A stretch of DNA of 64,000 nt from Archangium violaceum (lineage in GTDB: Bacteria; Myxococcota; Myxococcia; Myxococcales; Myxococcaceae): the NCBI RefSeq assembly GCF_016859125.1, contig NZ_CP069338.1, positions 9,117,501-9,181,500 of the forward strand, in the 5' to 3' direction. Within the stretch, counting starts at the first letter, position 1. Each line of letters begins with the position of its first letter. Below the pieces are notes generated by a model that was given only the letters and a program-made list of their open reading frames with translations, was not told the origin of the DNA and made no database searches. Shown here one piece after another: positions 1 to 64,000 of this stretch. The position numbers and the translations under genes are program-made.

Positions 1-834
1 GTGTGGTGCTCGCGCGAGGAGAACCCGGAGCTGTTCCGTTTCGCCCTCGCGGGCTTCGGCCAGGTGGGCGTCCTGGAGCGGGTGGTGCTGCGGACCCTTC
101 CGGACCGGCCCATCGCCCGGCTGCAGATGAACCGCCACCGCAACTGGCGGGAGATGGTGGACTCGCTGGCGTGGACGGCGGAGTGGGAGGGGCCGGGACC
201 GGAGCTCTTCTTCGCCGAGCACCGCGCGGGGAAGCTCTGGTCCATCTTCGGCACGCAGTTCGAGACGGACGCGGCGGCCCAGGCCTCCTCGCTCCCCGAG
301 CCGCTCGTTCGCATGGCGCGCGAGCGCGTGCACATGGTGGCGAACGTCGACATGCTGCACAAGGGCGAGGACGAGGGGGAGCTCTTCGACCCCGCCATGT
401 ATCGGGTGATGGGCGACTACTGCCTGGATCTGGAGGGGCTGCGGCGTTTCGTGGCCTTCCTCGAGGAGCAGCCCTCGCGCTTCTGGTTGCCCAATCTGGA
501 CCTGGTGCGCCTGCTCGGGCTCGCCCAGCCGAAGGACGGCGGGCGCTGGCCCTTCGACATCCGGGCCGCCTACGGTGGGCCCCAGCGCGTGTATGGCATT
601 GGCCTGTACTACCTGGGCCCGCTCTCGGATCAGGCCGGGCTCGAGGCGGCCCGGCAGGCGCACCGCGCGTGCATGGAGAAGTGCCTGGAGCTGGGCGGCC
701 GTCCCTACCTCTACGGCTGGATGGAGCTGGACCGCGACGCCCGGCAGGCCCTCTACAAGCAGGACTACACGCGGATGCGGGCCCTGCGCCAGGAGTTGGA
801 TCCGCGCGGGCTGCTCAATCCCGAGAGTCTTTGA
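1..834 (+). CDS. FAD-linked oxidoreductase, C-terminal part (5' truncated by window edge)
   Basis: The open frame begins at the first base, so the N-terminal FAD-binding (PCMH-type) half lies outside the window; the GTG at position 1 is probably an internal Val codon. What is visible (277 residues) opens with a segment typical of the end of the FAD domain (WCSREENPELF, then GFGQVGVL) and continues into the substrate-binding domain of cytokinin-dehydrogenase-like oxidases. It ends with DPRGLLNPESL, the usual C-terminus of FAD-linked oxidases. Such enzymes oxidise C-N or C-O bonds with covalent or tight FAD and often act as tailoring enzymes in natural-product clusters; that role here is inference from location. 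The last 20 bases overlap the 3' end of the convergent lanM gene. Confidence 0.8.
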   Translation: MWCSREENPELFRFALAGFGQVGVLERVVLRTLPDRPIARLQMNRHRNWREMVDSLAWTAEWEGPGPELFFAEHRAGKLWSIFGTQFETDAAAQASSLPEPLVRMARERVHMVANVDMLHKGEDEGELFDPAMYRVMGDYCLDLEGLRRFVAFLEEQPSRFWLPNLDLVRLLGLAQPKDGGRWPFDIRAAYGGPQRVYGIGLYYLGPLSDQAGLEAARQAHRACMEKCLELGGRPYLYGWMELDRDARQALYKQDYTRMRALRQELDPRGLLNPESL

Positions 835-3800
835 TCGGCCCCTCCAGGAGCAGCACGGAAGGCACCTGCTCCGGCCGGGCCAGGCGGAGCAGGCCGTGGC
901 CCGTTCCCGCCAGTCCGTGCATCAGCCCCGGCATCTCCAACCCGAAGGGAACGCCACCGAGGCACCCGCGCCGTTCGAGTGACTCCAAGACGCTGGCCGA
1001 GCGCCGCTCCAGCTCGGGAGCCCAGCGCTCGCCGCCCGGTGCCTCGCGCGCCCGCAGCAGGAGCTCCAGCGCGCCGAGGTCACCGTGGCACAGCGAGTGG
1101 TTCTGGCCGAAGCCGTGCGCCCGCACCGTCTCCAGCGCCGCCTCCAGTGCCTCGCGCACGTTCGACTCCCCGTGATGCAGCGCGTGCAGCCGGACCAGCC
1201 CCGCTCCGGACGAGCCCTGGCACCAGGATGTCTCTCCGGGCCCGAAGCGTCGCTCGTTCCCGGTGGCGAGCGCTTCGCGGGCCGCGACGCGAAAACGCTC
1301 CTCTCCGGTGAGCGAGGAGAGCTCCAGGAGAGCCAGCGCGGTGCCATCCGAGCCTCGGGCGAGGTCTGCTTCCACCGGAGCCTTCGGGTTCAACAGCCGC
1401 TCCCCACAGCGCCGTGCCAGCTCCAGCACGCGCGGTGAGGGCGCGGTGCGCTGCAGTGCCACCAGGACGAGGAGCGCCCCCGCGGTCCCGCTGAGAATCC
1501 CGTGCCCGGTGTCCGCGTCGACGAGCGCGGGCAGGTGCTCCGTGGCGAGGGCCTCGGCCTTGCGCAGCAGATCCTCCCGTCCCCAGCGCGCCCCGAGCTG
1601 CGTCAGCACGTAGACGATGCCACCCCAGCCGTCGAAGCCGCCCGCGGAGGTGAGGGGCTCGTGCTCCTGCTCCAGCCGGTGCAGCACCACGGCCACCAGC
1701 CGCCGGGCGGCCTCGCCATGGCGGCCCGTGCCGGCCATCGACTCCAGCTGACCCAGGAAGAGGGCGATGCCCGGCAGCCCCGCGTAGAGATCCAGGCCCA
1801 GCGGGCCCAGCACCCAGCGCCGCTCCCGGCCGAGCGACAGCCCGTACGCGGCTCGGGCGCCCGGCTCCAGGGGCACGAGCTCCAGCAGCCGATCTCCCAG
1901 GGTCACCGCCGCCGCGATGAGGCGATCGGGCGTGGCGGGCGCGGACCCTTCGGATAGCGGATACGTCACGCCCGGCGAGTCCACGTCCGGGACGAGCGTG
2001 GCCATGGAGGCGCGGATGAGCCACGTCTGCCGCTCCAGATCCTCCGCGCCGAACCCGGCCAGGCGCCGCCGCACCAGGGCGAGTCCCTCCTCCTCGAACA
2101 GTCCGGGAATGCGCGCGTCGGGACCGGCCCACACGTCGCGCGAGCCGGGGCGGGTGGTGAAGAGTGGAACGTCCCCGCGCTCCAGCGACTCGCGCTCGGC
2201 GCGGACGATGAGGGGGATGAAGGGGAAGCGCGTGGTGTCCGTCCACAGCCGGTCGAGGAAGCGATCCCTGTCCAGCGCGTCCCGCATCACGTCCGGGTGG
2301 AGGCTGTCCTCCAGCAGCGAGGTGTAGAGGAGGGTGGGGCGCATCAGCACGCGCACCTCGTCATCGCTCATGTGCCACAGGGGACCGTCCTCGGCGAGCA
2401 GCGCGTCGCGTTCGGTGCGCAGCAGCTCGTACATGCGCGTGAAGCCGGCGAGCAGCGCGTCCGTCTGGCGGAGCGTGTCCACGCTCTGTCCCTTCAGGGT
2501 GGGGCGGTTGTGGCCGCCGGGCATCACCTGCCGTTTGCGCGCGATGTGCATCTGATCCGTGCCGGTGCCCTCCATCCGGGGCACGGCGCGGGGGCTCACC
2601 TGTCCGCTGAGCTCGGCCAGGCCGCTGATGTCGATACCGGCGGACTCGGCGTTGGCCCACACGCGCTGGGGGAGCATCCCCACGCGCAGCACCGACTCGA
2701 ACATCTCCTGCCGGGCCTGGTCCGCCGAGCGCGCGTCCACCACCGGCAGGCGCGGGTGCAGCAGCGACTCCAGATCCACCAGCACCGGGTGCTCGCCGGA
2801 GGCGACGATGTTCTGGAAGTGGAAGTCGGTGGCCTCCAGCGCGTAGAGCAGGGCCAGGAGCGAGCCCAGGCGCTCGTAGAAGCGCGCCACCTGCTCCTCC
2901 GTCTCGCAGGGGGCCGTCTCGGCGAACTCCATCCACCCGTAGGTGTGCCGGTCCAGTACCTCCAGCCGCCGGAAGGGCGTGGGGTTGCCTCGGCGATCCA
3001 GCCACGCCAGGAGCTGTTGGAAGTGTGCGTCGATGGCCAGCGAGCGCGGCTTGTAGACGACGTGCAGGCCGGACTCGAAGACGAGCATGCGCACCGAGCG
3101 ACCGCCGCGGTGGACGTCGCCGACGCCCGTGCGCACCCGGACGAGCCGGCCGGGCTCACGTCCCGGGCTGAGGGTCCGCCGCAGCGCTTCCCAGTCCGCG
3201 CACAGCCGCTCCATCAGCTCCAGTGACACCTCCACCCACGTGTCCACCTGCTGGCTCAGGCGCCGCGCCAGCACGGTGTATTCCTCGAAGAGGGCTCGCA
3301 CGGAGGCCGGGTCCTTCAACCGCCGCACGAAGCTGGTGAAGCGCTCCTGCGCGGTGGTGCCCTCGAGCTTCTCCTCCAGACGGGCCACGTTCAGCTCGAG
3401 CACCAGGGTGCGGCCGAGCAGCTGGAGCAACTCCGCGGGCAGTGGGGCGAAGAGGGTGGCCTCGGCGGTCTCGAGCGAGAAGGGCGCCGCGGGGTAGCGC
3501 TCGAGGAGTCCCCGGAGCCCGGCCCGCAGGCGCTCGAGGCCCTCGTGGACGAGCGGTGCCACGGCGGCGAGGAAGCCGTGGTCCGGCCGGCGGCGCACGC
3601 TCTCTGGCAGGGGCAGCTCCGGGAGGGGCTCGCCGTGACGCGCGAGCGCCCGGAGGAAGTCCCGCACCCACCGGGGCACCTCGCCGCTCCGGGCCTGGAG
3701 CACCTCGGGGGGAGTGCCCAGGAGCTGGAGGAAGCGCGCGTCGGTGAGGCCGTCGTTGGCGAGGCGGCGGGCGAAGGTCTCGTCCTGATCCATGGGAGGC

Positions 3801-3943
3801 TGCGAGCGCCAGCGCTTCAGTCGCTTCCCGGCGAGCTCGGCGTCCACGGGCGGTGGAGCCTCGGCGGAGGAGGCGGGGAGGGTGGCCGCGCGCTCCAGGA
3901 GGGTGAGGGCCCGGTACCAGACAGGCTCGGGAGTGGGGCTCAT
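815..3943 (-). CDS. lanM: Class II lanthionine synthetase LanM
   Basis: Bifunctional enzyme (1042 aa from the chosen start) that phosphorylates and eliminates Ser/Thr in a precursor peptide and then closes thioether rings. The N-terminal two thirds is a DUF4135 dehydratase domain: YKPRS with its Lys, FHFQNIV, and VDLESLLHP are the kinase-like motifs. The C-terminal third is a LanC cyclase with GG-rich helical repeats and all three zinc ligands: Cys908 in WCQG, and Cys952-His953 in LCHG. The open frame extends 30 codons upstream to 4033, but that stretch overlaps the 3' end of the preceding gene and is low-complexity Pro/Arg, so I start at the ATG at 3943 (SPTPEPVWYRALTLLERAA), 16 bases after the upstream stop. 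It is the last gene of the lan operon. Substrate is presumably the LanA at 7682-7882. Confidence 0.93.
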   Translation of the reverse strand: MSPTPEPVWYRALTLLERAATLPASSAEAPPPVDAELAGKRLKRWRSQPPMDQDETFARRLANDGLTDARFLQLLGTPPEVLQARSGEVPRWVRDFLRALARHGEPLPELPLPESVRRRPDHGFLAAVAPLVHEGLERLRAGLRGLLERYPAAPFSLETAEATLFAPLPAELLQLLGRTLVLELNVARLEEKLEGTTAQERFTSFVRRLKDPASVRALFEEYTVLARRLSQQVDTWVEVSLELMERLCADWEALRRTLSPGREPGRLVRVRTGVGDVHRGGRSVRMLVFESGLHVVYKPRSLAIDAHFQQLLAWLDRRGNPTPFRRLEVLDRHTYGWMEFAETAPCETEEQVARFYERLGSLLALLYALEATDFHFQNIVASGEHPVLVDLESLLHPRLPVVDARSADQARQEMFESVLRVGMLPQRVWANAESAGIDISGLAELSGQVSPRAVPRMEGTGTDQMHIARKRQVMPGGHNRPTLKGQSVDTLRQTDALLAGFTRMYELLRTERDALLAEDGPLWHMSDDEVRVLMRPTLLYTSLLEDSLHPDVMRDALDRDRFLDRLWTDTTRFPFIPLIVRAERESLERGDVPLFTTRPGSRDVWAGPDARIPGLFEEEGLALVRRRLAGFGAEDLERQTWLIRASMATLVPDVDSPGVTYPLSEGSAPATPDRLIAAAVTLGDRLLELVPLEPGARAAYGLSLGRERRWVLGPLGLDLYAGLPGIALFLGQLESMAGTGRHGEAARRLVAVVLHRLEQEHEPLTSAGGFDGWGGIVYVLTQLGARWGREDLLRKAEALATEHLPALVDADTGHGILSGTAGALLVLVALQRTAPSPRVLELARRCGERLLNPKAPVEADLARGSDGTALALLELSSLTGEERFRVAAREALATGNERRFGPGETSWCQGSSGAGLVRLHALHHGESNVREALEAALETVRAHGFGQNHSLCHGDLGALELLLRAREAPGGERWAPELERRSASVLESLERRGCLGGVPFGLEMPGLMHGLAGTGHGLLRLARPEQVPSVLLLEGPIKDSRD

Positions 3944-3959
3944 GGTGGGGAGTCCGGAG

Positions 3960-5045
3960 TCAGGAGGCGCTGGCCTGGGCGCGGCCCCAGAGGTGCTTGA
4001 GGCCCGGGTAGGCCTTGGCTTCCAGGGGGGCACCCGGTTGGAAGACGAGCTTCACGTGGTTGAGGTAGCGCATGAAGAGGCTCACCGCGCCCGGCCCCTG
4101 CGCCTCGGCGCCCCGGACGAGGTTGGGCGGCCAGCGCTCGCGCTCCGTGCGGTGGTCGGACAGCCCCATCCACGAGAGCAGGGCGTCGCGCTTCTCCGGC
4201 CGGCACAGTCCCCGCCCGACGAGGTGCTCCAGCAGCGGCTTCCACCGCTCCTTGAAGCCACCCAGCGTGAGGGCGTCCACGTAGCACTCCAGGCCCAGCT
4301 TCGGGTACACGCGCTCGCCCACGTCCAACGCCAGGCAGATGCGGTCGGTGTGCGGCGCCAGCGAGGACAGCAGCGCGTCCAGCTCGCCCACGGGCCCGTC
4401 CCAGCCGATCTCCTGGAGGTAGCGCGTGAGCCCGGACGTGGGGATTCCCCGCACGCACAGCCGCAGCGCGTCGATGGGCCGCGAGAGCATCATCCCCACC
4501 TGGTAGACGGAGCCCCCGGGAGGCAGGGCCTCGTAGCAGCGGCGCACGCTGCCGCGCACCGTTGCGGGGCCGGGCTCCCCGCGCATCACCCCGGTGGCCA
4601 GGGCGACGAGGCCCAACGGCTCCGGCTGCTCCTGCCGCGGTCCGAAGAAGATGGCGGGCGTGGGCGCGGTGGGGAGCCGGCCAATCACGTCGAACTCCAG
4701 CCAGAAGTCCTCCACGTCCGCGTGCAGTGCATCCTCCGGGGTGGCCCAGCGCGCGCAGAAGTCGAAGACGCGCCGCCACACCGGGTTCTCCAGGAGCTCG
4801 GCCGGGGGCCGCACGTCCGGATTGCGCCCGGCGAAGGCTCCTCGGGTTCCGTCATGTGTCTGCACGCGCACCAGGAAGTCCGCCCGGGCGTCGGGCTCGC
4901 CCAGCCGGCACTCGAAGCCGGAGCCGCTGCACGGAGGCAGCGCCCGCGCGATGGGGGCGATGTCCGCGAACGCCTCGGGGGAGACGAGCTCGGGCGGCAG
5001 GTGCGGCTCGGCCACCTTCAAGTAGTCCAGCATGGTGTACTTCAT
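3960..5045 (-). CDS. Unrecognised protein of the class II lan operon
   Basis: 361-residue protein beginning MKYTMLDYLKVAEPHLPPEL. The start at 5045 is supported by GGGGAGGA at good spacing; the frame is open further upstream but that overlaps lanT. I do not recognise a named domain. Visible features: a soluble, mixed alpha/beta composition with no signal peptide or membrane segment; a conserved-looking core with ALDVGERVYPKLGLECYV; and many Trp/Phe/Leu patches. It lies between lanT (25 bases upstream) and lanM (16 bases downstream) and is surely co-transcribed. Proteins of similar size and uncertain function are sometimes found beside lanM genes. A role as a tailoring enzyme, chaperone or self-protection factor is all inference. 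Confidence 0.75.
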   Translation of the reverse strand: MKYTMLDYLKVAEPHLPPELVSPEAFADIAPIARALPPCSGSGFECRLGEPDARADFLVRVQTHDGTRGAFAGRNPDVRPPAELLENPVWRRVFDFCARWATPEDALHADVEDFWLEFDVIGRLPTAPTPAIFFGPRQEQPEPLGLVALATGVMRGEPGPATVRGSVRRCYEALPPGGSVYQVGMMLSRPIDALRLCVRGIPTSGLTRYLQEIGWDGPVGELDALLSSLAPHTDRICLALDVGERVYPKLGLECYVDALTLGGFKERWKPLLEHLVGRGLCRPEKRDALLSWMGLSDHRTERERWPPNLVRGAEAQGPGAVSLFMRYLNHVKLVFQPGAPLEAKAYPGLKHLWGRAQASAS

Positions 5046-5070
5046 GGCGCGTCCTCCCCGTGTGCGCGGC

Positions 5071-7323
5071 TCATCCCACCTGGCGCCGCGCTCCGGGCGC
5101 GGGCGCTTCCACCAACTGTCCATCCACCAGCGCGGCGTAGTGGCCACCGAGCGCCAGCAATTCCTCGTGCGTGCCACGCTCGACGATGGAGCCCTCGTGC
5201 AGCACCAGGATGAGGTCCGCGCTGCGCACGGTGCTCATCCGGTGCGCGATGACGACGCGGGTGCAGCGCAGCTCGTCCAGGTGCGCGTCCACCTGCCGCT
5301 CCGTCACCACGTCCAGGTGGCTGGTGGCCTCGTCCAGCAGCAGCACGGTGGGGCGCTGGCAGAGGGCGCGCGCCAGGGCCATCCGCTGACGCTGGCCTCC
5401 GGAGAAGTTGGTGCCCCCGGCCGTCACCTTCGTCTCGTAGCCCATGGGCAGGCGGGAGAGCTCGTCGTGCAGGGCCGCCAGCCGCGCCGCCTGCTGCACC
5501 TCTTCCAGCGAGGCGTCCGGGGTGTTGAAGGCGATGTTGTCCCGGATGGAGCCGGTGAAGAGGAAGGGCTCCTGCAGCACCGCGCCGAACTGCGCGCGCA
5601 GCGAGCGGTAGTCCAGCTCGCGCAGGGGCTGGCCGTCGTAGAGGATGTCTCCCTCGGTGGGCTCGTGCAGCCCCAGCAGCAGTGTCCCCAGCGTCGTCTT
5701 CCCGGAGCCGGTGCGCCCCACCAGGGCCACCTTCTGCCCGGGCTCGATGGAGAGGGAGACGTCGCGCAGCACCCACGGGGAGTGGCGGTTGTAGCGGAAG
5801 CTCACGTGGCGCAGCTCCAGCCGCCCCGTGAGCCGGGGGGCAGGCCGCACCCGGGAGACGTCCTGCTCCGGCGCCGCGTCGAAGACATCCACCAGCCGCT
5901 CCAGGTTGGCTCCCACGGATTGGAGCTGCTGCACGGTGGCCACCAGCGAGGCCAGGGGCAGCAGGCAGGCGGCGGCCAGCGCGTGCAGGCCGAGCATCGT
6001 GCCCAGCGTCATCTGCCCCGCCATCACCATCCGCGCGCCCAGCCACAGCAGCGCGAGCGGGCCCAACGTGCGCAGCGTGAGCTGGGCCACTTCCAGCCCG
6101 GCCGCCAGGTGGCTGCGCCGCACGGAGACGTTGAGGTGCTGGGTGAAGACGTCCGTCCAGTGCTCCATCGCGCGCGCCTCACCTCCCGAGGCCTTCAGCG
6201 TGGCGATGCCGGTGATCGACTCGGTGAGGTAGCCCTGCGCCTCGCCCTGGGTGGCGAGGAACTGCTGCATCAGCGCGTGCCGCCGCGTGCTGGTGGTCAC
6301 CACCAGGAGCACCTGCAGCAGGCCCAGCCCGGCCACCGCGGCGCCGAAGAGCGGCGCGCGCGCCAGCAGCAGGGCCAGGTACACCAGCACCAGCCCTCCA
6401 TCGAGCACCACCGAGAGCGCGCGGCCCGCCATCGCCTCGCGGATGATCACGTTGCTGCCCAGGCGCGCCATCAGGTCGCCGATGGTGCGCTGCTGGAAGT
6501 AGCGCAGCGGCAGCGCCACCAGGTGCTCGAACAGGCCGAGCATCATCCGCTGATCCAACCGCGCGTAGAGGTACACCGTCAGCATCGAGCGCAGCCAGGC
6601 CGCCACGAGCTGCGTCAGCACCAGCACCCCGATGCCCAGACCGAACAGGGTGAGCAGATCGTCCGTCGGGCCCGGCAGCAGCCTGTCCACCACGAGCTTC
6701 GTGGCCAGCGGCAGCGCCAGCCCCAGCCCCTGCAGCACCAGGGACACCCCGAGCAGCTGCGCCAGCACCCCACCCAGCAGCTTCGTCCCCACCAACCTCG
6801 CCAGGTGGGCGGGCCACGTCGGGGGCGGCGCGCGCCGCTGCTCGAAACCGGGCCCGGGTTCGAAGGTGAGGACCACGCCGCTCAGGCTCCGCGCGAATGC
6901 CTCGGCCCCGAGGCGCCGCCGGCCCACCGCGGGATCCACGATGTCCACGTGGGAGGGGGACCAACGCTCCACCACCACGTAGTGGTTGGCGTTCCAGTAG
7001 ACGATGGCCGGCAGGGGCACCTGGGCGAAGTGCTCCGGCTTGATGGCGAAGGCCTTGGTGCTCAACCCATGCTGCCTCGCCGCCTCGAGGATCCGCCGGG
7101 CCGTGGTTCCATCCCGCCCCGAATCGAAGAGCTCCCGGCACTCGTTGAGGGTGGTGTTGCGGCCGTGGTAGCCCAGCACCATGGCCAGACAGGCGGCGCT
7201 GCACTCGGTGGCGGTCATCTGCAGGATGACGGGCACCCGGCGCCGGAAGAGGCTCCTCCGGGTCCGCTGCTTCGGAGCGGGTGGGGCCGCGCGCCCGGCC
7301 GGAGTCTGATCACCGCCGCTCAT
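5071..7323 (-). CDS. lanT: Peptidase-containing ABC exporter LanT
   Basis: 750-residue AMS/PCAT-type exporter that cuts double-glycine leaders and exports the mature peptide across the inner membrane. N-terminal C39 peptidase: Gln35 and catalytic Cys41 in QMTATECSAAC, His114 in NANHYVVVE, Asp130 in DIVDP. A six-helix transmembrane region follows (about 160-430). The ATPase has Walker A VGRTGSGKTT, signature FSGGQRQR, Walker B VLLLDEATSHLD and the switch His in VIAHR. The start at 7323 (MSGGDQTP) overlaps the end of the upstream small gene by 14 bases; the longer frame to 7389 lies inside that gene. The matching substrate is the LanA with a GG site encoded upstream in the same operon. Confidence 0.93.
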   Translation of the reverse strand: MSGGDQTPAGRAAPPAPKQRTRRSLFRRRVPVILQMTATECSAACLAMVLGYHGRNTTLNECRELFDSGRDGTTARRILEAARQHGLSTKAFAIKPEHFAQVPLPAIVYWNANHYVVVERWSPSHVDIVDPAVGRRRLGAEAFARSLSGVVLTFEPGPGFEQRRAPPPTWPAHLARLVGTKLLGGVLAQLLGVSLVLQGLGLALPLATKLVVDRLLPGPTDDLLTLFGLGIGVLVLTQLVAAWLRSMLTVYLYARLDQRMMLGLFEHLVALPLRYFQQRTIGDLMARLGSNVIIREAMAGRALSVVLDGGLVLVYLALLLARAPLFGAAVAGLGLLQVLLVVTTSTRRHALMQQFLATQGEAQGYLTESITGIATLKASGGEARAMEHWTDVFTQHLNVSVRRSHLAAGLEVAQLTLRTLGPLALLWLGARMVMAGQMTLGTMLGLHALAAACLLPLASLVATVQQLQSVGANLERLVDVFDAAPEQDVSRVRPAPRLTGRLELRHVSFRYNRHSPWVLRDVSLSIEPGQKVALVGRTGSGKTTLGTLLLGLHEPTEGDILYDGQPLRELDYRSLRAQFGAVLQEPFLFTGSIRDNIAFNTPDASLEEVQQAARLAALHDELSRLPMGYETKVTAGGTNFSGGQRQRMALARALCQRPTVLLLDEATSHLDVVTERQVDAHLDELRCTRVVIAHRMSTVRSADLILVLHEGSIVERGTHEELLALGGHYAALVDGQLVEAPAPGARRQVG

Positions 7324-7537
7324 CGGCCACCCCCTCTTCCTCCTGGAGCGCGAGCACTCCGTCCGCCAGGTATCCAACCGCCAGCGCACCCACGGCGAGC
7401 ACCAGCCCGAGCACGCACCACAGCAGGGTGAAGCCCCGGGGCGAGACGAATCGCGGAAGCTCCAGTACGGCCCGCTCCCGCCGCGCGGGTTTCGCGCCAG
7501 GAGAAGGGAGCGACGGGGGCGATGGCGTCACGGGCAC
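7310..7537 (-). CDS. Small single-pass membrane protein, lan operon
   Basis: 75-residue protein from a GTG start at 7537 preceded by GAGAGGA at 7-base spacing. The frame is open to 7648, but that would place the start upstream of the intrinsic terminator at 7582-7615, so the GTG is preferred. It has a Pro-rich N-terminus (PVTPSPPSLPSPG), a basic stretch (KPARRER), one clear membrane helix (FTLLWCVLGLVLAVGALAVGY) and a short acidic tail, consistent with N-in or anchored topology. It overlaps lanT by 14 bases, indicating translational coupling. No family recognised; an accessory to the exporter or a self-immunity peptide is possible. Confidence 0.6.
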   Translation of the reverse strand: MPVTPSPPSLPSPGAKPARRERAVLELPRFVSPRGFTLLWCVLGLVLAVGALAVGYLADGVLALQEEEGVADERR

Positions 7538-7581
7538 GAGCCAGTCCTCTCGCTGTGGCTCCGGGAGTGCTCCCGGAAGGC

Positions 7582-7615
7582 AAAAAAAAGGCGGGGCGTT
7601 GAAGCGCGCCCCGCC
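7582..7615 (-). terminator. Intrinsic terminator between lanA and the rest of the lan operon
   Basis: Read on the minus strand: a perfect 9-bp GC stem (GGCGGGGCG / CGCCCCGCC with an 8-base loop) followed at once by eight T. It lies 67 bases after the lanA stop and before the small membrane gene. Partial read-through would give far more precursor than enzyme message. Confidence 0.85.
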
Positions 7616-7681
7616 CGAAGCATCATCCGCCCGCGGCGACCACCTCAACAGGCCGCCAGCGTACGGAGGAGGGCATCTCGC

Positions 7682-7882
7682 CTACTCGGCGGCCTCCTCG
7701 GCGGCGACGCAGCTGCACCAGTCGCAGCTGGCGGCGGCGTTACCGCCCACGAGCACGTCGAGGGCCTCGTCGGTCAGCTCCATCATGCCGGCCGGATTCT
7801 CGGGGATCATCTCCCGCTCCGACTCGCTCAGCTCGTTGCGGAACTCCTCGTCCTTCCACGCACGGATCACGTTCTTCGACAT
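7682..7882 (-). CDS. lanA: Class II lanthipeptide precursor, mersacidin/lichenicidin-type leader
   Basis: 66-residue precursor. The leader starts MSKNVIRAWKDEEFR and contains ENPAGMMELTDEALDVLVGG, the hallmark of the mersacidin/lichenicidin leader family, and ends in Gly46-Gly47, the C39 cleavage site. The predicted core is only 19 residues (48-66): NAAASCDWCSCVAAEEAAE. It has two Ser (52, 57), no Thr, and three Cys (53, 56, 58), so at most two lanthionine rings and one free Cys. It ends in an acidic Ala/Glu tail, which is unusual. AGGGAGG sits 9 bases before the ATG. It is the first gene of the operon with lanT and lanM. Confidence 0.9.
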   Translation of the reverse strand: MSKNVIRAWKDEEFRNELSESEREMIPENPAGMMELTDEALDVLVGGNAAASCDWCSCVAAEEAAE

Positions 7883-7950
7883 GGGGGCTGCCTCCCTGTT
7901 GACGGTGTGGGCTTCAGCTCGGGGATGAGCTGTTCTTCACAACCAAGAAA

Positions 7951-7979
7951 ACAGTACTTAATTGTTGTTTAGCTGTCAA
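7951..7979 (-). promoter_or_regulatory. Candidate sigma70 promoter of the lan operon
   Basis: On the minus strand TTGACA (7979-7974), a 17-base spacer, then TACTGT (7956-7951), which keeps the T1, A2 and T6 positions of the -10 box. The sequence is in a locally AT-rich patch and would start transcription about 60 bases before the lanA ATG. Confidence 0.55.
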
Positions 7980-8013
7980 TTGCGAGTACGGCTGAAATCT
8001 CGTCCGGCATGTT

Positions 8014-9231
8014 TTACCGGTTAGAACCGGGAGACTGGAAAGGTCCGTCGGGGTTGCCCAGCCGCTCGAGCAGGGCCGCGGCGTGGGCGGGGCCGCCGAA
8101 AGCCGAGAGGGCCCGCTGGAGGCGTTGGGCCTGGGCGCGCGGAGCCGGATCCTCCAGCAGGGAGCGCAGGGCTTCCCGGAGCCGGAGGGGATCGGAGCCG
8201 GAGGAGGGAAGGGCGAGACTCCGGGCGGCACCCGTGCGGACGCAGGCCTCGGCCACGGCGGGGTACTCCAGGGCGAGCTGTGTCTCCTCGTGGAGGAGCA
8301 GCAGCGCGGGGCACCCGTGGGTGAGCGCGCCGAGCGCGGCGGTGGAGGTGGGCTGCGTCACCACCGCCCGCGCCCGCTCGAGAACGAAGGACTCGGGGAC
8401 GTGGGAGCGCACCAGGAAGTGCTCGGGAGCGGTGCGTGCCGAGGCCCGTGGCGCGAGGGCGAGCACCCGGACGGGCTCGTCCCGAAGGGCCTCGACGAAG
8501 GCGGGCCAGGTGGACGGAGGCAGGGTGTCACCGCCGAGGCGGGCGAGGAGGACGGGAAGGTTGCTGGCGGCGGCCTCGTCCAGCCAGTCGCGCAGCGCCG
8601 CGTCGGGCTCCTCGCGGGGCAGTCCGAGGCAGTCTCCCACCAGGTGTACGCGCGCCGGCAGCGAGCCCACGTCTCCTTCCAGCTCGGGCACGGTGCGCAG
8701 CAGCAGCAACTCGCCGATGAGCGAGGTGTCCTGGGGAGCCCGGTCCTCGCGGGGCAGACCACACGTCTGGCGCGCGGCGGCGTAGTGGGGCAGGAGCCCC
8801 TCGTAGAGCCGCACGGCGTGCTCGGTGGCGGCGTCGCGCTGCCCGGGTGGCGGAGGCTCCGCGCGGGGGAAGAAGTAGGCCATCTGTCCCACCACGCCCA
8901 ACGGGAGGTGCTGGCGCTCGGCGGCCAGGGGGACTCCGAAGGCCAGCTGCTGGCCCACCAGCACGTCCGCCGGGAAGCGCGCCAGCGCGGACTCGATGTG
9001 CCGCACCTGCCGCACCATCTCCATCGGGTTCGCGCAGGTGGCCGTCTCGAAGCTCGGGCCATCCCGCTCGCCGCGGGTCAGCCGCTCGAAGCCCTCACGC
9101 CGCAGGAGCGGGGCGAGGGGAGGGCCGGTGACGAAGGCCACCGAGTGCCCGCGCTCACGCAGCGCGCGGGCGATGGCGAGGGCCGCGTGGATGTCCCCCA
9201 CCCGGTCCATGCAGCAGAAGAGGTAACGCAA
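8014..9231 (-). CDS. GT1/MGT-family glycosyltransferase (paralogue 1)
   Basis: 405-residue GT-B fold glycosyltransferase starting at TTG (MRYLFCCMDRVGDIHAALAI). The N-terminal Rossmann domain shows GDIHAALAIARALRERGH and VAFVTG, as in macrolide/glycopeptide-type UDP- or TDP-sugar transferases. The C-terminal domain has the family's ALTHGCPALLLL segment, but the usual acidic/Gln donor-sugar motif is weakly kept (EETQLALEY). It follows its paralogue by 18 bases in a two-gene operon; both proteins begin MRYLFC. The acceptor is unknown. The neighbouring lanthipeptide and the NRPS lipopeptide (which may contain Tyr) are the obvious candidates; this is inference. Confidence 0.82.
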   Translation of the reverse strand: MRYLFCCMDRVGDIHAALAIARALRERGHSVAFVTGPPLAPLLRREGFERLTRGERDGPSFETATCANPMEMVRQVRHIESALARFPADVLVGQQLAFGVPLAAERQHLPLGVVGQMAYFFPRAEPPPPGQRDAATEHAVRLYEGLLPHYAAARQTCGLPREDRAPQDTSLIGELLLLRTVPELEGDVGSLPARVHLVGDCLGLPREEPDAALRDWLDEAAASNLPVLLARLGGDTLPPSTWPAFVEALRDEPVRVLALAPRASARTAPEHFLVRSHVPESFVLERARAVVTQPTSTAALGALTHGCPALLLLHEETQLALEYPAVAEACVRTGAARSLALPSSGSDPLRLREALRSLLEDPAPRAQAQRLQRALSAFGGPAHAAALLERLGNPDGPFQSPGSNR

Positions 9232-9249
9232 GGGCGCCTCCGGGTGGGC

Positions 9250-10455
9250 TCACGAGGCGGCGACACGAGGCGGACGCTGGCGTTGGCGGCCGAGCTCCTC
9301 CAGCAGATCCGCGGCGCGAGCGGGCCCGTCCACCCGGGCCAGGGCCTCCTGGAGCCGCCGGGCGTTCCCGGCGAGCCCGGGCGTCGCGAGCAGCTCCTCC
9401 ACGGCCGCGCGGATGGACTGGGGCGTGAGATCGCCGTCGGTGCGGCGCAGGAGGTTGAGGGCGGCACCGGCGCGCCGGCAGCGCTCGGCGGTGGAGTACT
9501 GCTCTCCTCCGGCGACGATGAGCAGGGCGGGCAACCCGTGGGTGAGGGCCCCGAGCACCACCGTCGTGGTCCCGCTGGCGATGATGCCGCGGGCCCGGCG
9601 CAGGATGGCGGACTGCGGCACGTGGCGGCGGACGAGGAAGTGGGGCGGGAACGTCTCCTCCTCGATGCCCGGCCTGCGGATGGCCGCCACCACCCGCACG
9701 GGCAGTTCCTTCAGGGCCTCCACCACCAGGGGCCAGAAGTCGCAGAACTCCAGGTCCCTCGCCGGCTGCACGTAGAAGAGGGGTTGGCCGGAGGCCACCG
9801 CGTCCTCCAACCACCGCTCCAGCTCGGGATCGGGCGGCGCCTCCGGCGGCTCCCAGAGGCAGTCTCCCACCATGCGCACGCGCTCTGGCAGGGCCTCCAC
9901 GTTCCCCTCGAGCTCCGGCACCGTGCGCAGCAGCAGCAGCTCTCCGATGAGGGGCGTCTCGCGATAGGGCGGAGTGGAGGAGGGCAGGCCAACGGCGGCG
10001 CGTGCTTCGTTGTAGCGGGCCAGCAGTCCGTCATGCAGGGAGGCGGCGCGCCGATCGAGCGGCTCCGGTCCCGGAGGCCCGTCCCTGACGGGGAAGATGT
10101 ACGAGGCCAGGCCCAGGCTCGCCACGGGCAGGCCCTGGCGCTCCGCGGCGAGGAGCGGCCCGAGCGCGAGTTGCTGGCCCACGAGCACGTCCGGGTGGAA
10201 GCGCCCGAGCGCGTACTCCACGTGCCGGGCCTGCCTCACCATCTCCGCCGGCTGGGCGAAGGTCTCGATCTGGAAGCTCTTCCCGTCCTGCTCGCCCCGG
10301 GGAATGCGCTCGAAGCCGGAGTCCCGCACGAAGCTCGCGAAGGTCTGGCCGGTGACGAAGGCCACCTCGTGTGAGCGCCGCCGCAGCTCGCGTGCGATGG
10401 CGAGGGCCGGGAAGAGGAAGCCGGGACTGTCAAGCGAGCAGAACAGGTAGCGCAC
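9250..10455 (-). CDS. GT1/MGT-family glycosyltransferase (paralogue 2)
   Basis: 401-residue GT-B glycosyltransferase from a GTG start at 10455 with GGAGG 6 bases upstream. N-terminus MRYLFCSLDSPGFLFPALAI; C-terminal donor domain with ALTHGLPALLIVAGGEQYSTAE and GAALNLL, better preserved than in its downstream paralogue. Shared internal motifs with paralogue 1 (ADVLVGQQLAFG against PDVLVGQQLALG, and LIGELLLLRTVPELEG in both) show tandem gene duplication. The pair may add two sugars to one scaffold or act as a heteromeric pair; not testable from sequence alone. Confidence 0.85.
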   Translation of the reverse strand: MRYLFCSLDSPGFLFPALAIARELRRRSHEVAFVTGQTFASFVRDSGFERIPRGEQDGKSFQIETFAQPAEMVRQARHVEYALGRFHPDVLVGQQLALGPLLAAERQGLPVASLGLASYIFPVRDGPPGPEPLDRRAASLHDGLLARYNEARAAVGLPSSTPPYRETPLIGELLLLRTVPELEGNVEALPERVRMVGDCLWEPPEAPPDPELERWLEDAVASGQPLFYVQPARDLEFCDFWPLVVEALKELPVRVVAAIRRPGIEEETFPPHFLVRRHVPQSAILRRARGIIASGTTTVVLGALTHGLPALLIVAGGEQYSTAERCRRAGAALNLLRRTDGDLTPQSIRAAVEELLATPGLAGNARRLQEALARVDGPARAADLLEELGRQRQRPPRVAAS

Positions 10456-10512
10456 GCGCGCCTCCAGGACCCCGCCAGTCTAATCCAAACCCGATGGGAT
10501 GCGGATGGGGGC

Positions 10513-10587
10513 TCAGGGCAACTCGGCCACCGTGCCAGGCACGTAGTCCTCCCGGAAAAGGTCCCCTCGTACGAGGATGGTGGGCAT
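10513..10587 (-). CDS. 24-aa small ORF leading the glycosyltransferase operon
   Basis: Encodes MPTILVRGDLFREDYVPGTV plus AELP and a TGA. The ATG has AGGAGG 10 bases upstream, one of the best ribosome binding sites in this part of the window, and the stop lies 57 bases before the glycosyltransferase GTG on the same strand. The frame is open upstream of the ATG without a better start. It could be a leader peptide controlling the operon, a tiny substrate peptide, or the truncated start of a lost gene. I do not recognise it. Confidence 0.4.
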   Translation of the reverse strand: MPTILVRGDLFREDYVPGTVAELP

Positions 10588-10723
10588 CGCTTCAGTTCCT
10601 CCTGCCAGACGTGCTCGAGCCCATCCGCCTCGATTCCATGCGGCATGTACGCTAATCGGGCGGCACACCACCGCGTGCCGCCCACGGGCTTCGTCATGGG
10701 CACCCGAATGCTCGGCCCAGACG

Positions 10724-11422
10724 TCAGCGGATCTGGGCCAGCGCCGATTCGACGTACTTGATGCCCTTGGAGGTGATCGCCTTTCCCTTCTTCGTGTCCT
10801 GCGCGAAGCCGGTGTGCAGGCGCAGCGCCTTGGCCGCGTTCGGGGCGGCGTACGTCACGCCGAGCTCACCCCAGAAGCGCGAGGTCGTCCCCGATGTCAC
10901 CTCCACGTCCAGGGCTCGCGCGAGGTAGAGCGGAATGAGCGAGCGCAGGAGCTGATCCTTCTGTTTCCCGGCCTCCACCAGCTCCTCCTGCTTGGGGTGT
11001 GCCCGGAGCGCGTCCACCAGCGCCCCCACGGCATCCCCCGGCTCCTCGGCCGGAGTCCGCGCCGGGCTGGCCGCCTTCTCCACCGGGGCCTTCTTGCGGC
11101 TCCCAGAGGCCGCCTTCCGCGTGGCGGTGGGCTCGGCCTTCTTCTTCGGCGTGGCGGCCTTCTTCGCGCGCGCGGCCTTCCGAGCCCCGGTCCTGGGTGC
11201 CTCGCGCCGGATCTCCGCTGGCCGTACCTCCATACGACCCGTGGCGGGCTGGGGATGGATCGAGATCGACACGGCTGGCTCGGGGGGCTCGTGCACATAT
11301 CCGTTCGGCACGGACGGGGGAGCGTCATACAGCGAGCGACGGGGCGTTTCGGGCGGCTTGCCCAGGACGTAGCCCCGCAGCGTATCGAATACCGATTCAA
11401 ACCACCGAAGACCGTTGAGCAC
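10724..11422 (-). CDS. Lys/Ala-rich hypothetical protein with histone-tail-like linker
   Basis: 232-residue protein. I start it at the GTG at 11422 because AAGGAGG lies 9 bases upstream; the frame is open to 11479. Layout: a short N-terminal region (LNGLRWFESVFDTLRGYVLGKPP), a strongly basic, low-complexity middle (about residues 80-120) with AKKAATPKKKAEP and SGSRKKAPVEKAA resembling histone H1 or bacterial DNA-binding tails, and a C-terminal folded domain of about 90 residues ending KGKAITSKGIKYVESAL. DNA or RNA binding is a guess from the basic region only. Family not recognised. Confidence 0.7.
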   Translation of the reverse strand: MLNGLRWFESVFDTLRGYVLGKPPETPRRSLYDAPPSVPNGYVHEPPEPAVSISIHPQPATGRMEVRPAEIRREAPRTGARKAARAKKAATPKKKAEPTATRKAASGSRKKAPVEKAASPARTPAEEPGDAVGALVDALRAHPKQEELVEAGKQKDQLLRSLIPLYLARALDVEVTSGTTSRFWGELGVTYAAPNAAKALRLHTGFAQDTKKGKAITSKGIKYVESALAQIR

Positions 11423-11561
11423 CTGGCGAGCCCTCCTTGAGGCGCCGCAGGCTACTACAGCTCCCGTCCTTTGGATCATCCGTGAGGCGGACCGTCACGG
11501 CCACCCCATTGCAATCCCTGGCGTTGCCCTCGAGCCCGCCAACACCGTGGACATTCCCAGG

Positions 11562-11848
11562 GCGGGCCGCCGTGGCCGCCAGGTGGATGAAGCTCGTCAC
11601 CGTCATGGAGTGTTGTAGCCACACCATGCGAGGCGTCGCTTCCGATGCGGCCGTGAGTCCGGTCTCCACGGGGATGGCGGTGCCATGCGCCTCTCGCAGG
11701 AGCAGGGCGGCGCTGAGGGAGTTGAGCACCACCGCCAGGACGCTGGTGCTCGGTCCAGGTGAAACTTCCCGAAGTACGTTCCGCCCATGGCCAGGGCGAG
11801 CCCGAGCTCGTACAGGGTGTTCCTGGCCGGAGACATGCTTGCGCGCAT
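11562..11848 (-). pseudogene. Degraded small membrane-protein gene (frameshift/internal deletion)
   Basis: From the ATG at 11848 the frame reads MRASMSPARNTLYELGLALA followed by MGGTYFGKFHLDR, a coherent protein start, and then turns to low-complexity sequence. In another frame the downstream part is coherent again: VLAVVLNSLSAALLLREAHG, AIPVETGLT, and a second hydrophobic stretch. The two halves look like the N- and C-terminal parts of one short protein with hydrophobic segments, with the middle lost and the frame changed. I recall similar conserved hypothetical proteins in myxobacteria but cannot verify it. The exact ends are uncertain. Confidence 0.4.
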
Positions 11849-11920
11849 GGATGGATACTCCCCTGAGCACCCCGAGCGGAACCGGGGGCCCCTCTGGGGG
11901 AGGGCGCTCGTGAGAGATGC

Positions 11921-12832
11921 TCAGTCGAGGAAGCGTCTGCACCAGCGCCGAGCCTCGTTCTCGGTGAGGCGAAGTGACGTGTACCGGGGTGGCGCAGCGG
12001 ACACCGTGGTTCGTGAGAGGAAAAGCGGCTCGAGCCAGGGCTCCAGCACCTGGGCGAGCTCGCGGTACGCGGGAAGGGTCTTCTCGGTGGTCAGGTCTCC
12101 CGCCTCCGGTCCTTCTCCAAGAGAGACAATGACGCGCTCATTGACGAGTTCCTCCAGCATCGTCTCGGCTGAGCGCAGCCGAGAACGGAGGGCCATGGCG
12201 CCGCCGAGCCGAGCGAGGAGGGGCGGGCCGAAGAAGTTGAGCCAGCGTGCCCCAGAGGCGAAGGGGAGCTTGGACGCCATGTCGAGAGCCAACTCGCGCA
12301 CCCGCGCAGGCCCGTGCTCTTCGAGATATTCGGTGGGAAGTATCGCGGTCAGCAGGCTCACCGAATGTTCGGGGGGATTGCTCCAGGGAATGCGAGCCCG
12401 GTACTCGAGTTGGTAGCCATTGGGGTTGTCGATGCCCCCGGTGAAGAGGAGCCCTCGTTCAAAGCCTCGCTTCTCGATTTCCCTCCGCTCAGAAGAATCG
12501 TAGTCCTCGGGGAAGGATCACCGCTTCGTGGCCTGTAGAAGGCGGCTCACCCAGGTCCACCGCTCCTCCGTCAGGCGGGAGCCTTCGTCATGTGAGAAGT
12601 GAACGGAGTTGATGGTCCTGGGCCCCTGGCCAACCGCAATTATATAACTGTCGATGGCGTGGCTGACCCCACGGGAGAGGTCAGGATGATCGTGTGGCAT
12701 GTGGAAAGCGACACGGACCACCTCTCGTGCGAGCAATTCTCGTCGCGGGCGAGGCGGCTCTCCGTCGTAGAGCTTCCAATGGCCCGGGGGAATGCCGCGA
12801 AGGCGAAGGCGGGGGTAGTGGCCAGTCATCAT
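11921..12832 (-). pseudogene. DUF3396 (type VI immunity family-like) gene with one in-frame TGA
   Basis: A single continuous minus-strand frame of 304 codons interrupted by one TGA at 12520-12518. The first part (104 aa) has the DUF3396 N-terminal features: a VVRVAFHMPHDHPDLSRGV segment and DSYIIAVG. After the TGA the same frame runs on without any stop through GGIDNPNGYQLEYRARIPW, LPTEYLEEHGPARVRELA, LARLGGAMALRSRL and LPAYRELAQVLEPWL to RRWCRRFLD, the family's typical C-terminus. Family members are usually about 300 aa, so the two fragments are one gene. A single base change (CGA or TGG to TGA) explains it. DUF3396 proteins have been linked to type VI secretion immunity; whether this one is functional is doubtful. 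Confidence 0.75.
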
Positions 12833-12961
12833 TCAATGCCAAACTGCCAGAGTCCGCCGGGGGTGATGAGCGCTACAGGGCATCTCCTGGTGAGCTGCTG
12901 GTAACCCCCCAGTTGGGTCTCAGTGCCAGGAGATTTTGGTGTTGGACGGGAGGCACGGGCC

Positions 12962-13483
12962 TCAGAGTGCCACACCCACCTCGAGCAGGGTGAGCCCGTA
13001 GAACAGTCCCAGTCCGGGCCTGTCCGTGCCCACCCCCACGCCCACTTCCAACACGGACACCTGCGTGCGCCCCAGGTCGAAGCGCGCGGGGGCCAGCGTC
13101 AGTCCGAGCCCCAGGGATGGCCCCTGCACGGGCCGCACATGCTCGGGCGTGAGGAAGTCGATCCTGTCTCCGAACAGGCCGGTGAGATTCACCAACGCGG
13201 CGGGAGACCACCACCCCTGGCGCTGCATGCCCGCACCCACTCGCACCGCGAGCACCGAGCCCAGGCCCGTGAGGCCGCTCGCGTCCACCTGGAGCAGCCA
13301 TCGGCCATCCACCGTGTCACGCAGGCCGAATCCGCCTCCCACGCCGCCCTGGGTGCGCTTCGAAGAGAGGTACACCGTCGCCCCCGAGTGGGCGTACAGC
13401 GAGAGTTGGTGCCTCGGGGGTACTGTCTCCCCGTTCGGCGCGGTGGCCAGCGTGGAGAGCAGGAGGAGTGTCGTCGGAGTCAT
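12962..13483 (-). CDS. Exported beta-rich hypothetical protein
   Basis: 173 residues with a short hydrophobic N-terminus (TPTTLLLLSTLATAPNG) that looks like a signal peptide. The rest is Gly-rich with alternating hydrophobic residues (GGVGGGFGLRDT, LAVRVGAGMQ, LGLGLTLAPARFDLG, VLEVGVGVG), as in small outer-membrane beta-barrels. Its ATG overlaps the stop of the M28 peptidase gene by four bases, so it is the third gene of a coupled operon. Similar in style to the first gene of the operon (14487-15020). Confidence 0.7.
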   Translation of the reverse strand: MTPTTLLLLSTLATAPNGETVPPRHQLSLYAHSGATVYLSSKRTQGGVGGGFGLRDTVDGRWLLQVDASGLTGLGSVLAVRVGAGMQRQGWWSPAALVNLTGLFGDRIDFLTPEHVRPVQGPSLGLGLTLAPARFDLGRTQVSVLEVGVGVGTDRPGLGLFYGLTLLEVGVAL

Positions 13484-14490
13484 GGCTGGGGACCCTCCGC
13501 CCAGAAGGCGAGCCCGGCGGCGGACAGCCGGGTGACTCCCGCGAGGAAGTCCGGGTCGAGCGTGGAGGGCACGTCCTTCTCCGTGTGGTAGTGGGGATTG
13601 CGGAAGTTGGCGGTGTCGGTGAGGAACAGCGCGCTCTGCCCGGCCAGCCAGAAGGGGCCATGGTCGCTGCGCATGAGGTTGCCCGCGAAGGCGCCGGAGC
13701 CGTCGATCGGCATCATCGCGCCTCGCACGGGGACGAAGCCCAGCCGGTTGCCCAGGATGTGGAGCTCCTCCAGGCGCGGGCGGGACTGCTCGTTGGCGAT
13801 GGCGGCGATGAAGTCCCCCGTGGTGGGAATGGGGAAGCCGGGCAGCTGCTGCTGGGTGCCAGGGCGCGCATCCCGGTAACCGATACAGTCGAAGACGATG
13901 GAGGCGATGATCGTCTCCCCCGGGAGCGAGTGCACGTAACGCGTGCTGCCCACCACGCCGAGCTCCTCCAGGTCGAAGCCCACGAAGCGCACCGTGCGCG
14001 CGAAGCGCTTGCCCGCGGCCAGTCGCGCCATCTCCAGCATGGCGGCCACGCCAGAGCTGTTGTCGTCCGCTCCCGAGAAGTAGGCGTCGTAGTGGGCGCC
14101 AATCACCACCACCTCACCGGGGCGCTCGGTGCCGCGCAGCTCGGCGATGAGGTTGCTGGTGGGGAAGTGCGGATCCTCCGTGTCCTGCGTGGTGACGGTG
14201 TACCCGAGCGCCTCGAAGCGCTCGCGCACGAACTGGCGAGCCTTCTCGCGGGTGAGGTGGCACACCGGGGAGTGCTCCGTGTTGATCTTCTCGAGATCCA
14301 GGACGGAGCAGTCGATCGGGGTGTCCTCGAGATGGGCCTTCTCGAGTGCCTTCACGTCCGACATCAGGCGGTCCTTCTCCACGTCGGCGGCGAAGGTCCC
14401 CACGCGGGTGACGGCGGCGTCGTCGACGGGGGACCGCGAGGTGCAGGAGCTCACGGCGAGGAAGAGGAGGGCGGCGAACAGGGCTCTCAC
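13480..14490 (-). CDS. M28-family metallopeptidase lipoprotein
   Basis: 336-residue zinc aminopeptidase-like protein from a GTG at 14490 that overlaps the upstream TGA (GTGA). The N-terminus VRALFAALLFLAVSSC is a lipoprotein signal with Cys16 as the acylated residue. Metal-site motifs of family M28 are present: GAHYDAYFSGADDNSSG (His, Asp), DLEELGVVGS (catalytic Glu-Glu), a later FDCIGY Asp, and HYHTEKDVPSTLD (His). Expected to hydrolyse peptides or amino-acid conjugates in the periplasm or at the outer membrane. The longer frame to 14856 only shadows the neighbouring gene. Flanked on both sides by predicted envelope beta-proteins. Confidence 0.88.
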   Translation of the reverse strand: MRALFAALLFLAVSSCTSRSPVDDAAVTRVGTFAADVEKDRLMSDVKALEKAHLEDTPIDCSVLDLEKINTEHSPVCHLTREKARQFVRERFEALGYTVTTQDTEDPHFPTSNLIAELRGTERPGEVVVIGAHYDAYFSGADDNSSGVAAMLEMARLAAGKRFARTVRFVGFDLEELGVVGSTRYVHSLPGETIIASIVFDCIGYRDARPGTQQQLPGFPIPTTGDFIAAIANEQSRPRLEELHILGNRLGFVPVRGAMMPIDGSGAFAGNLMRSDHGPFWLAGQSALFLTDTANFRNPHYHTEKDVPSTLDPDFLAGVTRLSAAGLAFWAEGPQP

Positions 14491-15020
14491 AGCATCACCC
14501 CCAGACGGACGAGGCCGAACTGCAGACGCAGCATGGAGCCGGGCATGGGCGAGAGGAGGGTGCCCCAGTGAAGCTCCAGGGCACTCACAGTGAAATGGTT
14601 GAAGGCGAAGCGCAGGGGCGCCGCGTGGATGGCGATGTAGGCGGGCCCGAACCGCTCGGCCCGGGTCTTGGGATAGTCGTCGGGGAGGCCGCTGCGGGGT
14701 TGGGTCACGACGGTCAATCCCGAGAGGCCCAACTCCGGGCCCACCAGCGGCCTCCAGACGCCCTGCCCGGCGGAGAGCTGGGCACGCACGTAGAGTTCGA
14801 GCGGGAGCTTGCTGGTGTCTGTGATCCCCCAGCGCACACCGCCCCCGAGGCGCCATGCGTCAAACTCATACGCATAGGCCGCCTCGAGGCCCGGGCGGGA
14901 AGGTAGTGCGAGGGAGAGACCACTCGCGGAGAACAGGGTTCCCCCGAGGGACAGCTCCTGTCCGGAGGCCGCGGCCAGCCCTGGAAGGAGCACTGCGGCG
15001 AGCATCAACCAATGGCGCAT
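14487..15020 (-). CDS. Exported outer-membrane beta-barrel-like hypothetical protein
   Basis: 177 residues. Signal peptide MRHWLMLAAVLLPGLAAASG is clear; the mature part alternates Gly, aromatic and hydrophobic residues (LGGGVRWGITD, ELYVRAQLSAGQG, GPELGLSGLTVV) and ends on hydrophobic strands, as in small beta-barrels. First gene of the three-gene operon with the M28 lipoprotein. No specific family recognised. It is transcribed divergently from the NRPS genes across 237 bases. Confidence 0.72.
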   Translation of the reverse strand: MRHWLMLAAVLLPGLAAASGQELSLGGTLFSASGLSLALPSRPGLEAAYAYEFDAWRLGGGVRWGITDTSKLPLELYVRAQLSAGQGVWRPLVGPELGLSGLTVVTQPRSGLPDDYPKTRAERFGPAYIAIHAAPLRFAFNHFTVSALELHWGTLLSPMPGSMLRLQFGLVRLGVML

Positions 15021-15119
15021 AGGTGCGCGACTCTATCTCACGCTTTGTCTGGGGATGTGCACCTCTTCTCGCCCTTCTCTGCCAGTGAAGGGGGAGGTCA
15101 TGGTTTTGAATCAGGAGTG

Positions 15120-15149
15120 TTGGAATTCAGAGGGCATCATGTTTAATGT
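15120..15149 (+). promoter_or_regulatory. Weak candidate promoter for the NRPS-PKS operon
   Basis: TTGGAA (15120-15125), an 18-base spacer and TAATGT (15144-15149), inside the AT-richest part of the 237-base divergent spacer 15021-15257. It would give a 5' leader of about 100 bases. The -10 has the same T1/A2/T6 pattern as the lan promoter but the match is modest. Confidence 0.25.
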
Positions 15150-15257
15150 AACGGCCGACACAGGGGGCAGATGGGTATGTCGAACTGCCCGGCCCCGGTG
15201 GTCGTGTGGTTCCACGCATGGCCATGTGCGCCCTCTGAGCTCCGCTCGTGAGGTCGA

Positions 15258-20568
<5,311 letters not shown>

Positions 20569-20576
<8 letters not shown>

Positions 20577-23500
20577 GCAGGAGATGATGGAGGGTACGGG
20601 GAACGACATCGCGATCATCGGCATGGCCGGGCGCTTCCCCGGGGCCGGTGACGTACGGGCCTTCTGGAAGAACCTGCGCGAGGGCGTCGAGTCCATCTCC
20701 CGCTTCCGCGAGGACGAGCTGGAGACGTCGCCGCTCGTCCCGGCGGCGCTGCGCGGACACCCGGACTTCGTGCGCGCGGGCGGCGTGCTCGAGGGCGCGG
20801 ATCTCTTCGATCCCGAGTTCTTCGACATCGCCCCGCGCGAGGCGCTGTGGATGGATCCCCAACAGCGCGTGTTCCTCGAGTGCGCGTGGGCCGCGCTCGA
20901 GGACGCCGCGTATGATCCCGATCGCTTCCCGGGGAAGATCTCCCTCTACGCGGGCGTGGGTCAGTCCAGCCACGTGCTCTCCCTGCTGGGGCACGTGAAG
21001 AAGGAGCCGGCGGCCCTCTTCGAGGCGCTCGGCACCACCACCGCGGAGAACGCCGCCACCAAGGTGTCCTTCAAGCTGAAGCTGCGCGGCGAGAGCCTGG
21101 CCATCTACACCGCGTGCTCCACGGGCCTCGTCTCCGTCCACATGGCCTGCCAGAGCCTGCTGCTCCGTCAGTCCGACATCGCCCTGGCCGGAGCCGTGCG
21201 CATCTCGCTCCCGCAGCGCACCGGCTACCTCTTCCAGGAGGGGATGATCTTCTCCCCCGACGGGCACTGCCGCGCCTTCGACGCGCGCGCCCGGGGCACG
21301 GTGAGTGGCAATGGCGTGGGCGTGGTCGTCCTCAAGCCGCTCGCGGACGCGCTGCGGGATGGGGATCATGTCTATGCCGTCATCAAGGGCTCGGCCATCA
21401 ACAACGATGGCAACCTCAAGGTCGGCTACACCGCCCCCAGCGTCGAGGGGCAATCCGAGGTCATCTCCGAGGCCCTGGCCTATGCCGGCGTCGAGGCAGG
21501 GGACATCGGCTACGTGGAGGCGCACGGCACCGGTACGCCGCTCGGGGATCCGATCGAGATCGCCGCGCTCACCCGCGCCTTCCGGCGTGGCACGGAGGCC
21601 CGGCGCTTCTGTGGCATCGGCTCGGTGAAGACGAACATCGGGCACCTGGACACCGCCGCGGGCATCGCCGGCCTGCTCAAGGCCACGCTCTCGCTGTACC
21701 ACGAGGAGCTCCCTCCGAGCCTCCACTTCGAGCGCCCCAATCCCTCCATCGACTTCGAGAACAGCCCCTTCTCCGTCGTCACGGAGCGCCGCGAGTGGAA
21801 GCGGGGTGAGGCTCCACGGCTCGCGGGCGTCAGCTCCTTCGGCATCGGCGGCACCAACGCGCATGCCATCCTCGGCGAGGCCCCGCTCGTGGAAGGGCAG
21901 CCGAGCGCCCGGCCCCATCAGCTCGTCACGCTCTCCGCTCGCACTCCCACCGCGCTGGAGGCGATGACGCACGAGCTCGCCGCGTTCCTCGAGGCCCGGC
22001 CGGACGTGGACCTGGCGGACCTGGCCTTCACCCGCGCCGTGGGTCGCAAGGCCTTCGAGCACCGGCGCACCCTCGTCGCGGAGAACGTGGCCGGATTGCT
22101 CGCCCGGTTGAAGACGCCTCCCGCGAGCCGGAGCCTCGCCAACCTGGAGGCCGCCCGCGAGCAGCGCGTGGCCTTCCTGTTCCCTGGACAGGGCTCGCAG
22201 TCGGTGGGCATGGCGCGCGAGCTGTACGTCTCCGAGCCCGTCTTCCGTGAGCACGCCGAGGCGTGTCTCTCCCTCCTCTCCCCCCGCATGGGGAAGGACC
22301 CGCGCCCGGTGCTATTCCCGGCGCCCGGCCAGGAGGACGCGGCCCGCGAGGCGATGGCGGATCCTCGCAATGCCCTGCCCGCGCTGTTCACCGTGGAGTA
22401 CGCGCTGGCCCGCCTCTGGATGGACTGGGGCATCGAGCCCCACGCGATGCTCGGGCACAGCCTGGGTGAGTATGTCGTCGCGTGCCTCGCGGGCGTGATG
22501 TCCCTGGAGGACGCGCTGACGCTCGTGGTGGCGCGGGGCCGGTTGATGGCCGACATGCCCCTGGGGGCCATGACCGCCGTGGGTTCTTCCGAGGAGGAGT
22601 TGCGCCCGCTGCTGACCGGTGGGCTCTCCCTGGCCGCCGTCAACGGTGCCTCCCGGTGCGTCGTCTCCGGCCCCGTTCCCGAGGTGGAGCGGCTCGAGCA
22701 GGAGCTCTCGCGCCGCAACGTGGGCGTGCTGCGGCTGCCCGTGCGTCATGCCTTCCACTCGGCCGACGTGGAGCCGGTGATGCCGGAGCTCCAGCGGGTC
22801 GTCGCGGGCCTGCGCCTCTCCGCGCCCCAGCGGCCCTACGTCTCCAGTCTCACCGGAACGTGGATCCGCCCCGAGGAGGCGACCGATCCCTCCTACTGGG
22901 TCCGGCAGATGCGCCAGCCGGTCCGCTTCTCCGAGGCATTGGACACCCTGCTGCGCGACGGGTGCGTCCTTCACCTGGAGGTGGGTCCGGATCAGGCACT
23001 CACCGCGCTCGCCCGTTTGAAGCTGCGCGGCGAGGCAGGGGCCATGGCCGTGCCGTCGCTTCCTCGCTCGGGTGTGTCCACGTCCCAGCATGGCACGCTG
23101 CTCGAGGCGGTCGGCACGCTGTGGAAGGCGGGGCTGGAGATCCGCTGGGAGCGGTTCTACGCGCACGAGCGGCGCCTCCGCATTTCCCTGCCCACCCATC
23201 CCTTCGAGCGCCGCCGTTTCTCGCTCGAGCCCAGGTGGGTGGATGCTCCCGAGCTTCCGTCGCCCGAGCCTTCCGCTCGTCCCGCTCCGAGCCCTGTTCC
23301 GAGCGCGGTGGTTCCGAGCCCCGTGGCGGTCGAGGGAGCCGCCGGTCCGAGCACCGACATCGAGCGTCAGGTGATGGAGATCTGGCGCGAGCGGCTCGGC
23401 ATCGCGGACTTCGGCATCCACGACAACTTCCTGGAGCTGGGCGGAAACTCGCTGATGGCGGCGCAGGTGCTCACGCGCCTGCGCGAGACGTTCCCGGTGC

Positions 23501-26500
23501 AGCTCCCGTTGAGTGATCTCTTCGAGGCGCCCACGGTCGCGGGAGTCGCCGCGCGCATCGAGGCCCGTCTGAAGGATCTCCAGCCTGGCTCGGGACGCGT
23601 CCCGGTGCCGCCCATCGTGTCCATCCCGCGCGAGGGCGTCCTTCCGCTCTCCTTCGTGCAGGAGCGGGTGTGCGCGCTGGAGCGCTTCACTCCTGGCACT
23701 CCGACGCTCAACATGCCCGTGGCCCTGCGGCTGACGGGCTCGCTCGACGTGGCCGTGCTGGAGCGGAGCCTGGGCGAGGTCATCCGCCGGCACGAGACCC
23801 TTCGCACCACCTATGCCACCGTGGACGGCAGAGCCGTGCTCCGCATCGATCCCAGTCTGGCGCTGCCGCTCCTGGTCACCGCGCTGGAGGGCTCCCGCGA
23901 GGCCCGTGAGGCGGAGGCCATGCGGCTCGCTCGTGAAGAGGCGGCACGGCCCTTCTCCCTGGAGCGCGGCCCCGTCATCCGCGCGAGCCTCATCCGCATC
24001 GACACGGACGTCCACCTGCTGTTCGCCACCGTGCACCACGTCGTCTCGGACACCTTGTCCATGGTGGTGCTCGTCCGTGAGCTGGCGGCGATCTACGAGG
24101 CGTTCCGTCTGGGCAAGCCCTCGCCGCTCCCGGCCCTGACCACGCAATACCTGGACTACGCGGCGTGGCAGCGGCGCGCGCTGGAGGCGGGTGCCTTCGC
24201 GGATCAGCAGGCGTACTGGCGCGAGCGGATGGCCGACCCGCCCGGTCCCCTGGCTCTCCCCACGGATCGTCCTCGAGAGGCCGTCCGTCAGCTGCTCGGG
24301 ATTCGCCGGCCCTTCGGCTTCTCCCGCCGGATCTCCGATGCCGTCCATGCGCTCGGCCAGCGCGAGGGCTTCACCGACTTCATGATCCTCCTGACCGCCT
24401 TCAAGGCGCTGCTGGCCCGCTACGCCGGCCAGGAGGATGTCGTGGTGGGCACGCCCATCGGCAATCGCACCCGGGGTGAGCTGGAGCCGCTGATCGGCTA
24501 CGTGGCCCACGCCGTCCCGCTGCGCACGGACCTCTCCGGCGATCCCACCTTCCTCGAGCTGCTCTCCCGCGTGCGCGACACCACGCTCGGTGCCTACGCG
24601 AACCCGGACATCCCCTACGAGCACCTCGTGCGCGAGCTGGAGCCCGGCAAGGACCCGGAGCGCGCCCGGTTGTTCGATGCGCTCTTCGTCCTCCACGCCG
24701 GCTTCGCGTCGACGATGGAGCTGCCGGGACTCCACCTGGAGCTCGTGGACGTGCCGGAGATTCCCGCGCAGTTCGGCGCCACGCTCTCCCACCTCTCCAT
24801 CTACATGGGAGAGAGCGAGCATGGCTTCTCCGGCACCCTGGAGTACGCCTCCGAGCTGTTCGATCCGCCCACCATCGACCGGTTGCTCGGCCACCTCGAG
24901 GCGCTTCTCGAGTCCGCCGTCACCCAGCCCGATCAGCGCCTCTCCGCGCTCTCCCTGCTGACCGAGGCCGAGCGGCGCCAGCTCGCCGCTCCGGTGCCGG
25001 CGCTGAACGCCGAGGCCGCTTTCGTGGTGGCCCTGTTGGAGGCCCAGGCCTCTCGGACGCCCGAGGGACTCGCCGTCTCCGCCGGGGAGCGTGGTCTCTC
25101 CTGGCGGGAGCTGCGCGAGCATGCCCTGCGCCTCGCCGGCCTGCTGGTCCAGAAGGGCGTGGGTCCGGAGCAGCTCGTGGCCGTGTGCCTGGATCCGTCT
25201 CCCGAGCGCCTCGTGGCCCTCTGGGCCGTGTTGGAGGCCGGAGCGGCCTGGGTCCTCCTGCCACCGGCACGGCTCCGGGAGTTGACGTCGCTCGCCCCCG
25301 CGGGCACTCCACCGCCGCTGCTGCTCACGCACTCACGGCTGCAGACGAGCCTGGTGCTCGACGCCTCGCGGGTGCTGCGCGTGGATGCGCTGACTGGCAG
25401 TGAGTCCGCGCTCTCCGTGCCACACCGCGCGTCCACGCCGGATGCCGAGGCCATGGTCTGCCTCGAGCCGATGGCTGGCTCCGCGGGTGCTCCGCTCCAC
25501 GCCATCCACACGCACCGCACCGTGGCCCACCTGTTCCGCGCGCTCGACGAGGGCCACGAGGTGGCTCCGGGTGGCGCGTGGCTCTGGGCCGAGGAGCCCG
25601 GAGCGCAGGGGAGTGGGCTGGAGGTGCTGTGGGCCCTGAGCCGGGGTCTGCGTGTCGTCCTCGCTCCCGAGTCCACGCGTGCGCGGTTCGTGTCGGTGGG
25701 GAAGGGCGCCACGGCTCGCCGTCCCCTGGCCTTCAGCCTCTCGTACTTCGCCAATGACGAGGACGGGCTGGGCAAGCGCAAGTACCAGCTGCTCCTGGAT
25801 GGAGCCCGCTTCGCCGACACGCATGGCTTCTCGGCGATCTGGACGCCCGAGCGCCACTTTCACTCCTTCGGTGGTCTCTACCCGAGCCCCGCCATCACCG
25901 GCGCGGGCATCGCCACCCTCACCGAGAACATCGGCATTCGCGCCGGCAGTGTGGTCATCCCCCTGCACGATCCCCTCCAGGTCGCGGAGGAGTGGTCGAT
26001 GATCGACAACCTCTCCGGTGGACGGGTGGGGGTATCATTCGCCTCGGGGTGGCACGCGAATGACTTCGTCTTCGCTCCCGACCACTACGCGCGCCGCAAG
26101 GAGATCATGCTCCGCGGCATCGAGGCCGTACGGCACCTGTGGCGCGGCGGGACGGTGCTCCGCCGCAATGGCGAGGGCAAGGAGGTGGAGATCTCCATCC
26201 GCCCGCGTCCGGTCCAGGCGGAGCTGCCCTTCTGGCTGACGGCCGCGGGCAATCCGGACACCTTCCGGCTCTCGGGCGAGCTGGGAGCCAACGTACTCAC
26301 CAACCTGATGGGCCAGGAGCTGGACTCGCTGGCCGAGAAGGTGGCGCTCTACCGCGAGACGTGGCGGCAGCATGGTCATGGCCCCGGCCGTGGCCACGTG
26401 AGCCTGATGATGCACGCGTTCCTCGGCACGGATGCCGAGGAGGTGCGTCGCACCGTACGCGAGCCGCTGCTTCGCTACTTCCGCAGCTCGGTGGACATCT

Positions 26501-29500
26501 TCAGCGGTTTCGCCGCCAGCCAGGGACTCAAGGTGGATGCGCGCACCCTGACGCCCCAGGACATGGACGCGCTGCTGGAGCACGGCTTCGAGCGCTACCT
26601 GGAGGCCGGAGGGCTCTTCGGAACGCCCGAGTCCTGCGAGGCCATCATCGAGCGCGTGCGGCGGCTGGACGTCGACGAGGTGGCCTGCCTGGTGGACTTC
26701 GGCACGGGCACGGAGACGACGCTGGCCAGCCTCCAGCATCTGGACACCCTGCGGCGGCGCACACAGCCGGAGGAGACCGGGCCCGCGCCCACCGTGCTGC
26801 ACGAGAGCGGCTCGGAGGCGGAGGCCCTGCTCGCGCTCGTCCGCGAGGCGGGCGTCACGTATCTGCACTGCACGCCGGCCCTGGCTCGCGCGCTCTCGTC
26901 GCTGCCCGGAGTGGCCGAGTCCCTTCGCCCCGTGCGCCGGCTCTTCGTCGAGGGCGTGGCTCCGGAGCTGGCCGCTTCGCTCGCGCGCGCCGCGGGTGTT
27001 GAAGTGGTGCGCCGCGAGGGAACGCTCGGGCTCGGGACGTGGCTGCCGGTGCGTGCCCAGGAGACCTCGGGTCTCCAGGTGCTCCCGCCGCCTTCCACCC
27101 ATGCGAGGCTCCACGTGTTGGACTCGAGGGGACAACCCGTCCCCGTGGGTGTGGCCGGTGTGCTCGCCGTCGGAGGCGGTGGTGTTCCGCGCGGGTTCTG
27201 GATGGCTCCGGACGCCACGCGCGATCGGATCGTGCCTCATCCTTCCGAAGCGGGAGCCCGGCTGCTCGTCACGGGACGGCGTGCCCGGCTCCGCGCGGAT
27301 GGCTCCGTGGAGATCCTCCCGGTGGAGGCCCCGAAGGTCCGTCGTCCGGCCCCCGCGCCCGTGCCCGTGCAGGCGCCTCGTGCGGAGGCCGCCCGCCGTC
27401 CCGAGGGCCCGCCTGCCATTCCCCACGTGCCGCGAGAGCAGTCGCTGCCCCTCAGCTTCGCCCAGCAGCGGCTGTGGTACCTGGACCAGCTCGAGCCAGG
27501 GAACGTGGCCTACAACAACCCGTCCGCGCTGCGTCTGAGCGGACGTCTGGATGCCGCCGCACTGGAGCGTGCCCTCAACGAGGTGGTGCGCCGCCACGAG
27601 GTGCTCCGGACCACCTTCGCCCTGGAAGACTCCGGCCCGGTCCAGCGCATCGCTCCGTCCCTGAGCCTCTCCCTGGAGGTGACGCAGCTGGAGCCGGCGG
27701 ACGAGCGCGACGCGGAGATCACCCGGTGGGTGCTCGCGGAGGCCCGGAAACCCTTCGATCTCGCGGTCGGTCCGCTCATCCGCACGGCGCTGCTGCGCGT
27801 GCATGAGACGGAGCATGTGCTGCTCGTGACCCTGCACCACATCGTCTCCGACGGCTGGTCCGCGGGCGTGATGCTCCAGGAGCTGGCGTTCCTCTACGGC
27901 GCCTACGCCACGGGAACCGAGTCCCCACTGCCCGAGCTGCCGGTGCAGTACGCCGACTACGCCGCGTGGCAGCACGAGTGGCTGCGTGGACCCGCGCTGG
28001 AGAAGGAGCTGTCCTGGTGGAAGGAGTCGCTGGCCGATGTCCCGGTGCTGCGACTGCCCACGGACAAGGCCCGGCCGGCGGTGCAGACCTACCGGGGTGC
28101 CCAGCACCGCTTCACCGTTCCCCGCGCCCTGGTCGACTCATTGGGGGCGATCGCCCGGCGGGAGGGCGCCACGCCCTTCATGGTGTTCATGTCCGCCTAC
28201 CAGTTGCTCCTGTCCCGCTACAGCGGCCAGGAGGACTTCGCGGTGGGAACGGCCGTCGCGGGCCGCAGCCGCCCCGAGCTGGAGCCCCTGGTCGGGTGCT
28301 TCGTCAACTCGCTGGCCCTGCGTGCCGACCTCTCCGGGGATCCGTCCTTCGTGGAGCTGCTCGGCCGCGTCCGCCGCACCGCCCTGGGTGCCTTCTCCCA
28401 TCAGGAGGCCCCCTTCGAGAAGTTGGTGGACGCGCTGCACGTCCCGCGAGAGCTGAGCCACACGCCGATCTTCCAGACGCTGCTGGTGCTCCACAACACC
28501 CCCGTGCCCACCGTGCAGCTCGCCGGCCTCACCCTGAGCGGCATGGATGTCCACGCGGGCGCCGCCAAGTTGGATCTCGCGCTGGAGTTGCGCGAGACGT
28601 CCGACGGACTCTGGGGCGGCTTCGAGTACAACACCGATCTCTTCGAGCCGGAGACCCTCGCGCGGATGGGGGACCACTTCGTGCGCCTGCTGGAGGGCAT
28701 CGCCGCGGCGCCGGAGCAGCGGCTCTCCACCCTGGCGCTCCTCTCCGAGGCCGAGCGCGAGAAGCTCCTGGTCGAGTGGAATCCGTCTCCCGCGCCTCGC
28801 GACTCCGCCACCGTGCTGGAGTCCTTCGCGGCGCAGGTGGCCCGGACTCCGGACGCGACCGCCGTGTCCGATGCCTCGGAGGTGCTCACGTACCGGGAGC
28901 TGGCCGCCCGGGCCTGGCGCATCGCCTCGTTGCTGCGCCGTCATGGCGTGGGCCCCGAGTGCGTGGTGGCGATCGCGCTGGAGCGCCCCATGGAAGCGGT
29001 GTCCGCCATCCTGGGCACGCTCGCGGCGGGAGGCGCCTGGCTCCCGCTGGATGCCTCGCACCCGGTGGAGCGTTTGCGGCTCGTGCTCGACGACGCGGGC
29101 GCGCGGTTGGTGCTCACCCGCGAGTCCCTGAGTGCCCGTTTCAAGATGGGCGAGGGGAGGACCGTGCTCACCCTGGAGGCCTCCGCTTCCGAGCCCGACT
29201 CGTCTCCCACCTCGCAACCCGCGCCCCATCACGCGGCGTATGTCCTCTTCACCTCCGGCTCGACGGGGCGTCCCAAGGGCGTGGTGGTGGAACATCGCCA
29301 GCTCGCTCATGCCACGCGGGCCCGGTTCGAGGTGTTCGGCGCTCCGGGCGTCACCGTCTCGCTGTCTCCGTTCACCTTCGATGCCTCGCTCGCCGGCCTG
29401 TTCTGGACGCTGAGCCACGGCGGCACGCTGCGCTTCCCGGAGTCCGGAGTGATGGATGATCCCCGGGCGCTGGCCGCCTCGCTCTCGCGGCACGGCGTCA

Positions 29501-31986
29501 CGCATCTCATCGGCGTGCCGGTGCTCTACGCGCAGCTCCTCGCGGCGGCTCCGGCCGGTGGGCTCTCCAGCCTGCGCGCCGTCTCCGTGGGTGGAGAGGC
29601 CTGCCCCCGGGAACTGGTCCGTGCCCACTACGAGGCCCTGCCGGGAACGCCGCTCTTCAACGAGTACGGCCCCACCGAGGCCACCATCTGGAGCACCGTG
29701 CACCGGGTGGAGCCCACGGAGTCGGGCTCCGTGCCCATCGGCCGTCCCATCCCCGGCGCTCGGGTGTACGTGTTGGATGAGCGTCTCCAGCTCGTCCCCG
29801 CGGGCGTCCCTGGCGAGCTGTACGTGGGTGGCGCCGGAGTGGCACGCGGCTACCTCGGGCGGCCCGAGCTGACCTCCGAGCGGTTCCTCGCGGATCCGTT
29901 CGACGCGAGCCCCGGTGCGCGGCTGTACCGCACGGGAGATCGCGTGCGCTGGAGGAAGGACGGGGTGCTCGAGTTCCTCGGGCGCCAGGACGGGCAGGTG
30001 AAGGTGCGGGGCTTCCGCATCGAGACAGGAGAGGTGGAAGCGGCGCTCGCCGCACACCCCGGACTGCGCGAGGTGGCGGTGGCCGCGCGCGAGGACGGAC
30101 GGGGTGGCAGGCGGCTCGTCGCCTACGTCGTGCCCCACCAGCGCCCGAGCCCTGAACCGGACGCGTTGCGTGCCTTCCTCCGCGAGCGGCTCCCCGAGTA
30201 CATGGTGCCGTCCGCCTTCGTGGAGCGGGAGGCCCTGCCTCGCACGCGCAACGGGAAGGTGGACCTGGGCGCACTGCCCACGCCGGAGTTCCAGTCCGCG
30301 GTGCGGAGCGCGGCCTACGTCGCGCCACGCAACGAGCTGGAGGAGGGCCTCGCGCGCGTCTGGAGCGAGGTGCTCGGCGTGGAGCGTGTCGGCGTGGACG
30401 ACAACTTCTTCGAGCTGGGCGGGGACTCCATCCTCAGCATCCAGATCGTCACCCGGGCGGGCCGGGCGGGCATCGAGCTGTCGCCGCGCCAGGTCTTCCA
30501 GAATCCCACGGTGGCCCGGCTCGCGGCGGTGGCGAACACGCGGCTCGCGGTGCAGGCCGACCAGGGGCCGGTGACGGGCCCGGTGGCCTTCACGCCCATC
30601 CAGCACTGGTTCTTCGCCCAGGAGCCCGCGGAGCCACACCACTGGAACATGTCGCTCCTCCTGGAGGTGCGCGCGGCCCTGGACATGTCCGTACTGGAGC
30701 GCGCGCTGGCGCACGTGGTCGAGCATCACGATGCGTTGCGACTGCGCTTCGCGCGGGGCGAGGACGGTTGGCGGCAGGTGTGCGCGCCTCCGGGCGAGCC
30801 CGTGCGCCTGGAGCACGTGGACCTGTCGGGCGTACCGGCCGGAGTACAGGGCGTGGAAGTGGAGCGGTGGGCCACGCAGTTCCAGGGATCGCTCCGGTTG
30901 GAGGAGGGGCTGCTGCTCCGGGCGGTGTCGTTCGACCTCGGAGCGGGACGGCCCGGGCGCCTGTTGCTCGTGCTGCACCACCTGGTGGTGGACGGCGTCT
31001 CCTGGCGCATCCTCCTGGAGGATCTGCTGGGGGCCTACCAGCAGCTCGCGGGCGGCGTTCCGGTGCGTCTGCCTCCGAAGACCACCTCCTTCCAGGCGTG
31101 GGCCCGGGGGCTCTCCGAGCACGCGCGCTCGGGCGCACTGGAGGCCGAGCGCTCCTGGTGGCTGGAGCGTCCGTGGGCTCGCGTCTCGCGCCTGCCGGTG
31201 GAGCATCCGGGAGGGGAGAACACCGAGGCACTGGCCCGGAGCGTGAGCCTGAGCCTCACCGCCGAGGAGACTCGCGCGCTCCTGCAGGACGTGCCGCGCG
31301 CGTACCACACGCAGATCAATGATGTGCTCCTCACCGCGCTCGCGCAGGGGGTGGGGCGCTGGGCCGGCAACCCGCTGGTCCTGGTGGACGTGGAGGGCCA
31401 CGGGCGCGAGGAGCTGCTCGCGGGCCTGGATGTCTCGCGCACGGTGGGCTGGTTCACCACGTTCTTCCCGGCGCTGTTGGAGGTGCCGGAGTCCGGAGGC
31501 CCCGGTGAGGCGCTGCGTGCCGTGAAGGAGCAGCTGCGCGCCGTGCCCTCCAAGGGCATGGGCTACGGGCTGCTGCGCCACCTGGGTGGGGACTCCCGCC
31601 TGGCCGCGCTTCCCTCGGCGGAGGTGAGCTTCAACTACCTCGGACAGGTGGACGGTGCGCTGTCCGGGAATGGAATGCTCGCGCTCGCGCCCGAGGGCAT
31701 GGGACCGCAGCGAGGCCCGCGCACTCGCAGGCCCTACCTCCTCGACGTGGTGGGCGCCGTCGTGGGCGGCCGGTTGCAGATGACGTGGACGTACGGGGAA
31801 GCACTCCACCGGAGGGAGACCGTCGAGAGGCTCACGGCGGACTTCCTGGAGCGGCTGCGCGGGCTGATCGCGCACTGCCTGTCCCCCGAGGCGGGAGGCC
31901 ACACGCCCTCCGACTTCCCGCTGGCCAAGGTGAAGCAGACCCAACTCGACAAGCTCTCCGCAAGGTTCGGCAAGAAGACCCGATGA
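20569..31986 (+). CDS. Hybrid PKS-NRPS: KS-AT-ACP-C-[A* split by luciferase-like MOX]-C-A-PCP-E
   Basis: 3805 aa. KS (Cys183 in TACSTGL; His in EAHGTGT and KTNIGHL), AT (Ser631 in GHSLGE; HAFHS at 727, malonyl-type), ACP (Ser961, LGGNSL); there is no KR, DH or ER. A C domain follows (1156-1162 HHVVSDT, Thr for Gly). Then a decayed A domain: residues about 1485-1708 resemble its start and about 2078-2255 its middle, split by a bacterial-luciferase-like FMN monooxygenase (about 1715-2070; SLSYFANDE, IWTPERHFHSFGG, NLSGGRVGVSFASGWHANDF). It lacks the A3, A5, A8 and A10 motifs, its C-terminal lobe and a PCP. Next come an intact C (HHIVSDG at 2423), an A (code read as DAAGSGEIWK, no clear match), a PCP (Ser3287) and an E domain (HHLVVDG at 3470). 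Predicted to add an oxygenated, unreduced ketide to the Tyr and then a D-amino acid. Confidence 0.93.
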
Positions 31987-34900
31987 GCGACAACATCGCA
32001 GACCTGTATCCGCTCTCCCCGCTGCAACAGGGAATGCTCTTCCACGTCCTGCGGGAGCAGGGCACGGGCCTGTACTTCAACCAGCTCTCCTGCGAGCTGC
32101 GTGGGGCCCTGAACGTCTCCGCCTTCGTGGAGGCCTGGCGGCGGGCGGTGGCGGCGTTCCCCATCCTCCGGACGGCCATGGTCTGGGAGGACGTCGAGGA
32201 GCCCCTCCAGGTGGTGCTCGAGGAGGTGGAGCTGCCGCTCGTCGAGGAGGACTGGCGCGGGATTCCGGCGACGGAGCAGGAGGCGCGCTTCACCTCCTGG
32301 TTGGACGAGGATCGCCGTCGCGGCGTCGACCTCGGCACGCCGCCGCTCATGCGCCTGTCGCTGCTGCGCACCGGGGACTCGGCGTACCGCTTCGTCTTCA
32401 GCCACCACCACATCCTGCTCGATGGGTGGTCCGTTCCCCTCCTCATCCGTCAGGTCTTCGTCCTCTACGAGAGCCTCGTCCGGGGACTCACGCCGCGCGT
32501 GGAGCAGGGGCGGCCCTTCCGCGATTACATCGAGTGGATCCAGGAGCGCGGCCTGGAGGAGTCGGAGCGCTTCTGGCGCCACTCGCTCGCGGGCTTCTTC
32601 GAGCCCACCGAGCTGGGACGGGGATTCCCGGGGGGCAGTGGTGCGTCCACGTCCGGTCGCGCGGCCCGGCGGATCCACCTCTCCGCCGCCACCACGGAGC
32701 TGTTGAACGGGCTCGCGCGCCAGCAGGGGCTCACGCTCAACACCGTGGTGCAGGGCGCGTGGGCGCTGCTGCTCGGGCACCATGCGGGGACACGGGATGT
32801 CGTCTTCGGCACCACCGTCTCGGGGCGCCCGCCGGAGCTGCCCGGCGTCGAGAGCATGGTGGGCCTCTTCATCAACACGCTGCCCGTGCGCGTGCGCCTG
32901 CCTCCGGAGGAGCCGCTCGTTCCGTGGTTGAAGGAGCTCCAGGCGTGGCTGCTCGAGATGCGTCAGCACGAGCACTCGCCGCTCGTGAAGGTCCAGCGCT
33001 GGAGCGCGGTCCCCGCGGGCACGCCGCTCTTCGAGAGCCTGGTGGTCTTCGAGAACTACCCGGTGGATACCGCGCTCACCACGTCGCTGCCCTCGCTGGA
33101 GGTTCGCGATGTGCGCTCCGTGGAGGCGGACCACCATCCCCTGACACTCGTCGCGGTGCCGGGGCGTGAGCTGCGGCTGGAGCTGGCCCATGAGAGCGCG
33201 CGCTTCGACGTTGCCCACGTGGACGGGATGTTGGGACAGCTCCGTCACCTGCTCGAGTCCATGGCAGCCCGGCCGGAGCAGCGGCTGGGCGAGCTGTCTC
33301 CGGTGGACGCGGCCGAGCGCCAGCGGGTCCTCCGGGAGTGGAGCCTCGCGGGAGGACCGCCCATGGAGCCGGCCCTGCTCCATCGCTTCTTCGAGGAGCA
33401 GGTGGCTCGGACACCGGACACGGAGGCGCTGGTGTTCGGCTCCGAGCGGATCTCCTACGCGGAGCTGGACGCGCGGGCCAACCAGCTCGCGCACCACCTG
33501 CGTGGGCTCGGCGTGGGGGCCGAGTCCCGGGTGATGCTGTGCCTGGAGCGCTCCCCGGACCTCATCATCTCCATGCTGGGCGTCCTCAAGGCCGGTGGCG
33601 CGTACGTGCCGGTGGACCCCGCCTGGCCAGCGGCGCGGCTCCAGTCCCTGCTGGAGGACAGCGGGGCCACCGTGGTGATCGTGCAGTCGAGGACCTCGGC
33701 CTGGCTGGAGGGCACGCGGGTGTCTCGCGTGGTGTTCGACGCACCAGCGGATCGCGAGGCGATCTCACGGGCTTCGCGCACGGCCCCCGAGGTGCGGGTG
33801 CTCCCCGAGCAGCTCGCCTACATCATCTATACGTCGGGCTCGACGGGCAGGCCCAAGGGCGTGTTGGTGGAGCATCGGGGCGCGAGCAACACCGTGCGGG
33901 CCTCTCGTGGCGCCTGGGCCCTCGGGCCGGGCAAGCGGGTGCTGCAGTTCGCCTCGGCGAGCTTCGACGTGTCGGTCTTCGAGATTTTCGGCGCGCTGAG
34001 CGACGGCGCGGCGCTGGTTCTGGTTGCGCGAGAGGCGTTGATGCCGGGCGCGGACCTGCTGCGCGTGCTGCGCGAGGAGCGGGTGACGACCGCCGTGCTC
34101 ACGCCCTCCGTGCTGGAGGCGACGCCCGTCGAGGTGCTGCCCGCCCTGGAGTCGATGATGGTGGCGGGCGAGGCCTGCCACCCGGGTCTGCCGAGGCGTT
34201 GGGGCGTGGGGCGGCGTTTCGTCAACGCCTACGGGCCCACGGAGATCTCCATCTACGCGACCCTGACGGACTGCTCACCGGACGCGGAGGTCACGCCCAT
34301 TGGACGGCCGTTGGCCGGAGCGCGGGCCTACGTGCTGGACGCGCGCCTGCACCCGGTGGCCCAGGGTGTACGCGGGGAGCTGTACGTGGGCGGAGAGGGC
34401 GTGACCCGGGGTTACCTCGGGCGCCCGGAGCTCACCGCCGAGCGCTACCTGCCGGACCCGTTCTCGGATGAGCCCGGTGCCCGCATGTACCGCACGGGCG
34501 ATGTCGTCCGGTGGATGCCGGACGGGCAGCTGGAGTTCTTCGGCCGCGCCGATGATCAGGTGAAGGTGAGAGGGTTCCGCATCGAGCTGGGGGAGATCGA
34601 ATCGGCCCTGCGCGCGGAGCCGTCGGTGGGCGAGTCGGTGGTGGTGGTGCGCAAGGGGGCTCAGGGAGAGTCGAAGCTGGTGGCGTACGTGGTGCCCGCG
34701 GTGGGGGCGGCGGAGCCCTCGGTGCGCACGCTGCGCGAGGGGCTGGGGACGAAGCTCCCGGAGTACATGGTGCCCGCGCTCTTCGTCGTGCTGAAGGCGC
34801 TGCCCCTCACCACGAGCGGCAAGGTGGATCGCAAGGCCCTGCCCGCGCCGGAGCAATCGCGTGAGGTCGCCGACCGCTACGAGCCACCGCGCACCCCCGA

Positions 34901-37900
34901 GGAGCAGGCGCTGGCGGATGTCTGGGCGCAGGTGCTCGGGCAGAAGCGGGTGGGCATCCACGACGACTTCTTCGAGCTGGGCGGAGACTCCATCCTCGCC
35001 ATTCAGATCATCTCGCGGGCGGCGCAGGCGGGTGTCCGCGTCACCGCGAAGCAGCTCTTCTCCCATCCGACGATCGCCCGGATCGCTGCGGTGGCTGGCT
35101 CCGCGCCGGGAAGCGCCGCCGAGCAGGCATTGGTGACGGGGCCGGTGCCGCTCACGCCCTTCCAACGCTGGTTCTTCGAGCAGGAGCTACCGGAGCCGCA
35201 TCACGCCAACCAGTCGCTCCTCTTCACCCTGACCGAGCCGGTGGAGGCGAAGCTGCTCGAGCAGGCGCTGCGACACCTGCGCCTGCACCACGACGCGCTG
35301 CGCCTGCGCTTCACCCGGGACGGCGAGGGCTGGCTCGCGAGCAACGGTGACGGCGAGGGTTCCTTCCCGTTGGAGCGGGTGGACCTCTCCGGGCTGGAGC
35401 CGGCCGCGCGTCTCTCGGCCCTGGAGGCCCATGCCGCCCGGACGCGGACCTCGCTGGAGCTGCGCAGCGGGTTGCTCGGGCGCGCGGTGCTGTACACGTC
35501 GGGCGAGCGGGAGCCGAGCAAGCTATTGCTCGTCATCCATCAGCTCGCGGTGGATGGGGTGTCGTGGCGGGTGCTGCGGGAGGATCTGCTCACGGCGTTG
35601 CGCCAGCTCCAGGCAGGGGCTCCGGTCCAACTGCCGCCGAAGACCACCTCCTTCCAGCAGTGGGCGCAGCGGCTGGAGGCCCATGCCCAGACCCCCGCTG
35701 CTCGCGAGGAGGCCGCGTACTGGCTGGGGCTGTCCTGGGCGCGTGTCTCGCGCCTTCCCGTGGATCTTCCGGGCGGTGACAACACCCTGGCCTCCGCGCG
35801 GCAGGTGGGCGTGGAGCTCGATGTGGAGGAGACCCGGGCGCTGCTTCACGAGGTGCCACGCGCCTGGAGGACACGAATCGACGAGGTGTTGCTGGCCGCG
35901 CTGGCGGAGGCCTTCCGTCGGTGGACGGGTGCACCGGGGCTGCTCGTGAACCTGGAGGAGCACGGGCGCGAGGAGTTGCTGGAGGGCGTGGACGTGTCGC
36001 GCACCGTGGGCTGCTTCACCCGCCTGTACCCGGTGCTGCTGGAAGCAGGGGAGGGGCTGGAGGCGGGGCTGAAACACATCAAGGAGACCCTCCGAGGCAT
36101 TCCCTGGCGCGGCTTGGGTTTCGGCGTGCTGCGCTACCTCTCGGGTGAGCCGGAGCTCTCCGCCCGCATGAGGGCACTCCCGGTGCCGGAGGTCTCCTTC
36201 CATTACCGCGGGCAGCTCGATGCGGGCCTGCCCGAGGGCGCTTCCCTCTCCATGGCATCGGAGTGGGTGGGCCCCACCTCGCCCGAGCGAACCCGACGCG
36301 CGCATCTGCTCGACATCCACGGCGTCGTCTCCGGGGATCGGCTCCAGGTCTTCTGGACGTACAGCGAGAACATCCACGCGCGGGAGACCGTCGAGGCGCT
36401 CGCGCGGGACTTCCAGCAGGCACTGCGTGGACTGATCGCCCGCTGCTCGGAGGAGGGAGTGGGAGGCTTCACGCCGTCCGACTTCCCGCTCGCGGAGCTG
36501 GGGCAGGAGTCGTTGGACGCGCTGGTGGCGCGGGTGACGCGAGGGGATGCCCGGCTTCAGCGGAACATCGAGGATCTCTATCCCCTCTCGCCCCTTCAGC
36601 AGGGGCTGCTCTTCCACGTGCTGCAGGCCTCGGGCGCCTCGGGCTTGTACTTCAACCAGATGTCCTGGGAGATGCACGGGGCGCTGGATGTCACCGCCCT
36701 GGCCCGCGCGTGGCAGGAGACGGTGGCGCGGCACACCGCGCTGCGCACGGCCTTCTTCTGGGAGGGATTGGAGGCTCCGCTCCAGCTGGTGATGAGGGAG
36801 GTGCAGCTGCCCATCCGCTCGGAGGACTGGCGCGAGGTGCCGCCCTCGGAGCGTCAGGCGCGGCTCGGCGCGTGGCTGGAGGAGGATCTCCGCCGCGGCT
36901 TCGAGGTGGAGCGGGCGCCCCTGATGCGGATCGCGTTGATGCGCATCGACGAGCGGGCGTGGCTCTTCGCGCTGAGCTACTCGCACCTGCTGCTGGATGG
37001 CTGGTCCCTGCCGCTCCTGCTGGGAGAGGTGTTCGGACGTTACGAGGCCCAGGTGCGGGGCCTCGCGCGCACCTGGCCCGAGGCGCGCCCCTACCGCGAC
37101 TTCATCGAATGGCTGAAGCGGAGGGATCTGGGAGAGGCCCGGGAGTTCTGGCGCCGGTCGCTCGCGGGCTTCTCGTCGCCCACGCGGGTGTGGGCGGATC
37201 GCGGGCCCGTGGCTGACGGCACGCCCGTGCGCCGGGAGAAGCGGGTCCATCTGGCTCCGGAGCAACTCGCCGCGCTCCAAGCGTTCTCGCGCCGCAACCA
37301 GGTCACCCTGGGGACGTGCATCCAGGGGGCCTGGGCGCTGCTGCTGCGCCACCACTCCGGTGAGGACGACGTCGTCTTTGGCAACACGAGCTCCGGCCGA
37401 CCCGCGACCCTGCCAGGGGTGGAGGCGCTGGTGGGCCTGTTCATCAACACGCTCCCGGTGCGCGTGCGGATGCCGCGAGGCGAGCCCGTGGGCGGGTGGC
37501 TGCGGGAGCTGCAGGCCTGGCTGCTGGAGATGCGGCAGTACGACTACACCCCGCTGGTGGAGGCCCAGCGCTGCGGAGAGGTGCCGCTCGGAACGCCGCT
37601 CTTCGAGACGCTGGTGGTGGTGGAGAACTTCCCGCTGGATGGCTCGCTCGGGAAGGGGGCGGAGCTGGAGGTCCGCGACGTGCGGAGCTACATGCTCGAC
37701 AGCTTCCCGCTGACGCTGATCGCGGAGACGCACCAGGGGTTGAGCCTGCACCTCCTGCACGACGAGCGCCGCATCGACGGGGCGGACGCGGAGCGGATGT
37801 TGGGGCACCTCCAGGTGTTGCTCGCGCGGATGGTGGAGTCGGCGGAGCGCCCGGTGGCGGAGCTGTCCCCGTTGGACGAGGCGGAGCGCCAGCGTGTCCT

Positions 37901-40900
37901 CCGGGAGTGGAACGCGACGGCGGTGGCGCGCGAGGACGGAGGGGGGCTCGCGGCGCTGCTGGAGGCGCAGGTGGCGCGCACGCCGGAGGCCCTGGCGGTG
38001 GGGATGGGGCCGGCGCGGCTCACCTTCCGCGAGCTGGACGCGCGGGCCAACCAGGTGGCGCACCGGTTGCGGCGGATGGGCGTGGGCCCGGACGTGCGCG
38101 TGGGCTTGTGCGTGGAGCGCTCGCTGGATCTGGTGGTGGGCCTGTGGGGCATCCTGAAGGCCGGTGGTGCGTATGTGCCATTGGATCCGGCCTATCCGCC
38201 CGAGCGGCTGCGCTACATGTTGGAGGACTCGGGGGCCGGGGTGGTGGTGACGGAGGGTGAGGCCGCCGCCGGGCTCGTGGGGCCCGGGCAGACGTCGTTG
38301 CGGCTGGATGCCGAGGCCGAGGCGCTGCGTGCGGAGCCGGAGACGCCGGTGCCGGGCGGCGCGGGTCCGGAGCACCTGGCCTATGCCATCTACACCTCGG
38401 GCAGCACCGGCCGTCCCAAGGCGGTGATGGTGCGGCAGCGCGCGGTGGCCAACCTCATCGAGGCGCTGCACCGGGCGGTGTACGCGCCGCTGGGGCCGGG
38501 GCGGCGGGTGAGCGTGAATGGCTCGGTGTCCTTCGACACCTCGGTGAAGCAGCTCTTCCAACTGCTGCGCGGCCACGCGTTGGATCTGACGCCGGAGTCC
38601 GTGCGCTTCGACGGCGAGGCCCTGCGCGAGTACCTGGAGCAACAGCGGGTGGACGTCTTCGACTGCACGCCCTCGCAGTTGTTGCTCCTGCAGGAGACGG
38701 GTTGGTTGGAGGAGGCCACGCGCCCCGTGACGCTGCTGGTGGGCGGAGAGGCCCTCTCCGAGACGCTGTGGCGGAGTCTGGCGGCCTCGCGCAGGGTGCG
38801 AGCGTTCAACGTGTATGGCCCCACCGAGTGCACGGTGGACGCGACGGTGTGCCCCGTGACCGCGGAGCACGGACGTCCCGTGCTCGGCCGGCCCATCGAC
38901 AACGTGCGGCTGTACGTGCTGGACGGGGACGGGCAGCCGGTGGGCGTGGGCGTCGCGGGCGAGCTGTTCATCGGCGGAGCGGGGTTGGCGCGTGGGTACC
39001 TCGGGCGTCCGGACGCGACGGCCGAGCGCTTCGTGCCGGATCCCTTCGGCGGCGAGCCCGGTGCGCGGCTGTACCGCACGGGGGATCGGGCCCGGTGGCT
39101 GGCGGACGGGACGGTGGAGTTCCTCGGACGCGTGGACTTCCAGGTGAAGCTGCGCGGCCACCGGATCGAGCTGGGCGAGGTGGAGGCGGCCCTGCGCGAG
39201 CAGCCCTCGGTGCGTGACGCGGTGGCCGCCGTGCGCGAATACGGACCGGGAGATCAACGCCTGGTGGCCTACGTGGTGGTGTCGGCGCTGGTGGACACCT
39301 CCGAGCTGCGGGCGGCCCTCAAGACGCGCCTGCCCGAGCCGATGGTGCCCGCGGCCATCGTCGAGCTGTCCGCCTTCCCGCTCACGCCGAGCGGCAAGGT
39401 GGATCGCAAGGCGCTGCCGTTGCCGGGCTCGGTGAGGGCGAGTGGGGGCTTCGTCCCGCCTCGCACGGACACGGAGCGGCGGCTGGCGGAGCTGTGGTCC
39501 CGGACGCTGGGGGTGGAGCGGGTCGGAGTGGGGGACCACTTCTTCGAGCTGGGTGGACACTCGCTGCTGGCCACGCAGCTCGTGTCGCGGGTGCGGGGTG
39601 GCTTCGGCGTGGAGCTGTCGCTGCGCGCGGTCTTCGAGTCCCCGAGGCTGGAGGAGCTCGCCCGCCGGGTGGAGGAGGCACCCCGGCTCGCCACGGGCAC
39701 CGCCGCGCCTCCGCCGCTGATCGCGCGCCGGGAAGAGGAAGTGCTGCTCAGCTTCGCCCAGCAGCGGCTGTGGTTCCTGGAGCGGCTCCAGCCCGGGAGC
39801 GCGGCCTACAACATTCCCTATGCGGTGCGGTTGACGGGCCCCCTGGACATCCCCTCGCTGGAGCGGGGATTGGAGGAGATCGTCCAGCGCCACCAGGTGT
39901 TGAGGACGACGTTCGGCGAGCACGAGGGCAGGCCGGTGGCGCGTGTCGCGGCGCGGATGCCGGTGCCGCTCGGGATGGTGGAGCTTTCGGAGCTCCCGGC
40001 GGACGAGCGCGAGGCCGAGGTGCTTCGGCTGGCGGAGCGGGAGGCCCGGACGCCCTTCGTGCTCGCGGAGGGGCCGCTGCTGCGCACGACGCTCCTGCGC
40101 CTGGGCGAGGCCGATCACGTGCTGCTGCTGACGATGCACCACATCGTCACGGATGGCTGGTCCACGGGCATCTTCGTGCGGGAGCTGGCGGCGCTGTATG
40201 GGGCCTTCTCGCGAGGAGAGTCGAGCCCGCTGCCGGAGCTGCCGCTGCAATACGCGGATTATGCCCGGTGGCAGCGCGAGTGGTTGCAGGGCGAGGTGCT
40301 GGAGGGGCAGCTGGGGTACTGGAAGCAACGGCTCGCGGGCAGCCCGCCCGTGTTGAACCTGCCGCTGGACAGGCCGCGGCCCGAGGTGCCGGAGTTCCAT
40401 GAGGGCACGCGTCGCTTCTCCCTGTCGAGAGAGCGGGTGGAGTCGCTCCGGGCCCTGGGGCAGCGCGAGGGGTGCAGCCTGTTCATGGTGCTGCTGGGGA
40501 GCTTCCAGGCGCTGCTGGCGCACTGGAGCGGGCAGGAAGACATCGTGGTGGGCACGCCGGTGGCGGGGCGCACGCGCGCGGAGGTGGAGGGGCTGATCGG
40601 CTTCTTCGTCAACACGCTGGTGCTGCGGACGGACGTATCGGGATCGCCAACGTTCCGGGAGCTGCTGGCGAGGGTGAGGGAGGTGGCGCTGGGGGCGTAC
40701 GCGCACCAGGACGTGCCGTTCGAGAAGCTGGTGGAGGAGCTGCGGCCGGTGCGGGACATGCGGTACACGCCACTCTTCCAGGTGATGTTCTCGCTTCAGA
40801 ACATGCCCCGGACGTCCCTGGAGCTGCCGGGCCTCACGCTCACCGGGCTCGAGCCGGTGGCGGGCAGCTCGAAGTTCGATCTCTCGCTCGCGCTGGAGGC

Positions 40901-43900
40901 GTGGGAGGGCGGACTGCGGGGGCTGCTGAGCTACAACGCCCGGCTCTTCGACGAGGGCACCGTGGGGCGGTGGATCTCCGAGTTGGAGGCACTGCTCGCG
41001 GAGGTGGCGAGGGCGCCGGACGAGCCGCTTCCCCGCGTGTTGGGGGATGGCACCGCGCGGGCTCGTCCCGGGTTGCCTCCGCCGCTCCTTCCCAGGCGCC
41101 CGGCGCGCTCCGGGTACGTGGAGCCCGAGGGCCCGGTGGCGATCGCGCTGGCCCGGCTCTGGCGCGAGCTGCTCCGGGTGGAGCGTGTGGGGATGCACGA
41201 CGACTTCTTCGAGCTGGGCGGGCACTCGCTGCTGGCCACGCAGCTCGTATCGCGGGTGCGCAAGACCTTCGGGGTGGAGTTGCCGCTGCGGACCCTCTTC
41301 GATGCTCCGACGCTCGGGGCGTGGGCCGCGCGCATCGCCGCCGCTCGCGAGGTGGGGAGCTCGGCGCAACCCGTGCTTCAGGCGAAGGGGGCGGGGGACT
41401 CTCAGCCACTCAGCTTCGCCCAGCAGCGGCTGTGGTTCCTGGAGCAGCTCCAGCCAGGGAGCTCGGCCTACAACATTCCCTATGCGTTGCGGCTGGAGGG
41501 CCGGCTCGAGCGGAAGGCGCTGGAGCGCGCACTGGAGGAGGTGGTGCGCCGGCACGAGGTCCTCCGGGTTTCGTTCGAGAGCCGGGCCGGAGAGCCGGTG
41601 TTGCGACTGAACGAGCCGCCTCGGCTGAGCCTGGATCCGGTGGACCTGTCGGCGCTGGATGCCGGGCGGAGGGACGAGGAGGTGGAGCGGCGCGCGTCCG
41701 AGGAGGCGGGCAGGCCGTTCGAGCTCTCCGAGGGGCCGCTGCTGCGCGCGACGCTGTTGCGGTTGGCGGAGCGGGAGCACGTGTTGCTGCTGACGGTGCA
41801 CCACATCGTCTTCGACGGCTGGTCCACGGGCATCCTCTTCCGGGAGCTGGCGGCGCTGTACGGGGCCTTCTCGCGAGGAGAGCCGAGCCCGCTGCCGGAG
41901 CTGCCGCTGCAATACGCGGATTACGCCCGGTGGCAGCGCGAGTGGCTGAAGGGCGAGGTGCTGGAGGCGCAGCTGGGGTACTGGAAGCAGCGGCTCGCGG
42001 GGAGCCCGCCCGTGTTGAACCTGCCGCTGGACAAGCCGCGTCCGGCCCGGAGGTCCTCGCGTGCGGGCCATGTGCCGGTGGCGCTGTCCCGTGAGGTGAG
42101 CGAGGCCCTGGAGTCCCTGGCGCAGCAGGAAGGATGCAGCCTGTTCATGGTGCTGCTGGGGGGCTTCCAGGCGCTGCTGGCGCGCTGGAGCGGACAGGAA
42201 GACATCGTGGTGGGCACGCCGGTGGCGGGGCGCACGCGCGCGGAGGTGGAGGAGCTGATCGGCTTCTTCGTCAACACGCTGGTGCTGCGGACGGACGTGT
42301 CCGGAGCGCCGACGTTCCGGGAGCTGCTGGCGAGAGTGAGGGAGGTGGCGCTGGGGGCGTACGCGCACCAGGACGTGCCGTTCGAGAAGCTGGTGGAGGA
42401 GCTGAGGCCGGTGCGGGAGCTGCGGCACTCGCCACTCTTCCAGGTGATGTTCGCCCTGCAGAACATCCCCACGCGCGAGGTTTCACTCCCCGGGCTGAAG
42501 CTGTCCCCGATGGAGAACGAGGGAGTGGAGGCGAAGCTCGACGTGGTGCTGAGCCTCACGCGAACGCCGGAGGGACTGCGGGGCGCGTTCACCTACGACG
42601 CGGCCCTCTTCGAGCCGGTGACGATCGAGCGGCTGGCGCGTCACCTGGAGACGTTGCTGGCGGCGGTGGCGGCGGCTCCGGATCGACGGGTGGAGGCGGT
42701 GGAGTTGCTGCGCGGGGAGGAGCGGACGCGGGTGCTGGAGGAGTGGAGCCGCGGGCCGCGAGTGGACGGGCCGGTGGATGGACTGGGGCGGCTGTTGGAG
42801 CGCCAGGCCGCGCGGACGCCGGAGGCGATGGCGCTGGAGGGGAGCGGTCAGCGGCTGAGCTACGGGGAGCTGCGGACGCGGGCGAGGAAGCTCGCGCACC
42901 GGCTGCGGCGCGAGGGCGTGGGCCCGGAGGTACGGGTGGGGGTGCTGCTGGAGAAGAGCGTGGAGGCGGTGGTGGCCTTCTGGGGCATCCAGCTCGCGGG
43001 AGGCGTGTACGTGCCGCTGGAGGCGGTGCAGCCTCCGGAGCGCCTGGCGTGGATGGCGGAGGACGCGAGCGTGCACGCGGTGGTGACGCGGCGGGGCCTG
43101 GAGGAGCGGTGCCGTCTGGCCGAGGGCGTGCGCGTGGTGCGGGTGGAGGACGTGGGGGAGGCGGAAGCGGGCGCGTTGGAGGCGGGAGTCCTGCCGGACA
43201 ACGCGGCCTACATCCTCTACACCTCGGGCAGCACGGGGCGACCCAAGGGTGTGGTGGTGACTCACGAGGGGGCGTGCGATCTGGTGAGAGGCAAGGCGGG
43301 AGCCTTCGGAGTCGGGGCGGAGAGCCGGGTGTTGCAGTTCTCCTCGCTCGGCTTCGATGTCTCGCTCTGGGACTACCTGTTGGCGCTGGCTGTGGGCGGG
43401 ACGCTGTACGTGCCGTCGGGAGGGAAGGTGCCGCTGGGCGAGGAGCTGCGGCGCGAGCTGGTGGAGGGCTCGGTGACGGTGCTGGCCCTGCCGCCCTCGG
43501 TGCTGGCGTTGCTGCCACAGGAGGGACTGGAGCACCTGCGGGTGGTGATGGCGGCGGGCGAGGCGTGCCCGCCGGAGCTGGTGGAGCGGTGGGGCAGGGG
43601 GCGGCGCTTCGTCAACGGGTATGGCCCCACGGAGGTGTCGGTGCTGGCCACGTGGGAGGAGTGCGAGCCCGGCGAGGGCCGGCCGCCCATCGGAAGGCCG
43701 CTGGCCAACACGCGGGCGTACGTGCTGGATGGGGCGATGCGGCCGGTGCCACCGGGCGTGGCCGGAGAGCTGTACCTGGGCGGGCCGGGACTGGCGCGGG
43801 GCTACATGGGGAGGCCGGAGCTGACGGCGGAGCGCTTCGTGCCGGACGCACTCAGTGGCGAGCCGGGAGCGCGGCTGTACCGCACGGGAGACGTGGTGCG

Positions 43901-45365
43901 GTGGAGGGCGGACGGGCGGCTCGACTACCTGGGCCGAGCGGACGCGCAGGTGAAGGTGAACGGAGTGCGGGTGGAGCCAGGCGAGGTGGAGACGGTGCTA
44001 CGGGAGCTGGCTGGCGCGAAGCAGGCGCACGTGAGGGCGTGGAAGAGTCCCTCGGGCGAGTCGCGGCTGGTGGCGTACGTGGTCCCCGGCGAGTCCACGC
44101 CGCGCGAGGAGCGGGAGCTGCGTGCGCGGCTGCGCCATCGGTTGATGGAGGCGATGGTGCCCTCCGTGTGCGTCTACCTGGAGGCGCTGCCGCTCACCTC
44201 CAGCGGCAAGGTGGATGGGCGAGCACTGCCCGCGCCGGAGGAGGTCCACCGGGAGGAGCGGGAGAGGGTCGCGCCGAGGGATGAGCTGGAGCGCGAGCTG
44301 GTGAACTTCTGGGAGGAGGTGCTCGGGGTGCGGCCGGTGGGGGTGACGGACTCCTTCTTCGAGCTCGGGGGTCAGTCATTGCTGGCGGTGCGGCTGGTGG
44401 CGCGGCTCCAGGAGCGGCTGGGACACGCGGTGCCGCTGGCGGCGCTCTTCGAGGGACCCACCATCGAGCAGCTCGCGGCCCGGCTGCGCGCGGACGTTCC
44501 CGCCCCCGTCCAGGGCAACCGCGTCACGCTCCAACCCCAGGGCTCGCTCACGCCTGTCTTCTGGGTGCACCCCGTGGGAGGCAACGTCCTCTGCTACGCG
44601 GAGCTCGCGCGGCGCCTCGGCACGGGGAGGCCCTTCCACGCCCTCCAGGCCACGGGGTTGGACGGACGCGAGGCTCCGCTCCAGAGCGTGGAGGACATGG
44701 CCCGCCGGTACGTGGAGCAGGTGCGCGCCGTCCAGCCCGAGGGGCCGTATCTCCTCGGGGGCTGGTCCCTGGGCGGGACGGTGGCCTTCGAGATGGCCAG
44801 GGCGCTGCGCCGTCAGGGACAGGAGGTGGCCTCGCTCGTGTTGCTCGACAGCTTCGCTCCCGCCGAGTCGCCCCAGCTGGAGGAACCGGATGACGCCACG
44901 TTGCTCGCGGGCTTCGCGGCGGATCTGGCCCGGAGCGCCGGACGCGAGGTGTCCCTCACGCCCGAGTCCCTCGCGGGCCTGTCCCCCGAGGAGCGGATCC
45001 GTGCCCTCTGGACACATGCGCGAGAGTCGGGGTTGTTGCCTCCCACGACGGGAGTGGAGGAGTTGCGAGTGCTGCTGGAGGTGGCCCGGGCGAACCTCCG
45101 GGCCGTGGCCCGCTACCGCCCCGAGCCCTACGCGGGACGGGTGAAGCTGCTCCGGGCGCGAGACGCGCGGCGGAGGACAGGGGTGGACCCCACGCATGGC
45201 TGGGGGCGCCTCATCTCCAACGGGCTCGCCGTCGAGGACGTACCGGGAGACCACCACGGCATCCTCCGGGCGCCGCACGTGGGCGAGCTGGCGGAGCGGC
45301 TGGCACGTTGGTTGGCCGAGGCGGACGGGAAGGAGGGCGGAACTCCCGCCAGAACGCGCGGCTGA
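31983..45365 (+). CDS. NRPS: C-A-PCP-E*-C-A-PCP-C-PCP-C-A-PCP-TE
   Basis: 4460 aa from the ATG that overlaps the previous stop (ATGA). C1 (HHILLDG at 142; YPLSPLQQGMLFH start, the type that follows epimerases), A1 (code read DVFVMAAIYK, no clear match), PCP (Ser1003), E-type domain with HQLAVDG (His1186-Gln1187) and other altered motifs, C2 (SHLLLDG at 1667), A2 (code DTKDLGVVDK, close to Glu/Gln codes), PCP (Ser2527), C3 (HHIVTDG), PCP (Ser3082) with no A domain before it, C4 (HHIVFDG), A3 (code DVWAMAGVLK), PCP (Ser4132) and a type I thioesterase (Ser4262 in GWSLGG; His in GDHHGIL). The final gene of the line, releasing the lipopeptide by hydrolysis or cyclisation. No MbtH-like gene or 4'-phosphopantetheinyl transferase is nearby. 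Confidence 0.93.
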   Translation: MSDNIADLYPLSPLQQGMLFHVLREQGTGLYFNQLSCELRGALNVSAFVEAWRRAVAAFPILRTAMVWEDVEEPLQVVLEEVELPLVEEDWRGIPATEQEARFTSWLDEDRRRGVDLGTPPLMRLSLLRTGDSAYRFVFSHHHILLDGWSVPLLIRQVFVLYESLVRGLTPRVEQGRPFRDYIEWIQERGLEESERFWRHSLAGFFEPTELGRGFPGGSGASTSGRAARRIHLSAATTELLNGLARQQGLTLNTVVQGAWALLLGHHAGTRDVVFGTTVSGRPPELPGVESMVGLFINTLPVRVRLPPEEPLVPWLKELQAWLLEMRQHEHSPLVKVQRWSAVPAGTPLFESLVVFENYPVDTALTTSLPSLEVRDVRSVEADHHPLTLVAVPGRELRLELAHESARFDVAHVDGMLGQLRHLLESMAARPEQRLGELSPVDAAERQRVLREWSLAGGPPMEPALLHRFFEEQVARTPDTEALVFGSERISYAELDARANQLAHHLRGLGVGAESRVMLCLERSPDLIISMLGVLKAGGAYVPVDPAWPAARLQSLLEDSGATVVIVQSRTSAWLEGTRVSRVVFDAPADREAISRASRTAPEVRVLPEQLAYIIYTSGSTGRPKGVLVEHRGASNTVRASRGAWALGPGKRVLQFASASFDVSVFEIFGALSDGAALVLVAREALMPGADLLRVLREERVTTAVLTPSVLEATPVEVLPALESMMVAGEACHPGLPRRWGVGRRFVNAYGPTEISIYATLTDCSPDAEVTPIGRPLAGARAYVLDARLHPVAQGVRGELYVGGEGVTRGYLGRPELTAERYLPDPFSDEPGARMYRTGDVVRWMPDGQLEFFGRADDQVKVRGFRIELGEIESALRAEPSVGESVVVVRKGAQGESKLVAYVVPAVGAAEPSVRTLREGLGTKLPEYMVPALFVVLKALPLTTSGKVDRKALPAPEQSREVADRYEPPRTPEEQALADVWAQVLGQKRVGIHDDFFELGGDSILAIQIISRAAQAGVRVTAKQLFSHPTIARIAAVAGSAPGSAAEQALVTGPVPLTPFQRWFFEQELPEPHHANQSLLFTLTEPVEAKLLEQALRHLRLHHDALRLRFTRDGEGWLASNGDGEGSFPLERVDLSGLEPAARLSALEAHAARTRTSLELRSGLLGRAVLYTSGEREPSKLLLVIHQLAVDGVSWRVLREDLLTALRQLQAGAPVQLPPKTTSFQQWAQRLEAHAQTPAAREEAAYWLGLSWARVSRLPVDLPGGDNTLASARQVGVELDVEETRALLHEVPRAWRTRIDEVLLAALAEAFRRWTGAPGLLVNLEEHGREELLEGVDVSRTVGCFTRLYPVLLEAGEGLEAGLKHIKETLRGIPWRGLGFGVLRYLSGEPELSARMRALPVPEVSFHYRGQLDAGLPEGASLSMASEWVGPTSPERTRRAHLLDIHGVVSGDRLQVFWTYSENIHARETVEALARDFQQALRGLIARCSEEGVGGFTPSDFPLAELGQESLDALVARVTRGDARLQRNIEDLYPLSPLQQGLLFHVLQASGASGLYFNQMSWEMHGALDVTALARAWQETVARHTALRTAFFWEGLEAPLQLVMREVQLPIRSEDWREVPPSERQARLGAWLEEDLRRGFEVERAPLMRIALMRIDERAWLFALSYSHLLLDGWSLPLLLGEVFGRYEAQVRGLARTWPEARPYRDFIEWLKRRDLGEAREFWRRSLAGFSSPTRVWADRGPVADGTPVRREKRVHLAPEQLAALQAFSRRNQVTLGTCIQGAWALLLRHHSGEDDVVFGNTSSGRPATLPGVEALVGLFINTLPVRVRMPRGEPVGGWLRELQAWLLEMRQYDYTPLVEAQRCGEVPLGTPLFETLVVVENFPLDGSLGKGAELEVRDVRSYMLDSFPLTLIAETHQGLSLHLLHDERRIDGADAERMLGHLQVLLARMVESAERPVAELSPLDEAERQRVLREWNATAVAREDGGGLAALLEAQVARTPEALAVGMGPARLTFRELDARANQVAHRLRRMGVGPDVRVGLCVERSLDLVVGLWGILKAGGAYVPLDPAYPPERLRYMLEDSGAGVVVTEGEAAAGLVGPGQTSLRLDAEAEALRAEPETPVPGGAGPEHLAYAIYTSGSTGRPKAVMVRQRAVANLIEALHRAVYAPLGPGRRVSVNGSVSFDTSVKQLFQLLRGHALDLTPESVRFDGEALREYLEQQRVDVFDCTPSQLLLLQETGWLEEATRPVTLLVGGEALSETLWRSLAASRRVRAFNVYGPTECTVDATVCPVTAEHGRPVLGRPIDNVRLYVLDGDGQPVGVGVAGELFIGGAGLARGYLGRPDATAERFVPDPFGGEPGARLYRTGDRARWLADGTVEFLGRVDFQVKLRGHRIELGEVEAALREQPSVRDAVAAVREYGPGDQRLVAYVVVSALVDTSELRAALKTRLPEPMVPAAIVELSAFPLTPSGKVDRKALPLPGSVRASGGFVPPRTDTERRLAELWSRTLGVERVGVGDHFFELGGHSLLATQLVSRVRGGFGVELSLRAVFESPRLEELARRVEEAPRLATGTAAPPPLIARREEEVLLSFAQQRLWFLERLQPGSAAYNIPYAVRLTGPLDIPSLERGLEEIVQRHQVLRTTFGEHEGRPVARVAARMPVPLGMVELSELPADEREAEVLRLAEREARTPFVLAEGPLLRTTLLRLGEADHVLLLTMHHIVTDGWSTGIFVRELAALYGAFSRGESSPLPELPLQYADYARWQREWLQGEVLEGQLGYWKQRLAGSPPVLNLPLDRPRPEVPEFHEGTRRFSLSRERVESLRALGQREGCSLFMVLLGSFQALLAHWSGQEDIVVGTPVAGRTRAEVEGLIGFFVNTLVLRTDVSGSPTFRELLARVREVALGAYAHQDVPFEKLVEELRPVRDMRYTPLFQVMFSLQNMPRTSLELPGLTLTGLEPVAGSSKFDLSLALEAWEGGLRGLLSYNARLFDEGTVGRWISELEALLAEVARAPDEPLPRVLGDGTARARPGLPPPLLPRRPARSGYVEPEGPVAIALARLWRELLRVERVGMHDDFFELGGHSLLATQLVSRVRKTFGVELPLRTLFDAPTLGAWAARIAAAREVGSSAQPVLQAKGAGDSQPLSFAQQRLWFLEQLQPGSSAYNIPYALRLEGRLERKALERALEEVVRRHEVLRVSFESRAGEPVLRLNEPPRLSLDPVDLSALDAGRRDEEVERRASEEAGRPFELSEGPLLRATLLRLAEREHVLLLTVHHIVFDGWSTGILFRELAALYGAFSRGEPSPLPELPLQYADYARWQREWLKGEVLEAQLGYWKQRLAGSPPVLNLPLDKPRPARRSSRAGHVPVALSREVSEALESLAQQEGCSLFMVLLGGFQALLARWSGQEDIVVGTPVAGRTRAEVEELIGFFVNTLVLRTDVSGAPTFRELLARVREVALGAYAHQDVPFEKLVEELRPVRELRHSPLFQVMFALQNIPTREVSLPGLKLSPMENEGVEAKLDVVLSLTRTPEGLRGAFTYDAALFEPVTIERLARHLETLLAAVAAAPDRRVEAVELLRGEERTRVLEEWSRGPRVDGPVDGLGRLLERQAARTPEAMALEGSGQRLSYGELRTRARKLAHRLRREGVGPEVRVGVLLEKSVEAVVAFWGIQLAGGVYVPLEAVQPPERLAWMAEDASVHAVVTRRGLEERCRLAEGVRVVRVEDVGEAEAGALEAGVLPDNAAYILYTSGSTGRPKGVVVTHEGACDLVRGKAGAFGVGAESRVLQFSSLGFDVSLWDYLLALAVGGTLYVPSGGKVPLGEELRRELVEGSVTVLALPPSVLALLPQEGLEHLRVVMAAGEACPPELVERWGRGRRFVNGYGPTEVSVLATWEECEPGEGRPPIGRPLANTRAYVLDGAMRPVPPGVAGELYLGGPGLARGYMGRPELTAERFVPDALSGEPGARLYRTGDVVRWRADGRLDYLGRADAQVKVNGVRVEPGEVETVLRELAGAKQAHVRAWKSPSGESRLVAYVVPGESTPREERELRARLRHRLMEAMVPSVCVYLEALPLTSSGKVDGRALPAPEEVHREERERVAPRDELERELVNFWEEVLGVRPVGVTDSFFELGGQSLLAVRLVARLQERLGHAVPLAALFEGPTIEQLAARLRADVPAPVQGNRVTLQPQGSLTPVFWVHPVGGNVLCYAELARRLGTGRPFHALQATGLDGREAPLQSVEDMARRYVEQVRAVQPEGPYLLGGWSLGGTVAFEMARALRRQGQEVASLVLLDSFAPAESPQLEEPDDATLLAGFAADLARSAGREVSLTPESLAGLSPEERIRALWTHARESGLLPPTTGVEELRVLLEVARANLRAVARYRPEPYAGRVKLLRARDARRRTGVDPTHGWGRLISNGLAVEDVPGDHHGILRAPHVGELAERLARWLAEADGKEGGTPARTRG
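40155..40800 (+). repeat. Direct repeat copy 1 (C3 domain)
   Basis: Two long blocks, for example around 40161-40375 and 40473-40790, match copy 2 nearly base for base at a constant offset of 1662 bases (554 codons). Covers the HHxxxDG-downstream half of C domain 3. Confidence 0.85.
41817..42462 (+). repeat. Direct repeat copy 2 (C4 domain)
   Basis: Partner of 40155-40800 at offset 1662. The conserved frame spacing means the PCP-C unit, not just C, is duplicated. This pair is a hot spot for in-frame recombination that would add or remove a C-PCP unit. Confidence 0.85.
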
Positions 45366-45474
45366 GCAGGCTCGGGCGCTCCTCGGCACTGGGTGTAGGA
45401 GTCAAATCACCTCGAGCGGCGCCGTGCCTCTTCCGGGAAGCAGCAAACGTTTCAACTGCCCCTATCGCGGCAAC

Positions 45475-45490
45475 TGCGGATTAATCCGCA
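45475..45490. promoter_or_regulatory. Perfect 16-bp palindrome, candidate operator
   Basis: TGCGGATTAATCCGCA, fully self-complementary, 136 bases before the class I precursor start in the 260-base spacer after the NRPS. AT-rich centre and GC arms are typical of a dimeric repressor site. A TTTAAATA stretch at 45575-45582 further on could hold the -10 element; no convincing -35 was found. Confidence 0.5.
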
Positions 45491-45625
45491 ACTCCTCATC
45501 CTCCAGAACGAGCCGCCAGCCAATGTTTGTCATTCTCATGCCCCCGAGCCCGATGGTTGCGCCTGCCCTCCTGCTTTAAATACTCACTCACCGCCAACAC
45601 CGGTGGTACAAAAGGGAGTCCCAAC

Positions 45626-45793
45626 ATGGAAAAGACGAACAAGGCCAAGCTTCGCCTCAACAAGGAGACCCTCCGGAATCTCTCGGCTGACACGCGGAAC
45701 AAGGCCGGTGATGGAGATAGCATGGCTCTCCTGTGCAGCGTGGTCTGTGATTCCGCTGTCTGCTCCGTCATCGCGGTTCTCTGCAGCAACTAG
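45626..45793 (+). CDS. lanA: Class I lanthipeptide precursor peptide
   Basis: 55 residues. The leader (MEKTNKAKLRLNKETLRNLS) has the KLxLNKETLRxLS motif typical of class I precursors recognised by LanB/LanC. The C-terminal part is rich in Ser and Cys in a regular order: Ser32-Cys37, Ser38-Cys41, Ser43-Cys46, Ser47-Cys53, plus Ser54. That allows four lanthionine rings, two of them SxxC. No GG site; the leader-core border is probably near AGDGD (27-31). AAGGGAG lies 8 bases before the ATG. Followed by lanC and lanB. The peptide is otherwise hydrophobic (ALL, VV, VIAVL). Confidence 0.85.
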   Translation: MEKTNKAKLRLNKETLRNLSADTRNKAGDGDSMALLCSVVCDSAVCSVIAVLCSN

Positions 45794-45827
45794 GAACACC
45801 GCCCCCAAGCCACCCGACAAAAACAGG

Positions 45828-45860
45828 GCCTCCGAACGCCGCCCCAGGGCATTTGGAGGC
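45828..45860 (+). terminator. Hairpin between class I lanA and lanC, possible attenuator
   Basis: GCCTCC (45828-45833) pairs with GGAGGC (45855-45860), enclosing a second short stem GCCC-CA-GGGC. No T-run follows, so it is at best a weak or Rho-assisted terminator, or a processing/stability element raising precursor message. Confidence 0.3.
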
Positions 45861-46003
45861 TCGTTCAACGCAATTCCTGTCGTCGCACGGAATGCCGTCC
45901 AGTGAGCACAGGCCTGCCCTGGCGTCGCATCGCGCCGAGCGCGCGGAGCGTAGTACTGGGTTGTCCACCAAAGCAGCTTCGACTGGGTTTGGAGGCAATC
46001 ACC

Positions 46004-47251
46004 ATGGCGGAATGGCTCCCTCTCCTCGAGGGCTCCCTACGGGAGCGTGCGCTGGAAGTCGTGGACGAGGCCGCGAGCGCGCTTCTGGCGCCGCGGGCGG
46101 TGAGGGGACCCTCGCTCTCCAATGGCCAGGCGGGTCTGGCCCTCCTGTTCGCCGAGTTGGAGCGCGCGCGGCCCGGAAGTGGCCACATCGTCCACGCGGA
46201 GCGGCTCATCCTGGAGGCCGCGTCGGCGCTCGAGGCGCACCCCCTCCCGCCCTGGCTCTACGGGGGATTCCCGGGGATCGCCTGGTCCATCGAGCGGCTC
46301 GGCACGTTGGGAGTTTCACCGCTCGAAGGATTGGAAGAGATCGATGAGACGCTGCTGGGGTTGGTCTCTCAAAGGCCCTGGAGCGCCGAGTACGATCTGA
46401 TCCTCGGGCTGGTGGGCATTGGCGTCTACGCGCTCGAGCGCCTGCCGCGCCCGGCGGCCGCCATGTGCCTCGAGGAGCTCGTGGACCGGCTGGAGGAGCG
46501 CTCCACCCATACCGGGTCGGGAGTCTCCTGGTGGACTCCACCCCAACATCTGTCATCGCATCAGCGGCTCGTGTATCGCGACGGGTGCTTCAACCTGGGG
46601 GCGGCGCACGGGGTTCCCGCGATCGTGGCCCTGCTCGCCTTGATTGCCCGGGCGGGAGTGGCCGGACAGAAGGCTCGCGAGCTCTCCTCGGGCGGAGCCC
46701 GCTGGCTCCTGACGAAGGCGATGCCTGACAGCCCGGGAGCCCGCTTCCCTTCGGCGGTCGCACCGGAGCGCCCCGCCGAGGCCTGTCGCTCCGCCTGGTG
46801 CTATGGCGATCCCGGCGTTGCGCTCTGCCTGCTCGTCGCCGCCCGGGCCCTGTCGGATCATGAATTGGAGCGGGCCGTGCTGGAGATCGCGAGAGAGGCC
46901 GCGAGGCGTCCGCCGGAGCACGCGGGAGTTCGGGACGCGGGGCTCTGCCACGGCGCCACGGGCCTCGGGCATATCTACAACCGGCTCTATCAGGCCTCCC
47001 GGGAACCCTTGTTCAAGGAGGCCGCTACCGCGTGGTTCGCCCGGGCGCTGGAGATGCGGCGCCCCGGGGAAGGCCTGGCGGGATTCCTCTCCTGGTCCTT
47101 GCTGCCCGGCCAACAGGAGGAGGAGATCGGCTGGATACCGGATGGCTCCCTGCTCAGCGGCACCACGGGTATCGCGCTGGCCCTGCAGGCCGCATGTCAC
47201 CCCTTCACGCCCACCTGGGACGGCATGCTCATGGCCGCCATCCCCGCTTGA
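46004..47251 (+). CDS. lanC: Lanthionine cyclase LanC
   Basis: 415-residue zinc cyclase. The start at 46004 has GGAGG 8 bases upstream; the frame is open to 45902 but the added 34 residues are not LanC-like. Double-toroid GxxG repeats are visible (SNGQAGLALLF, YGGFPGIAWSI, LGAAHGVPAIVAL, SGTTGIALALQ) and the zinc ligands are Cys266 in AWCYGD and Cys315-His316 in GLCHGATG. It catalyses Michael addition of Cys thiols to dehydrated Ser/Thr in the upstream precursor. The lanB gene starts 13 bases after its stop. Confidence 0.92.
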   Translation: MAEWLPLLEGSLRERALEVVDEAASALLAPRAVRGPSLSNGQAGLALLFAELERARPGSGHIVHAERLILEAASALEAHPLPPWLYGGFPGIAWSIERLGTLGVSPLEGLEEIDETLLGLVSQRPWSAEYDLILGLVGIGVYALERLPRPAAAMCLEELVDRLEERSTHTGSGVSWWTPPQHLSSHQRLVYRDGCFNLGAAHGVPAIVALLALIARAGVAGQKARELSSGGARWLLTKAMPDSPGARFPSAVAPERPAEACRSAWCYGDPGVALCLLVAARALSDHELERAVLEIAREAARRPPEHAGVRDAGLCHGATGLGHIYNRLYQASREPLFKEAATAWFARALEMRRPGEGLAGFLSWSLLPGQQEEEIGWIPDGSLLSGTTGIALALQAACHPFTPTWDGMLMAAIPA

Positions 47252-47264
47252 GCCCATTCGCCCC

Positions 47265-50200
47265 ATGATCCATCCCACTTCCGAGGAGAGGTCCCAGGAG
47301 CTCCCGTTCTCCCCATCGGGGTTCTTCGTGCTCCGCACGCCCCTGCTGCCCTTCGACGAGCTGATCAGGTGGGGAGAGGGGCTGGAGGCGCCGCGTCTCC
47401 AGCCGGACTCCCCTGGGCTCGTGCCAGCGCTCCGCCGGGATCGCCTCACCCTGCGGGTGCGACTGGGCGAGATTCTGCGGCGGATGGAGGTGCGCGAAGC
47501 GCTCTTCGTGGCCTCGCCGGCCCTCTACGAGAGCCTGGGCCAGTGGGAGCGCGATCCGGAGAGCGAGCGCGGGGAGAAAGTGGAGCGCAGTGTCGTCCGC
47601 TATCTGGCCCGCATGACGGGGCGCTCCACCCCCTTCGGCCTCTTCGCGGGTTACTCCGTGGGCGCGCTGGGGGAGCGGACGCGGCTCCGGCTCGCCCCCC
47701 GCGCCGCCTACCAACGCCATACCCGCCTGGACATGGCCTATGCCTGCATGCTCGCCGAGGCGCTCTCGCGTGCGCCCGAGCTGCGCCCGCACATCCCCCA
47801 CCGGCCCAACAGCGGCCTGTACCGCGCGAGCGGGCGGCTGCGCTACGCCGAGGCGCGGATGGTCGAGAAGACCCGCTCGTACCATCTGGTGGCGGTCGAG
47901 CCGACCGAGTACCTGGAGGCGATGCTGACGCATGCCAGCGCGGGAGCCCTGCCCGAGGCACTGGTGCGCGCGCTGGTCGAGATGGATCCGGAGATCAGCC
48001 TCCCGGAGGCAACGGAGTACATCGATGAGCTGATCGACAGCCAGCTCCTGGTGTCCGAGCTCTCTCCATCGGTGACAGGCGCGGAGGCCGTCCCCGAGCT
48101 GATCTCCCAGCTCCAACGACTCCCTCGCGGCGCCCCCTGCGCTGGCGTGCTGATGGAGGTCCAGTCCGCCCTGGATCATCTGGATCGGTGCGGCCCCGGC
48201 GCGCCGCTCGATCACTACCTCGAGGTGGCCCGGAAGCTCTCGCGGTTGCCTGCTCCCGTCGAGCTGCCCCGGCTGTTCCAGGTGGACATGGTCAAGCCAG
48301 CGCCCGAGTCCGTGCTGGGGCGGGAGGTCACCCGCGAGCTGGAGCGCGGCGTGCGGCTCCTCCACCGCATCACCCCCAGTCCACCGCGGGACGCCCTGGA
48401 GCGCTTCCGCGAGGCGTTCCTCCAGCGTTATGAGGGACGCGAGGTTCCCCTGCTCGAGGCGCTGGATGAGGAGGCTGGCGTCGGATTCCGGCAGTCCAAC
48501 GCCCCCAGCGCGGAGGCGGCGCCGCTCCTGGCCGGGCTGGCCCTGGGCGGAGCCCCCGACAGGCACATGCGCTTCGGGGATCGCGAGGCCTTCCTCCTGC
48601 GCCGGTTGGAGGAGACCCTGCGCACGGGCAACCTGGCCCTCGAATTGGATGACAAGGACCTCGAGCGTCTGGAGTTCAAGGAGCGCCAGCCCCTGCCGGA
48701 CTCCTTCGCGGCAATCGCGACCGTGGTGGCGGAGTCGGAGGCCGCGCTCGCTCGGGGAAACTTCCAGCTCCGCCTCCACGCTGCCTCCGGTCCCTCGGGC
48801 GCCAATCTCCTGGGCCGTTTCTGTCACGGAGATCCTCTGCTCCACCGCAAGGTGGAGGAGGTGTTGCGTGCCGAGGAGGCGCTCCGACCCGGCGCGGTGT
48901 TCGCGGAGATCGTCCACCTGCCCCAGGGGCGGGTCGGCAACATCCTCGCCCGCCCGGTCCTGCGCCAGTACGAGCTCACCTACCTGGGCAGGTCCGGCGC
49001 TCCTCCCGAGCGGCAGTTCGATGCGTCCGACTTGAGGATCTCCATCCAGGGCTCGCGGATCGTCCTGCACTCGGCGCGGCTGGGACGCGAGGTCATCCCC
49101 CGGATGACCAACGCGCACAACTTCGGGCAGCAGAGCCTTGCCCTCTACCATTTCCTCTGCGCGCTACAGCATCAGGACCACTGCGGAGGCGTGACCTGGA
49201 GCTGGGGACCCCTGGTCAACGCGAGCTTCCTGCCCAGAGTCACCCATCGGCGGCTGGTGCTGTCCCCGGCGACGTGGAAACTCTGGCGCGACACGTTGGA
49301 GAGGCTCGGCAAGCTGGACAGGGACCAGCGCTTCGCCGCGTTCCAGGCGCTCAGGGCCGAGCGGCGCATGCCTCGCTTCATCGCGCTGGAGGATGGGGAC
49401 AACCTGCTCCCGACCGACCTGGACAACGTGCTCGGCGTCGAGACCCTGCTCCAACTGCTCAAGGGCCGCTCCCTGGCGACGCTGGTGGAGGTGTTCCCCG
49501 GGCCGAACGAGCTCTGCGTGGAGGGTCCCGAGGGCCGCTTCGTCCACGATCTGGTGGTGCCCTTCGTGCGCTCCCAGCCCACGGTGGAGGAGACCCGCGT
49601 GCCGGCCCTGTCCCGCTCCGCGGGGGCGCCGAGGCTCTCCAGCCAGCCTCGCAGCTTCCTACCCGGTTCGGAGTGGCTGTACGTCAAGCTCTACACCGGC
49701 GCCGCAACGGCGGACCGCCTCCTCACGGATACGGTGGCCCCGCTGGTGAAGTCCGCGCTCGGCTCGGGAGCGGCGGACGGATGGTTCTTCATTCGTTATA
49801 GCGATCCGGGTTGGCACCTCCGGTTGCGCCTCCATGGCTCCCCCAAGCACCTGCGCGAGCTGGCTGGCGAGCTCCCCGGCTTGCTGGAGCCGCTCCAGCG
49901 GGAGCAGCTCCTGTGGAAGCTCCAGTTCGACACCTACGAGCGGGAGGTGGAGCGTTACGGGGGACCGGAGGCCATCCTCCTCGCCGAACGGTTGTTCCAG
50001 GTGGACAGCGAGGCCGTGTTGGAGCTCCTGGAGCTGCTGCGGGGAGATGAAGGCGCGGACGCGCGCTGGCGCCTGACACTGTGTGGGATGGCTCGGCTGC
50101 TCTCGGACCTGCGGCTCGGGTTGGACACCCGGCTCCGGGTGTTGACCTCGCTGCGCGAGATGTTCGGCCGCGAGTTCCATGTTGAGCGTGCCACCGAGCA

Positions 50201-50534
50201 CCAACTCACCGAGCGCTTCCGGAAGGAGCGCCGGAGCTTGGAGGAGCTGCTGGGCTCCGAAAAGGCGGGCTCGCCGGAGCTCACCCGGGGGCTTCAGGTG
50301 CTCCAGCGCCGCTCCGAGAGGCTGGCGCCCATCGTCACGGAGTTGAGCGCGCTGGCGGGCAGGGGCAAGCTAGGTGTCCCCATCCCCGAGCTGGCCGGGA
50401 GCTTCCTGCACATGCATGCCAACCGCATGATGCGGGCGGCGGCGCGGGCGCAGGAGCTGGTCCTCTACGACCTCCTCGCTCGTCACGACGCGTCCCTGGT
50501 TGCCCGTCAGCGGAAGTCGGGTTCGACGAGCTGA
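47265..50534 (+). CDS. lanB: Full-length lantibiotic dehydratase LanB
   Basis: 1089 residues from the ATG at 47265; the open frame reaches back to 46803 but that part shadows lanC. Residues about 1-790 are the glutamylation domain (SGFFVLRTPLLPF start, MTGRSTPFGLFAGYSVG, and basic tRNA-binding patches), which uses glutamyl-tRNA to activate Ser/Thr. From about 803 (WLYVKLYTGAATADRLL, WFFIRYSDPGWHLRLRLHG) comes the SpaB_C-type elimination domain that removes glutamate to leave dehydroamino acids. Both domains are present, so it is a full-length rather than a split LanB. Ribosome binding site is weak; translation may depend on coupling to lanC. No transporter, LanP protease or immunity gene follows. 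Confidence 0.92.
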   Translation: MIHPTSEERSQELPFSPSGFFVLRTPLLPFDELIRWGEGLEAPRLQPDSPGLVPALRRDRLTLRVRLGEILRRMEVREALFVASPALYESLGQWERDPESERGEKVERSVVRYLARMTGRSTPFGLFAGYSVGALGERTRLRLAPRAAYQRHTRLDMAYACMLAEALSRAPELRPHIPHRPNSGLYRASGRLRYAEARMVEKTRSYHLVAVEPTEYLEAMLTHASAGALPEALVRALVEMDPEISLPEATEYIDELIDSQLLVSELSPSVTGAEAVPELISQLQRLPRGAPCAGVLMEVQSALDHLDRCGPGAPLDHYLEVARKLSRLPAPVELPRLFQVDMVKPAPESVLGREVTRELERGVRLLHRITPSPPRDALERFREAFLQRYEGREVPLLEALDEEAGVGFRQSNAPSAEAAPLLAGLALGGAPDRHMRFGDREAFLLRRLEETLRTGNLALELDDKDLERLEFKERQPLPDSFAAIATVVAESEAALARGNFQLRLHAASGPSGANLLGRFCHGDPLLHRKVEEVLRAEEALRPGAVFAEIVHLPQGRVGNILARPVLRQYELTYLGRSGAPPERQFDASDLRISIQGSRIVLHSARLGREVIPRMTNAHNFGQQSLALYHFLCALQHQDHCGGVTWSWGPLVNASFLPRVTHRRLVLSPATWKLWRDTLERLGKLDRDQRFAAFQALRAERRMPRFIALEDGDNLLPTDLDNVLGVETLLQLLKGRSLATLVEVFPGPNELCVEGPEGRFVHDLVVPFVRSQPTVEETRVPALSRSAGAPRLSSQPRSFLPGSEWLYVKLYTGAATADRLLTDTVAPLVKSALGSGAADGWFFIRYSDPGWHLRLRLHGSPKHLRELAGELPGLLEPLQREQLLWKLQFDTYEREVERYGGPEAILLAERLFQVDSEAVLELLELLRGDEGADARWRLTLCGMARLLSDLRLGLDTRLRVLTSLREMFGREFHVERATEHQLTERFRKERRSLEELLGSEKAGSPELTRGLQVLQRRSERLAPIVTELSALAGRGKLGVPIPELAGSFLHMHANRMMRAAARAQELVLYDLLARHDASLVARQRKSGSTS

Positions 50535-50743
50535 GCCAGTTGCGCCGGTATCGCGCGGTGCGGCCCTCGGCCTTGAGGTAGGCGAGGAAGCGGGCCACCA
50601 GCTCGGCCGCCATGAGGACCCCCTGTTCGGCGGCCTTCCGGGTGGCCTGGCTCTTTGTCAGGTAGGCGTCAGGGGCTCGTCTCTCTCGAGCAGTGCCGGT
50701 TCGGGGAGGCCTTCACTTTCGTTGCGTGCCTCCAGCCGCCTGC
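50535..50743. other. Spacer between lanB and the tRNA promoter
   Basis: No secure gene. On the minus strand a coherent-looking peptide, about 50 codons with LTKSQATRKAAEQG and AAELVARFLAYLKAEGRTA, is followed by lanB-antisense sequence; it may be a decayed gene end. Just after the spacer, GCCCCG/CGGGGC (about 50752-50774) can form a short hairpin. Confidence 0.25.
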
Positions 50744-50749
50744 TATAAC
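50722..50749 (+). promoter_or_regulatory. Candidate promoter of tRNA-Arg
   Basis: TTGCGT (50722-50727), a 16-base spacer, TATAAC (50744-50749). Transcription would start about 80 bases before the mature tRNA 5' end. Confidence 0.5.
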
Positions 50750-50837
50750 GGGCCCCGTCGTACGTCGGCCGGGGCGCTCGCGACGTTGGGCTGGCGCTCA
50801 CCAGAAAGAACCAGTAGTTTCAGTGGGTTATCTAGCT

Positions 50838-50911
50838 GGTCCCGTAGCTCAGTTGGATAGAGCGGCGGTTTCCTAAACCGCAGGCCGCTGGTTCGATTCC
50901 AGCCGGGGCCA
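50838..50911 (+). tRNA. tRNA-Arg(CCT)
   Basis: 74-nt cloverleaf. Acceptor GGTCCCG/CGGGGCC with one G-T pair, D-stem GCTC/GAGC, anticodon stem GCGGT/ACCGC with loop TTCCTAA (anticodon CCT), variable AGGCC, T-stem GCTGG/CCAGC with loop TTCGATT, discriminator A. CCA is not encoded. The phage genes begin right after it, so its 3' half is the probable attachment site. Confidence 0.95.
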
Positions 50912-50995
50912 CTTTCTAAGTCCGCGACGCGCCGAAGGAATTCGGCGCGCGCGGCGAGGAATCGGGCGAGCGCCCGCCAGTGCGTTGAGTCCCCG

Positions 50996-51187
50996 TTGAG
51001 TTCCCGGGGACTCCCCCGGCGCCTCGTCCTCACCGTCACCACCAGCAAGCGCGGGTCCGTGGTCCGGGCCGTCGCTGTCTCCGGCGCCGAGTGCGTCGTG
51101 GAGGCCGGTGGCGCAGACCTGGGGGCGGTCATCGCCGACGCCCTGGCTGCCATGCGCGCTGCGGGCGGGAAGGGCGGTGTGCGATGA
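50996..51187 (+). CDS. Small phage hypothetical protein
   Basis: Frame ending at the TGA that overlaps the next ATG (ATGA). The visible product, RRLVLTVTTSK then VVRAVAVSGAECVVEAGGAD and LGAVIADALAAMRA, looks like a short beta-alpha protein. The start is uncertain: the TTG at 50996 has no clear ribosome binding site and the frame is open upstream towards the tRNA. Confidence 0.45.
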   Translation: MSSRGLPRRLVLTVTTSKRGSVVRAVAVSGAECVVEAGGADLGAVIADALAAMRAAGGKGGVR

Positions 51188-51852
51188 ATCGCGACACCTA
51201 CCCGGAGTGGGAGGCGTGGCAGCAGACCTGCCGCGTCTGCGAGCGGGTGAAGTGCCCGAAGCCCGAGGCGGTGGGGGAGTGGCTGGAGCAGCTGGTCCGC
51301 CGGCTTCACGAGCTGATGCTCCCGGACCTCAAGGGGTCCTCGAGCTGGCGCTCGCAGGTGGCCCACTACGAGTGCCTGCTCCAGTGCTACGCCGTGACCT
51401 GGTCCTGGGCGCTCCGGGGGGTCTGCCCGGACTGCCTCCGGCACGAGGACCCGAAGACAGCGGCGTACCTCGACATGCCGGAGCTGTGTCACTTCGACGC
51501 GGCGGTGCGCTGGTCCTGCATCTCCCCTGATGGCGGGGCGGTGGCGCTGGTGCGGGCGAACACCCCGGGCGGGCTGGTGCGCGTCCCGGCCGTGTGGCGC
51601 TTCCGCGGGCTCGCCGTGCACCCCAGCATCAACTTCTTGGGCCCGTCCGGTTACGTGGTGACTCACGACCGCAGTGGCTTCGCGTTGACGTCGAGTCCTC
51701 GCGAGCAGCAGGAGGCCGTGGCCCTGGCCGAGCTGCTCTCGGAGGCGGCCGACTGGGAGTCGCTCAGCGCGGCGGAGATCAGCGCCGACACCGAGCTGCG
51801 CGAGCGCGTGCGCTCCGTGCTCAGCCTGCTGTGGGTGGGAGGCGCGCGATGA
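51184..51852 (+). CDS. Phage hypothetical protein with Cys-pair motifs
   Basis: 222 residues starting MNRDTYPEWEAWQQTCRVCE. Two Cys pairs, CRVC near residue 16 and CPDC near 81, could bind zinc or an iron-sulphur cluster. The middle is Trp-rich. The C-terminal part is acidic and helical (LAELLSEAADWESLSAAEI). No family recognised. The start overlaps the previous stop and its stop overlaps the next start. Confidence 0.7.
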   Translation: MNRDTYPEWEAWQQTCRVCERVKCPKPEAVGEWLEQLVRRLHELMLPDLKGSSSWRSQVAHYECLLQCYAVTWSWALRGVCPDCLRHEDPKTAAYLDMPELCHFDAAVRWSCISPDGGAVALVRANTPGGLVRVPAVWRFRGLAVHPSINFLGPSGYVVTHDRSGFALTSSPREQQEAVALAELLSEAADWESLSAAEISADTELRERVRSVLSLLWVGGAR

Positions 51853-52412
51853 GCACGCCCGTCACCGTCTGGCGCTACGTGCTGCGCAGCAAGCACGGGT
51901 GGGCCGTCATCCTGATGGACTCCACGGGCGTCTTCTCCGCCGTCTCCGACTGGGGCAACTTCGGGCACTGGTGGAGCCACCACGGCCACAAGGACTTCCG
52001 CGAGTTCTTCCTCGGTAAGGACTTCGCCAGGTGGCCGAGCTACTGCGCCGGGAAGTTCCGGCCGGAGCAGGTGTACGACGAAGAGAAGACGTTCCAGGGC
52101 ATTCGGAGGCGCATCCTCGAGTGGCGCCGTGACGGCTCGCTCTCGAAGGAGGAGGCGCGTCGGGAGTGGGACCACTTCGTGGAGGTGGCGTGCGGCCAGC
52201 ACTTCATGGAGTGGAAGGACGTCAACTCCATCTCCAAGGAGGACTTCCACGAGTGGTACGACGGCACGGGGATGCCGGACGCGTCTGAGTGCGCGTACTA
52301 CGGCGACGACCCGCAGGCCGTGGGCTTCGTCCAGAACATCCTGCCGTTGCTGGCCCAGGCCATTGAGGCCGAGCTGGCGGCGGAGCGCAGCGCGGCGGGA
52401 GGTGCAGCATGA
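51849..52412 (+). CDS. Phage hypothetical protein, Trp/His-rich
   Basis: 187 residues from the ATG at 51849 (ATGA overlap). It opens with VTVWRYVLRSKHGWAVILMD, then an aromatic/His cluster (WGNFGHWWSHHGHKDFREFF), then charged helices and CAYYGDDPQAVGFV. The frame is open upstream to 51594 but that only shadows the previous gene. Similar small cargo proteins occur in phage early regions. Function unknown. Confidence 0.7.
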   Translation: MSTPVTVWRYVLRSKHGWAVILMDSTGVFSAVSDWGNFGHWWSHHGHKDFREFFLGKDFARWPSYCAGKFRPEQVYDEEKTFQGIRRRILEWRRDGSLSKEEARREWDHFVEVACGQHFMEWKDVNSISKEDFHEWYDGTGMPDASECAYYGDDPQAVGFVQNILPLLAQAIEAELAAERSAAGGAA

Positions 52413-52987
52413 CCTCGCCTCGCTGTGCGCACCAGGCGAACGCCCTGACGCTGGACATCGAGCTCCGGGAGGCCCGGGCCGAGGTGCGGCGGATGGAGGC
52501 TGCCCTGGAGAGCTCGAAGGCTGCCCGGCAGCTGGCGAGCGACAACGCCGAGGAGCTCGCGGACAGGCTGCACCAGGAAGCCCAGGCCCACGAGCGGACC
52601 CGCCAGCTGCTGGAGGACGCCGGGCGCGAGCGGGAGCGGCTGCTCTCGGTGGCTGTGGCCGCGCACCTCGTCCTCGGGGTGACGGACAACCCCACCACGC
52701 TCGAGCATCAGTCCGAGCGCCTGCGGGAGCTGGGCGTCGCCCTCACCAACCTGCGCGCCGCGCTGCAGGGGATGGAGGTGCCGGTCCTCACCGTGGAGGC
52801 GGTGGCCAACCTCATCATGTTCGCCGCCATGCGCGACGGGGCCCAGGGGCGGGACTTCAACGCCCGGACGGCCGCGGAGCTGGTGGTGGCCTGGCTGTAC
52901 GGGCGCAACGCCCTGTCCCTGACGCGCGGCCTGGAGCCCACCGCCCACGAAGGAGCCAGCCCGAAAGGAGGTGAATCCCATGGCTGA
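52409..52987 (+). CDS. Phage hypothetical coiled-coil protein
   Basis: 192 residues, ATGA-coupled to the gene before. Residues about 12-95 are rich in Glu/Arg/Ala/Leu heptads (EARAEVRRMEAALESSKAA and HERTRQLLEDAGRERERLL), predicting a coiled coil. The C-terminal part is a small helical domain (FNARTAAELVVAWLYG). The 3' end carries the perfect ribosome binding site of the next gene. No enzyme motif seen. Confidence 0.7.
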   Translation: MTSPRCAHQANALTLDIELREARAEVRRMEAALESSKAARQLASDNAEELADRLHQEAQAHERTRQLLEDAGRERERLLSVAVAAHLVLGVTDNPTTLEHQSERLRELGVALTNLRAALQGMEVPVLTVEAVANLIMFAAMRDGAQGRDFNARTAAELVVAWLYGRNALSLTRGLEPTAHEGASPKGGESHG

Positions 52988-53933
52988 GAACTCCTCTATC
53001 GAGTGGACCCACCACACCTTCAACCCGTGGCGGGGTTGTTCGAAGGTGCACGCGGGCTGCACCAACTGCTACGCCGAGAAGAACCAGGGCGTCGCCATGC
53101 AGGGCATCACCTGGGGCGAGGTGTGGCAGGGCGGCCAGCGGGTGGTGAAGGCCGAGAGCGGCTGGCGTGAGCCGCTGAAGTGGGCCCGGGACGCGGCGCG
53201 CGCGGGCGAGCGGCGCCGGGTGTTCTGCGCCTCCCTGGCCGACCTGCTCGAGGTGCCAGAGACCCCTGTGTCGTGGCCGTCCGGCTGGGGGGTGAAGGAG
53301 CGCAATTCCGCCATCGCCCGCCTGGACCATGCCAGAGCCGACCTGGACACGGCCCGCGAGCGCCTCTGGGACGTCATCCGGGAGACGGCGCGCATGCCAC
53401 TGCCGCTCGTGGACGATGACCTGGAAAGGGAGGGCGGGACTCTGGCCATTCCTCCGACGCCCGGCCTGGACTGGCTGCTCCTCACGAAGAGGCCCGAGAA
53501 CTGGCGCCTGGTGCCCGAGGACACACGCCCGTTTTGCTGGCTCGGCACCAGCATCTCCGACCAGAAGACGGCGGACGAGTGGGCGTGGCGCCTGTGTCAG
53601 GCCCAGGGCTTCCGGTTGCGCTTCCTCTCTATCGAGCCGCTCACGGGGTTTGTGGACCTCTGGGCTTTCCGCTCGCTGATCAACTGGGTGATCGTCGGCG
53701 GGGAGTCTGGCCCCAAGGCCCGGCCCTGCGACGTGGAGTGGGTGCGCGACATCGTGCGCCAGTGCCGCAAGGCCGGGGTTCCGTGCTTCGTGAAGCAGCT
53801 CGGCGCCATCACGAGGTGGGACCTGGACGCGCCCATGCCCCCCAACGGGTTGCTCACCGACAGGAAGGGCGGGGACATGTCCGAGTGGCCCGAGGACCTG
53901 CGCGTCCGCGAGTTCCCGGAGGTTCAGTCATGA
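52980..53933 (+). CDS. DUF5131 family protein (phage Gp37/Gp68-like)
   Basis: 317 residues. The start at 52980 is chosen because AAAGGAGGTGA, nearly the full anti-Shine-Dalgarno complement, ends 7 bases upstream. Family features: IEWTHHTFNPWRGCSKVHAG followed by CTNCYAE, giving a Cys-rich motif reminiscent of radical-SAM-like clusters, then LLTKRPENW, WLGTSISDQ, RFLSIEPL and VIVGGESGPKARP. These proteins are common in phages and their reaction is not established. It overlaps the previous gene by 8 bases. Confidence 0.88.
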   Translation: MAENSSIEWTHHTFNPWRGCSKVHAGCTNCYAEKNQGVAMQGITWGEVWQGGQRVVKAESGWREPLKWARDAARAGERRRVFCASLADLLEVPETPVSWPSGWGVKERNSAIARLDHARADLDTARERLWDVIRETARMPLPLVDDDLEREGGTLAIPPTPGLDWLLLTKRPENWRLVPEDTRPFCWLGTSISDQKTADEWAWRLCQAQGFRLRFLSIEPLTGFVDLWAFRSLINWVIVGGESGPKARPCDVEWVRDIVRQCRKAGVPCFVKQLGAITRWDLDAPMPPNGLLTDRKGGDMSEWPEDLRVREFPEVQS

Positions 53934-54283
53934 CGTGCCCCGCCCTGCCGACTCCCGAGCAGCGGCGTCAGGCCGTGGAAGAGCTCATCGACCGCACCCC
54001 TCAGACCGAGCGCGTCCTGCTGCGCGCCCGCCTCTACGCGGAGACCCCCTCCGAGGGGGCTGCCGAGGCACAGGGAGTGGAGCCGAAGTGTCGGTGTGCC
54101 GTGTGCTGGGTGGTGCGTCCCCCGCGTCTCCAGTGGAAGGAGCACCGGGAATCGCATCGGTACACCTGCGAGTCCGACGACTGTCAAAAGTTGTGGCGGA
54201 AGCTCTCGCGGACCGAGGGCACCGCGCGTGCCAAGGCCCAGGCTCGCCTCGTTCAGGCTGTGCAGGAGGGGATGGCCGCGTGA
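53930..54283 (+). CDS. Phage zinc-finger-like hypothetical protein
   Basis: 117 residues, ATGA overlap with the DUF5131 gene. A helical N-terminal half (PEQRRQAVEELIDRTPQTER) precedes a Cys-rich segment: CRCAVC, then CESDDC about 30 residues on, consistent with one zinc site of four Cys. The tail is basic and helical. Possibly nucleic-acid binding; unverified. Confidence 0.7.
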   Translation: MTCPALPTPEQRRQAVEELIDRTPQTERVLLRARLYAETPSEGAAEAQGVEPKCRCAVCWVVRPPRLQWKEHRESHRYTCESDDCQKLWRKLSRTEGTARAKAQARLVQAVQEGMAA

Positions 54284-54450
54284 AGCCGCTCCGCCCGCTG
54301 GAGGTGGCCTTCTGTCTGACCACCTCCGTCTTCCTTCTCTCGTGGCTGCCCGCGCTCTTCGGGTGCCGGGCTGCCCGCCTCGTCTTCGTCCTCTGCTGGC
54401 CAGTTGTTGCAGGCCTCGCCCTCGTCGTCGCCCTCCGGAGGTCCCCGTGA
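54280..54450 (+). CDS. Small phage membrane protein (two helices)
   Basis: 56 residues from a GTG that overlaps the previous stop (GTGA). Two hydrophobic stretches, VAFCLTTSVFLLSWLPALFG and LVFVLCWPVVAGLALVVAL, are separated by a short basic turn, with a basic C-terminus. Size and topology would fit a holin or an anchoring protein, but there is no endolysin nearby to support holin. Confidence 0.6.
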   Translation: MKPLRPLEVAFCLTTSVFLLSWLPALFGCRAARLVFVLCWPVVAGLALVVALRRSP

Positions 54451-55760
54451 GTACTCCCTTGCGAGCTCCATTCCCCTGGTTTGGCGGCAAGTCCCGGGCG
54501 GCTCCGCTCGTGTGGCAGGCCTTCGGGGACGTCGCCAACTACGTCGAGCCCTTCGCAGGCAGCCTCGCCGTGCTGCTCGCCCGGCCCACTCCGCCGCGGG
54601 TGGAGACGGTCAACGACAAGGACTGCTACCTCGCCAATTTCTGGCGGGCCGTCCACGCCGACCCCGAGGGCGTGGCCCACCACTCTGACTGGCCGGTGAA
54701 CGAGGCGGACCTCCACGCGCGTCACCGGTGGCTCGTCGAGCAGGTCTCGTTCCGCGAGCGCATGCGCCGGGAGCCTGACTTCTACGACGTGAAGGTGGCG
54801 GGTTGGTGGGTGTGGGGCATCAGCCAGTGGATTGGCTCGGGCTGGTGCGCCCAGCCTGCCTGGGAGGAGCAGGACGCCGCCGGCGCCGAGAAGACGTGCG
54901 GCATCCACACCGCCGAGTACTCGAAGCGCCCGGCGCTCGACAAGCCGGGGAGGGGAGTGCACCAACTCGCGACGCGCGGTGAGTCGCTCGCCAATGCCGT
55001 GAACTGGGAGGGGAGGAGTAACGCTGGGCGCGCTGCTCGTGGGGTGCACGCTCGCCACGCACAGGACGAGCGCCTCCGCATGCTGCGCTCGGCCGTAGGT
55101 CTCGAGCGACGTCCACACCTGTCGAGCGGGAACGGCATCCATGCAAGCCGAGTCCGGGACCTCAGCCTATCTGCTGACTGGGCCAAGCGCCCATCTATAG
55201 GAGACGGCGGGGCTCGCGGAGTCCACACCGCAGCCTCGAGCACCTGGCAGCAGATGCCGGCCATCTCCGGCAGTCGGGGGGCCACTGGGCGCGGCGTAGT
55301 GGCCAGCGGCTCGCGCGGCACCATCCTCGAGTGGATGCAGGCTCTGTCCGCCCGGCTTCGGTACGTCCGCGTCTGCTGCGGGGACTGGAGGCGAGTGCTG
55401 ACACCGTCCGTCACCGAGGCGATCGGCATTACGGCTGTCTTCCTGGACCCGCCGTATTCCGCGGCGGCCGGGCGGGACCCGAGCCTCTACGCTGAGGAGG
55501 ACCTCGGTGTTGCCCACCATGTGCGCGAGTGGGCCCTGGCCAACGGGGACAACCCGCGGCTGCGCATCGCGCTGTGCGGCTACGAGGGTGAGCACCAGAT
55601 GCCGGACAACTGGCGGTGCGTGGCATGGAAGGCGCCTGGCGGATACGCGGCGAGCGCCGGCAACACCGCCAACGCCCAGCGCGAGCGCATCTGGTTCAGC
55701 CCGCACTGCTTGGCCGAGCGCCAGCCCACCCTGATGGACCTGATGGAGGTGTCTCGATGA
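54447..55760 (+). CDS. D12-class adenine-specific DNA methyltransferase with repeat-bearing insert
   Basis: 437 residues from a GTG (GTGA overlap). Dam/D12-class N6-adenine methyltransferase motifs: FPWFGGKSRAA at the N-terminus and VEPFAGSLAVLLA for SAM binding, and LDPPYS as the catalytic DPPY near residue 336. Between them about residues 150-300 hold a large insert with a recurring G-V/I-H motif (CGIHTAEY, RGVHQLAT, RGVHARHA, NGIHASRV, RGVHTAAS). Likely methylates phage DNA to evade host restriction. Usual family length is about 270-300, so the insert accounts for the excess. Confidence 0.88.
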   Translation: MSTPLRAPFPWFGGKSRAAPLVWQAFGDVANYVEPFAGSLAVLLARPTPPRVETVNDKDCYLANFWRAVHADPEGVAHHSDWPVNEADLHARHRWLVEQVSFRERMRREPDFYDVKVAGWWVWGISQWIGSGWCAQPAWEEQDAAGAEKTCGIHTAEYSKRPALDKPGRGVHQLATRGESLANAVNWEGRSNAGRAARGVHARHAQDERLRMLRSAVGLERRPHLSSGNGIHASRVRDLSLSADWAKRPSIGDGGARGVHTAASSTWQQMPAISGSRGATGRGVVASGSRGTILEWMQALSARLRYVRVCCGDWRRVLTPSVTEAIGITAVFLDPPYSAAAGRDPSLYAEEDLGVAHHVREWALANGDNPRLRIALCGYEGEHQMPDNWRCVAWKAPGGYAASAGNTANAQRERIWFSPHCLAERQPTLMDLMEVSR

Positions 55761-55951
55761 GTGGCTCTGTCGTGAGACCCCCCAGTGGGGCTGGGGCTGC
55801 ATCGAGGCACTGGAGGGTCCTGGATAAATGTCACGAGATAAGTAGCCTCGTAACGGTCTACCGCACGAGTAGATCCAGCATTGGCCGTGGTGTGTTGCGC
55901 AGGTTCTACGCCTGCGGTGGGCCCGTCCGCGTCGAGAGGGGAGCGCCATGA
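55757..55951 (+). CDS. Small phage hypothetical protein
   Basis: 64 residues, overlapping neighbours at both ends by four bases (ATGA at each). Basic, with SSLVTVYRTSRSSIGRGVLR and RRFYACGGPVRVERG. The local sequence 55820-55900 is less GC-rich than its surroundings. No family recognised. It could be a small regulator, but nothing proves that. Confidence 0.5.
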   Translation: MSGSVVRPPSGAGAASRHWRVLDKCHEISSLVTVYRTSRSSIGRGVLRRFYACGGPVRVERGAP

Positions 55952-57093
55952 CTTGTCTGCCATGGTTCAAGCTGTTCAGCGAATTCACCGAGCACCCGAA
56001 GACACTGGCGCTGCAGGCCGAGCTCGAGCACCCGGAGGCGGACGCGTTCGTGCTGCGCATGTGGTGCTACCTGGCGAAGGCCGCCCCCACCGGTTGTCTC
56101 ACGGGTCGGCACGCCGGAGTGGTGCTGGAGCGTGCGATCCGGTGGACGGGGCAGCCAGGGCGCTTCGTCGAGGCTGCCCTGGCCGTGGGCTTCCTGGAGA
56201 GGGAAGGGGACAACCTTGTTGCACACCACTGGGCGGAGGTGCAGGGCGCGCACGTCGCCAAGGTGGAGAGGGACAGAAAGAAGCCGGACGGCAAGAGGGC
56301 CTCCCGCCAACCTCCCGCCACGTCACCGCAGGACACCCGCGACGCTCCCTCCAGCATCCCGCGCGGGAGCACGGAGGAACCCGCGCGGGATGTTCGGGGG
56401 GAGAGTAGAGAGAAGAGAGTAGAGAGAGAAACAGAAGATCCCCCCCTCCCCCCAAAGGGGGTGGGGGATTCACGGACAGTCACTCACCTGCCGGTGCCCG
56501 CTCCCGCTGAAGTCGACGGGGAAGCACGGGCCGTTGCGCTGGACCAGGTGCCTGCCCCTCGACGGCTGCGAGCAGCCGGGACGACGCCGACGACCTCTCC
56601 GCCCGCCGAGCTGCCCAGAGCCGAGCCTTCGCCGACCGTGGCCGAGGCGCGCGACGTCGGGGGGATGCTCGCTTTCGAGTCCGGGCCTTCGACGTCCGGG
56701 GGCCTCACTGTGCCGGAAGCCGTGGATGCCGTGCACCGCGAGGTGATGCAGCGCCCCTACCCGTGGGATGCGAGGCAGGACGAGAAGGCGGCCACAGCCC
56801 TGCTGTCGCTTTGCATGGCCGAAGGGGTACCCATGGCTCGGGTGCCGGAGGAAGTCGGCCGCCGCTTCGGCCGGGCCCTGGTGCGCAACCTGGACCGGTA
56901 CGCGAAGGGCAGCACCAAGGCCGTGACGCTGCGGGAGCTCGCGCGCCGCGAGTGCTGGGCGGCCAACGCCGAGCCACCCGTCCGCGAGGAGGAAGAGCGC
57001 GACTCGCTGAGCGGGACGGTACGAAAGCGGCTCGTGGCGCTCGAGCCATGGGATGCCGTGGCCGAGGTGCTCTCGGCGAGGGGGGCGCCATGA
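55948..57093 (+). CDS. Phage replication protein (replisome organiser-like)
   Basis: 381 residues. N-terminal domain (about 1-110: WFKLFSEFTEHPKTLALQ, FVLRMWCYLAKAAPTG, FVEAALAVGFLERE) resembles the winged DNA-binding heads of phage replisome organisers and DnaT-like proteins. A long disordered linker (about 110-250), rich in charged residues and Pro, follows, then a helical C-terminal region (VDAVHREVMQ, ATALLSLCMAEGVPMARVPEEV). An unusual purine tract and C/G hairpin sit in the linker-coding DNA. Presumed role: melting the phage origin and recruiting host helicase. Confidence 0.7.
   Translation: MTCLPWFKLFSEFTEHPKTLALQAELEHPEADAFVLRMWCYLAKAAPTGCLTGRHAGVVLERAIRWTGQPGRFVEAALAVGFLEREGDNLVAHHWAEVQGAHVAKVERDRKKPDGKRASRQPPATSPQDTRDAPSSIPRGSTEEPARDVRGESREKRVERETEDPPLPPKGVGDSRTVTHLPVPAPAEVDGEARAVALDQVPAPRRLRAAGTTPTTSPPAELPRAEPSPTVAEARDVGGMLAFESGPSTSGGLTVPEAVDAVHREVMQRPYPWDARQDEKAATALLSLCMAEGVPMARVPEEVGRRFGRALVRNLDRYAKGSTKAVTLRELARRECWAANAEPPVREEEERDSLSGTVRKRLVALEPWDAVAEVLSARGAP
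56396..56470. other. Polypurine tract plus C-run/G-run hairpin, candidate phage origin
   Basis: About 40 bases with almost only purines on the plus strand (repeated GAGAGTAGAGA-like units, 56396-56437), followed by C7-T-C6-AAA-G5-T-G5, which folds back on itself. Lies inside the linker-coding part of the replication gene, where lambda-like phages keep their origin. Confidence 0.4.
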
Positions 57094-57713
57094 GCTGCGC
57101 GGCCATACCACCGGCGCTGCTGCTGCCCCAGGTGCTCGCGAAGCTGCAACAGGGCCGCGAGCGCGTTGCCCACGGGTGGCCGTCCATTCCGCAGGCCCTG
57201 GCCTCGGGCCCGGGGGCGAGCGTCGAGGCCCGCCTGGATGCAGCTCGGGCTCGGCCCTCGCCGGGCACCTACGTGTCGCCCTGGGTGACCGTCCTCGCCG
57301 AGTGCCTCCGGCGCGTCGAAGAAGCTCGCGCGCTGTGGGCCGGCGCGCCCGACACGATGCCCCCGCTCTCGGACGAGTTGTCCCCCTGCGCTCTGGAACT
57401 CCGCGTGCACCTCGCGTCGGCCCGCGCCTGCGCGGAGAAGAAGCTCGCGTGGAGCGACGAGGGCGGGCTCTCTCGGCCCCAGGCCCTGTGCGTCCTGCAC
57501 CTCGCCGTAACGCTCGCGAAGTGGGAGGCCCAGCAGCAGCGCGCCACCGCGGCCTCGGTCGCCTTCGAGCTGACGCCGCCCCCGCCTCGGGCCCGCCCGG
57601 AGCCGAAGCCCCGGCGGCCAGCTCATGAGGACGCAGGCCCGCGGAGCCTGCGCGACCTGGCGCACGTGGCCAGTGCCTTCGACGTGTGGGACGGCAAGGA
57701 AGACGTGCCATGA
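57090..57713 (+). CDS. Phage hypothetical protein
   Basis: 207 residues, ATGA-coupled to the replication gene. Largely helical (LLLPQVLAKLQQGRERVAHG, SPWVTVLAECLRRVEEARAL) with a Pro/Arg-rich C-terminal linker (TPPPPRARPEPKPRRP) and a final short helix. Position after a replisome-organiser-like gene suggests a helicase loader or a partner, but no Walker motif is present, so this is only context. Confidence 0.65.
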   Translation: MSCAAIPPALLLPQVLAKLQQGRERVAHGWPSIPQALASGPGASVEARLDAARARPSPGTYVSPWVTVLAECLRRVEEARALWAGAPDTMPPLSDELSPCALELRVHLASARACAEKKLAWSDEGGLSRPQALCVLHLAVTLAKWEAQQQRATAASVAFELTPPPPRARPEPKPRRPAHEDAGPRSLRDLAHVASAFDVWDGKEDVP

Positions 57714-57832
57714 CGTGCCCTGCGCCTTTTCACGAGGAGCCGCCCCGGCCGCTCAGCGGTTGCTCGCGAACTCGGCCAACCATGGCCGGGCCAGAGCGCC
57801 AGATACCTGGAAGCCTTCTCCGTCATAGGTGA
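57710..57832 (+). pseudogene. Truncated phage gene start next to cargo
   Basis: An ATG coupled to the previous stop (ATGA) starts MTCPAPFHEEPPRPLSGC and stops after 40 codons, antisense to the nuclease gene. The coupled start is normal for this phage, the short product is not. Probably the first codons of a phage gene cut off when the opposite-strand nuclease module was inserted. Confidence 0.35.
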
Positions 57833-59075
57833 TGACAGCGACGCCCATGGTCGCAAGGAAGCGCTCACGCGCATCGCTGATGGGGGCGTTCGTCACGAGG
57901 CAGAGCTCATCGGCAGCGGCGCCGCGGAAGTGCCGATACTCCAGCAGCTGGGACAGCGCTGCGCGTGTTTGGTGCACCTCGTTAGACGGGTCGAGCGTCT
58001 TCGCCTCGAAGATGACGCGTACGCCCTCCAATGGGGCGCGGGCCCAGAGGTCCACTGCCGAAGGGATTTCCTCGATGCTGTCCCACCCGGCTGCGACGAG
58101 ATGTCTCTTCAACGCAGCGAGCAGCTCGTGGTGGTTCTGAACGGCCTTCTCTCGCAGAGCGAGCGTCTCTTCTGGAGACGCCCGTTCACCACTCGGAGTG
58201 AGCGCCGCTGGCCGACGCGACTCATCGAAAGGACGAGGTTCCCGGTGAGCCGGCTGCTGAGTCTGGAGGGGGACTTCTGGCTCCGCTGCGGGCTCCTCGA
58301 CGATGGTGTTGACCTGCTCACGTTCTGGTCCTGCCTGGAGCAGCTGGCGCTGAGGACCAGTGCCTTTGAAACGGAGGCGGAACCGGAGGATGCGACGTCG
58401 CTCCCCACTGTCATCGTCGCCATAGGTCCACCAGTACTGCTGGCACTCTGCGACTCCCAGGAACCGCAGCTTCCGGGTCCCCGCTCGCTCAAACACAAAG
58501 AGGGTACTTAAGTTCTTAACTATACGAAAATCAAAATCTCCAAGCCCCTGGTCTCCGACCCTAGCTCGGCCTGTGTAGATGAGGTCCCTGCCATCCCAGT
58601 AGTCCTCGCAGTTGAAGGACTTCGCCCCTTCGGGGTCGGTGATGAGCAAGACCGCACCCCGATGCGGCACCATTCGACCTCTGCGTCCAAGATATGAGGG
58701 TCTAAATCCGAACATCTCGCCGAGTTCGTCCCAGGAATAAACGCGTCCCGGAATCCGCTCCGGCGCGGAAGAGCGGGGCGCCGCTGGTGCCGTGTCGTCT
58801 TTCACGGTGAATCCGAGTTCCTCGAGCTTGGCGCGTACGGTGGCCTCCCCTCCGCTGAAGTCGCTCGAGGAGAGCGGCCCGCGCTCGGGAAACTGGTAGC
58901 CAAATGCCACGCCAGCGATGGCCTTGGAGTCGTACCGCTTGCCGTCGCTCACGAGGAAGAACGAGCGTGCTCGGCCGAACCCGTACTTCTCCAGAAATGA
59001 CTCGCGTCCGAGCCCGTCGAACTCTGCTATGGCCGCCTCGACAGCGTCTGGAGATGTCAGATCTTGCAGTGCCAT
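57753..59075 (-). CDS. ScoMcrA-like modification-dependent restriction endonuclease, PD-(D/E)XK type
   Basis: 440 residues from the ATG at 59075 (the frame is open to 59111). N-terminal about 100 residues resemble the ScoMcrA-type head domain (DAVEAAIAEFDGLGRESFLE, YDSKAIAGVAFGY). Next an SRA-like recognition domain (about 110-230: PGRVYSWDELGEMFG, YWDGRDLIYTGRARVGDQG, RKLRFLGVAECQQYWW). A charged linker follows and then a PD-(D/E)XK nuclease (AVDLWAR, VIFEAKTL, QTRAALSQLLEYRHF: Asp, Glu-x-Lys, Gln). Such proteins cut DNA with modified bases or backbones. It lies opposite the phage genes, with a locally AT-rich stretch near 58500-58540: typical anti-phage cargo. Confidence 0.8.
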   Translation of the reverse strand: MALQDLTSPDAVEAAIAEFDGLGRESFLEKYGFGRARSFFLVSDGKRYDSKAIAGVAFGYQFPERGPLSSSDFSGGEATVRAKLEELGFTVKDDTAPAAPRSSAPERIPGRVYSWDELGEMFGFRPSYLGRRGRMVPHRGAVLLITDPEGAKSFNCEDYWDGRDLIYTGRARVGDQGLGDFDFRIVKNLSTLFVFERAGTRKLRFLGVAECQQYWWTYGDDDSGERRRILRFRLRFKGTGPQRQLLQAGPEREQVNTIVEEPAAEPEVPLQTQQPAHREPRPFDESRRPAALTPSGERASPEETLALREKAVQNHHELLAALKRHLVAAGWDSIEEIPSAVDLWARAPLEGVRVIFEAKTLDPSNEVHQTRAALSQLLEYRHFRGAAADELCLVTNAPISDARERFLATMGVAVITYDGEGFQVSGALARPWLAEFASNR

Positions 59076-59186
59076 GTCGGAAGAATAGTCCGTCCATCGG
59101 GCATGGGCCATGGCGACGCATTCTCACCTACACCCAGTCTCGCCCGCTGCACCAACGCCTCTTCTGCTTGGGCAAGGAGGTGCGTC

Positions 59187-59747
59187 ATGGCAGCAGCCCC
59201 CACCCAGCCCACGTACAGCTTCGATGTGCCCGTGAAGACGGCGAGCACCAGCAACCTGCGCGAGCACCCCATGGCGCGTTACCGCAGGACGGACGCACAG
59301 AAGCGCGCCACCCGCCGCCGCTGCCCGGAGTGGACGGCTGGCCCGCTCGTGGTGGTGCGCCTCACCCGGGTGTCTCCACGACAGCTGGATGACGACAACG
59401 TGCGAGGGGCGCTGAAGTCCGTCCGGGATGCCGTGGCCACCTGGCTGCGCGTGGACGATGCCTCGCCCCTGGTGCGGTGGGAGTACCTCCAGGCGAAGGG
59501 GGCCACTCCGCTGGTGAGAGTCCAGGTGATGCTGGTGTCTCCGGTTGGTACCGGCGCTGCTCCGACGGCAAGCATCCTCCCGGAGATCCTTGAATCCGGT
59601 CCGGGCGCCCACCCGTTGGTCGAGGTCGAAGCCGACGCTGGAGGGCTCCGCGTTGTTCGCGAGCCGGGCAGTGGCCGTGTCCGCGCTCCGCGCTCCCTTG
59701 CTGCTCTCGCCACCCCAGCCACCTACCGCCCCGGGAGTCCTCGATGA
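59187..59747 (+). CDS. RusA-like Holliday-junction resolvase
   Basis: 186 residues; the ATG at 59187 has AAGGAGGTG 6 bases upstream. The core resembles RusA-like resolvases: a basic N-terminal stretch (RYRRTDAQKRATRRR), the acidic LDDDNVRGALKSVRDAVATW motif supplying catalytic Asp residues, then RVDDASPLVRWEYLQAKG with further acidic and Lys residues. The C-terminal about 70 residues are extra and low-complexity. RusA cleaves four-way junctions in phage recombination and packaging. Confidence 0.65.
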   Translation: MAAAPTQPTYSFDVPVKTASTSNLREHPMARYRRTDAQKRATRRRCPEWTAGPLVVVRLTRVSPRQLDDDNVRGALKSVRDAVATWLRVDDASPLVRWEYLQAKGATPLVRVQVMLVSPVGTGAAPTASILPEILESGPGAHPLVEVEADAGGLRVVREPGSGRVRAPRSLAALATPATYRPGSPR

Positions 59748-60076
59748 GCTGCGTAACGAAGCTGGTGCGACCCGCCACCGTCACCTGCGGGTGTGGTGCC
59801 ACCCTCATGGTGAAGACAGGGGGCGGTCCGCTGCCCTCCAAGTGCGCCCGGTGCAAGGAGCTGGCGAAGGCGCCGAGCCGGAAGCGGGCCGTGGCGAAGC
59901 GGCGCGCGAAGCGCCTGCGCGTGCGGGATTTCACGGGTGAGGCCGCGGTGGAACTCGACTGGGCTGAGCAGCTGGCGGACGAGCGCGTGGCGTTGGGCTG
60001 CGCCTTCGAGAACTTCCGTGCGCAGGTGCTCGCGCTGGCCCGCGACTGGGGCCTCCCGGCTCCCGCTGTGCAGTAG
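59744..60076 (+). CDS. Phage zinc-ribbon hypothetical protein
   Basis: 110 residues, ATGA-coupled to the RusA-like gene. Residues about 14-37 hold two Cys pairs (CGC and CARC), a zinc-ribbon pattern. A very basic helix follows (RKRAVAKRRAKRLRVR), then an acidic helical tail. Probably binds nucleic acid; partner unknown. Confidence 0.65.
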   Translation: MSCVTKLVRPATVTCGCGATLMVKTGGGPLPSKCARCKELAKAPSRKRAVAKRRAKRLRVRDFTGEAAVELDWAEQLADERVALGCAFENFRAQVLALARDWGLPAPAVQ

Positions 60077-60101
60077 CAGGGAAGTGTCCTTGGCCAACTC
60101 C

Positions 60102-60117
60102 GTGCACATTTTTGCAC
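60102..60117. promoter_or_regulatory. Short inverted repeat upstream of the phage sigma gene
   Basis: GTGCA-CATTTT-TGCAC, 5-bp arms about an AT-rich centre, 19 bases before the sigma-factor ATG and just after the preceding stop. Candidate operator or promoter element; no clear -10/-35 pair found. Confidence 0.3.
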
Positions 60118-60135
60118 CTGTGGCACGGATAGAGG

Positions 60136-61131
60136 ATGGCCTGTCCAGCACCGTCCCTGTCCCGAGCCACACCGCCCGCGTCCTCTCGCGTGAGGACAGC
60201 GCGGCCGCAGGCGCTGGAGTCCCCCACCCAGCTGTCCCTGCCGATTTCCGTCCCCACGCGCCAGGTGCAGCGCAGGGAGCGGGCCCACCGGCCCCACCTG
60301 CGCCAGCGCACCCTCCCAGGGGTGGACACCCGGCAACGGGTGTTGCCCTTCCGTCGCTCGAAGAGCGACAGCCTCCTCACGCCGGAGCTCGCCGAGGCCA
60401 TGGAGACGGCCCTCGCCGAGGTGCGTTCCGCTGCGGAGGGCGGCCGTAGGCAGCGCGCCGCCGAGGCTCTGCTGCTGCAGCTGCTCACCCCCTTCCTCAA
60501 GGGCGAGGTGGCGCACGCCCTGGCGCACCACGAGCGCACCCACCTCAACAGGGACGACCTTCTGCAGGAGGCCCTCTTGCGCGCCCAGAAACTGTGGAAG
60601 GGCTTCACCCCCGGGTGGGCTGGACCTGGCCGCACCCTGTACCCGGCCTACGTCAAGAAGGCCGTCCGGCAGCACCTGGGCAACGTGCTCGAGGACGCCA
60701 AGCTGATCGGCCCCACTCACTGGGGGAGGAAGCTCGCCGCCCGCGCGCGCAAGCGGATGAAGCGTGAGCCCACGGTGACGTACGAGGAGGCCCTGAAGAC
60801 GGAGGGCGCGGACCACGCCACCACCCTCGGGCTCACCCTGGGGGCTACCCGCGCCGACGAGCGCGAGGCCGAGCTGCTCGCCGACGAGCAGGACGAGGAG
60901 CAGGCCGAGGAGACGCGGCAGTTCGAGCTGGGCTCCGCCGCGGTGGCCGCTCTCCGTCGCCTCCCCCAGCGCGAGCGCATGGCCGTGGCCGTCCCCCTGG
61001 GGCTGTCCCGGGTGCAGCTCTCCGACGGCGAGCTCGCCCGCCGCCTCAAGTGCACCCTCCCGGAGTTGCTGGCCGCCCGGGAGCGCGGGCTGGCGACCCT
61101 TCGAGAAGACATGAGGAGGGCAGCATGCTGA
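60136..61131 (+). CDS. Phage-encoded sigma70-type RNA polymerase sigma factor
   Basis: 331 residues if the ATG at 60136 is used; the first about 80 residues are low-complexity and the true start may be later. Sigma region 2 is visible at about 118-190 (LTPFLKGEVAHALAHHER, RDDLLQEALLRAQKLWKGF, YVKKAVRQHLGNVL) and a region 4-like helix-turn-helix near the C-terminus (ALRRLPQRERMAVAVPLGLS, SDGELARRLKCTLPELLAAR). An acidic linker lies between. Likely redirects polymerase to phage late promoters. Next gene overlaps by 7 bases. Confidence 0.75.
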   Translation: MACPAPSLSRATPPASSRVRTARPQALESPTQLSLPISVPTRQVQRRERAHRPHLRQRTLPGVDTRQRVLPFRRSKSDSLLTPELAEAMETALAEVRSAAEGGRRQRAAEALLLQLLTPFLKGEVAHALAHHERTHLNRDDLLQEALLRAQKLWKGFTPGWAGPGRTLYPAYVKKAVRQHLGNVLEDAKLIGPTHWGRKLAARARKRMKREPTVTYEEALKTEGADHATTLGLTLGATRADEREAELLADEQDEEQAEETRQFELGSAAVAALRRLPQRERMAVAVPLGLSRVQLSDGELARRLKCTLPELLAARERGLATLREDMRRAAC

Positions 61132-61535
61132 GTCTTTCGATTCGAGAGGTGGCCGCGATGATGCTGGGCATGGTGGTGTCCGACCCGGACACGCGGCTCG
61201 GCTTCGTCGCCTCGTCCCGGGAGAGCGCCCGGCTCACCGGCTTCGCGGTGGCCGAACTGCTGAAGAGCAAGGGAGTGGTGTGGCACCCCGCCTACCAGGA
61301 GGTGCGCTGGCCGAGCGGCGCCAAGGCGGTGTTCGTCTCCGTGAAGGAGCCGGACAGGATGCGCGGGTACCGCTGGGCGGGAGCCTTCATGTCCGCCGCC
61401 GCGGCCGAACTGGCGGACGAATACGCCCGGCACGTTGTGGACTCCAACGCCCGGCCGCCCGGCACCGTCGTCTCGGGGTGCGCCGAGGTGGCCAGCCGGG
61501 ACGCCCTCTCCGAACTGCAGCGCGAGGCGGCCTGA
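61125..61535 (+). CDS. Phage hypothetical protein, faintly terminase-like
   Basis: 136 residues; AGGAGG 6 bases before the ATG. The segment RWPSGAKAVFVSVKEPDRMR followed by GYRWAGAFMSAAAAELAD recalls the Walker-B side of large terminase ATPases (WPNGA...EPDRLRG...), but there is no Walker A and the protein is far too short for a terminase. Either a diverged single-domain relative or coincidence. Confidence 0.6.
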   Translation: MLSLSIREVAAMMLGMVVSDPDTRLGFVASSRESARLTGFAVAELLKSKGVVWHPAYQEVRWPSGAKAVFVSVKEPDRMRGYRWAGAFMSAAAAELADEYARHVVDSNARPPGTVVSGCAEVASRDALSELQREAA

Positions 61536-61819
61536 TGCCGATTATTGTCGCCCAGAAGGACGGCACCTGCCGGGCCTGCGGCAAGCTCGTCCGCAAGGGC
61601 GAGGAGGCGGACTACACCGCCGAGCAGGGCCTGGCCCACCCCGAGCCCCAGTGCTCCGCGGCGCCCGCCCTCCACCGCCCCAACCGCCGGGCAGGTCAGT
61701 GCCGCTGTGGCGCCTCGGTACCGGCCGGCGCCGGGCGGCTTCGCCTCCTCGAGGACAGGGGGGCTGCTGGCGGTGGGAAGAGCTGGGCTGTGGACTGCGC
61801 CGCCTGCGCGGGCTTGTGA
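61535..61819 (+). CDS. Phage zinc-binding hypothetical protein
   Basis: 94 residues; the start shares one base with the previous stop (TGATG). Cys pairs CRAC (12-15), CRC near 57 and CAAC near 90 with an intervening CSAA suggest one or two zinc knuckles. Similar small zinc proteins accompany sigma factors and nucleases in phages. Last gene of the plus-strand run before the lipoprotein. Confidence 0.6.
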   Translation: MPIIVAQKDGTCRACGKLVRKGEEADYTAEQGLAHPEPQCSAAPALHRPNRRAGQCRCGASVPAGAGRLRLLEDRGAAGGGKSWAVDCAACAGL

Positions 61820-61875
61820 CGTACCCGTCAGGCGGTTAGGGTCCCATCCGGAATGGTGAAACGGGAGGGATGCCC

Positions 61876-62328
61876 ATGTTCCGTCGACTGAGCGTTCTGG
61901 CGTGTGCGTTGGTTGCCGCAGTCGCGTGCGACGCTCCTCCGCCCGGGGGCAATCCGCCACCGGTCGTTGGTGAGACAGACGCGGGGACGGCGCTCACGGA
62001 TAACGTCGATGTAGTGCTGCGCAACACAACCGATAAGCCCATCCGCCTCGATGTCGTCGGTACTGTTCAGGATCTTGCTGGTGGGCCCTCCCTCGATATC
62101 TGGAGGCCCGGCATTATTGAGGTGCCTGCCAACACCGAAACGAAGCTTGTGGGGGTCCTCTCCGCCCCTCTCGCGCATCGCCTCAGTGTTGACGCGGACG
62201 CCATGGAAGGAGGATCCGTTGGCTCTGGCCGGGGTATGAGTGTCAAGACAATGAATGAGCGCCCGGCCTGCGAGATACAGACCACGGGAGCTCCACACCC
62301 CAATGCCATCTCGGTGGTGTGCAAGTAG
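61876..62328 (+). CDS. Secreted lipoprotein, hypothetical
   Basis: 150 residues. I prefer the second ATG (61876), which has GGGAGGG at proper spacing; the first ATG at 61870 is too close. Signal MFRRLSVLACALVAAVAC with a lipobox-type Cys18, then a Pro/Gly spacer (DAPPPGGNPPP) and a beta-rich domain (VDVVLRNTTDKPIRLDVVG, IIEVPANTETKLVGVL). Possible superinfection-exclusion or lysogenic-conversion lipoprotein. It ends directly against the convergent tail gene. Confidence 0.75.
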   Translation: MFRRLSVLACALVAAVACDAPPPGGNPPPVVGETDAGTALTDNVDVVLRNTTDKPIRLDVVGTVQDLAGGPSLDIWRPGIIEVPANTETKLVGVLSAPLAHRLSVDADAMEGGSVGSGRGMSVKTMNERPACEIQTTGAPHPNAISVVCK

Positions 62329-64000
62329 TCAGGCAGATCTGTAGCTGATTCCCTGTAGGCTGACCCACGTGGTGGACCCGCTCACCACGTACACATTCCC
62401 GTCGCTCCGAACCTCGATGCTGCCCATACCGGTGGCGGTCAACACAGCGAAGTCTCGCGTTGCTGGTGGTCGGTGGGTCGACGGGAGAATGAAGGCCACG
62501 CTCCCCGTGGAGCCGCCTTTCATCGTGCCCTCGATGTGAACGCGCCCGGAGCTGTCCTTGTAGTACCTGACCCCGTTGCGCCCGTAGTCGGTGAAGTTGT
62601 CCCAGGTTCCAACGAACGTGGGCATCACCGCAGCCTCCTGCACATTGTCGGACTGGGCGATCTGGACAGAGTCGACGTTTACGGTGCTGCCGAGAGACGG
62701 GAGTGTCGCAGTGATTCTTGCTCGAACGTAGCGAGCTCCTGATGGTGCTGTGGCGGAAATCGCTGAACGCGCCCAGGGCGCACCGGCGCCGAAGGTGCGC
62801 GCAGCGGTCTCAAAGCCGACAGAGACGAGACCAGCATCGAGCCACTCGACGGAGACCGACACAGTGGAGCCGGTGCTGCCCTTGGCGAACGCATCCACGC
62901 TGTAGCGGAGACCAGGTCGTGCGGCGACGGCGTCAGACACCAGGGCTGGTCCGCTGCCCGAGATGAACATCAGGGACCGAGCCCCGCTGAGTGCATCCGC
63001 GCTCATCACGACGTCCGTCCCCCAGGATCCATACAGCATTGCCCACCCGTCAGGTGGACCTGATGGATCGGTCTGTGCCTCGAAATCCGAGTTGAGAGGA
63101 AGGGTGGCATACGAGACTCGGGGCTGCAGCACGCCTGGGCTCACGTACCGAGGTGCCAGCGTTACCTCCTCAGAGGCCGGACCGATGTTGCCCTTCCTAT
63201 CCCTCGAGCGCACTCGCGCGTAGTAGCTCACGCCGGCCGTGAGCCCCGTCAGGTCGAAGCGTGTGGAGCTGCTCACCGCCTTCAACGTCGCCGCGGAGAG
63301 CGTGAAGCCAGGAGAGGTGCCGACGTGGAGCTCGTATTCCTCGGGCACGGGGCCTCCGGAGGTGACATTGGGGGCGGTGAAGAGCAGCACGGCCCCCGTC
63401 ACCGAGTTCGTCACCGAGAGGCCCGAGGGGGCGGCGGGCCCTGTGAAGGGCACCGTCGGCGCCGTGTACCCGTCCGCGTTGCGGCTGAGCCACAGCCGGG
63501 CGCCGAGCGACGGCTTCCCGTTGAGGGCGAGGCGCGTCTTGCCGTCCGTGCTGGTGAGGGTGTGCGTCACCTGGCGCACCGCCAGCACCTGGGCGGTGGT
63601 GAAGTGGAAACCGTTGGGGGCGAGCTGCACCAGGTCGGCGAGATCGAATCCCGGGTGGAAGCGCACCTCCACCGAAGCGCCGACGTCGCAGGTGGAGAGG
63701 TCCGCGAGTCCGGCCTCCGCGAGCCGCACGGCCTCGTCATGGGTGCGGATGCCGCTCGTCGTGGCCTCTGCCAGCCACATGGTGCGCGGGAGCGCGATGC
63801 CTCCGGAGGTGATGTACCCGTAGCGCTGCGTCGCCGCCTCGTCCTCGCGCGCCACCGTCTTGCGCTTCGGCTGGCCGGCCGCGTCCAGGTCCTCCTCGTC
63901 CGAGTACGTCACCTCCACCCGGGTGCGCACGTTCTCCAGCGAGGTGGTGAACTCACCGAGGTACTGGTAGTCGCTCGGCCCGTACGTCCATGTGGGCGCC
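62329..64000 (-). CDS. Phage tail/host-specificity protein, C-terminal part (5' end outside window)
   Basis: The frame is open to the right edge, so at least 556 residues are C-terminal to a longer protein. Visible order: a tail-tip-like region (YGPSDYQYLGEFTTSLENV, EEDLDAAGQPKRKTVARED, VEVRFHPGFDLADLVQLAPN), a fibronectin type III domain (APSGLSVTN, YELHVGTSPGFTL, LTGLTAGVSYYARVRSRD), a carbohydrate-binding-module-like beta-sandwich (about 300-450: LNSDFEAQTDPSGPPDGWAM, RSAISATAPSGARYVRARI) and a C-terminal receptor-type domain with GTWDNFTDYG and IEGTMKGGSTG. Similar to central tail/tip-attachment proteins that carry receptor-binding parts. Confidence 0.8.
   Translation of the reverse strand, partial: APTWTYGPSDYQYLGEFTTSLENVRTRVEVTYSDEEDLDAAGQPKRKTVAREDEAATQRYGYITSGGIALPRTMWLAEATTSGIRTHDEAVRLAEAGLADLSTCDVGASVEVRFHPGFDLADLVQLAPNGFHFTTAQVLAVRQVTHTLTSTDGKTRLALNGKPSLGARLWLSRNADGYTAPTVPFTGPAAPSGLSVTNSVTGAVLLFTAPNVTSGGPVPEEYELHVGTSPGFTLSAATLKAVSSSTRFDLTGLTAGVSYYARVRSRDRKGNIGPASEEVTLAPRYVSPGVLQPRVSYATLPLNSDFEAQTDPSGPPDGWAMLYGSWGTDVVMSADALSGARSLMFISGSGPALVSDAVAARPGLRYSVDAFAKGSTGSTVSVSVEWLDAGLVSVGFETAARTFGAGAPWARSAISATAPSGARYVRARITATLPSLGSTVNVDSVQIAQSDNVQEAAVMPTFVGTWDNFTDYGRNGVRYYKDSSGRVHIEGTMKGGSTGSVAFILPSTHRPPATRDFAVLTATGMGSIEVRSDGNVYVVSGSTTWVSLQGISYRSA

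What the first reader, a model, noticed from the sequence alone, without database searches (positions are those of the whole stretch)
7682..7882. Very short class II core with adjacent Ser-Cys pairs and an acidic tail
The 19-residue core has only two Ser and three Cys packed in seven residues (SCDWCSC) and then Ala/Glu only. Ser52 cannot easily ring with neighbouring Cys53, so Ser52-Cys56 and Ser57-Cys53 would interlock, leaving a free Cys58. That would be an unusual compact topology, and the negative tail argues against a membrane-pore mode of action.
Basis: partly seen in the sequence, partly recalled or inferred. Interest (0 to 1): 0.62.

Follow-up and report, generated by a model that had tools for sequence, protein, structure and literature searches.

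The report
Myxobacterial lanthipeptide with likely prenylated tryptophan
A soil myxobacterium encodes a tiny, probably double-ring peptide whose one tryptophan, kept in all the relatives found, is probably decorated with a terpene-type lipid by a neighbouring enzyme that sequence libraries do not recognise.

Summary
In detail: window 7682-7882 (-) encodes a 66-aa class II lanthipeptide precursor with a mersacidin/lichenicidin-type leader (67.9 bits, cut-off 23.5) and core NAAASCDWCSCVAAEEAAE. Of 96 genomes of the family, 11 carry this precursor type (12 copies). All 12 keep S-C-x3-S-(x)-C around one Trp; the third Cys moves or is missing, and five genomes stop right after SCDWCSC, without the tail. 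Cys53-Ser57 is the connectivity shown for the cyanobacterial MppE (PMC11791876), so I predict nested rings Cys53-Ser57 and Ser52-Cys58 with Cys56 free. Trp is in 10 of 10 precursors with it in cis, and in 13 of 14 LanM-linked loci with a readable precursor outside myxobacteria. A glycosyltransferase-like gene occurs in 9 of the 11 genomes and 0 of the 85 others. Prenylated lanthipeptides are in print (MppC; PMC12715784). This is a new variant: another leader family, a nested compact core, and a group in which my paper searches listed none.

The parts
7682..7882 (-). LanA: 66-aa class II lanthipeptide precursor, mersacidin/lichenicidin-type leader
7742..7882 (-). leader, residues 1-47, ending in Gly-Gly
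   Evidence: TIGR03898 match to residues 4-47
7709..7729 (-). SCDWCSC (Ser52-Cys58), the conserved ring-forming unit around Trp55
7685..7708 (-). VAAEEAAE tail, not conserved; five genomes stop right before it
7310..7543 (-). small ORF (77 aa, one hydrophobic stretch), start uncertain, overlaps the LanT start; a similar stretch found in L035, L036 and L045
   Evidence: the longer reading 7310-7648 has no family match
5071..7323 (-). LanT: C39 peptidase / ABC exporter that should cut after Gly-Gly
3960..5045 (-). ORFX: predicted ABBA-fold indole (Trp) prenyltransferase, 361 aa, no Pfam or NCBIfam match
815..4033 (-). LanM: class II lanthionine synthetase; start codon uncertain
   Evidence: TIGR03897 815.7 bits; DUF4135 + LANC_like; conserved motifs
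8014..9231 (-). GT1: GT-B-fold glycosyltransferase-like protein, found only in genomes with this cluster among 96 searched
9250..10455 (-). GT2: second copy, 51% identical to GT1

Best explanation
A class II lanthipeptide pathway with a prenylated tryptophan. LanM dehydrates Ser52 and Ser57 and adds Cys thiols to them (inferred from family). The most likely product is a nested bicycle: inner ring Cys53-Ser57 and outer ring Ser52-Cys58, with Trp55 held in the middle and Cys56 left as a thiol (inferred from conservation and from MppE). ORFX, an ABBA-fold prenyltransferase, then puts an isoprenoid on the Trp55 indole while the leader is still attached; timing, donor and position are inferred from MppC. 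LanT cuts after Gly47 and exports the peptide (inferred). The C-terminal tail is probably dispensable or trimmed. The GT-B protein is a dedicated partner of the pathway, possibly a sugar transferase. The prenyl group would make a small acidic peptide membrane-seeking, so a lipopeptide signal or antibiotic is more likely than a classical pore-former (guess).
For: Precursor, LanT and LanM by family models and retained LanM motifs. ORFX: AlphaFold pLDDT 90.5, five helix-helix-strand-strand repeats. Foldseek's 11 matches at E<=0.001 are all ABBA prenyltransferases. VIA-align best is MpnD 4yla, Z 17.1, rmsd 4.3, 293 aligned, and all 50 rows shown are ABBA enzymes, most of them acting on Trp or other indoles (fold class of the named entries recalled). 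E45, R47, D56, E117, D119, R189, R195 and D241 are conserved in 34-35 of 35 relatives. Trp in the core: 10 of 10 precursors with ORFX in cis, 13 of 105 without; 2 of those 13 are the same precursor type. Cyanobacterial and Azospirillum relatives beside LanM: Trp in a core in 13 of 14 loci with a recognisable precursor; in 8 of these 13 at least one precursor ends in Trp. Six loci with an ORFX relative and no LanM in the stretch read have a small precursor with no Cys but with Trp, AQELS.TQAW, in 6 of 6. Ring: C(i)-S(i+4) enclosing Trp, with Ser before and Cys after, in 12 of 12 cores, equal to MppE Cys79-Ser83. MppC geranylates Trp82 of MppE.
Against: No product is known. L040 (G032) has the Trp core, LanM and the GT gene but no ORFX in the stretch read (10.5 kb on one side of LanA, 6.3 kb on the other); its genome has an ORFX relative of another subgroup about 120 kb away. 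In G020 the contig ends before the ORFX position (L039), and one search found no ORFX in that genome. The 12 cores are related, and so are several of the cyanobacterial loci, so the counts are not independent events. One LanM-linked locus (L241, Nostoc) has no Trp in any core; of 8 loci without LanM only 2 have Trp and 4 end in Tyr. No sequence-level match of ORFX to PDB or to Trp_DMAT members. The window's LanM lacks about 20 residues before its zinc-site Cys and has Gln after it where the nine other LanMs aligned have His. Nothing here proves the ring pairing.
Confidence: 0.72

Rival explanations
1. One reading: interlocked rings Ser52-Cys56 and Cys53-Ser57, with Cys58 free, and no indole modification.
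For: Cys56 is present in the six SCDWCSC cores; Ser52-Cys56 is also an i,i+4 pair.
Against: A Cys right after Trp is absent from the other 6 of 12 cores (L040, L041, both L042, L043, L044), while the last Cys is present in 12 of 12. The ORFX fold and its coupling to Trp are ignored.
Confidence: 0.15
2. Two vicinal rings, Ser52-Cys53 and Ser57-Cys58, with Trp55 in an open linker.
For: Ser-Cys is adjacent on the N-side in 12 of 12 and on the C-side in 10 of 12 cores; a vicinal ring is known in mersacidin (recalled).
Against: The two L042 cores have Ser-Gly-Cys on the C-side; MppM makes the i,i+4 ring on the comparable MppE core.
Confidence: 0.2
3. The Trp is kept for glycosylation rather than prenylation (as in the N-glycosylated Trp of NAI-112, recalled), or for both.
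For: The GT-B gene is found in 9 of 11 cluster genomes and 0 of 85 others, in two gene orders. L040 has GT but no ORFX in the stretch read. The model matches CalG4, CalG1 and GtfB.
Against: L041 and L042 have ORFX and Trp but no GT in the stretches read, and none in their genomes at E<=1e-20. The usual His-Gly-Gly donor motif is not conserved in the GT family (motif recalled).
Confidence: 0.25
4. ORFX is an ABBA-fold protein that has lost catalysis, or modifies another substrate (a small molecule or a different residue).
For: Fold alone shows no function; relatives occur with Tyr-ending precursors.
Against: Charged barrel residues are nearly invariant; ORFX lies with LanA and LanM in 9 genomes.
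Confidence: 0.15

Closest known systems
MppE/MppM/MppC of Moorena producens (PMC11791876, passages; PMC12715784, whole text read)
   Same: Class II LanM; very short core; Cys(i)-Ser(i+4) lanthionine around Trp; ABBA prenyltransferase gene in the cluster, acting on Trp.
   Different: MppE has a 77-aa Nif11-type leader and a 7-aa core ACWRWSG with one ring; its cluster also has a halogenase, a terpene synthase, an oxygenase and arginases. Here the leader is of the mersacidin/lichenicidin type, a second Ser/Cys pair encloses the first, there is a third Cys, and GT-B genes are linked.
NctPC-type prenyltransferase/terpene cyclase fusions (Hubrich 2024, not held; described in PMC13290415, one section and passages)
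   Same: ABBA-fold enzyme acting on Trp; low similarity to cyanobactin enzymes.
   Different: ORFX is a stand-alone domain; no cyclase family was matched in the neighbouring ORFs tested. Fused relatives exist in other myxobacteria.
Mersacidin/lichenicidin class II lantibiotics
   Same: Leader family (TIGR03898), LanM, C39 exporter.
   Different: Short core around a Trp, linked to a prenyltransferase. The other LanM-linked cores of the survey have a median length of 26 residues (16-48).
LanII-2B of Archangium violaceum (PMC9576775, one section and passages)
   Same: Myxobacterial class II lanthipeptide, two rings, one free Cys.
   Different: It has four Ser/Thr and a methyllanthionine, so it is another peptide; the window core has no Thr.
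ComX and kawaguchipeptin (recalled)
   Same: Prenylated Trp in a small ribosomal peptide.
   Different: No lanthionine rings.

Membership tests
Class II lanthipeptide, mersacidin/lichenicidin leader family | Leader matches TIGR03898 above cut-off | tested here: met
   67.9 bits vs 23.5
Class II lanthipeptide, mersacidin/lichenicidin leader family | LanM with dehydratase and cyclase domains and zinc ligands | tested here: met
   TIGR03897 815.7 bits; DUF4135 and LANC_like; WC, CHG, DxHxxN and DLE kept (roles recalled); Gln in place of His after WC
Class II lanthipeptide, mersacidin/lichenicidin leader family | Core Ser/Thr and Cys that form lanthionine | not testable with these tools
   Ser52, Ser57 and three Cys are present; ring formation needs chemistry
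Lanthipeptide prenyltransferase (MppC type) | ABBA barrel fold | tested here: met
Lanthipeptide prenyltransferase (MppC type) | Gene in a cluster with LanM and a Trp-containing core | tested here: met
   9 genomes, 10 of 10 cores
Lanthipeptide prenyltransferase (MppC type) | Sequence homology to MppC | not tested
   MppC sequence not obtained; ORFX relatives were found in 29 of 388 cyanobacterial genomes, but no MppE-like core in the stretches held
Lanthipeptide prenyltransferase (MppC type) | Leader-dependent transfer of a prenyl group to Trp | not testable with these tools
   needs an enzyme assay
Trp_DMAT (PF11991) indole prenyltransferases | Match to the family model or profile | tested here: not met
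   no Pfam match; hhalign against 10 myxobacterial members, probability 0.5%
GT1 / macrolide-type glycosyltransferase | GT-B fold | tested here: met
   pLDDT 84.6; CalG4 E 9.3e-22, TM 0.71
GT1 / macrolide-type glycosyltransferase | His-Gly-Gly donor-binding motif and N-terminal catalytic His/Asp (recalled) | tested here: not met
   read by eye in nine aligned proteins: donor motif replaced in nine of nine; the N-terminal position is Asp in GT1 and Phe or Ser in the other eight

The most novel reading that the evidence does not exclude
The product is a nested-bicycle lanthipeptide that cages a single tryptophan carrying both a prenyl group and a sugar: a lipo-glyco-lanthipeptide of myxobacteria. 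In a sister lineage the same prenyltransferase clade has dropped the lanthionine machinery altogether and modifies a linear 11-residue Trp peptide beside a terpene cyclase. The Trp, not the rings, would then be the evolutionary constant of the family.
Probability: 0.25. Interest if true: 0.78.

Novelty: new variant of a known kind. Interest (0 to 1): 0.58.

Why it matters
It turns a puzzling core into a concrete, testable structure: two rings around one Trp, plus a lipid. If true, it extends prenylation in LanM clusters from cyanobacteria to myxobacteria and to a different leader family. It puts a probable function on an unannotated protein family with matches in 29 of 195 genomes of the phylum and 29 of 388 cyanobacterial genomes. 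The family spans lanthipeptide, terpene-cyclase and linear-peptide contexts, so it would be a good system for asking how such enzymes recognise leaders.

Tried and rejected
Sequence searches for ORFX's function: no Pfam match for the window protein, only two single-member weak matches among 9 relatives, no NCBIfam match, only weak unrelated PDB sequence matches, no profile match to Trp_DMAT members. The fold was what worked.

Identity with the published LanII-2B of Archangium violaceum was considered because it also has two rings and one free Cys; rejected because it has four Ser/Thr and a methyllanthionine, which the window core cannot give. Cores such as ITGEPTSAYCTPCPPKYCY (L137, L139, L148) fit it better.

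A scan of all loci held for MppE-like cores (CW.WS, GGACW or CWRW, six frames) gave only matches that I judged unrelated, so ORFX was not tied to MppC by sequence. The first genome-contig scan with LanA found no relative. Plasmid LanA relatives (Dolichospermum, Trichormus) have different cores. The paper Hubrich 2024 is not held.

Limits and rows dropped. The survey read about 7 kb on each side of a precursor, less at contig ends. The tree (56 rows) left out L103 and several matches with a stop, of partial length or without a locus (among them L214, L232, L236, L237, L239). One search read 35 loci; L196=L241 and L198=L257 are the same records and are counted once. Of the 29 cyanobacterial genomes, G266 was not fetched. 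In alignment A3 my coordinates cut L037 and L043 short; the full cores are. In one search at most 19 first-look candidates per genome were scored (all were scored for the 12 genomes); one search scored 10 per genome and five. The start of the small ORFs was assigned by eye. An in-frame stop in the L037 LanM stretch lies at residue 14 of 1095, which I take to be before the start.

Full report
What was checked. It matches the mersacidin/lichenicidin family model at 67.9 bits (cut-off 23.5). The core after Gly47 is NAAASCDWCSCVAAEEAAE. The window lies in a 12.68 Mb single-contig genome; one same-genus genome, G002, has the length that I recall for Archangium gephyra, so the genus is probably Archangium (recalled, not tested).

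Surroundings. On the same strand, in order: two glycosyltransferase-like genes (10455-9250, 9231-8014), LanA, a small hydrophobic ORF, a C39-ABC exporter (7323-5071), an unannotated 361-aa protein here called ORFX (5045-3960), and LanM (4033-815). LanM keeps the WC, CHG, DxHxxN and DLE motifs (their roles are recalled). Unlike the nine other LanMs aligned, it lacks about 20 residues before the WC motif and has Gln, not His, after it. Of ten neighbouring ORFs tested with Pfam, none matched a terpene cyclase.

Relatives of the precursor. A search of 96 genomes of the family gave 115 matches in 36 genomes. I fetched the surroundings of all 115 and read every core. Twelve precursors in 11 genomes share the window's core type: six with SCDWCSC (the window; Myxococcus eversor, qinghaiensis and dinghuensis; G063; G020), then SCGWSSC (G032), SCCWSSC (Hyalangium versicolor), SCMCWSGC and SCVCWSGC (G042), SSCCWESC (G033) and SSCGWDSC (Corallococcus exercitus) (species names). 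In five genomes the stop codon follows SCDWCSC at once. All 12 have Ser, then Cys(i), Ser(i+4), and a Cys within two residues, with Trp inside (12 of 12). Shuffling single cores gives the C-x3-S pattern around Trp in 5 to 18% of shuffles; the cores are related, so this is not a joint probability. The extra Cys follows the Trp in six cores, directly precedes it in four, and is missing in two.

Ring inference. In MppE of Moorena producens the LanM-made ring joins Cys79 and Ser83 of ACWRWSG (PMC11791876, passages): the same direction and spacing as Cys53-Ser57. The remaining invariant pair is Ser52 and Cys58. Hence the predicted nested rings, with Cys56 spare. This is inference; MS/MS would decide it.

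ORFX. AlphaFold with nine sequences gave pLDDT 90.5 and five alpha-alpha-beta-beta repeats. Foldseek's best matches include DMATS1, Orf2 of Streptomyces CL190, 6-dimethylallyltryptophan synthase and AmbP1 (E 3.4e-5 to 7.6e-4); VIA-align gives Z 17.1 to MpnD, and all 50 rows shown are ABBA prenyltransferases (fold class of the named entries recalled). Sequence libraries see nothing of use. In 35 relatives the residues E45, R47, D56, E117, D119, R189, R195 and D241 are conserved in 34-35.

Link to tryptophan. In the survey 10 of 10 precursors with ORFX in cis have Trp in the core, against 13 of 105 without (Fisher p 1.5e-8). Two of the 13 are the same precursor type: L039, whose contig ends before the ORFX position, and L040, which lacks ORFX in the stretch read (10.5 kb on one side, 6.3 kb on the other). 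G032, the genome of L040, has an ORFX relative of another subgroup about 120 kb away on the same contig; in G020, the genome of L039, no ORFX was found. The ten are related, so the p-value overstates the case. Support comes from elsewhere too. ORFX relatives are in 29 of 388 cyanobacterial genomes. Of 16 unique non-myxobacterial LanM-linked loci read, 14 have a recognisable precursor and 13 of these have Trp in a core; in 8 of the 13 at least one precursor ends in Trp (for example 6 of 6 in L246 and 6 of 6 in L254). Several of these loci are close relatives of each other. The exception is L241 (Nostoc). Among 8 loci without LanM but with a precursor, 2 have Trp and 4 end in Tyr. In six Archangium-group loci (L077-L082), with no LanM in the stretch read, an ORFX relative that the tree places inside the myxobacterial lanthipeptide group follows an ORF of about 39 aa, such as ...NLTELSDEALDDLISGGAQELSATQAWE, in 6 of 6: the leader tail and the Trp are kept and there is no Cys. 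The upstream gene, examined in one of the six, has a squalene-hopene-cyclase-type domain.

Glycosyltransferase-like genes. In 96 genomes the GT gene (E<=1e-20) occurs in 9, all among the 11 with this core type, and in none of the 85 others (Fisher p 4e-11). It lies before LanA in six genomes (the window, L035-L039) and behind LanM in three (L040, L043 and L209; in the last case the LanM gene appears to be split over two contigs, L044 and L209). M. qinghaiensis has a second copy about 80 kb away. The model is GT-B, nearest to CalG4. The usual donor-binding and catalytic residues are not conserved (motifs recalled), so sugar transfer is only a possibility.

What is known. Lanthipeptide prenylation is in print: MppC geranylates Trp82 of MppE at indole C5, needs the leader, and prefers the ring-closed peptide (PMC12715784, whole text read). 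A review describes NctPC, an ABBA prenyltransferase fused to a terpene cyclase that puts C20 on Trp (PMC13290415, one section and passages). My ten searches of the held library listed no paper whose title or opening abstract names a prenylated myxobacterial lanthipeptide. Besides the papers named here I saw passages of PMC9576775 and PMC9231227; for the rest only listings. Most subscription journals are not held, and supplements could not be read.

Verdict. The reading as a compact interlocked peptide is half right. The best-supported account is a nested, Trp-caging class II lanthipeptide that is prenylated on Trp55, a new variant of a kind known from cyanobacteria. Shown: precursor, LanM and LanT by family, predicted fold of ORFX, conservation, gene linkage. 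Inferred: ring pairing, prenyl donor and site, role of the GT genes, bioactivity.

Noticed in passing
L077-L082 (for example L081:10204-10323, minus strand): A conserved precursor of about 39 aa with a lanthipeptide-like leader tail, no Cys and an invariant Trp lies just upstream of an ORFX relative in 6 of 6 loci; a squalene-hopene-cyclase-type gene is upstream in the one examined (L081). Probably a linear isoprenoid-Trp peptide pathway derived from a lanthipeptide pathway.
   Followed up: partly
L061-L063, L065-L069: ORFX relatives in open frames of about 700-830 aa; in the four printed (L061-L063, L069) they sit behind about 350 or more residues that look by eye like an alpha/alpha-toroid terpene cyclase; compare NctPC.
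   Followed up: partly
L083:8964-9252 and L084:12573-12735 (plus strand); L266:12085-12381 (minus strand): Other compact Trp cores beside ORFX relatives: EGSCTWGANCGK in two myxobacteria (LanM in L083; only a short weak match at the end of L084) and AGCTWGVSCQSSSN in a cyanobacterium with LanM and two ORFX relatives.
   Followed up: partly
L243, L252, L264, L103: Loci with an ORFX relative but no LanM seen have precursors ending in Tyr, suggesting a Tyr-directed subgroup.
   Followed up: no
L198:8983-10776: An ORFX relative in Pseudanabaena is annotated as '2OG-Fe(II) oxygenase'; public annotation may mislead for this family.
   Followed up: no
window 11921-12361 (-): A protein matching TsiV, type VI immunity for VRR-NUC (99.5 bits), upstream of the cluster.
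   Followed up: no
L137, L139, L148: Core ITGEPTSAYCTPCPPKYCY (four Ser/Thr, three Cys) fits the published LanII-2B data better than the window peptide does.
   Followed up: no
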